IMG/VR virus record: IMGVR_UViG_3300027985_000312
Coordinates: 1-22,603 of that record
Strand: one strand, 5' to 3'
DNA: 22,603 bases
Origin: a virus
The first letter of the stretch is position 1. Every line of letters starts with the position of its first letter. Below are positions 1-22,603 of the stretch, piece by piece. The notes under the pieces are model-generated. The model searched no databases. It saw nothing but the letters and a program-made list of their open reading frames with translations, and was not told where the DNA came from. Position numbers and translations under genes: made by a program.

Positions 1-797
1 GTGGCGGCCAGAGCGTTGCCGGCCACGTCGCGGATACCGGCCACGACGACCACGTGGTACTTGGTGGAGTTGGCCAGGTCGCTGGTCGGGTTGAACACGG
101 CCTGGGTGCCGTCGGCCGACAGCGTGACCGCACCGGCGACGACCGTACCGGCGTCGTCGTGAACGATGATCGTCCGCGTGTTCACGTCAGACGAACGCAC
201 GGCCTCGCTGAACGTCACCGTGATGTTGGCCGCTATGGCCACATCGGTGGCGGCGTCAGCAGGCGACACGGACGAAACGGTGGGCGCCACGGCGTCGGTA
301 TCGTCGTCCGCGAACTTGAACAGCTTGTAGCCGTCCGCGCTGTCCTGGTCCACCAGGCAGTCGCAGTCCAGCTTGTAGTTCTGCTGATCGCGGCCCAGCT
401 TCAGTTCGCTGCCAGGCTGGATCACGATACGGCGCACGTGCAGGATCTTCTTGGCGCCATCCATCACCCAACCGCGAACGTACGCGGTCTTGGGCGTGAT
501 CGCGCCGCCGCCGCCGTCGCTGACAAGCTCGGTACCATCGACCGTGGCACCCAGCGCCAGCGCGATGTTGGCAAGGGTGATTTCCTCGCCAACAATGGAT
601 AGCTTGGCCTCGGGGTCGAACTCCACGGCTTCCATCTTCGCGCCGTGGTACTTGCTGGACGTGGCGTACTCCACAGACGACTGCTTGGAGAACACCACTT
701 CTTTGACGCTGCCAAGATCAACGCAGGCGCCTTCTGCCGCGCCCTCGGCGCCGATCTTGACCGACTCGACAGGCGCAATAACGTAGTTCGTCGGCAT
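1..797 (-). CDS. Tail tube-like virion protein with Ig-like domain (partial, runs off left edge)
   Basis: This open frame starts at ATG 797 and stays open to the window edge, so only about 265 N-terminal residues are visible. The start follows a purine-rich site (GAAAGGGG) and the gp37-like gene ends 20 bases upstream. Residues 1-165 resemble phage tail tube proteins (opening MPTNYVIAPVESVKIG, with EVVFSKQSS and IVGEEITLANIALALG). From about residue 167 the sequence looks like a bacterial Ig-like Big_5 domain (APTVSSVSPAD, ITVTFSEAVRS, VFNPTSDLANSTKYHVVV, IRDVAGNALA). Tail tube subunits polymerise into the tail channel, and C-terminal Ig-like domains commonly decorate the tube surface. The place directly after the gp37-like gene fits a tail tube or major tail protein. 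The tail-tube call is inferred from position and general character; the Ig-like domain is the firmer part. Confidence 0.75.
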   Translation of the reverse strand, partial: MPTNYVIAPVESVKIGAEGAAEGACVDLGSVKEVVFSKQSSVEYATSSKYHGAKMEAVEFDPEAKLSIVGEEITLANIALALGATVDGTELVSDGGGGAITPKTAYVRGWVMDGAKKILHVRRIVIQPGSELKLGRDQQNYKLDCDCLVDQDSADGYKLFKFADDDTDAVAPTVSSVSPADAATDVAIAANITVTFSEAVRSSDVNTRTIIVHDDAGTVVAGAVTLSADGTQAVFNPTSDLANSTKYHVVVVAGIRDVAGNALAA

Positions 798-816
798 GTC
801 CTAGTCACACCCCTTT

Positions 817-1281
817 CTAGTTCGTTGTCTCGGCGATGGTAACAAGCAGCTTCACGCCTGCGCCCATCAGGTACGTTGTATCCGTCGCCTTCTTGAACGG
901 CGGGCTTGCCGTCCATTCAACGGGTCGGATCTCCCAACTGTGGTCCGGTGCATACCGGTTTAGGAACAGACGCACGAGCGACGCCAACCACGCGTTGCGC
1001 CGCTTGCGTAGCTCGTCTGTGTCCATGTCTCTGTCGGTGACGAACACCCACAGTTCCACGGGTCCCGAAACCACGGCGTTGGTGATGCTGGCTATCTTCC
1101 CCGACGGTTCGGTGACACTCCCGTAGGGGAACGCCTCTGTGGCGGCGTCGTCGTCTATCACGTCGCCCAGGTTCGGCAGCGTCAGGCCCTGTTCGGCGGC
1201 CACGACCGCGGCCACCGCGTCGAACTCGTCAGCCATAATCTGCTTCACCAGCGCCGGCACAGCGTTAGGTGCATCGAACAT
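817..1281 (-). CDS. Gp37-like tail terminator/completion protein
   Basis: A 154-residue acidic protein starting MFDAPNAVPALVKQIM. The predicted pattern is an N-terminal helix, a central block with VELWVFVTDRDMDTDELRKRRN followed by WLASLVRLFLNRY, and a C-terminal strand with LMGAGVKLLVTIAE. This layout and length fit Mu gp37-like (DUF1834-type) proteins that cap or complete the tail. It sits where the family is expected, between a gpG-like gene and the tail-tube-like gene. Its ribosome binding site (AAGGGGG) overlaps the last codons and stop of the gpG-like gene, so the two are probably translationally coupled. The family is assigned from order and general sequence character rather than from an invariant motif. 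Confidence 0.7.
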   Translation of the reverse strand: MFDAPNAVPALVKQIMADEFDAVAAVVAAEQGLTLPNLGDVIDDDAATEAFPYGSVTEPSGKIASITNAVVSGPVELWVFVTDRDMDTDELRKRRNAWLASLVRLFLNRYAPDHSWEIRPVEWTASPPFKKATDTTYLMGAGVKLLVTIAETTN

Positions 1282-1287
1282 CTAGCA

Positions 1288-1800
1288 TCACCCCCTTACC
1301 GTGCCGATGCTGCCGCCACTCCACATATAGCCCAGGTCGCGGGCCATGTAGCCTATCGCGCGGCCGAAATACTGCGCTTCTTGGGCCGCTGAAATGTCGA
1401 TTGGGCGCCGCTGTGGCATCCTCTTGGTGCCCGTCTGATGCCAGTGCGCGTACGGCATCGCAGAACCCAGCGCAAGCATCATCGGTTCGGCCTCATAGAT
1501 CGTGGCACCGCTGGTCCCCGTCAGAGACTCCATCAGCTGTCCGGTGAACTGCAGCACTGGCTTGGCGCCCACCTTGCTGCGCTTCCATGCCGCGTACGCT
1601 GGCGACAGTGGCGCCCATGATCCCCGCCGGCCGGCGCCGCCTTCAGTGGCGAACTGCTCCAACTCGGCGCTGAAAAAGGCATCTTGGAACGCCGGCCAGA
1701 ACGGGCGCAGGTCCTGCACGGCGTCGATCATGCGGGATATGCCAAGGTCCACCTGGCGTTCGCCCTCTAGCTCGACGGTGAACCGCTGTATGCCGGCCAT
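1288..1800 (-). CDS. Mu gpG-like virion morphogenesis / tail completion protein
   Basis: A 170-residue protein starting MAGIQRFTVELEGERQVDLGI. It shows the usual features of the phage virion morphogenesis family (Mu gpG, P2 gpS): an N-terminal beta segment, a helical stretch (RPFWPAFQDAFFSAELEQFATEG), the signature WAPLSPAYAAWK, then LQFTGQLMESLT, and near the end YAHWHQTGTKRMPQRRP. The family acts in tail completion and head-tail joining. ATG 1800 lies 5 bases after the stop of the gp36-like gene, and the gp37-like gene begins just after its own stop. Length is normal for the family. The motif match makes this one of the surer tail-module calls. Confidence 0.85.
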   Translation of the reverse strand: MAGIQRFTVELEGERQVDLGISRMIDAVQDLRPFWPAFQDAFFSAELEQFATEGGAGRRGSWAPLSPAYAAWKRSKVGAKPVLQFTGQLMESLTGTSGATIYEAEPMMLALGSAMPYAHWHQTGTKRMPQRRPIDISAAQEAQYFGRAIGYMARDLGYMWSGGSIGTVRG

Positions 1801-1805
1801 GGTCG

Positions 1806-2300
1806 CTACCCCTTACCACCGTGCGATGCCAGGTCGTCGGAGATCGACCGCGGGAACGCCGATGTTCCGGTGGTGATGATCCCTGCCGTTGATGCAGCCG
1901 CGCCGTTGGTGGCCGCGGTGCTGCCTGGCAGCGGTGTTTGTCCGCTCAAGATCCCGTCCAGCGTTTCCTTCGCTTCACGGCGCCACGTGGCCGCGCTCTC
2001 TACCTTGGCCGCGTCGGGCTGCCGCCCCATCACGATGCGTTCGATGATGGTTGCGGCCACCTGCAGTTCCACGATCTCGTCCAGCACGCCCTTGGCCGTC
2101 GCCGGCGTCGTGACCGGCGTCGTGTAGCCGGCCGCGGCCAGCTTCATGTCCAAGCGCGTTGACTGCGACTGCAGCATGGTGGCAACGTCGTTGATCGTGA
2201 ACGGCTTGCTTGTCTCGGTGAACTGGGACACGACGATGTAGCCCTGCACGCCGGCCACACTGCCGTACGTGCTCTGTGTAGATGGGGTCAGGTCAGGCAT
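1806..2300 (-). CDS. Gp36-like neck / head-tail connector protein
   Basis: A 164-residue protein with a helical core (ATAKGVLDEIVELQVAATII, ERIVMGRQPDAAKVESAATW, RREAKETLDGI) and a Ser/Thr/Ala-rich tail. Small helical proteins at this place, between capsid and gpG-like genes, are normally head-tail adaptors such as Mu gp36 (DUF1320). The start ATG 2300 shares a base with the TAA stop of the preceding gene (TAATG), so translation is coupled. The role is inferred mostly from order, size and helical character; no catalytic motif is expected or seen. Confidence 0.65.
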   Translation of the reverse strand: MPDLTPSTQSTYGSVAGVQGYIVVSQFTETSKPFTINDVATMLQSQSTRLDMKLAAAGYTTPVTTPATAKGVLDEIVELQVAATIIERIVMGRQPDAAKVESAATWRREAKETLDGILSGQTPLPGSTAATNGAAASTAGIITTGTSAFPRSISDDLASHGGKG

Positions 2301-3304
2301 TAGATCGTCACCACCTTGTCAGTGCTGGCGGCACCGTCCGGACCATCCCAGCTGAACCGCACCGTGTATGTGGCACCAGGCGGCACGGGCAGGTCGTATT
2401 CGCCGTCCCCGTCGCTCGTGGTGTTGTACTTGGCCACGCCGTCGATGATCGCCGACACGGTGACGCCGGCTGTCACGACGCCCGAAACCTCGGTGACGCC
2501 GAGTGCCACGCCGCTGTCGTCCAGGGTTGACTGCGTGATCGACACCCAGCCGGCTACTGTGCCGCCTGCAGCGCCGAGAATCTCGGCCAGTTGCTCGTCC
2601 AGGTTGGCAAGCAGCATGCCCAGGGCGTCGCGGATAGCCTGGGCGTCCACGCTGGCGGTGGCGTTCGCGTCCACCGTACCATCGGTGAACGTCAGCTGGT
2701 CGGTCTTGGCCTGCACCGCGGATACGCCGGCATTGTCCGGTGCCGTGTAGCTCGTCGATGCCAGCCGCGACGATATGTCGGCGTCTATGCGTGCCAGTTC
2801 GGTTGCCAGGTTCGTGCGTACAGCCGAAGCGATTGCGACCGCTGACAGATCACCAGCGGTCCAGTCGGAACTGATCTTGTCGGCGATGGCCTGCAGCAGC
2901 GCCGTAGCGTCGCCCTCGTTCAGCAAGGCCGCCTCTATGGCCGCCGTCAGTGTCGCCTGGTATGCGCCCGTGAGCGTCATAGCCGCGCCGGCTGCAAGGT
3001 CGTTCAGGTCGCTGACCAGCTTCAGGTCCACAACATCGGACCAGATGACCTCTTCGCCAGCCACGGTGCCGACCGTGGCAGCTATGCGCAGATCGGCGCA
3101 GTACGCTGCCGCTGCGTCCGGAAGCGTCACCACGGCTTTGTACACGGCCGTGGTGATGTTCGTTACGGTTACGGTCGCGCTGTCCGCCACACCATCGACG
3201 TACAGCGTACCGGTAGGCAGGCTGTCGGCATCGGCAGCCGCACCAGTGGTGGGATCGCAGGTAGTGAACAGCTTAGTGATCGTCTGCAGAACTGCTGCGC
3301 TCAT
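2300..3304 (-). CDS. Virion structural protein, Ala/Thr-rich, with C-terminal Ig/carboxypeptidase-like beta domain
   Basis: A 334-residue protein of low complexity, rich in Ala, Thr, Asp and Val. Residues 1-100 look like a beta domain (GTLYVDGVADSATVTVTNI, ending EEVIWSDVVDLKLVSDLND). The middle is helical and fibrous (LATELARIDADISSRLAST, SAVQAKTDQLTF), a pattern frequent in phage neck or fibre proteins. The last 90 residues carry an Ig or carboxypeptidase-regulatory-like strand pattern (GVALGVTEVSGVVTAG, SDGDGEYDLPVPPGATYTV). The ATG shares bases with the TGA of the upstream gene (ATGA). It probably is a virion surface or fibre component near the neck. The exact family is not recognised. 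Confidence 0.65.
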   Translation of the reverse strand: MSAAVLQTITKLFTTCDPTTGAAADADSLPTGTLYVDGVADSATVTVTNITTAVYKAVVTLPDAAAAYCADLRIAATVGTVAGEEVIWSDVVDLKLVSDLNDLAAGAAMTLTGAYQATLTAAIEAALLNEGDATALLQAIADKISSDWTAGDLSAVAIASAVRTNLATELARIDADISSRLASTSYTAPDNAGVSAVQAKTDQLTFTDGTVDANATASVDAQAIRDALGMLLANLDEQLAEILGAAGGTVAGWVSITQSTLDDSGVALGVTEVSGVVTAGVTVSAIIDGVAKYNTTSDGDGEYDLPVPPGATYTVRFSWDGPDGAASTDKVVTI

Positions 3305-3936
3305 GCTGCGCCCCTTATGATCGCACGGGAATTGATGATGCCGCTGCCGATGACAGGATGCACGATGCCGCCGCCCTCTGTGTACTCGACGGTGAGTTCG
3401 GGAGGGTCAAAGGACGATGAGTCGAATGATGCGATAACCCGTAGATTGTCTGTCGAAGTGCGGTCGTCAAAGTCCTCCCAGAATAGTGATAGCGCGTTTC
3501 CCGACTCCCACCCTGGCCTATCAATCACCTCTTGTATGACTGACGCAATCTCAGGTGATGTCCTTGTGATAGCTGTGGGCCACGATGGGATAACCCACGA
3601 TACGCGAGCTGTCGTGTGCGCTGAAAATAGCGCGTCGAACTCCGCTGCGGTCGCGGGCCATGTCGGAGCATCGTCGGCATCAAGGGCAGACAAGTAACTA
3701 TACGCAGTTCCAGTGCCAACGAGGTTTGCCCCTGTGCCTGTCAATACAGCGGACACTATGGAGTCACCATGATTGATAGTGATACCAGTGAATCTTACCC
3801 CAGAGCCGTATTGCTTGTATGATGAAGAATAGCGACCAGCAAAAATGTTCTGGTCGGTGTTACCGTAATAATCGCCTGTCAGTCGCCGCCCTACATCATC
3901 GGCACCTGACCCGACGCTAATGGCAAGCGTCGTCAC
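3301..3936 (-). CDS. DNRLRE-like beta-rich virion protein
   Basis: A 211-residue protein with a GTG start that overlaps the TGA of the preceding gene (GTGA). Residues 45-190 resemble DNRLRE/carbohydrate-binding-like domains: VRFTGITINHGDSIVSAVLT, then IASVIQEVIDRPGWESGNAL, then LRVIASFDSSSFDPPELTVE. Such domains form beta-sandwich surface modules in adhesins and some phage structural proteins. The coding sequence is noticeably richer in A and T than its neighbours, for example around 3741-3900, which suggests separate acquisition. The coupled gene upstream (3933-4502) is probably its partner. A virion surface or adsorption role is inference. Confidence 0.65.
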   Translation of the reverse strand: MTTLAISVGSGADDVGRRLTGDYYGNTDQNIFAGRYSSSYKQYGSGVRFTGITINHGDSIVSAVLTGTGANLVGTGTAYSYLSALDADDAPTWPATAAEFDALFSAHTTARVSWVIPSWPTAITRTSPEIASVIQEVIDRPGWESGNALSLFWEDFDDRTSTDNLRVIASFDSSSFDPPELTVEYTEGGGIVHPVIGSGIINSRAIIRGAA

Positions 3937-4502
3937 GATACCACCGCCCCTACGGGTACCGCTGAGAAGTCCAGCGTGTACATGCCGTTAGCAAGTGTGT
4001 GCGGAACCTCGATAAACTCCATCTGCTCCATGTCACCATAGCTCTCGCCACCACGCAGCAGCGCAGCAGCGTCACCAGGCAACGTCCATCCTGGGTCGTC
4101 GCACGGCTCGGCTGTCTTGGTGTAGTGGAGCGCGATACCTTCGGGCATCAGGTACACGTCGAGGTCTACGCCCGTCCATAGTCCTGCGAAGTGGATGTTG
4201 TTGCCGCTGTACGTCGGGTCTGGAGATTTCTTATAGTTGCCGAGCGGAACAAGCGTCACGGGTACGCTCATGCCTTCGAGCAGCAGCGTGATGGCTCGCG
4301 TGCCACCGTTCACGATTATCTGCCCAGGGAACTCGCCCGTCGTCAGCTCATCCGGCGTGCCATGCCACGTCGTGTCCGTATCGACGTACTGCCCATCCTT
4401 GAGATGATGCGCGATGGCCCCACCGACGACTAGGCGCTGTACCCCGCCGCCGATGTCGTAGGTCTTGGAGCGCGGTGTGCGCTTGGCGATGATCTCTTCC
4501 AT
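3933..4502 (-). CDS. Uncharacterised virion-associated protein upstream of the DNRLRE-like gene
   Basis: A 189-residue protein starting MEEIIAKRTPRSKTYDIGGG. The segment LVVGGAIAHHLKDGQYVDTD followed by TTWHG resembles the G-x-Y-x-D-I/T-D-T-x-W pattern seen at the N-terminus of secreted or phage beta-structured proteins linked to DNRLRE domains. Beta-rich stretches follow (TRAITLLLEGMSVPVTLVPL, LWTGVDLDVYLMPEGIALHY). It ends with a GTGA overlap into the DNRLRE-like gene, and together they look like one structural unit perhaps split into two chains. No enzyme motif is visible. Function is unknown; virion surface is the best guess. Confidence 0.6.
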   Translation of the reverse strand: MEEIIAKRTPRSKTYDIGGGVQRLVVGGAIAHHLKDGQYVDTDTTWHGTPDELTTGEFPGQIIVNGGTRAITLLLEGMSVPVTLVPLGNYKKSPDPTYSGNNIHFAGLWTGVDLDVYLMPEGIALHYTKTAEPCDDPGWTLPGDAAALLRGGESYGDMEQMEFIEVPHTLANGMYTLDFSAVPVGAVVS

Positions 4503-4506
4503 GGTG

Positions 4507-5028
4507 CTACCCCTCGTCGGGCGTGTCCCCGCCGGCTACGCGCACGCTGCGCGCGTACGCGGCAAACACGTTGCATTCTTCAGTCTCGGTGTTGTACGAC
4601 GGGCAGCCGTGGTACTCGCCACCGGCCAGATAGCCGATGGCCTTGGCCTCGACAACGCCCGATCCGTCGCCCTCGTCCTCGACGGTCACGAGCGCGACAG
4701 CGGCAGGCAACGCAAGCACGGCGGCCTTGACCTCGGCGGCGGTGCTGGTGATCGCGCCGGCGCCATCGGTGGCAAGCGACACGGTTATGGCCACACCGTC
4801 TACCGACACGGCCAGTTCCTGACTCACGTCGGACGGGTCGATGTGGATAACCGATATGCTGTTGCCGGCCTGGCCGTAGTCTTTGGCCTCATAGGTCAGG
4901 TCCGCGTTGGCGTTGGTCATATCGACCGTCAGCGACGCCTTGGCCTGGCCGTACTGGCGCACGGCGCTGCAGGTCATGGCGGCGTCGCCGCCAGCCGAAA
5001 ACGGGCAGTTGTAGTTCGGTGCGGACAT
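4507..5028 (-). CDS. Virion-associated beta-domain protein (phage decoration-type repeat domain)
   Basis: I choose ATG 5028 (MSAPNYNCPFSAGG) because it follows GGAAAGG and GGTGGGCGGC; the frame is also open to a GTG at 5070 without a ribosome binding site. This gives 173 residues. The centre (LTYEAKDYGQAGNSISVIHI, LAVSVDGVAITVSLATDGAG, AEVKAAVLALP, GVVEAKAIGYLAGG) matches a beta-rich domain often seen in phage virion proteins, with strands separated by a helix containing TAAEVKAAV. Four Cys lie outside that domain, two near each end. It follows the gp35-like gene after a structured 107-base gap. A capsid or tail decoration role is likely but inferred. Confidence 0.6.
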   Translation of the reverse strand: MSAPNYNCPFSAGGDAAMTCSAVRQYGQAKASLTVDMTNANADLTYEAKDYGQAGNSISVIHIDPSDVSQELAVSVDGVAITVSLATDGAGAITSTAAEVKAAVLALPAAVALVTVEDEGDGSGVVEAKAIGYLAGGEYHGCPSYNTETEECNVFAAYARSVRVAGGDTPDEG

Positions 5029-5070
5029 GCCGCCCACCATCCTTTCCAAGTCATAGAGAAACGCCAGCAC

Positions 5071-5135
5071 AAGGCACGGCAGCCTAATGCCGCGGTGCCC
5101 TGTGGTGGCGGTTCCGGTCAGGAACCGCTCTTGGG
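5071..5135 (-). other. Two adjacent intergenic RNA hairpins
   Basis: Within the gap after the gp35-like gene, 5108-5115 and 5121-5128 form a perfect 8-bp stem (GCGGTTCC/GGAACCGC) with a 5-base loop. Just downstream in transcription, 5095-5099 with 5073-5077 (GGCAC/GTGCC) and 5088-5091 with 5078-5081 (GGCA/TGCC) form a nested stem with a 3-base bulge. Neither is followed by a clear T-run. They may protect mRNA or attenuate expression. Confidence 0.45.
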
Positions 5136-5699
5136 TTACTCGCCTTCGATCTCGGCGACGATACGCGCGATGATCGAATCACGGTCGCCCGTCACGTCGG
5201 GGTATGTGGTGTCCCCGTCTTCGTACTCGCCAAGGTCCACGCCGTGTTCGTCGGCGAACGCGGCCAGGTCCTCGTCAGACATGGCGGCCAGCTCGTCCGC
5301 GAACGCGACAGGTGCCGGCGGAACGTCGGCGGCCGCGGTGATCGCTTCGCGCATGGCGTTGGCAGATCCCGTCCGCTTCACGTACTCTTTGCGGTCCTTC
5401 TCTGCCTCGGGCGCGTCGGCCCACAGGCCGCGCTTCTGTCCGATGGCCAGCAGTTCCAGCTTGGACAGACCGGCCAGCGGGTCAGTGCCTTCGATGGCGT
5501 CAGCGGTCGCCCGCAGATCGTCGGCGACCTTGGCGGGATCGGTGACGACCAGCATTGGATCGGCCGCTATGGCCGCCAACTGCTCGTCGGTCAGGTCGTA
5601 CGTGTCGCCGGCGGTCGTGAACTGCAGACCGGCGCGCCGCATGGCACCCAACGGGTGTCTGCGAGACACGGCAACATGCTTGCGTGTGATCTTCGGCAT
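5136..5699 (-). CDS. Mu gp35 / FluMu N-terminal domain-like capsid-module protein
   Basis: A 187-residue protein. Residues 1-55 (HPLGAMRRAGLQFTTAG, then YDLTDEQLAAIAADPMLVV) match the short HI1506/FluMu-type domain: an R-R-A-G motif, an aromatic, then a helix ending in DPMLVV. This domain is typical of the small gene directly after the Mu-like major capsid gene. Two later segments look like SAP/LEM/HeH helix-extended-helix motifs (LSKLELLAIGQKRGLW near residue 80; DEDLAAFADEHGVDLG near 145), followed by RDSIIARIVAEI. The start ATG 5699 follows GAAAGGGGGG at a spacing of about 10 bases. It probably acts in capsid assembly or as a neck/decoration factor; the exact role is unknown for the family. 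Confidence 0.75.
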   Translation of the reverse strand: MPKITRKHVAVSRRHPLGAMRRAGLQFTTAGDTYDLTDEQLAAIAADPMLVVTDPAKVADDLRATADAIEGTDPLAGLSKLELLAIGQKRGLWADAPEAEKDRKEYVKRTGSANAMREAITAAADVPPAPVAFADELAAMSDEDLAAFADEHGVDLGEYEDGDTTYPDVTGDRDSIIARIVAEIEGE

Positions 5700-5735
5700 T
5701 TGGGTAGCGCCCCCCTTTCAGGTGCACAGAGTGAG

Positions 5736-5766
5736 TGGGACGGGCGCCAGCGCCGGCGCCCACCCA
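5736..5766 (-). other. Strong GC hairpin after the major capsid gene
   Basis: A perfect 7-bp stem GGGCGCC/GGCGCCC (5742-5748 with 5755-5761) with a 6-base loop is extended by TGGG/CCCA (5736-5739 with 5763-5766) across a small internal bulge. It begins about 20 bases after the capsid stop codon on the minus strand. No T-run follows, so it is more likely an mRNA-stabilising or attenuating structure than a full terminator. Confidence 0.45.
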
Positions 5767-5786
5767 TCAGTTGCCTGGGTCAGTCC

Positions 5787-6689
5787 CTACGGGAACTGGC
5801 CATAGATGGCCTGGGGCCAGCCAGGTACAACATCGTACCGGCCGTCCACGCCATAGTAGAACTCCTTGCGCATGAACAGCGTTGCGTCGCTGGGATCGTC
5901 GGCTGCGACGAACTCAGGCGCCTTGCGGTTGATACGCACAAGCGGCTTGACGCTCAGGCTTGTGTCAGCCATGAACCACTTGCTACCGGTGATGTACGGA
6001 AGCATGAGCACCTTCAGGCCACGGAGCACGTTCGGCTCACTGTTGGCCACGGTGGAATCGGGCTTATACGCAGAACCGGTGATTTCCTCGGCGGTGTCCG
6101 CCAGGTCGGGACCGACCACAAGGTGGCCAGGGTTGACGCCCAGGTAGCGGCCCTTCTCGTCCGCGAACTTGCGCATGGCAAGGCGCGTCGCCTTGGCGTT
6201 GGCGTACGTCAGCGAGCTTGTGCCCTTGTTGCTGAACGCTGCCATGCCGGCAACCGCGGGATGATCGGTGTCGCACAGGTACTGGCCGTCATAGCACAGG
6301 GTGCTGTTGGCGGCGTTCAGAACGTCACACGCGAGGGACAGCGGGTGGCTGGCGGCCTCGCGGGCAAGGTCCTGGATCTTCGGCTTGTAGATGTTCAGCC
6401 GGTCGTCCTCGATGTCGTTGCGCAGGACCTTGATAGACGCCTCAAAGTCACGCGGGCGGACGCTGAACGACTCAGCGGCCAGATCGGCCGGCTGGCGGTC
6501 GCCGATCCACTCACGCATACGCGGGACGGCACCGATCCACGCAAGGTCTTCCTCACGGGTCTGGCTGTCGATGGTCTGCACGAGCATTCCAAGTGCGGTC
6601 TGCTCGGCCTGGAACGACTCGAACGAATCCACGTAGGTTGCGCGAAAGTTCGTGAAGATGCCGCCCAGGGTGCTGGCGTTGACAAGCAT
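5787..6689 (-). CDS. Major capsid protein, Mu gpT-like
   Basis: A 300-residue protein from ATG 6689 (MLVNASTLGGIFTNFRATYV). A GTG three codons upstream lies inside the ribosome binding site, so the ATG is preferred. Family features are the N-terminal LxxxFxxxY segment, WIGAVPRMREWIGDRQPADL (the W-x-G-x-x-P-x-x-R-E-W-x-G-x-R motif of Mu-type major head subunits), FEASIKVLRNDIEDDRLNIY, and HLVVGPDLADTAEEI. It has an HK97-type fold by family knowledge and builds the capsid shell. It lies after protease/scaffold and decoration genes as in Mu-like head modules. Length is in the family range. Its ribosome binding site sits in a hairpin element shared with the decoration gene, and a stable hairpin follows its stop. 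Confidence 0.9.
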   Translation of the reverse strand: MLVNASTLGGIFTNFRATYVDSFESFQAEQTALGMLVQTIDSQTREEDLAWIGAVPRMREWIGDRQPADLAAESFSVRPRDFEASIKVLRNDIEDDRLNIYKPKIQDLAREAASHPLSLACDVLNAANSTLCYDGQYLCDTDHPAVAGMAAFSNKGTSSLTYANAKATRLAMRKFADEKGRYLGVNPGHLVVGPDLADTAEEITGSAYKPDSTVANSEPNVLRGLKVLMLPYITGSKWFMADTSLSVKPLVRINRKAPEFVAADDPSDATLFMRKEFYYGVDGRYDVVPGWPQAIYGQFP

Positions 6690-6693
6690 GTGA

Positions 6694-6715
6694 TGCACCC
6701 CCTTTCAGGGTGTAG
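6694..6715 (-). promoter_or_regulatory. Hairpin-embedded ribosome binding site of the capsid gene (repeat copy 1)
   Basis: A 22-base element identical to 7127-7148. On the minus strand CACCC and GGGTG can pair around TGAAAGG, placing the Shine-Dalgarno sequence GAAAGGGGG in the loop and 3' arm. It ends 4 bases before ATG 6689. The structure may tune or switch translation of the capsid gene. Confidence 0.55.
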
Positions 6716-6720
6716 GACGG

Positions 6721-7122
6721 TTAACAGTACCCGTCGATGGCTACGCGTACTTCAGTCGCGGAAACGACCTCGACGACACGGCCGCACTTGATATCGGCCG
6801 TGGTCGTGGCGGCAAGCGCCACGGTCTGGCTGTCCACGATGCAGACCTCGGCCTGGCGCCACGTGGCGTCGGCGGACGCGCACACCATGGAGTAGACGCC
6901 CTTGCGGCGCAGTTCCATGTGCGCGTCGTCGGCCACCACATGGTCGTTGGCGATGCCGGCAAAGTGCTTGCCCGACGCATCGGTGGCCGGCTCGGCCTTG
7001 CCGGTGGTGTCGTCGGTGTTCACCAACGTACCGCCGTAGATGGTCGTGCTGGCCTTCGGTACCGCGGAAACCAACATGCCATCGCTGTACTTCGGGTCGC
7101 GGTCGGCTGCAGCTGCAGTCAT
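6721..7122 (-). CDS. Capsid decoration protein, DUF2190-like
   Basis: A 133-residue protein from ATG 7122; the GTG three codons upstream lies in the ribosome binding region. It is rich in Ala, Thr and Val with a beta pattern: KYSDGMLVSAVPKASTTIYG then GTLVNTDDTTGKAEPAT, FAGIANDHVVADD, RRKGVYSMVCASADATW, and a closing VVSATEVRVAIDGYC. This fits DUF2190-type capsid cement proteins, a small beta-barrel that stabilises the mature shell. It sits between protease/scaffold and major capsid genes, the usual place. It shares the 22-base hairpin ribosome binding element with the capsid gene, consistent with matched production. The family call rests on pattern and position. Confidence 0.75.
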   Translation of the reverse strand: MTAAAADRDPKYSDGMLVSAVPKASTTIYGGTLVNTDDTTGKAEPATDASGKHFAGIANDHVVADDAHMELRRKGVYSMVCASADATWRQAEVCIVDSQTVALAATTTADIKCGRVVEVVSATEVRVAIDGYC

Positions 7123-7126
7123 TTCG

Positions 7127-7148
7127 TGCACCCCCTTTCAGGGTGTAG
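7127..7148 (-). promoter_or_regulatory. Hairpin-embedded ribosome binding site of the decoration gene (repeat copy 2)
   Basis: This is the second exact copy of the 22-base element at 6694-6715, ending 4 bases before ATG 7122. It carries GAAAGGGGG flanked by CACCC and GGGTG arms. Confidence 0.55.
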
Positions 7149-7182
7149 TGTCTTCGGCTCTGACGTGACCACCGCAGTGGCG

Positions 7183-7611
7183 CTACGCGTCGCCCTTGTG
7201 GGCCTTGACGGCCTCGGGATCGTTGCCCATCTGCCGCGCTACCTCGGATTCCGCCTCGGACAGCTCGACGGTCTGCGCCGGCTGCGTGATCGTCGCACCT
7301 TCGCCACTCGGGGTGACGGGTACGTGATCGTACGCGGCGGCGGCAGCGATCACGGCCTGCGCCATGGTGCTGTCCTGTCCCTCGGACAGCGACACGATGC
7401 CGTCAGCGTCGGCGTCAGCGATGGCCGACAGCGCAGCGCGCATCGGCTCGGGCATACCCTTGGCACTCGCTGCATCCAGCGCAGCATCGACACCCTTACG
7501 CTGCTCGTCAGCCTCGGCCTTGGCCGCTGCCTCAAGAGCGGTACGGGTTTCCTCGGGCATGTCCTCGGACAGCATGATGATCTGCCCATGCAGTCTGATC
7601 TTATCGCCCAT
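7183..7611 (-). CDS. Probable internal-start scaffold protein (in frame within the protease gene)
   Basis: Inside the protease/scaffold gene, AAAGGGGGTG at 7621-7630 lies 9 bases before in-frame ATG 7611. It is the same kind of ribosome binding site as the start sites of the neighbouring genes and better than that of the full-length gene. The product would be 142 residues (MGDKIRLHGQIIMLSEDM...), mostly Ala/Glu-rich helix, as expected of a scaffold. Mu makes its scaffold gpZ, and lambda its Nu3, from an in-frame internal start in the protease gene, so the arrangement has precedent. Expression is inferred and not proven. Confidence 0.55.
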   Translation of the reverse strand: MGDKIRLHGQIIMLSEDMPEETRTALEAAAKAEADEQRKGVDAALDAASAKGMPEPMRAALSAIADADADGIVSLSEGQDSTMAQAVIAAAAAYDHVPVTPSGEGATITQPAQTVELSEAESEVARQMGNDPEAVKAHKGDA

Positions 7612-8883
7612 TTCCAGTTTCACCCCCTTTGCGGTGGTCGCGCCCATGATCTGCTTCGCCTTGGCCATGGCGGTGTCGTGCAGCGCCTGCATGGCGCGCA
7701 CGCCCGCCTTGCCCTTGGCCATGCCACGCAACTGCGTGAACAGCTTGCCAAGAGCGGCCAGAATGGCCTCTGCGTCTTCGCCCTCTGCGTCGGCCAGGGT
7801 CGCCGTGAGATCCACGACGGCACTTGATAGGCCATCATCGGGCAGTATGGCTGCCGGCGCGTTCGTGCCGGCCGTAGGATCGGTGATCGGTTCGGTGTCC
7901 GTGGCGTTGCCTTCGGCGCGCGCCTTGGCCCTGCGCTCGTTCTCCTGGGCTACCGCGGTGCGCATGCCCATGAGGATGCCGGCCGGCAGGTCGGCGCACA
8001 GCTCGGAGATCCCGCGCACCAGGTCATCACCGGTCGCACCGTCGCCAACCAGCGCGCGCACCTTGTCCTGCAGCACGTCGGTGGCTTCGTACATGCCAGA
8101 CATGACGGGCCACTGCACCTGATCGGCCTTGCGGCGCTTCATGCGCTCCGCCATGGCGTCGGTGATCTCGCCCAGGGCCAGGGCGTCGCCACCATCGCGG
8201 TTCCCGCCCTCGGGGATCTCGGCACCCTCGGTGTACCATTCGGACAGCGCGGCGAACTCCACCACGTCCACCGGCTGCAGCGCCGGTATGGCTTTCGCCA
8301 GGATCGACCGTACGCCGGCGATGATGCCGGCGGGTTCGGCAAGTGAGATCTCAGGCAGCATCTTCATCACCGGCTTGTTGGTCGGTGTGACACTGCGCAG
8401 CACGGTGTAATCCTTGCCGGTTTCCTCGTCGTGGTACGGCGCGAACAGGGCCGACACGTAGCGGTACTGCTTGTCGGCCAACATGGATTCGCCAAGGCTC
8501 GTCCATTCAACGTCGGCAATCAGGCCAGGGATCGGATCGCCGGTGACGGCGTGGGGGAACTCCCCGATGTGCAGCCCGACTATCCAGCCGGCTGCCTTGT
8601 CCTCTGCGTGCTTGCCGTCGTCAACGAACGGGATCACCTTGCCAACGCGCTTGTCGAAGTTCTCCACAAGCGTTTCGGCCAGCTCGTGCGAGATCGTCAG
8701 ACGCTTGGGCAGGTGCGCATGCGCCGACGTGTCGAACGTGCCAATGGGCAGGATCGGCACCGACGACACGGTGCCAGCTGTGCCGGCATCCTCTGCCAGC
8801 TGCATGTTTGTGAACCAATCCACAGTTTCCACCGCCTTTTCCACAGTCTCCCTGACTGCATATAAATGGATCCCCGCGTGCAT
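7183..8883 (-). CDS. Mu gpI-like prohead protease fused to scaffold
   Basis: A 566-residue protein. The N-terminal third matches the Mu gpI protease family: PILPIGTF near residue 44, VIPFVDDGKHAEDKAAGWIV near 90-110, IADVEWTSLGESMLADKQYR near 127-146 and YVSALFAPY, then a TPTNKPVMKML segment. The rest is highly charged, Ala-rich and helical, as expected for a scaffold that is cut away by the protease. The family cleaves scaffold and capsid parts during prohead maturation. A strong internal ribosome binding site at 7621-7630 precedes in-frame Met425 and probably yields free scaffold. ATG 8883 is preceded by AGGA at short spacing; GTG codons about 12 to 20 codons later are possible alternative starts. 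It is the first gene after the terminator gap. Confidence 0.85.
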   Translation of the reverse strand: MHAGIHLYAVRETVEKAVETVDWFTNMQLAEDAGTAGTVSSVPILPIGTFDTSAHAHLPKRLTISHELAETLVENFDKRVGKVIPFVDDGKHAEDKAAGWIVGLHIGEFPHAVTGDPIPGLIADVEWTSLGESMLADKQYRYVSALFAPYHDEETGKDYTVLRSVTPTNKPVMKMLPEISLAEPAGIIAGVRSILAKAIPALQPVDVVEFAALSEWYTEGAEIPEGGNRDGGDALALGEITDAMAERMKRRKADQVQWPVMSGMYEATDVLQDKVRALVGDGATGDDLVRGISELCADLPAGILMGMRTAVAQENERRAKARAEGNATDTEPITDPTAGTNAPAAILPDDGLSSAVVDLTATLADAEGEDAEAILAALGKLFTQLRGMAKGKAGVRAMQALHDTAMAKAKQIMGATTAKGVKLEMGDKIRLHGQIIMLSEDMPEETRTALEAAAKAEADEQRKGVDAALDAASAKGMPEPMRAALSAIADADADGIVSLSEGQDSTMAQAVIAAAAAYDHVPVTPSGEGATITQPAQTVELSEAESEVARQMGNDPEAVKAHKGDA

Positions 8884-8894
8884 ATTCCTGCATA

Positions 8895-8909
8895 CGTTAC
8901 GCTGTAACG
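8895..8909. promoter_or_regulatory. 15-base palindrome upstream of the protease gene
   Basis: CGTTAC and GTAACG form perfect 6-base arms around GCT, 12 bases upstream of ATG 8883. A palindrome of the same size, with the same central ACGCTGT, lies upstream of the terminase small subunit gene at 15084-15098. It could be an operator or an RNA hairpin in the leader. Confidence 0.35.
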
Positions 8910-8950
8910 CGTAGCGGTATCACCCCGCGCACGTGCCTGATCGACGCACG

Positions 8951-9004
8951 AAAAACACCGCCCGTGACCTGGGCGAATGTCGCCTAAGACACTTTCGGGC
9001 GGTG
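8951..9004 (-). terminator. Rho-independent terminator with nested hairpin
   Basis: On the minus strand, CACCGCCCG (complement of 8996-9004) pairs perfectly over 9 bp with CGGGCGGTG (complement of 8956-8964), directly followed by TTTTT (8951-8955). The 31-base loop contains a second 5-bp hairpin, GGCGA/TCGCC (8972-8976 with 8980-8984). It lies about 300 bases after the last small gene of the terminase-portal-MuF operon and about 70 bases before the protease gene. It therefore probably separates two transcription units. Confidence 0.65.
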
Positions 9005-9300
9005 CGGTGTCTGTTCATACCTGCGTTCCGGAATAGGCCCCGTGAGCCTCTGTAGTCGATTCTCTGACCTAGTTGTACCGGTACGCCGTCCTGTCCGACA
9101 TGGCATCGTTTCTGCATACGGGTAACGGCCTGCGCTCGTCGGTCGCCCTTTCTCACTGGTCGTTCAGCAGGGTAGACCATCAGCGGTGGAGATCGCCGGC
9201 GCAACCAAAGCGGCGACTGGCAAGCAAGACGCGTGGTGCGGCTCGGAGCACCAACAAGGCGCCGGCGCGGATACCCGACTAGACGGGCGCAGGCCGACCA

Positions 9301-9486
9301 CTACACTGGAAGACCAAAGAGCGCACGCACCTTACCTCGCATGGTCAGCTCTGGCACGCTGAAGCACACACTCGTGTGTCTCCGCGTTGCCTTGTCCCAC
9401 CGATAGTGCGCGGCACAGTGCCCCCGACGCTTCTTGCAGAAACGACACTGGCGGAATACCCGCGCGCCCGCATGGGTGGTTCCCAT
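9301..9486 (-). CDS. Small basic Cys-containing protein
   Basis: A 61-residue basic protein from ATG 9486, preceded by AAGGGTGG at a spacing of 7 bases. It contains C14-x2-C17-x6-C24 (QCRFCKKRRGHC) and a later C41, a possible zinc site, and ends MRGKVRALFGLPV. It overlaps another open frame on the same strand (9332-9544) that begins right after the upstream gene, so the true gene may be longer and joined by a frameshift. The family is not recognised. It lies in the operon after MuF, before the terminator. Confidence 0.5.
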   Translation of the reverse strand: MGTTHAGARVFRQCRFCKKRRGHCAAHYRWDKATRRHTSVCFSVPELTMRGKVRALFGLPV

Positions 9487-9544
9487 CGGTGCACCACCCT
9501 TCGTCGTAGTCAGGGCAGGCTTCTTGATCGTCTGGCGTGCGCAT
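9332..9544 (-). CDS. Alternative/overlapping small ORF, possibly the 5' part of the same gene
   Basis: This frame starts at ATG 9544, only 2 bases after the TAG of the preceding gene, which is how the other genes in this operon are spaced. Its first part (MRTPDDQEACPDYDEGWCTD, followed by GNHPCG) is acidic and Cys-containing and looks coding. The second half looks like an out-of-frame reading of the basic protein at 9301-9486. The real product may be the N-terminus of this frame joined to the C-terminus of the other by a +1 shift. Either frame could also stand alone. Confidence 0.35.
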   Translation of the reverse strand: MRTPDDQEACPDYDEGWCTDGNHPCGRAGIPPVSFLQEASGALCRALSVGQGNAETHECVLQRARADHAR

Positions 9545-9546
9545 CG

Positions 9547-9756
9547 CTACGCCTTCGCAGGCGTGAACTGCACCCCGTTGTCGCCAGGGTATGGCTTGGT
9601 GTGGTCGTTCTTTCCGTTCCAGATCACCAGCGGTATGCCGTCCGGAAACGCTGTGCAGGTGCGTTCGATACCGGACGACACCAGGTTGTTGCAGAACGAG
9701 CACACGGCGCTGTAGGGTGCTACGTTCAGTTCTCGGTCGTCTATCACGCGTTCCAT
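9547..9756 (-). CDS. Small conserved Cys-containing phage protein
   Basis: A 69-residue protein from ATG 9756, preceded by TAGGGGTG at a spacing of 5 bases; the frame upstream of this (to 9801) lies inside the MuF gene and lacks a site. It has C19-x2-C22 (VCSFCNNL) and a third Cys in [12 protein letters not shown], then [19 protein letters not shown]. The C-x2-C ... C-x-A-F-P-x-G-I-P ... G-x-x-D-H ... P-G-D-x-G pattern is one I associate with small conserved bacterial and phage proteins of unknown function. Zinc binding is possible. It lies 10 bases after the MuF stop. Confidence 0.7.
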
Positions 9757-9766
9757 GTCCGCACCC

Positions 9767-11284
9767 CTACCAGTCCGCGGCCAGTGTTCCGGTGCGCTCA
9801 TACCGGAACCCTAGATCATCTGCAGCATTCGTCCAAAGCACATGGCCGTGACTCAGGTTTGCTTCCCAAACCTCAATGTCGCCCTTGGCGATGGCGACCT
9901 GCATCTGCACGCGCGTGTTCAGCTCGTGTTTGTACACGGCTTCTTTTAGCGCCCGCAAATCGGGGAACGCTTCGCGCCATGTCTTCCCTTCTGGCGGCAA
10001 CATCGTGTAGTCGTAACCGCTTGCGCCTATGACGCGAATCTCGGCTAGGTTGTACTGCCAGGCGCTGTACACGTCCTGTTGACTGAACGATGTACCACCA
10101 GGGTGGTTATGGATCATCAGCCGCCCGTTGCGCAGTCGTTCCAGGTGCTCAGGCGCCACCGATACCGAATCGGCCGTGCGCCTCTGTGGTAGGTCTATTA
10201 GATTGCCGGCGTCGTCCCAGGCGTGTACTTCTTCGATCTTCTTGCCGCGTATCCGATTGGCAACCTTGGCCACTTTCTTGTTCAACTCGGCATCGGTCAG
10301 GCGCTGCGTTGTAGGCTTGGCCGGTGGGATCTCCGGAACAACCGGCTGGTTGCCGCTCCACCCTTCGGGTATGTAGCTGCCCTGGTCTAGATCCCTCTTG
10401 AATATCAGGATCTCGAAGCATCGGCACTCATTGCCGTAGCGGGCGCCCAGGCAATCCTGATTCGGCGCCTTGCCGAACTGCTCCCGCGGGTACTCGGTGC
10501 CGTCCATGCGTTGGCAGTTCTCGCACACGTTGCCGTCAAGGATGGCCGTGTAGTGGACGCTTGCCACGTCCTGTTCCACTTCGTTGAACGCCAGCAGGCG
10601 ACCGACGCCCACAGACTCACGGCCGGCGGTACGGGCCGCCGCAACGAGCGTGCGCGTGCCGGCCAGGATCGCCCCAGCCAGTGCGCTTCCGTCGTCCGCG
10701 GCCACCGCAGCGTCCACAAGCTGCCTGGTGGCGGAATCGGCCAGCTGTGTGCCGGTCGCTATGGCTCGTGTCGCGGCATCAACCACAGCCTGCACGATAG
10801 CCTGTGACACCCTGGACGCAAGCACGTTGGCCTTGGCTGCCAGGTACGCCTTCGCCTTTGCAGGGTCTTGCCGTGCGCCTGCCAGCTGTACGCCCACCTG
10901 GGCGCGGTGCTGGTCCAGTATCTGGCGCCGGCCGGCGTCCACCGCCTTGGCCATTTCCTTGCGCATGACGTTGGCCAGCTGCGCCGTGTATGACGCGGCA
11001 AGCGTGTTCAGCGCCTGCATGTCGCCCGTTTTGACGACCTCGCGGGCCTCGTCCACGAGCTGTTCGGCCATCTTCCGGACGACGGGCGCGGCTGCCTCGG
11101 CTATGCCGATCTCGGCCGCGTCCATGTCGGCCTGCACGCGCTCCACGTCGCCATACGCCTTTTCGATCTCGGACAGCGCACGCCAGAACGGCTGCACGGG
11201 CATGGCATCCAGGGCCGTGGTGCACCGGTCCAGCAGTGCCTGCCGGTCGGCCAGGGCCGCGGTATGTTCGCATGCGCGGCACAT
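9767..11284 (-). CDS. MuF-like head morphogenesis protein with C-terminal JAMM/RadC-like domain
   Basis: A 505-residue protein from ATG 11284 ([11 protein letters not shown]), with AGGGGAG about 10 bases upstream and a 1-base gap from the preceding stop. Residues 1-240 are long Ala-rich helices. Residues 240-292 carry the MuF (Mu gp30/SPP1 gp7) core with a four-Cys site: [14 protein letters not shown] and later [15 protein letters not shown]. Residues 345-440 form a different domain: [19 protein letters not shown], then [20 protein letters not shown]. That is an H-x-H-P-x5-S-x2-D metal site as in JAMM/RadC-type proteases, with Glu in KKIEE as a possible acid. MuF proteins enter proheads with the portal and often bear C-terminal effector domains. 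Whether this one processes virion proteins or acts in the host is not known. Confidence 0.85.
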
Positions 11285-11285
11285 G

Positions 11286-11483
11286 TTAGATGAACTCCCC
11301 TGTGGCAAGAATGCACGATGTAGTGAGCGTCACCGCGCCGTCGCTGTCTGCCTCGGCATACGTGCAGTGCGCCACGCCGTCGTCGTCCACCGTTACCTCG
11401 TCCAGCGTGACCGAAAACACGCCAAACCCGTTCACAATCATGGGCGTTGGAAGTAGCGGGCCGTGTTCGTCCCTCTGGCACAT
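11286..11483 (-). CDS. Small beta-rich protein between portal and MuF genes
   Basis: A 65-residue acidic protein from ATG 11483, with AGGGGGC 5 to 6 bases upstream. The sequence alternates hydrophobic and polar residues in likely strands (FGVFSVTLDEVTVDDDGVAH, AVTLTTSCILATG). It lies 9 bases after the portal stop and 1 base before the MuF start, so it belongs to the head operon. The family is not recognised; a small structural or assembly role is a guess. Confidence 0.65.
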   Translation of the reverse strand: MCQRDEHGPLLPTPMIVNGFGVFSVTLDEVTVDDDGVAHCTYAEADSDGAVTLTTSCILATGEFI

Positions 11484-11492
11484 GGCTGCCCC

Positions 11493-12926
11493 CTATCCCT
11501 CGGCGGCCATGGCCAGGCGCAGATCGTGCGCCAGTTCTCGGATCTCCACAGCAGCGGCTTTCCAGTCGATCCCTGACAGCATGGCGTCGCCGCCACCGCC
11601 CTGGGTATCGTCGTCCGCGTCCTGGTCGGGCGCCGCGCTTTCGTCATCTTCCAGCGGCACACCCAGCAGGTCGGCTATCTTGACCACCGAAATGCCGGCG
11701 TTGCCGCTTTGCATGGCGACCTTCAGCAGTTCGCCAAGGTACGCGCGCATGTCGTCACTGAAGCGCGATACGGTCAGCGTCGGCACCGGTGCGTCGGGTC
11801 CGAACGTATACCGGACGATACGCGGCACAAGCTGGTTCTGCACGGCTTCCACAACGTCGCCCAGCAGACCGTCCAACATCATCATGTACGCTTCCGCGTG
11901 GGTCTGTGACAGCGCCAGGCTGCCCGTGTCCTGCGTCTGCGTGAAGAACGTGTCAGGGACCAGCAGGCCGCGCAGAATCCACGTGTTGTGGGCGTTCAGC
12001 GCCTCAAGGTACATCTGCGACCGCTGCGAATCCTCGATGAAACGCACGTCCCACTTGGGTTCGCCCTCGGGTGACGACGGCACCCACATGGCCACGTCGT
12101 CGGTCGTGATGCCTGATGCCAGGGCGCGGGCCTTTTCCCAGTTCGGCGTCTGATCGGTTTCATCAGTGCCGGCGGGATACTCTACCAGCGTCGGCGGGAT
12201 CGCGCGGCGCTCCATGTAGCGCATGAACATGTCCCACAGCATCTGCTGGCGGTACCACGGTTCGTATGCCGCAATGAGCGCCGACGTGCCGAACATGTTG
12301 CCGTACTCCATGTCCAGCCCAAAGTGAAACGCCTTCTCAGCCTCTAGGGTCGCTCCGGACGGCTTCAGCAGTTTGTATCCGGTGAACTGTTCCAGGCCGT
12401 CTACCTCGATTGCCTGCACGTTGTCAGGTGAAAGGTCCTTCAGCTTGGAGATCACCCAGCCGTCCACCAGCTGGTCCATACCCCTGTCGCCATCGACCAG
12501 GTGTATACCTTCGCGGCGTTCCCATACCACTTCGTGCGGCGCGAACCCGCGCGCACTGCCGGTCTTGCCACAGTTGCGCATGAGCGTGCGCCAGATCCCT
12601 GACAGGACCACGCGCACGTACTCAGCCATCACTGGGTCGGGGCCTTCGACGGCCGGCGTTGTACCCATGAGCGGCATATACCGCAGCTTCAGGCCGGCGT
12701 GCACCTGGAAATGGCGCTGCATCTTGATGAACGTCGCCGCGCCTATGCGCTCGGGGTTGTATGTCCCGATACGCGCCGCGGTGTTGCCAAAGTCCGTGAT
12801 ATTGTTCGCCCCACGCAGGGCCACTTCACCGGTGGGGATCTTCACACCCTTGCCGGTCGCCGCACCCACCGATCCTTCGGAAAGGTACGTGGGCTTGCGC
12901 ATACCCGCGCGACTCTGCTTTGGCAT
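11493..12926 (-). CDS. Portal protein, DUF935 / Mu gp29-like
   Basis: A 477-residue protein from ATG 12926 (MPKQSRAGMRKPTYLSEG), preceded by AGGTGG at a good distance; GTG codons at 12938 and 12935 lie in that site. Features fit the DUF935-type portal family: MQRHFQVHAGLKLRYMPLMG, RGFAPHEVVW, WYRQQMLWDMFMRYMERRAI, then PPTLVEYPAG, then WVPSSPEGEPKWDVRFIEDS, LNAHNTWILRGLLVPDTFFT and LALSQTHAEAYMMMLDGLLG. The C-terminus is acidic and Gly-rich. Portals form the dodecameric DNA channel and the docking site for terminase and neck. It directly follows terminase large subunit and precedes MuF, the canonical order. Length is normal for the family. Confidence 0.9.
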   Translation of the reverse strand: MPKQSRAGMRKPTYLSEGSVGAATGKGVKIPTGEVALRGANNITDFGNTAARIGTYNPERIGAATFIKMQRHFQVHAGLKLRYMPLMGTTPAVEGPDPVMAEYVRVVLSGIWRTLMRNCGKTGSARGFAPHEVVWERREGIHLVDGDRGMDQLVDGWVISKLKDLSPDNVQAIEVDGLEQFTGYKLLKPSGATLEAEKAFHFGLDMEYGNMFGTSALIAAYEPWYRQQMLWDMFMRYMERRAIPPTLVEYPAGTDETDQTPNWEKARALASGITTDDVAMWVPSSPEGEPKWDVRFIEDSQRSQMYLEALNAHNTWILRGLLVPDTFFTQTQDTGSLALSQTHAEAYMMMLDGLLGDVVEAVQNQLVPRIVRYTFGPDAPVPTLTVSRFSDDMRAYLGELLKVAMQSGNAGISVVKIADLLGVPLEDDESAAPDQDADDDTQGGGGDAMLSGIDWKAAAVEIRELAHDLRLAMAAEG

Positions 12927-12938
12927 GTCCTGCACCAC

Positions 12939-14381
12939 CTATCTGCGCCTGCTGATCGTCCCCGTGCTGCCCTGCTTGGGCACGCGGTCGGGAACCGGTG
13001 TCTGTCGTTTCTGCCCGCCACTGCCGGCGGTCCCGCCGGTTGTACCGAACACCAGGCGGTTGTGTGCGCCGCTGGCGCTGTCCACCTGGTCGTCGTGAAT
13101 GTCGGGGTTGGGGAACTGCTCCAACTCGTTGAACCAATCGCGGTTCCATGGACCACGCACGACGTACACGTGGCCGTTCTTCGCCGCGGCGCTGAACGGT
13201 TCGGCGCGCTGCGCCTTGTTGCCCGTCACCCTGTGCCCATAGACCGTGTAGCCGGCCAGGACGTTGCGCTGGTAGTGCGAAATGCTGTCCTTGCCGCTGC
13301 TGCCTGGTTCCTGCTCGATCCAGATTGTGGGCCGCAGGTATTCGGTTGATCGCGCCTGCGTCGAAATGGCGTCCTCTGTGTCTGCAGGATTCTTGCGGAA
13401 TCGGAGCACCAGCAGCACATAGAACCGGCCCAGGGCGTCCATGCCCATGAGTGTAAGCACGGTCCAGTCAGGGTTCCGGTTGGCCTTGGTGGCCTCGGTG
13501 GCCGCACGATCCACGTACAGCACTATGCGCACGAGCGCCGGCACCTGCGACTGGTCGATCATGTGGAACCACTTGCGGTCGAACATGTCACCTTTGGGCA
13601 CCACGTCCCAGTTACCACGCAGCAGCTGTTCCCGCGTCACGGGGTCAAGTGCCGACAGCTTGCGCAGGTATTCGGCCTTGTCTATGGACGGGTTATCTTG
13701 GATCAACGACGGTATGAACCGCATCGAACGGTCAACCATCACCCCGTCTATCAACTCGGTTTCCACGTGTGTGACGTTCGGTGGTGCCGGCAGGATGAAC
13801 CGACCGCGCACCCACTCGTGACCGACGCCGCCAGGGTTGGACGACGACCGGACGCGTACGGGGATCTTCGATCCCTCTAGGCGCCTGACACGCGACAGCA
13901 GGTAGGTGTACTGGGTTTCGGTGAAGCTCGTCAGTTCCTCAAAGCCCACGTATTGGTATTCACCTGACTGGTAATCGTGCTTGTCGTTCTCGTACTGCAT
14001 GGCGCCGAACATCAGAACGGCGCCGCTGGGAAACGTCCAGGTGTGCCTGTTTTCGTTCCACTTGGCGCCACGTTCGCGCCAGCCGGCTTCAGCAGCCCAG
14101 GTGTGTGACCTTGGTATCAGGCCGCTTGCCTGTGTCAGCTCGGGGAACGTACGGCGCAATAGCAAGGCTGCATAGCCTGGAACGTCCACGAACTGTAGCG
14201 CGTCCATGAGCATGGCATCTGACTTGCCGCCGCCGGCCGCGCCGCCGAACATCACTTCGTCTTCGATGGTGCCCAGGAACAGCGCCTGTTTGGCGTGCGG
14301 TCTAGGTACCGTTGGCCTTCTTGGATCTCTCGGGACCCAGCCCGCTGCGTCCAGCGCCTCTGCCGCCGTCAGCGCCCGCAC
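12939..14381 (-). CDS. terL: Terminase large subunit
   Basis: ATPase-nuclease motor that packages DNA through the portal. Counting from GTG 14381, Walker A is GGAAGGGKSDAM (about residues 46-57), Walker B YQYVGFEELTSF (about 142-153), and the coupling motif SSNPGGVGHEW follows near 180. The C-terminal RNase H-like nuclease has LYVDRAA near 290 and NPDIHDDQVDSASGA near 445. I choose GTG 14381 because AGGACG lies just upstream and the frame above it is Ser/Thr-rich and overlaps well-behaved small-subunit coding sequence. ATG 14456 (MSTQTHSSIGN) is the alternative and would give 505 residues and a 155-base overlap. The stop is immediately followed by the portal gene. Confidence 0.93.
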   Translation of the reverse strand: MRALTAAEALDAAGWVPRDPRRPTVPRPHAKQALFLGTIEDEVMFGGAAGGGKSDAMLMDALQFVDVPGYAALLLRRTFPELTQASGLIPRSHTWAAEAGWRERGAKWNENRHTWTFPSGAVLMFGAMQYENDKHDYQSGEYQYVGFEELTSFTETQYTYLLSRVRRLEGSKIPVRVRSSSNPGGVGHEWVRGRFILPAPPNVTHVETELIDGVMVDRSMRFIPSLIQDNPSIDKAEYLRKLSALDPVTREQLLRGNWDVVPKGDMFDRKWFHMIDQSQVPALVRIVLYVDRAATEATKANRNPDWTVLTLMGMDALGRFYVLLVLRFRKNPADTEDAISTQARSTEYLRPTIWIEQEPGSSGKDSISHYQRNVLAGYTVYGHRVTGNKAQRAEPFSAAAKNGHVYVVRGPWNRDWFNELEQFPNPDIHDDQVDSASGAHNRLVFGTTGGTAGSGGQKRQTPVPDRVPKQGSTGTISRRR

Positions 14382-15063
14382 TATCTCGTCCTGCAAGGAA
14401 TGCTGAAAGCTCGTCGGCGATGTGTTCCCGATACTCGAATGTGTCTGTGTGCTCATGTTGGATCGGACCCCCACCTGCGCCGGTTATCTCGATCACGCCG
14501 GCGCGGCGGTACTTGGGGTTGTTGGCTTCCAGCATCCGTTCCAGCAGCTTGTCGCTGTACTCAAGGATGGTGGCGATCTTGCCGCTGTCTGCTGGGTTTC
14601 CGGTGATCTCGGACAGCCTGATGATACGGCCGCCGGCCATAAGCGGCTTCACAACACCTTCATACGCCCGCCGCCGCGCCTCGGCTTCCAGGGTGTCAGC
14701 TGCCTGCCCTCGGGCGTACTCCCAGTCTGTTGCGAACTGTGGGTCAGCTTCTGCCCATTCGTACGGTGTCTGACGCCTCTTGATGCCTGCTTCAGCACAG
14801 GCCAGTGCGACGATGCCCAGCCGGCCGAACGCCTCTAGGAATCGTGCCTTTTGCTTGGCAACGCGTTCTGCACGGTGATCTGCCGGCGTCGGGATCGCCA
14901 GCGGGTCCAGAATGGCGCGTGTCTGCTTCTTGGTCCGATCCCGCGCGGCCTTACGCTGGCAGGAATCGGAACAGTACTTGCCGCGCTTGCGGGCCTTCTT
15001 GCGGCACCCGTCGCGCGCGCACACGCGATTGTCCGAACCTTCCTGTGGTGTATGGTCAGCCAT
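14302..15063 (-). CDS. terS: Terminase small subunit with N-terminal zinc finger
   Basis: A 253-residue DNA-recognition subunit. ATG 15063 has AGGTGG 5 bases upstream; GTG 15072 is less likely. Residues 15-38 hold a zinc-finger-like C-x4-C-x10-C-x3-C (CARDGC ... YCSDSCQRKAARDR), followed by a basic stretch. Residues 60-130 show a helix-turn-helix pattern typical of terminase small subunits (KQKARFLEAFGRLGIVALAC, AEAGIKRRQTPYEWAEADPQ, FATDWEYARGQAADTLEAEA). Then comes a helical oligomerisation region (SGKIATILEYSDKLLERMLE) and a Gly/Arg-rich tail. Its end overlaps the start of the large subunit. It is the first gene of the packaging operon, behind a structured leader. Confidence 0.88.
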   Translation of the reverse strand: MADHTPQEGSDNRVCARDGCRKKARKRGKYCSDSCQRKAARDRTKKQTRAILDPLAIPTPADHRAERVAKQKARFLEAFGRLGIVALACAEAGIKRRQTPYEWAEADPQFATDWEYARGQAADTLEAEARRRAYEGVVKPLMAGGRIIRLSEITGNPADSGKIATILEYSDKLLERMLEANNPKYRRAGVIEITGAGGGPIQHEHTDTFEYREHIADELSAFLAGRDSAGADGGRGAGRSGLGPERSKKANGT

Positions 15064-15083
15064 TGCGACCACCTGTAGTGTAA

Positions 15084-15098
15084 CGGCACGCTGTGCCG
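15084..15098. promoter_or_regulatory. 15-base palindrome in the terminase leader
   Basis: CGGCAC and GTGCCG are perfect 6-base arms around GCT, 20 bases upstream of the terminase small subunit ATG. The palindrome at 8895-8909 has the same arm length and the same core. It may be an operator or a leader hairpin next to the ribosome binding site. Confidence 0.35.
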
Positions 15099-15108
15099 AA
15101 TGAATGAC

Positions 15109-15147
15109 AAAACCGCAGGCCAGGTGCGGTGGTGGGGCCTACGGTTT
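15109..15147 (-). terminator. Terminator-like hairpin in the leader of the packaging operon
   Basis: On the minus strand AAACCGTAGGCC (complement of 15136-15147) pairs over 12 positions, one of them a G-T wobble, with GGCCTGCGGTTT (complement of 15110-15121) around a 14-base loop. TTTT follows as part of the stem end, then GTCATTCATT. It could end transcription of the upstream accessory operon. It also lies downstream of a promoter candidate, which would suit attenuation or antitermination. Confidence 0.5.
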
Positions 15148-15197
15148 CGGGGGTTCGGAATGGATCACCTCGTGGGGAATCCACCCACGATAGGGTC

Positions 15198-15227
15198 ATA
15201 GTGCGCCCTTTCTCCAAGGATTGTCAA
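15198..15227 (-). promoter_or_regulatory. Sigma70-type promoter candidate for the packaging operon
   Basis: On the minus strand a perfect TTGACA (15222-15227) is followed after 18 bases by CACTAT (15198-15203), a weak -10 box. Transcription would start near 15190 and give a leader of about 130 bases before the terminase small subunit gene. The -35 box is the convincing half. Confidence 0.4.
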
Positions 15228-15238
15228 CAGGGAAACCA

Positions 15239-15451
15239 CTACATGGTGTTGGTGTCGGGTAGCATCATGCCACCTGTTGGGGTCGTGTCCTTGCGCCAGT
15301 TGCCGTACGGTGCCACTACCTCGTGCCCATCATCGAAGCGCACAAGCACGTTGCGCGGACCTGGCCCGACACCCTGGCCGATCTTCGTACCTATCTTGCC
15401 GTACAGCGGGTGTGAATGGTCGCGGTTCACGTATCGCAGGCGCGTGGTCAC
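15239..15451 (-). CDS. Small SH3/KOW-like beta-barrel protein
   Basis: A 70-residue protein with a GTG start that overlaps the TGA of the nuclease gene (GTGA). The sequence HPLYGKIGTKIGQGVGPGPR then NVLVRFDDGHEVVAPYGNWR has the short-strand, Gly-turn pattern of SH3 or KOW-like small barrels. It is the last gene of the accessory operon before the leader region. The family is not recognised and the fold is only suggested by pattern; protein or nucleic-acid binding would be typical of such folds. Confidence 0.6.
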   Translation of the reverse strand: MTTRLRYVNRDHSHPLYGKIGTKIGQGVGPGPRNVLVRFDDGHEVVAPYGNWRKDTTPTGGMMLPDTNTM

Positions 15452-16071
15452 AGCTCATACCGCCTGCGCGGCCGGCCGCCAATGGCGCCCCACACACGAT
15501 GCATGATGCACCGGCGCACATACAGGCGCGCCTGTGTGTCGTCCAGGTGCTCGGCAAGCATCCTGCCAAGACCGTTGCCGCACTTGCGGCTTGGTGCGTC
15601 GCGCCGGCCCATGTCTGACCAATGGCAGTCGGGGCAACGCCAGTGGTTGCGGTAGTACAGGCCCAGTTCCTTGACCTTGGCGGTTGCTTCCGGTTTCCAC
15701 AGCATGCGCAGCATGTGGCGTGTCTCAATGTCGGGGTTCGGCTGTGGTTCACGTTCAACGACCATGTACCCATCGTGCACCGTTATGACGCCCACCCACT
15801 CTGGCAGGTGCTGCAGGCAGTGGTCCGTGAACTTGGGCGCCACGGCGTACGTCAGAAGCTCACACCGCAGCCGGTACTGGTCGAACTGCCACTGGAAGCG
15901 GCCGTCTGTAACGCGGTCGGTGGCGGCTTTGATCTCGTACCCACGCAGGCTGCGCTCGTCCACCACCAGTAGGTCAATCACGCGGGCACCGGTCTGGAAC
16001 TCTGGGTAGGCCACGCCAGATTCGCCGGCCATCAGCATGTCGCAGATCTCGTGGGCGGTAGGATCACTCAC
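15448..16071 (-). CDS. PD-(D/E)XK nuclease, MmcB-like, with C-terminal zinc-binding segment
   Basis: A 207-residue protein with GTG start 16071 overlapping the HNH stop (GTGA). The nuclease core is near residues 22-70: YPEFQTGARVIDLLVVDERS, then GYEIKAATDR. D33 with E46-x-K48 forms the PD-(D/E)XK site, and QFDQYRLRCELLTYAV follows as the conserved helix/strand. This matches MmcB-type DNA-repair nucleases and related phage proteins. Near residue 150 CPDCHWSDMG and later RKCGNG may bind zinc. The C-terminus is very basic (GGRPRRRYEL). It probably cleaves or processes DNA, either in packaging, repair or host DNA breakdown. The fold call is fairly firm; the task is not. Confidence 0.75.
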   Translation of the reverse strand: MSDPTAHEICDMLMAGESGVAYPEFQTGARVIDLLVVDERSLRGYEIKAATDRVTDGRFQWQFDQYRLRCELLTYAVAPKFTDHCLQHLPEWVGVITVHDGYMVVEREPQPNPDIETRHMLRMLWKPEATAKVKELGLYYRNHWRCPDCHWSDMGRRDAPSRKCGNGLGRMLAEHLDDTQARLYVRRCIMHRVWGAIGGRPRRRYEL

Positions 16072-16352
16072 GACACACCCACAGCCGGCGCGTCTGTCTC
16101 GATACAGGCCCACCAGTCTGCGTTCTCGTCCCACTTGAAGTGCAGGCGCTTGTCCTCTGCCTTGCCGTGGCATCCGGTGGTCCCGTCGCCGCACAGGCGT
16201 ATGGTCGGGCCGTGCAGGCCCCCGTCTGCCCTGGGCACTATGTGGTGTTCGGTCAGTGGCTGCAGGATCGTTGCCGGCGCACCGCAGATAGGGCACCACA
16301 GACGGAACAGCACGCTGGGCTTGTCCATCAGTGCTTGCCGGTGCAGGTTCAC
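16068..16352 (-). CDS. HNH endonuclease
   Basis: A 94-residue protein from GTG 16352 (overlapping the methyltransferase TGA); ATG 16328 is the alternative and removes 8 residues. It contains CPICGAPA, then EHHIVPRADGGLHGPTIRLC, then GTTGCHGKAE. This is a complete HNH/McrA-like beta-beta-alpha metal core: a Cys pair, His-His, and Cys-His. Short HNH proteins near terminase genes often assist packaging in HK97-like phages; they can also be restriction or homing nucleases. Here it is coupled to a methyltransferase upstream and a PD-(D/E)XK nuclease downstream. Confidence 0.85.
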   Translation of the reverse strand: MNLHRQALMDKPSVLFRLWCPICGAPATILQPLTEHHIVPRADGGLHGPTIRLCGDGTTGCHGKAEDKRLHFKWDENADWWACIETDAPAVGVS

Positions 16353-16708
16353 GCCAGCATCCGTTCCGCTGCCAGGCACACGTCCATGGACAGTTCGTAG
16401 GGAATCACGGCCCGTTCGGTGGCGTTCGCTTTCCCCTGTGTGCCGAACCGTGACCCACGGTAGCCCGCTTCGTGACACGGCGTGCCATCCGGAAGCGGTC
16501 TGTACGGTGTCGATGGCCACTCCCCGCCGGCGCCTTGTTCCATGTGCCGGCCCTCTGCGTCAACGACGGCCACACGCGACGCCTTACACCGTGGCCGCGG
16601 CTCCCATCCTTCGGGGAACACGCCCCAAAGGTCGGTCGGCTTCTTGGCAACGTTGCCGTACTGACACTGATCGATCGTGACTCGCGGTATCCCGCGCATG
16701 AACGGCAT
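16349..16708 (-). CDS. DNA cytosine methyltransferase, C-terminal part (separate frame)
   Basis: This frame carries the C-terminal half of a phage DNA methyltransferase: LLRQMPFMRGIPRVTIDQCQ then YGNVAKKPTDLWG, CHEAGYRGSRFGTQG, and ERAVIPYELSMDVCLAAE. Cognate proteins read this directly after the catalytic N-terminal domain. Here the N-terminal domain is in another frame, so a +1 shift is needed near 16720-16745. The in-frame ATG at 16708 has no good ribosome binding site, so independent translation is doubtful; the frame is open up to 16885 without a sensible sequence above about 16740. The stop overlaps the start of the HNH gene (GTGA). Confidence 0.65.
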   Translation of the reverse strand: MPFMRGIPRVTIDQCQYGNVAKKPTDLWGVFPEGWEPRPRCKASRVAVVDAEGRHMEQGAGGEWPSTPYRPLPDGTPCHEAGYRGSRFGTQGKANATERAVIPYELSMDVCLAAERMLA

Positions 16709-17051
16709 CTGACGCAGTAGCGCCTGCCAGGGCGTTGATGCTCGTCGGCTCGTGTATCCACCTTTCCCCGCCGGCGCGCAGCAGTGGTTTCCCACAATCC
16801 GCACACGTAGCGGTACAGGTGAACTGGAACCGCACGGCTGCCATACTGAACCCCTCACAGGGTGGTCCGGCCAACACACCGTCATAGGGTCCCTTGGCTA
16901 TGATCTCGTCCCACACCGCGCGATCCCGTATGTCTCCGGTGATCGTGCAGCCGAACTGTGGGCCTATGTCGGTGGTGACAACATCGTGTCCGCGCTCAAT
17001 GAACGCAGCACCAAACCCACCTTCGCCGGTGAACGCGTCAAGTATCCGCAT
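16584..17051 (-). CDS. DNA cytosine methyltransferase, N-terminal catalytic part (frame-disrupted)
   Basis: ATG 17051 overlaps the upstream stop (TGATG). Residues 1-70 hold the SAM-binding motif I (MRILDAFTGEGGFGAAF), motif II (VVTTDI) and the catalytic PPC motif IV (GVLAGPPCEGFSMA, Cys65), so this is a C5 cytosine methyltransferase domain. Then comes CTATCADCGKPLLRAGGERW, unlike the usual helical region and more like a small zinc ribbon. From about residue 110 the frame turns into nonsense, while the true C-terminal half continues in the frame ending at 16349. The ENP/ENV-type motif VI is not clearly present in either frame; WIHEP is the nearest. The gene looks broken by indel and partial loss, unless recoded. 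If active, the enzyme would protect phage DNA. Confidence 0.7.
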   Translation of the reverse strand: MRILDAFTGEGGFGAAFIERGHDVVTTDIGPQFGCTITGDIRDRAVWDEIIAKGPYDGVLAGPPCEGFSMAAVRFQFTCTATCADCGKPLLRAGGERWIHEPTSINALAGATASDAVHARDTASHDRSVSVRQRCQEADRPLGRVPRRMGAAATV

Positions 17052-17389
17052 CAGTCCCCGTCCTTCTCGCGCGGTGTGAACATGTCCTGCTGTCCGAACG
17101 CACACGGCTGGCACGGCGTCGCACTGTCTGCCAGCACGCAGTCCCTGCAATCGCCGCTCGGTATGCCAGGCTTGCGCGGTTCCCACATGTCGCCCTCTTG
17201 CGGCATGTCGGGGAACAGCTGCGCGGCCAGCTCGGACTGTGGTATGGCCTTCTCAATGTCAGCCAGTACCTCGTCACCGCCGCGTCCGCCGTACACGATC
17301 ATGCGTACAGCCAGCATCTGTTCGGGGTCGTTGCGGACACGCCGCGCGCAGGATCGGAACTCTACCTGGGTGACTTTCTTACGTGGCAT
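17051..17389 (-). CDS. Unknown protein with C-terminal Cys cluster
   Basis: A 112-residue protein starting MPRKKVTQVEFRSCARRVRN. Residues 80-97 contain C-x2-C and a second C-x2-C (GDCRDCVLADSATPCQPCAF), a probable zinc-binding knuckle. The start overlaps the upstream gene by 11 bases and the stop overlaps the methyltransferase start, so it is inside a coupled operon. The family is not recognised and no catalytic motif is visible. Confidence 0.65.
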   Translation of the reverse strand: MPRKKVTQVEFRSCARRVRNDPEQMLAVRMIVYGGRGGDEVLADIEKAIPQSELAAQLFPDMPQEGDMWEPRKPGIPSGDCRDCVLADSATPCQPCAFGQQDMFTPREKDGD

Positions 17390-17678
17390 CGCTCGACACC
17401 CCCAGGAACTGCATGCGCGCCAGGGGATCGCGCCAGAAATCGCCGCGCAGCTGGCCTGGGACCTCGGCGGGCGGCATTTCGTCGTACTTGCCTTCCATGA
17501 CCTCGATCACTTCTGCACGTGACGCCGACAGGTCGTGGCCTTCGCCGCTATGCAGGCCGACGATGGAAACCGTGTGCGCCATGACGCGTTCCAGCACCGC
17601 CACGGGGTCGCCGGTCAGCTCCATGTCAATGACCATGCCGCACATACACCACCAGCCGAACCGATATGTTTCCGCCAT
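17379..17678 (-). CDS. Unknown small protein
   Basis: A 99-residue protein starting MAETYRFGWWCMCGMVIDME. The N-terminal W-W-C-M-C-G motif is followed by a helix (DPVAVLERVMAHTVSIVGLH) and a likely second one (SRAEVIEVMEGKYDEMPPAE). The start codon overlaps the stop of the FtsK-gamma-like gene (TGATG) and the end overlaps the next gene by 11 bases. No family is recognised. Translational coupling suggests it is made with the zinc-ribbon/winged-helix protein upstream. Confidence 0.65.
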   Translation of the reverse strand: MAETYRFGWWCMCGMVIDMELTGDPVAVLERVMAHTVSIVGLHSGEGHDLSASRAEVIEVMEGKYDEMPPAEVPGQLRGDFWRDPLARMQFLGVSSDAT

Positions 17679-18421
17679 CAGTCCACCGCCTGTATATCGT
17701 CGCCGTCTTCCAGGTCGTCAACGTCGCCATACCGCAGGCGGTTCAGCTCGTTGGGATCGGTAATCAGGATCTGCCGCGGTATGGTCCCCACAGCAGGCCC
17801 GACGATCCCCAGGCGTTCCAGCGCGTCCAGCAGCACGCCTGCGCGGGCAAATCCTACCTTCAGCCGGCGCTGCAGCAGTGACGCCGACGCCAGGCCGCTG
17901 GTTATCGTCACGTCCGCGGCTTCCCACAGCAGCGGGTCGTCGCCGGCAACGCTTGCACTGACGCCTGGTCCGATCTCGCCAGCGTTCACGCGCGCCGCGG
18001 CCTCGTGCAACACGTCGTCAAGGCCGCCGCCGGTCCTCGGGCGCTCGGGCGGCAGTGGCGGCGTCGGACGAACACCCAGTGGCGGCGCGTCCATGGATTC
18101 CACCGCCGCTTCATGGTTGCCCTCGGCAGTCAGCTTGAAAAAGTCCATCAGCGTGGCGCCCGCGCGTTCATACTCGGCTTCTGCGTCTGCCAGTGCCTTG
18201 GCCTTGCGTTCGCGCTTGTCGCCGGCCGACTGCACCCATGCCTGCAGACGGCGCAGGACGTTGCGGGCGCGGTCGTTTCCGCTGATCTCGAACAGCTGCA
18301 GCTGTCGGTCCATCGCCTGGTCCAGCGGCTGTACTTCGCCGCCGCAGCTCTTGCAGCGCCCGTTCGGCGCTTCGGTGTCGAACGTCCCGCAGTCCAGACA
18401 GACAAACAGTGTTGCATCCAC
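17678..18421 (-). CDS. Zinc-ribbon protein with C-terminal FtsK-gamma-like winged helix
   Basis: A 247-residue protein; ATG 18421 follows GAAAGGGCC. Residues 8-26 form a zinc ribbon (C8-x2-C11 and C23-x2-C26). Residues 50-110 are charged helix, and 112-135 a Pro-rich linker. Residues 161-220 (DDPLLWEAADVTITSGLASA, SLLQRRLKVGFARAGVLLDA, LERLGIVGPAVGTIPRQILI) match the FtsK/SpoIIIE gamma domain, with the sequence logic DPL...A...V....ASASLLQRRL+hGaRA..hhD.LE..GIVGP...PR.hL. In FtsK this winged helix reads the KOPS/SRS DNA signs that orient the motor. Here there is no ATPase part, so it may bind DNA as a regulator or segregation/packaging factor. The C-terminus is acidic. Confidence 0.8.
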   Translation of the reverse strand: MDATLFVCLDCGTFDTEAPNGRCKSCGGEVQPLDQAMDRQLQLFEISGNDRARNVLRRLQAWVQSAGDKRERKAKALADAEAEYERAGATLMDFFKLTAEGNHEAAVESMDAPPLGVRPTPPLPPERPRTGGGLDDVLHEAAARVNAGEIGPGVSASVAGDDPLLWEAADVTITSGLASASLLQRRLKVGFARAGVLLDALERLGIVGPAVGTIPRQILITDPNELNRLRYGDVDDLEDGDDIQAVD

Positions 18422-18433
18422 TGGTGGCCCTTT

Positions 18434-18997
18434 CTACTCGTCGCCGTCAGGTATGGCGGCTTCCGGATCGCACATGCTCGTGCACAGCTTGCTCAGGTCG
18501 ATAGGTGGCGGGTATGAACACGGCGCCGGCGTTCCGAACTCGCAGCCGTCCGTGTCGCCCGTAACCTCTATTGCGTACAGGTGCGCGGACAGGCCGGCCA
18601 GGTTCACCACGTCTGCCAGGTGGCGCATAAGGCCCTCTGGTGTCACCCTGACAAGATCCTGGGCGCGATACTCGCTGCTGAACGCGATTGCGTTGTCCTG
18701 CATGCGGTCGGCACAACCGCCCACCGTCGCACCGTCCATGGTCCTGCCTTCGCGGTCGAACTCAGCCATGCGCTGTTCGGCAAGCACCAACAAGTGCACC
18801 ATGAATGGCCGCACCGACACCTGCACCCGCTCGTCGGTGTTCACCATAGTGTCGGCCGGCACCTTGTGCCCGCAGCCCATGTGAGCGACGCACACGGCGC
18901 CGTCGCGGTAGAACGCGCAGTATTCCTTGCCGTACTCGTCACCCTCTTTGGTGTAGTTCGTACACCGATAATTCACCTGTGAACCCCTTTCGCTCAT
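18434..18997 (-). CDS. Unknown Cys-rich protein
   Basis: ATG 18997 overlaps the preceding stop (ATGA); GTG 18976 has a better site (AAAGGGG at 7 bases) and would remove 7 residues. The 187-residue product has an N-terminal Cys/His cluster (YRCTNYTKEGDEYGKEYCAF, then VCVAHMGCGHKV), a central helical region (VSVRPFMVHLLVLAEQRMAE, MRHLADVVNLAGLSAHLYAI) and further Cys at the C-terminus (CSYPP, KLCTSMC). Zinc binding is likely. No family is recognised. Confidence 0.65.
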   Translation of the reverse strand: MSERGSQVNYRCTNYTKEGDEYGKEYCAFYRDGAVCVAHMGCGHKVPADTMVNTDERVQVSVRPFMVHLLVLAEQRMAEFDREGRTMDGATVGGCADRMQDNAIAFSSEYRAQDLVRVTPEGLMRHLADVVNLAGLSAHLYAIEVTGDTDGCEFGTPAPCSYPPPIDLSKLCTSMCDPEAAIPDGDE

Positions 18998-19152
18998 AGG
19001 AAACGGCCGCCAAGCAGGCCGCCAAGGAACGCGGCCAGCAGCACAGCGGCTGCAAAGTTCGGTCCTCGCGCATCCAACGTGTAGTCGATCACCGAAAGCA
19101 CCAGCAGCACGCATACGATGCCGACAAGCACGCCAAACACGATACCGTTCAC
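18994..19152 (-). CDS. 52-residue double-transmembrane protein (holin-like in shape)
   Basis: GTG 19152 overlaps the preceding TGA (GTGA), and the TGA at the end overlaps the next ATG, so the gene is tied into the operon at both ends. The product has two hydrophobic segments, GIVFGVLVGIVCVLLVLSVI and FAAAVLLAAFLGGLLGG, separated by a short charged turn (DYTLDARGPN), and ends RFL. This shape fits small class II holins or other phage inner-membrane peptides. No lysin gene is nearby, so a holin role is only one possibility; superinfection exclusion or a membrane anchor are others. Confidence 0.65.
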   Translation of the reverse strand: MNGIVFGVLVGIVCVLLVLSVIDYTLDARGPNFAAAVLLAAFLGGLLGGRFL

Positions 19153-19520
19153 CGCCGAACCCCCTTTCGTCCGTGCTTGTTGCGCTTCCGGTTGTTGGTG
19201 CTTGGAGTGCTCCACCGCGTCGTCCATCCAGCGTCCCAGTGGCTCGGGCTGTTGCGGCGGGATCGCTCGATAGCCTTCACACAGCGACGCCAGTACGCTT
19301 CGTCCAGGCACCATCCGTAGATCTCTTGGGCGTCGATGGCGTGTGTTAGGTCTATGCGCATCGACGCGAACCCAGGACCGCGCAACCACACCACCGTCAT
19401 GTCGTCAGTGTTCATGCCCAGGTCGATTGATAGCCCTTCGATAATGGCGCGCAGAAGGTGTAGGCGTTCGCGTCGCCATGCTTTTTCGCGCCGCACCGCC
19501 GGCGAATCCCAGCGGCTCAC
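19149..19520 (-). CDS. Unknown basic protein
   Basis: GTG 19520 overlaps the preceding stop (GTGA), giving 123 residues starting with SRWDSPAVRREKAW after the initiator. The N-terminal half is a basic helix (RREKAWRRERLHLLRAIIEG) followed by a beta-like part (TDDMTVVWLRGPGFASMRID) and a helix with EIYGWCLDEAYWRRCVKAIE. The tail is Asn/Lys/Arg-rich. The frame is open further upstream but that part is a shadow of the VVA0879-like gene. No family is recognised. Confidence 0.6.
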   Translation of the reverse strand: MSRWDSPAVRREKAWRRERLHLLRAIIEGLSIDLGMNTDDMTVVWLRGPGFASMRIDLTHAIDAQEIYGWCLDEAYWRRCVKAIERSRRNSPSHWDAGWTTRWSTPSTNNRKRNKHGRKGVRR

Positions 19521-19885
19521 GACTCCGCCGCCTCGGGTTGACCAAACGGGAACACGCCCGTGGTGCCCCCGTCGGGATCGGTGACGATCACTGGACCGCG
19601 AAACAGACCGTATGCGCACCAGTCGCACTGACCGTCGTCGAGGAACCGGTGCAAACACTCTTGCGCCGCCACGGTCGGGTCCCACTCGTGCATATCGTCG
19701 CCACGGTCCTTTGCTGCCTCGTAGAACTCGCGCACGCTGTGCGTTTCGTGGCACATCGGACACACGAACGTGACGTGCTGTAGGTGCTCCTGGTCGCGGC
19801 CGCCGGCTATGTCGAACAGTCGCGCCTGCCATTCGTCTACCGTGTACGCCGTGCGGTCTTCCAGTGCGGTTTCTGGAATGTTCAC
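19517..19885 (-). CDS. VVA0879-like zinc-binding protein
   Basis: A 122-residue protein with GTG start 19885 overlapping the ATPase stop (GTGA). It has TAYTVDEWQARLFDIAG at the start, FVCPMCHETHSVREFYEA with C42-x2-C45, then QECLHRFLDDGQCDWCAYG with C77 and C87-x2-C90, and closes LFRGPVIVTDPDGGTTGVFP. This matches the VVA0879 family of small phage and bacterial proteins (W at the start, CPxC...HxxSVRxF, C...C, GLFR...V...F-x-F). The function of the family is unknown; zinc binding is probable. Confidence 0.7.
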   Translation of the reverse strand: MNIPETALEDRTAYTVDEWQARLFDIAGGRDQEHLQHVTFVCPMCHETHSVREFYEAAKDRGDDMHEWDPTVAAQECLHRFLDDGQCDWCAYGLFRGPVIVTDPDGGTTGVFPFGQPEAAES

Positions 19886-21114
19886 CGTGACACCATCCCG
19901 TCTTCAATCACGACACCGGCCGCGCCTGTCTCGTCCACGCGCTCGATCCACACCTGGAAATCGTGGGCTGTCGCCATGTCGGCTATCATGGCCATGTTCT
20001 CGCTGTCCAGCAGGCTGCCGTCGGTGATCCGGACCACGCGCAGTTCGGGGTTCATCGCCATGGCAAGCGCCAGCGATACGCGCAGGCGTTCGGCGCCTGA
20101 TGCCTGGTTGAACGGCTGGCCCTGGTACGTGACGCCCTCGGCATCGAACCCCAGCCCGTCCAGCGGGAAATGCGCGCCGGCCAGGCCGTCGGCCTTCTGC
20201 TGGTCTATGGCCTCGATCTGCGCCGTAAGCTCGTCGTACTGCGCTTCCAGTTCACCGAAGCGGGCGCGGGCGCTGCGCCACGCTGCCGCTTCACGCACCA
20301 GCTTGTTGCTTGCTTCGATGGACGCCAACTTGGCCTTGAACGGTTCCAGGTCGGGATCTTCGCCGAGTGCGAACACGGAAGCGTCGGCGCGCTTCTTGCG
20401 GTCCTTCGCCGCTGCCAGCGCCTGTTCCAGTCGTTCGACCTCTGCCGCTGCCGCCTGCTGCTCGGTGCGCGCCCTGTCGTTGGCCGACAGCACGGCCATG
20501 GCCGCTTCGTACTCTGCCATGACGGCCGATGCCGATTCCTCGGTGTCGGGTATGGTGTCGAACGCGGTCACGCCGTCAGACGCCAGGCCGCCCATGGACT
20601 CATACGCGCCCTTGGCGCGCTGTACGTCTTGGTGCAGCAGCCGGCGCGTGTCATAGATCGCCTGGCGCTTGGCGTCCAGGGCCACGGGATCGAACGGCAG
20701 TTCAACCAGGCCAAGCAGCATTTCGACCTGCTGACGCGCCGGCGCGTTGGCGAACTCCAAGGGATCGAACGACAGCGCGCCCACAAGCTCGTCCAGCATC
20801 TGTTGCGGGCGCTTCTGTGGTACGCCGTCTGGCGTGGTGACAGTCAGCGTGGTTGTTCCGGACTCGTCCCATGAGCGCGTCACCACGAGCGTGCCAAGGT
20901 CCAGACGCACGTCTGCCTTGTCTTCGCCTTCGCGCACAGGGTTGGGCGTGACCTTGGCCGCGGCTTTCCACTGCAAGGCCATCCAGATCGAATCAAGTAC
21001 GCTGGTCTTGCCCTGGGCGTTGCGGCCGGCAACGACCTGCACCGGCCCGTCGGGCGTGATGTGCACGGCGCGCAGCCGTTTGATGTTCTCGGCGCGCAGC
21101 TCTACGATCTTCAT
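19882..21114 (-). CDS. RecF/SbcC-like ATPase (SMC-type DNA repair ATPase)
   Basis: A 410-residue protein from ATG 21114, preceded by ACGGGGG. Walker A is VAGRNAQGKTSVLDSIWMAL (about residues 28-47). The middle, about residues 180-300, is a coiled coil rich in Ala, Glu, Lys and Arg. The ABC signature (ASGAERLRVSLALAMAM) begins at residue 338, and the Walker B/D-loop region is RVVRITDGSLLDSENM with TDG instead of the usual D-E pair. The C-terminus FQVWIERVDE fits the H-loop strand. Such proteins bind DNA ends or gaps in recombination and repair, often with an SbcD/Mre11-type nuclease; no such partner is visible here. It leads the next run of coupled genes. Confidence 0.88.
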   Translation of the reverse strand: MKIVELRAENIKRLRAVHITPDGPVQVVAGRNAQGKTSVLDSIWMALQWKAAAKVTPNPVREGEDKADVRLDLGTLVVTRSWDESGTTTLTVTTPDGVPQKRPQQMLDELVGALSFDPLEFANAPARQQVEMLLGLVELPFDPVALDAKRQAIYDTRRLLHQDVQRAKGAYESMGGLASDGVTAFDTIPDTEESASAVMAEYEAAMAVLSANDRARTEQQAAAAEVERLEQALAAAKDRKKRADASVFALGEDPDLEPFKAKLASIEASNKLVREAAAWRSARARFGELEAQYDELTAQIEAIDQQKADGLAGAHFPLDGLGFDAEGVTYQGQPFNQASGAERLRVSLALAMAMNPELRVVRITDGSLLDSENMAMIADMATAHDFQVWIERVDETGAAGVVIEDGMVSR

Positions 21115-21174
21115 TCCGAACCCCCGTTCGTTTCAATGGGCACCACCACGTGCCCGTTACATTTCAGTGTACCG
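21115..21174. other. Short intergenic region with a hairpin and repeated CCGTTAC
   Basis: GGGCAC/GTGCCC (21138-21143 with 21150-21155) form a perfect 6-bp stem around a 6-base loop. CCGTTAC occurs at 21154-21160 and again at 21172-21178. The ATPase ribosome binding site (GGGGG) lies at the left end. I see no convincing promoter. Confidence 0.4.
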
Positions 21175-21654
21175 TTACTTGCTGGGTGCTGGCAATACTC
21201 CCATTCGCTCGGCTTTCGCCACGATCTGGCGTACCTCGCGCGAGATCCCGCCGACGGCCTGCGCTTGCGAACTCGGGCGCCCAGGCACCGCCGGCGCATC
21301 GTCTTGCACCGCCGGCAGCTTTCCGTCCGTACGATCCCTGGACTGGTCCAAGCGGTCTGCCAGCTCAGAGACAATCGGCGGTATGCGGTCCAGCATCCTG
21401 CATGCCCTGCGCAGTGCGCCGGCGGCGTGTCGGTTCCCAGGTTCCTTGCTCGACGGCTTGCCGCTTGCCACCTTCACGTCGTCTGCTCGGTAGTTGTCGC
21501 GCTGCGCCACCATCTGTTCCAGTTCCGCCATCGCCTGCGCTGCCGCCATGAGCGACGCGCGCGCCCTTCGATCTGCCAGTGGAACGCGCAGCACGAACGT
21601 ATCTGGATCGGTGATCTTGTCGTCGTGTGGTTGTGCCGGTGGCTGGTACCTCAT
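21175..21654 (-). CDS. Unknown helical protein
   Basis: ATG 21654 lies 2 bases after the stop of the previous gene and gives 159 residues (MRYQPPAQPHDDKITDPDTF). The early part has FVLRVPLADRRARASLMAAA followed by a long helix (AELEQMVAQRDN). The rest is helical and charged (RRACRMLDRIPPIVSELADR, GGISREVRQIVAKAERMGVL). It lies directly upstream of the ATPase gene, separated by 60 bases, and may belong to the same process. No family is recognised. Confidence 0.65.
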   Translation of the reverse strand: MRYQPPAQPHDDKITDPDTFVLRVPLADRRARASLMAAAQAMAELEQMVAQRDNYRADDVKVASGKPSSKEPGNRHAAGALRRACRMLDRIPPIVSELADRLDQSRDRTDGKLPAVQDDAPAVPGRPSSQAQAVGGISREVRQIVAKAERMGVLPAPSK

Positions 21655-21656
21655 GC

Positions 21657-21995
21657 CTACCCCCTGTCTGGAATCGCCCACTCGTCTGCAAGCTCGATCC
21701 TGAAAGGTCCGCGAAAACGTGCTGTGAAAACAGGGTCATGGTACTGATGCATAAGCCGCCCACCGACCACCAAAGTGCCCGCAGGCTCACGGTCCATGGA
21801 AAGGTCCATGGCCTTGATTGTTCCGGATACGGTGATGATAGGCGCATCGCGCGTCCCGCCGACATGGAACACCAGCTGGTAGTCAGGATCTTCTGGAACC
21901 GCTTGCATGGCCGCCTCGGCTTCCAGTGGTGTGACTCTAAGCAGCGCGGCCATCATGCATGCCAGACTGCCGCCTACAAACTCGCGCCGATCCAT
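21657..21995 (-). CDS. Small protein with Tat-like signal peptide
   Basis: ATG 21995 overlaps the ASCH stop (TGATG); GTG 21998 is an alternative one codon earlier. The 112-residue product begins MDRREFVGGSLACMMAALL followed by RVTPLEAEAA. This has the look of a twin-arginine signal: R-R-x-F, a short hydrophobic stretch, then an AxA-type site. The rest is beta-rich (YQLVFHVGGTRDAPIITVSG, GTLVVGGRLMHQY, FTARFRGPFRIELAD). If real, the protein would be exported, which is unusual for this operon. It is also possible that the N-terminus is simply an amphipathic helix of a cytoplasmic protein. No family is recognised. Confidence 0.6.
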   Translation of the reverse strand: MDRREFVGGSLACMMAALLRVTPLEAEAAMQAVPEDPDYQLVFHVGGTRDAPIITVSGTIKAMDLSMDREPAGTLVVGGRLMHQYHDPVFTARFRGPFRIELADEWAIPDRG

Positions 21996-22483
21996 CACTC
22001 ACACCCCACGATCTGTCGCAGCACGGCCAGTTCCACGTCCTCGGGAAGCGTCCACAGCATCTGCCGTCCGGACACCGGCACAGGTTTGCGCAGCGGCTTC
22101 ACCTGGTCCAAGATCCACCCGAACCGCCCAGGGCCAAGGTCGCCCATGGCCTGTTCCCGCGCCATGACGGTGGGTAGATATTCGTCGCTGTACTCGTGGC
22201 CCAACCGCCATTCCAGATCCTCTGCCGGCACGCAGTCGATCACGCGAGCGACCGCTACGACCGCGCCGAAAGGAACGTGCAGCGGGTTGGTACGGTGATC
22301 GGTGAACGCGTCCAGTATCCGACCTTGCATAACGTCGGCATTCTGCACGTATCGCTGGTCCGCGCCGGCATGGATCGCCAGCAGTCCGCGGTGGTTCGTC
22401 TTCCAGCTGCGTGTCTCCACACGCTTTGCAGACCAGGCAATCAGCTGCGCATAGGGCTGGTAGAGTGTCACGGCCCGCAACAT
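21995..22483 (-). CDS. ASCH-domain protein
   Basis: ATG 22483 shares a base with the stop of the preceding gene (TGATG) and gives 162 residues; the frame runs further up but that part is a shadow of the preceding gene. The start MLRAVTLYQPYAQLIAWSAK then RVETRSWKTNHRGLLAIHAG is the classic ASCH N-terminal pattern: L-x-Q-P-x-A, then K-x-V/E-T/N-R-x-W, G-x-x-x-I-H-A. FGAVVAVARVIDC and GRFGWILDQVKPL follow. ASCH is a beta-barrel fold related to PUA and thought to bind RNA or modified bases. The role in phages is unclear; regulation or nucleic-acid modification is typical. Confidence 0.85.
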   Translation of the reverse strand: MLRAVTLYQPYAQLIAWSAKRVETRSWKTNHRGLLAIHAGADQRYVQNADVMQGRILDAFTDHRTNPLHVPFGAVVAVARVIDCVPAEDLEWRLGHEYSDEYLPTVMAREQAMGDLGPGRFGWILDQVKPLRKPVPVSGRQMLWTLPEDVELAVLRQIVGCE

Positions 22484-22603
22484 CAGAACAACCCCATTGG
22501 CGTGGTGTACTGCTCGTGCATGCCGCCACCGAACTGCCACGCATGGTCGGTGTGGTAGGTGCGGGCGATGCTTCCAAGCTGTGACGGCCACTGCAGCACT
22601 TCG
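22483..22603 (-). CDS. 3' end of an unknown gene (partial, runs off right edge)
   Basis: The last 40 residues of a minus-strand gene are visible, ending WQFGGGMHEQYTTPMGLF and stop TGA at 22483-22485. The stop overlaps the ATG of the ASCH gene in the TGATG manner used throughout this operon, and the frame has normal codon use. The fragment is too short to assign. It shows aromatic and His residues (IARTYHTDHAWQF) but no diagnostic motif. Confidence 0.6.
   Translation of the reverse strand, partial: EVLQWPSQLGSIARTYHTDHAWQFGGGMHEQYTTPMGLF

Follow-up and report, generated by a model that had tools for sequence, protein, structure and literature searches.

A Tat-like leader on an orphan phage protein, and arrays of Tat-type leaders in two other virus records

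Gene neighbourhood, translation start and relatives of P0001

The window, the whole stretch of DNA that was analysed, is the 22,603 bases of IMG/VR virus record IMGVR_UViG_3300027985_000312 (~63% GC), which is classed as linear and is therefore probably a fragment. All of the genes in the window that can be named are on the minus strand. Those below ~15 kb encode head and packaging functions (a terminase, and a capsid protein with relatives in 48 viral loci), and HNH, FtsK-gamma, ATPase and ASCH genes are located between 16 and 22.6 kb. The nearest named phage records are psiM2 of Methanobacterium for the terminase (46%) and an Arthrobacter phage for the ATPase (45%), and the phage record nearest to the ASCH protein is a faecal phage scaffold (37%); with nearest relatives that differ in this way, the phage is, as judged from sequence comparison, a mosaic. 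The protein with an FtsK gamma domain (17678-18421, minus strand; E 5.2e-20) has no motor domain match and may bind chromosome-polarity sites of the host. At 16349-17186, also on the minus strand, each of two overlapping frames resembles one half of a cytosine methyltransferase, with PPCEGFS in one frame and QCQYG...KPTDLWG in the other, which we take to be motifs of this enzyme. The pair looks like a frameshift or a decayed gene, and is a candidate cytosine methyltransferase.

P0001, an orphan protein of 112 amino acids with a Tat-like leader, is encoded on the minus strand at 21657..21995, stop codon included, and its N-terminal sequence is MDRREFVGGSLACMMAALLRVTPLEAEAAMQAVPEDP...; the translation agrees with the peptide quoted in the original prediction. 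The gene upstream encodes an ASCH-domain protein (21995..22483, minus strand; phrog_3193). Its start was reset to ATG 22483 because, in the phage matches listed for the ORF at 21995-22591 (minus strand), homology begins at residue 37-38 when numbered from GTG 22591, with one exception at 22, making ATG 22483 the likelier start. Downstream of P0001 are a gene without known function (21175..21654, minus strand), whose own GGGGT ribosome site overlaps the P0001 stop, and a gene encoding an AAA/SbcC-like ATPase (19882..21114, minus strand; phrog_1499).

The P0001 frame is the best of six by phage codon usage, scored over the whole frame rather than over codons 1-29 alone, and has no internal stop. 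The stop codon of the ASCH gene (TGA, 21995-21997) overlaps the P0001 start codon in a TGATG (21993..21997, minus strand), and a GGGGT ribosome-site word is positioned 7 nt upstream of ATG-1 (22003..22007, minus strand). There are 24 copies of GGGGT on the minus strand of the window, of which 16 are followed, after 3-11 nt, by an ATG or GTG with an open frame of at least 60 codons, some of the ORFs so counted not being genes. Examples are present at 22007, 21663, 21124, 17402, 7134, 6701, 1812, 1294 and 813, and GGGGT looks like the usual ribosome-site word of this phage and a good marker of starts. There is no GGGGT before the in-frame ATG-14, ATG-15 and ATG-30 of P0001, for which the anti-SD energies are -5.7, -5.7 and -5.9 kcal/mol, respectively, as compared with -6.1 kcal/mol for ATG-1. 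Given the open coding frame, the TGATG overlap and the presence of GGGGT only before ATG-1, the P0001 leader is most likely translated.

No accepted relative of P0001 was found in any collection searched, the blanks being weak for the near-exact pattern scans and for the genome groups, which were chosen without a known host. Neither the phage records, searched by tblastn, nor 21 whole virus records gave a match at E<=1, and pattern scans that matched 13 stretches in viral contigs and 176 in genome contigs identified no relative. A plasmid place found at E 0.6 is antisense to a CDS of Aquisphaera and was rejected as a relative; the same place was the only one returned by tblastn over the collected loci at E<=0.05, and the best in a phmmer search of 28,995 frames (E 0.078, with twelve others at 1.9-9.5). 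Two matches in 10 genomes (E 0.022 and 0.034) were set aside as ~40-residue stretches, too short and too weak. One match from groups of 396, 385 and 294 genomes (E 1.7e-4 for its genome) was rejected, as it has an internal stop, no confirmation by tblastn and transporter-like ORFs at the locus. P0001 has no match in Pfam, PHROG or NCBIfam. As single queries in viral contigs, the ASCH, ATPase and 21175 proteins identified no relative and the terminase identified three short loci. By tblastn, the 48 capsid loci contain no relative of P0001, the ASCH protein or the ATPase. An alignment search with the ATPase found 240 viral loci, of which the best 80 were kept, and 28 genome loci, and P0001 is absent from these 80 of the 240 and from the 28. 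A single-sequence model of the whole protein (mean pLDDT 53.1) has helices at residues 7-19 and 23-31, with six strands in the region from residue 40 onwards, and a model of residues 30-112, with the leader removed, has a lower mean pLDDT of 39.9; neither is usable for the packing of the N-terminus. A fold search with the whole-protein model gave no meaningful match (best E 0.41).

The P0001 leader relative to known Tat leaders and to chance

The predicted leader is encoded by codons 1-28 (MDRREFVGGSLACMMAALLRVTPLEAEA; 21912..21995, minus strand), with the cleavage site placed by an AEA motif, and is followed by a predicted mature part, residues 29-112 (21660..21911, minus strand), that has strands in the low-confidence model. 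The twin arginines are residues 3-4 (21984..21989) and an uncharged hydrophobic stretch occupies residues 6-19 (21939..21980, both on the minus strand). As a yardstick, we used 29 of the 34 leaders listed as Tat-dependent in P. aeruginosa in PMC6085387, and its 12 failed candidates. The Tat-dependence of the leaders tabulated there rests on the reporter assay of that paper or on previous studies cited in it, and the failed candidates are taken as the rows of its Table 1 that are absent from its Table 2, 12 being the number stated in that paper. RREFV at P0001 residues 3-7 conforms to the TatP form RR.[FGAVML][LITMVF], as do 27 of the 29 tabulated proven leaders and 4 of the 12 failed candidates. 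The uncharged stretch of 14 residues is above the 13-residue criterion; in the proven leaders it has 12-29 residues, with one shorter than and one equal to that of P0001. The hydrophobicity of the stretch (KD 1.98) is within the range of the 29 proven leaders (1.29-2.74), and the AEA at residues 26-28 constitutes an AxA site at a distance of 26 residues from RR, as compared with 17-36 in the proven leaders.

The leave-one-out motif score of P0001, 2.89, is higher than those of 5 of the 29 proven leaders and 9 of the 10 RR-bearing failed candidates in these tables, and so falls within the overlap of proven and failed leaders. With a KD threshold of 0.9, P0001 passes a set of simple criteria, as do 26 of the 29 proven leaders and 3 of the 12 failed candidates; the thresholds were our own choice, at KD 0.9 for the yardstick and shuffles and 1.2 for the locus counts and MDRREF contexts. 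P0001 has an Asp before and a Glu after RR, each of which is present in 1 of the 29 proven leaders. It has no match to the Pfam TAT_signal profile (PF10518) at E<=1, a weak test in that 2 of 10 leaders from the arrays described below also have no match at E<=0.01, with other viral leaders matching down to E 1.1e-8. The residue directly past the hydrophobic stretch, R20, is basic, and counts for Tat because basic residues in the C-region hinder Sec, as stated in PMC6085387. The resemblance to Tat substrates that had been claimed for P0001 extends to motif, hydrophobicity, length and AxA site, and makes a Tat reading reasonable; it is reduced by the acidic residue on either side of RR and the absence of a TAT_signal match. 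A lipobox has the form [LVI][ASTVI][GAS]C, and a lipoprotein signal was rejected by eye, as SLAC at residues 10-13 has Ser at -3 and is preceded by only 7 uncharged residues (6-12).

When residues 2-40 were shuffled 200,000 times, 212 shuffles (~1 in 1000) had the motif plus a hydrophobic stretch. Of these, 62 also had an AxA site and 7, AxA not being required, had a motif score as high as that of P0001. Similarly, 237 of 200,000 random peptides of phage composition passed, 69 with AxA and 14 with a motif score as high. The twin-arginine, hydrophobic and AxA features originally reported for this N-terminus are all present, and their combination is infrequent among the shuffles; the likeness to a Tat signal is real and better than chance. 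As a pick from a large scan, the leader is notable, not overwhelming. For 29 genes of the window obtained with a simple caller, which is greedy by length and includes spurious ORFs, the shuffled expectation is 0.03 Tat-like starts; none was counted, the caller having dropped P0001 for a longer overlapping ORF.

Two of the 967 genes called in the 48 capsid loci have Tat-like starts, with 1.08 expected from shuffled N-termini, as do 3 of 909 in the ATPase viral loci (best 80 of 240; 1.47 expected). Together, there are 5 in 1876 genes with 2.55 expected, so that Tat-like starts in these phage loci occur at about twice the shuffled expectation, in tiny numbers and not clearly above chance. The 28 ATPase genome loci have 1 in 279 genes (0.43 expected). 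Such exported proteins had been described as rare among phage early genes; the rarity is supported by the 5 in 1876 genes, and behind the designation as early are only the neighbouring genes for the ASCH protein and SbcC-like ATPase. Because Tat-like starts are this rare in phages, a single case may be due to chance.

Scanning viral contigs for DNA that encodes MDRREF plus a T-centred codon identified 29 stretches, in 22 distinct contexts. A fitting hydrophobic stretch is present after the MDRREF start in 6 of the 22 contexts versus 35 of 601 comparable ATGs (5.8%) in the same loci (binomial p 0.0013). At this background rate ~1.3 of the 6 would be background; most starts with such a stretch are then not background, making a Tat signal more probable for P0001, which has the same kind of start. 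In these 29 loci, Tat-like starts are present in 7 of 354 genes, as compared with 0.45 expected, and 5 of these are the very starts by which the loci had been selected. Some MDRREF genes could be host genes sitting on viral contigs. Other small MDRREF proteins with hydrophobic N-termini are encoded in viral contigs at L172:6950-7276+ (with the same start in L195), L187:257-607+ and L192:9447-9887-, and further ones at L180:688-1113+ and L188:2501-2770+. Of those scanned, none has a clear PHROG or a Pfam match that exceeds the cut-off; L180:688-1113+ matches TAT_signal at E 0.0054, below cut-off, and the L172 protein has no match in phage records.

Arrays of Tat-type leaders in two other virus records

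Tat-type leaders occur in arrays in IMGVR_UViG_3300018080_004888 (G023, 84.5 kb; loci L198, L200, L201, L203 and L204) and IMGVR_UViG_3300029258_003252 (G022, 36.7 kb; loci L184 and L202). Codons for roughly RR[DE]F[hydrophobic] have 15 occurrences on the reverse strand of G023 and a single one on its forward strand, with 6 and 0, respectively, in G022, and the pattern read backwards is absent from both. Three other records have 4, 1 and 2 matches to the pattern, with 2, 0 and 1 in the controls. There are 14 genes that start with Tat-type leaders in the 77,001 bases read of G023 and 6 in the 18,000 bases read of G022, and 7 of the 20 leaders have the core TAAAGAAAVLP in common. In ungapped comparison, the 14 G023 proteins have a mean identity of 47% over the first 24 residues and 6% over residues 31-90. 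When 19 of the 20 mature parts were compared by blastp, 9 of 171 pairs were related at E<=0.01, including 2 pairs from G023, and the cargos are thus mostly, but not all, unrelated. Ten of the 20 proteins were searched against Pfam, and 8 match TAT_signal at E<=0.01, 5 of them above cut-off. The G023 protein encoded at L200:1528-2631:- has a match to Gp23 major capsid protein (E 5.8e-15) in addition to TAT_signal, and tblastn aligns it with phage proteins annotated as major capsid protein, with no place covering 80% of the query. Only 2 of ten other G023 proteins matched PHROGs, so that the viral nature of G023 rests on IMG/VR and the Gp23 match. As a leader shared by unlike cargos, in the presence of a T4-type capsid homologue, recalls the capsid-targeting sequence of T4, Tat export is not the sole reading for G023.

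In 12 of the 20 leaders, the hydrophobic part (TAAAGAAAV type) is encoded by a perfect inverted repeat whose arms are 11-15 bp long, as exemplified by L200:3604-3633, L200:5953-5982 and L202:13313-13345, and 26 such hairpins are present in the 95,001 bases read of G022 and G023. Some copies have compensating changes, for example ACC/GGT to ATC/GAT in L200:5953-5982. When nine leaders were folded, z values ranged from -3.4 to -7.2 for the six with a hairpin and from 0.3 to 1.1 for the other three. In a covariation count, 76.5% of cells are paired; sliding by 3 columns still gives 67.7%, owing to repeated Ala codons, and with the control nearly as high the hairpin rests on its perfect arms more than on this count. 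The hairpin may be a regulatory RNA, a terminator or a palindromic mobile element. A hairpin in the P0001 leader was rejected (z 0.08, like shuffles).

Interpretation and comparison with known systems

The explanation we tentatively favour, with a probability just short of even, is that P0001 is an exported Tat substrate; from its sequence, the chance that the leader is a working Tat leader is about even. P0001 would be a translated accessory phage protein that, to judge from the packed genes, shares one transcript with the ASCH, 21175 and ATPase genes. Residues 1-28 would act as a Tat signal, in which DRREFV would be read by the host TatBC receptor and the short, weakly hydrophobic stretch would insert. 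Signal peptidase I would then presumably cut after AEA28, and a folded domain of ~84 residues would remain on the far side of the cytoplasmic membrane. That the exported protein changes the envelope of the infected cell is a guess, and the role in blocking superinfection that was originally suggested is speculation, one of several guesses for a role outside the membrane. In favour of Tat export are the support for the gene and its start, a leader within the ranges of the proven leaders tabulated in PMC6085387 that scores above 9 of 10 RR-bearing failed candidates, the enrichment after MDRREF and the TAT_signal-matching leaders on virus genes. Against it are the overlap in scores, the acidic residues that flank RR, the absence of a TAT_signal match, the rarity of such starts in phage loci, not clearly above chance, and the failure of the collections searched to yield a homologue; the poorer model obtained without the leader (39.9 versus 53.1) was also counted against it, though both models are unusable.

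If the resemblance were coincidental, P0001 would be a cytoplasmic protein whose N-terminal helix happens to bear RR as well as a hydrophobic face and packs against its own domain or a partner. That ~0.1% of shuffled N-termini pass for motif and stretch in a scan that covers many genes, that in the other phage loci 5 of 1876 genes have such starts against an expectation of 2.55, and that the low-confidence model has helices at 7-19 and 23-31 are all consistent with coincidence. This explanation is possible but rather unlikely, given that only 62 of 200,000 shuffles combine motif, stretch and AxA, only 7 have motif and stretch with a score as high, and hydrophobic stretches are enriched after MDRREF starts in viral contigs. 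The hydrophobic stretch could belong to a Sec signal or an uncleaved membrane anchor, with the Arg pair providing mere positive charge, and 7 of the 10 RR-holding failed Tat candidates in the P. aeruginosa tables do reach a similar KD (1.57 to 2.89). The stretch has, however, just 14 uncharged residues, two of them Gly, before R20, and the n-region has a net charge near zero, which is poor for Sec; we consider such a signal or anchor improbable. Least probable, and very unlikely indeed, is that translation starts at ATG-30 (21908) and no leader is made: a GAGG is positioned 5 nt upstream, with an anti-SD energy of -5.9 kcal/mol, but GGGGT precedes ATG-1 rather than ATG-30, ATG-1 is in the TGATG overlap and the frame, scored as a whole, is open and coding.

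To our knowledge, phage proteins with a role outside the membrane depend on Sec, SAR or lipoprotein signals. Folded export of a phage protein by Tat, if true, would be a further route by which phages alter the envelope and, if its leader is real, P0001 would be a Tat substrate that is unusual as a small phage orphan. Taken alone, a borderline signal on an orphan is of modest weight; the arrays in G022 and G023 suggest a wider question, more interesting than P0001. P0001 could conceivably, though we regard this as doubtful, be one of a scattered class of phage genes that combine a host-type Tat leader with an orphan protein for folded export during infection, with G023 as the extreme case. In the literature on phages with Tat or signal peptides, the titles and abstract openings among the matches listed include no phage-encoded Tat substrate, and on this basis the class is so far undescribed.

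The short P. aeruginosa Tat leaders of PvdN (MNDRRTFLK...) and NapA (MNLTRREFAK...), as given in Table 2 of PMC6085387, resemble P0001 in having the Arg pair near the start, an F at the same place, a weakly hydrophobic stretch and a C-region that ends in a signal peptidase site. As tabulated, PvdN has Asp before RR and NapA has Glu after RR, each in a proven leader, whereas P0001 has both acidic residues together. PvdN and NapA are larger enzymes; what remains of P0001 after export would be an orphan domain of 84 residues, and P0001 has no Lys after the motif. The leaders of G022 and G023 are in arrays of 6 and 14 genes, are similar to each other and Ala/Gly-rich, and most of those tested match TAT_signal, whereas the P0001 leader is single and has no profile match. 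In addition, 12 of the 20 array leaders are hairpin-coded, whereas that of P0001 folds no better than shuffles. What the arrays and P0001 have in common is that the genes are viral, that the leaders are of the MxRR[DE]F[LIVF] type and that most of the proteins have no known function.
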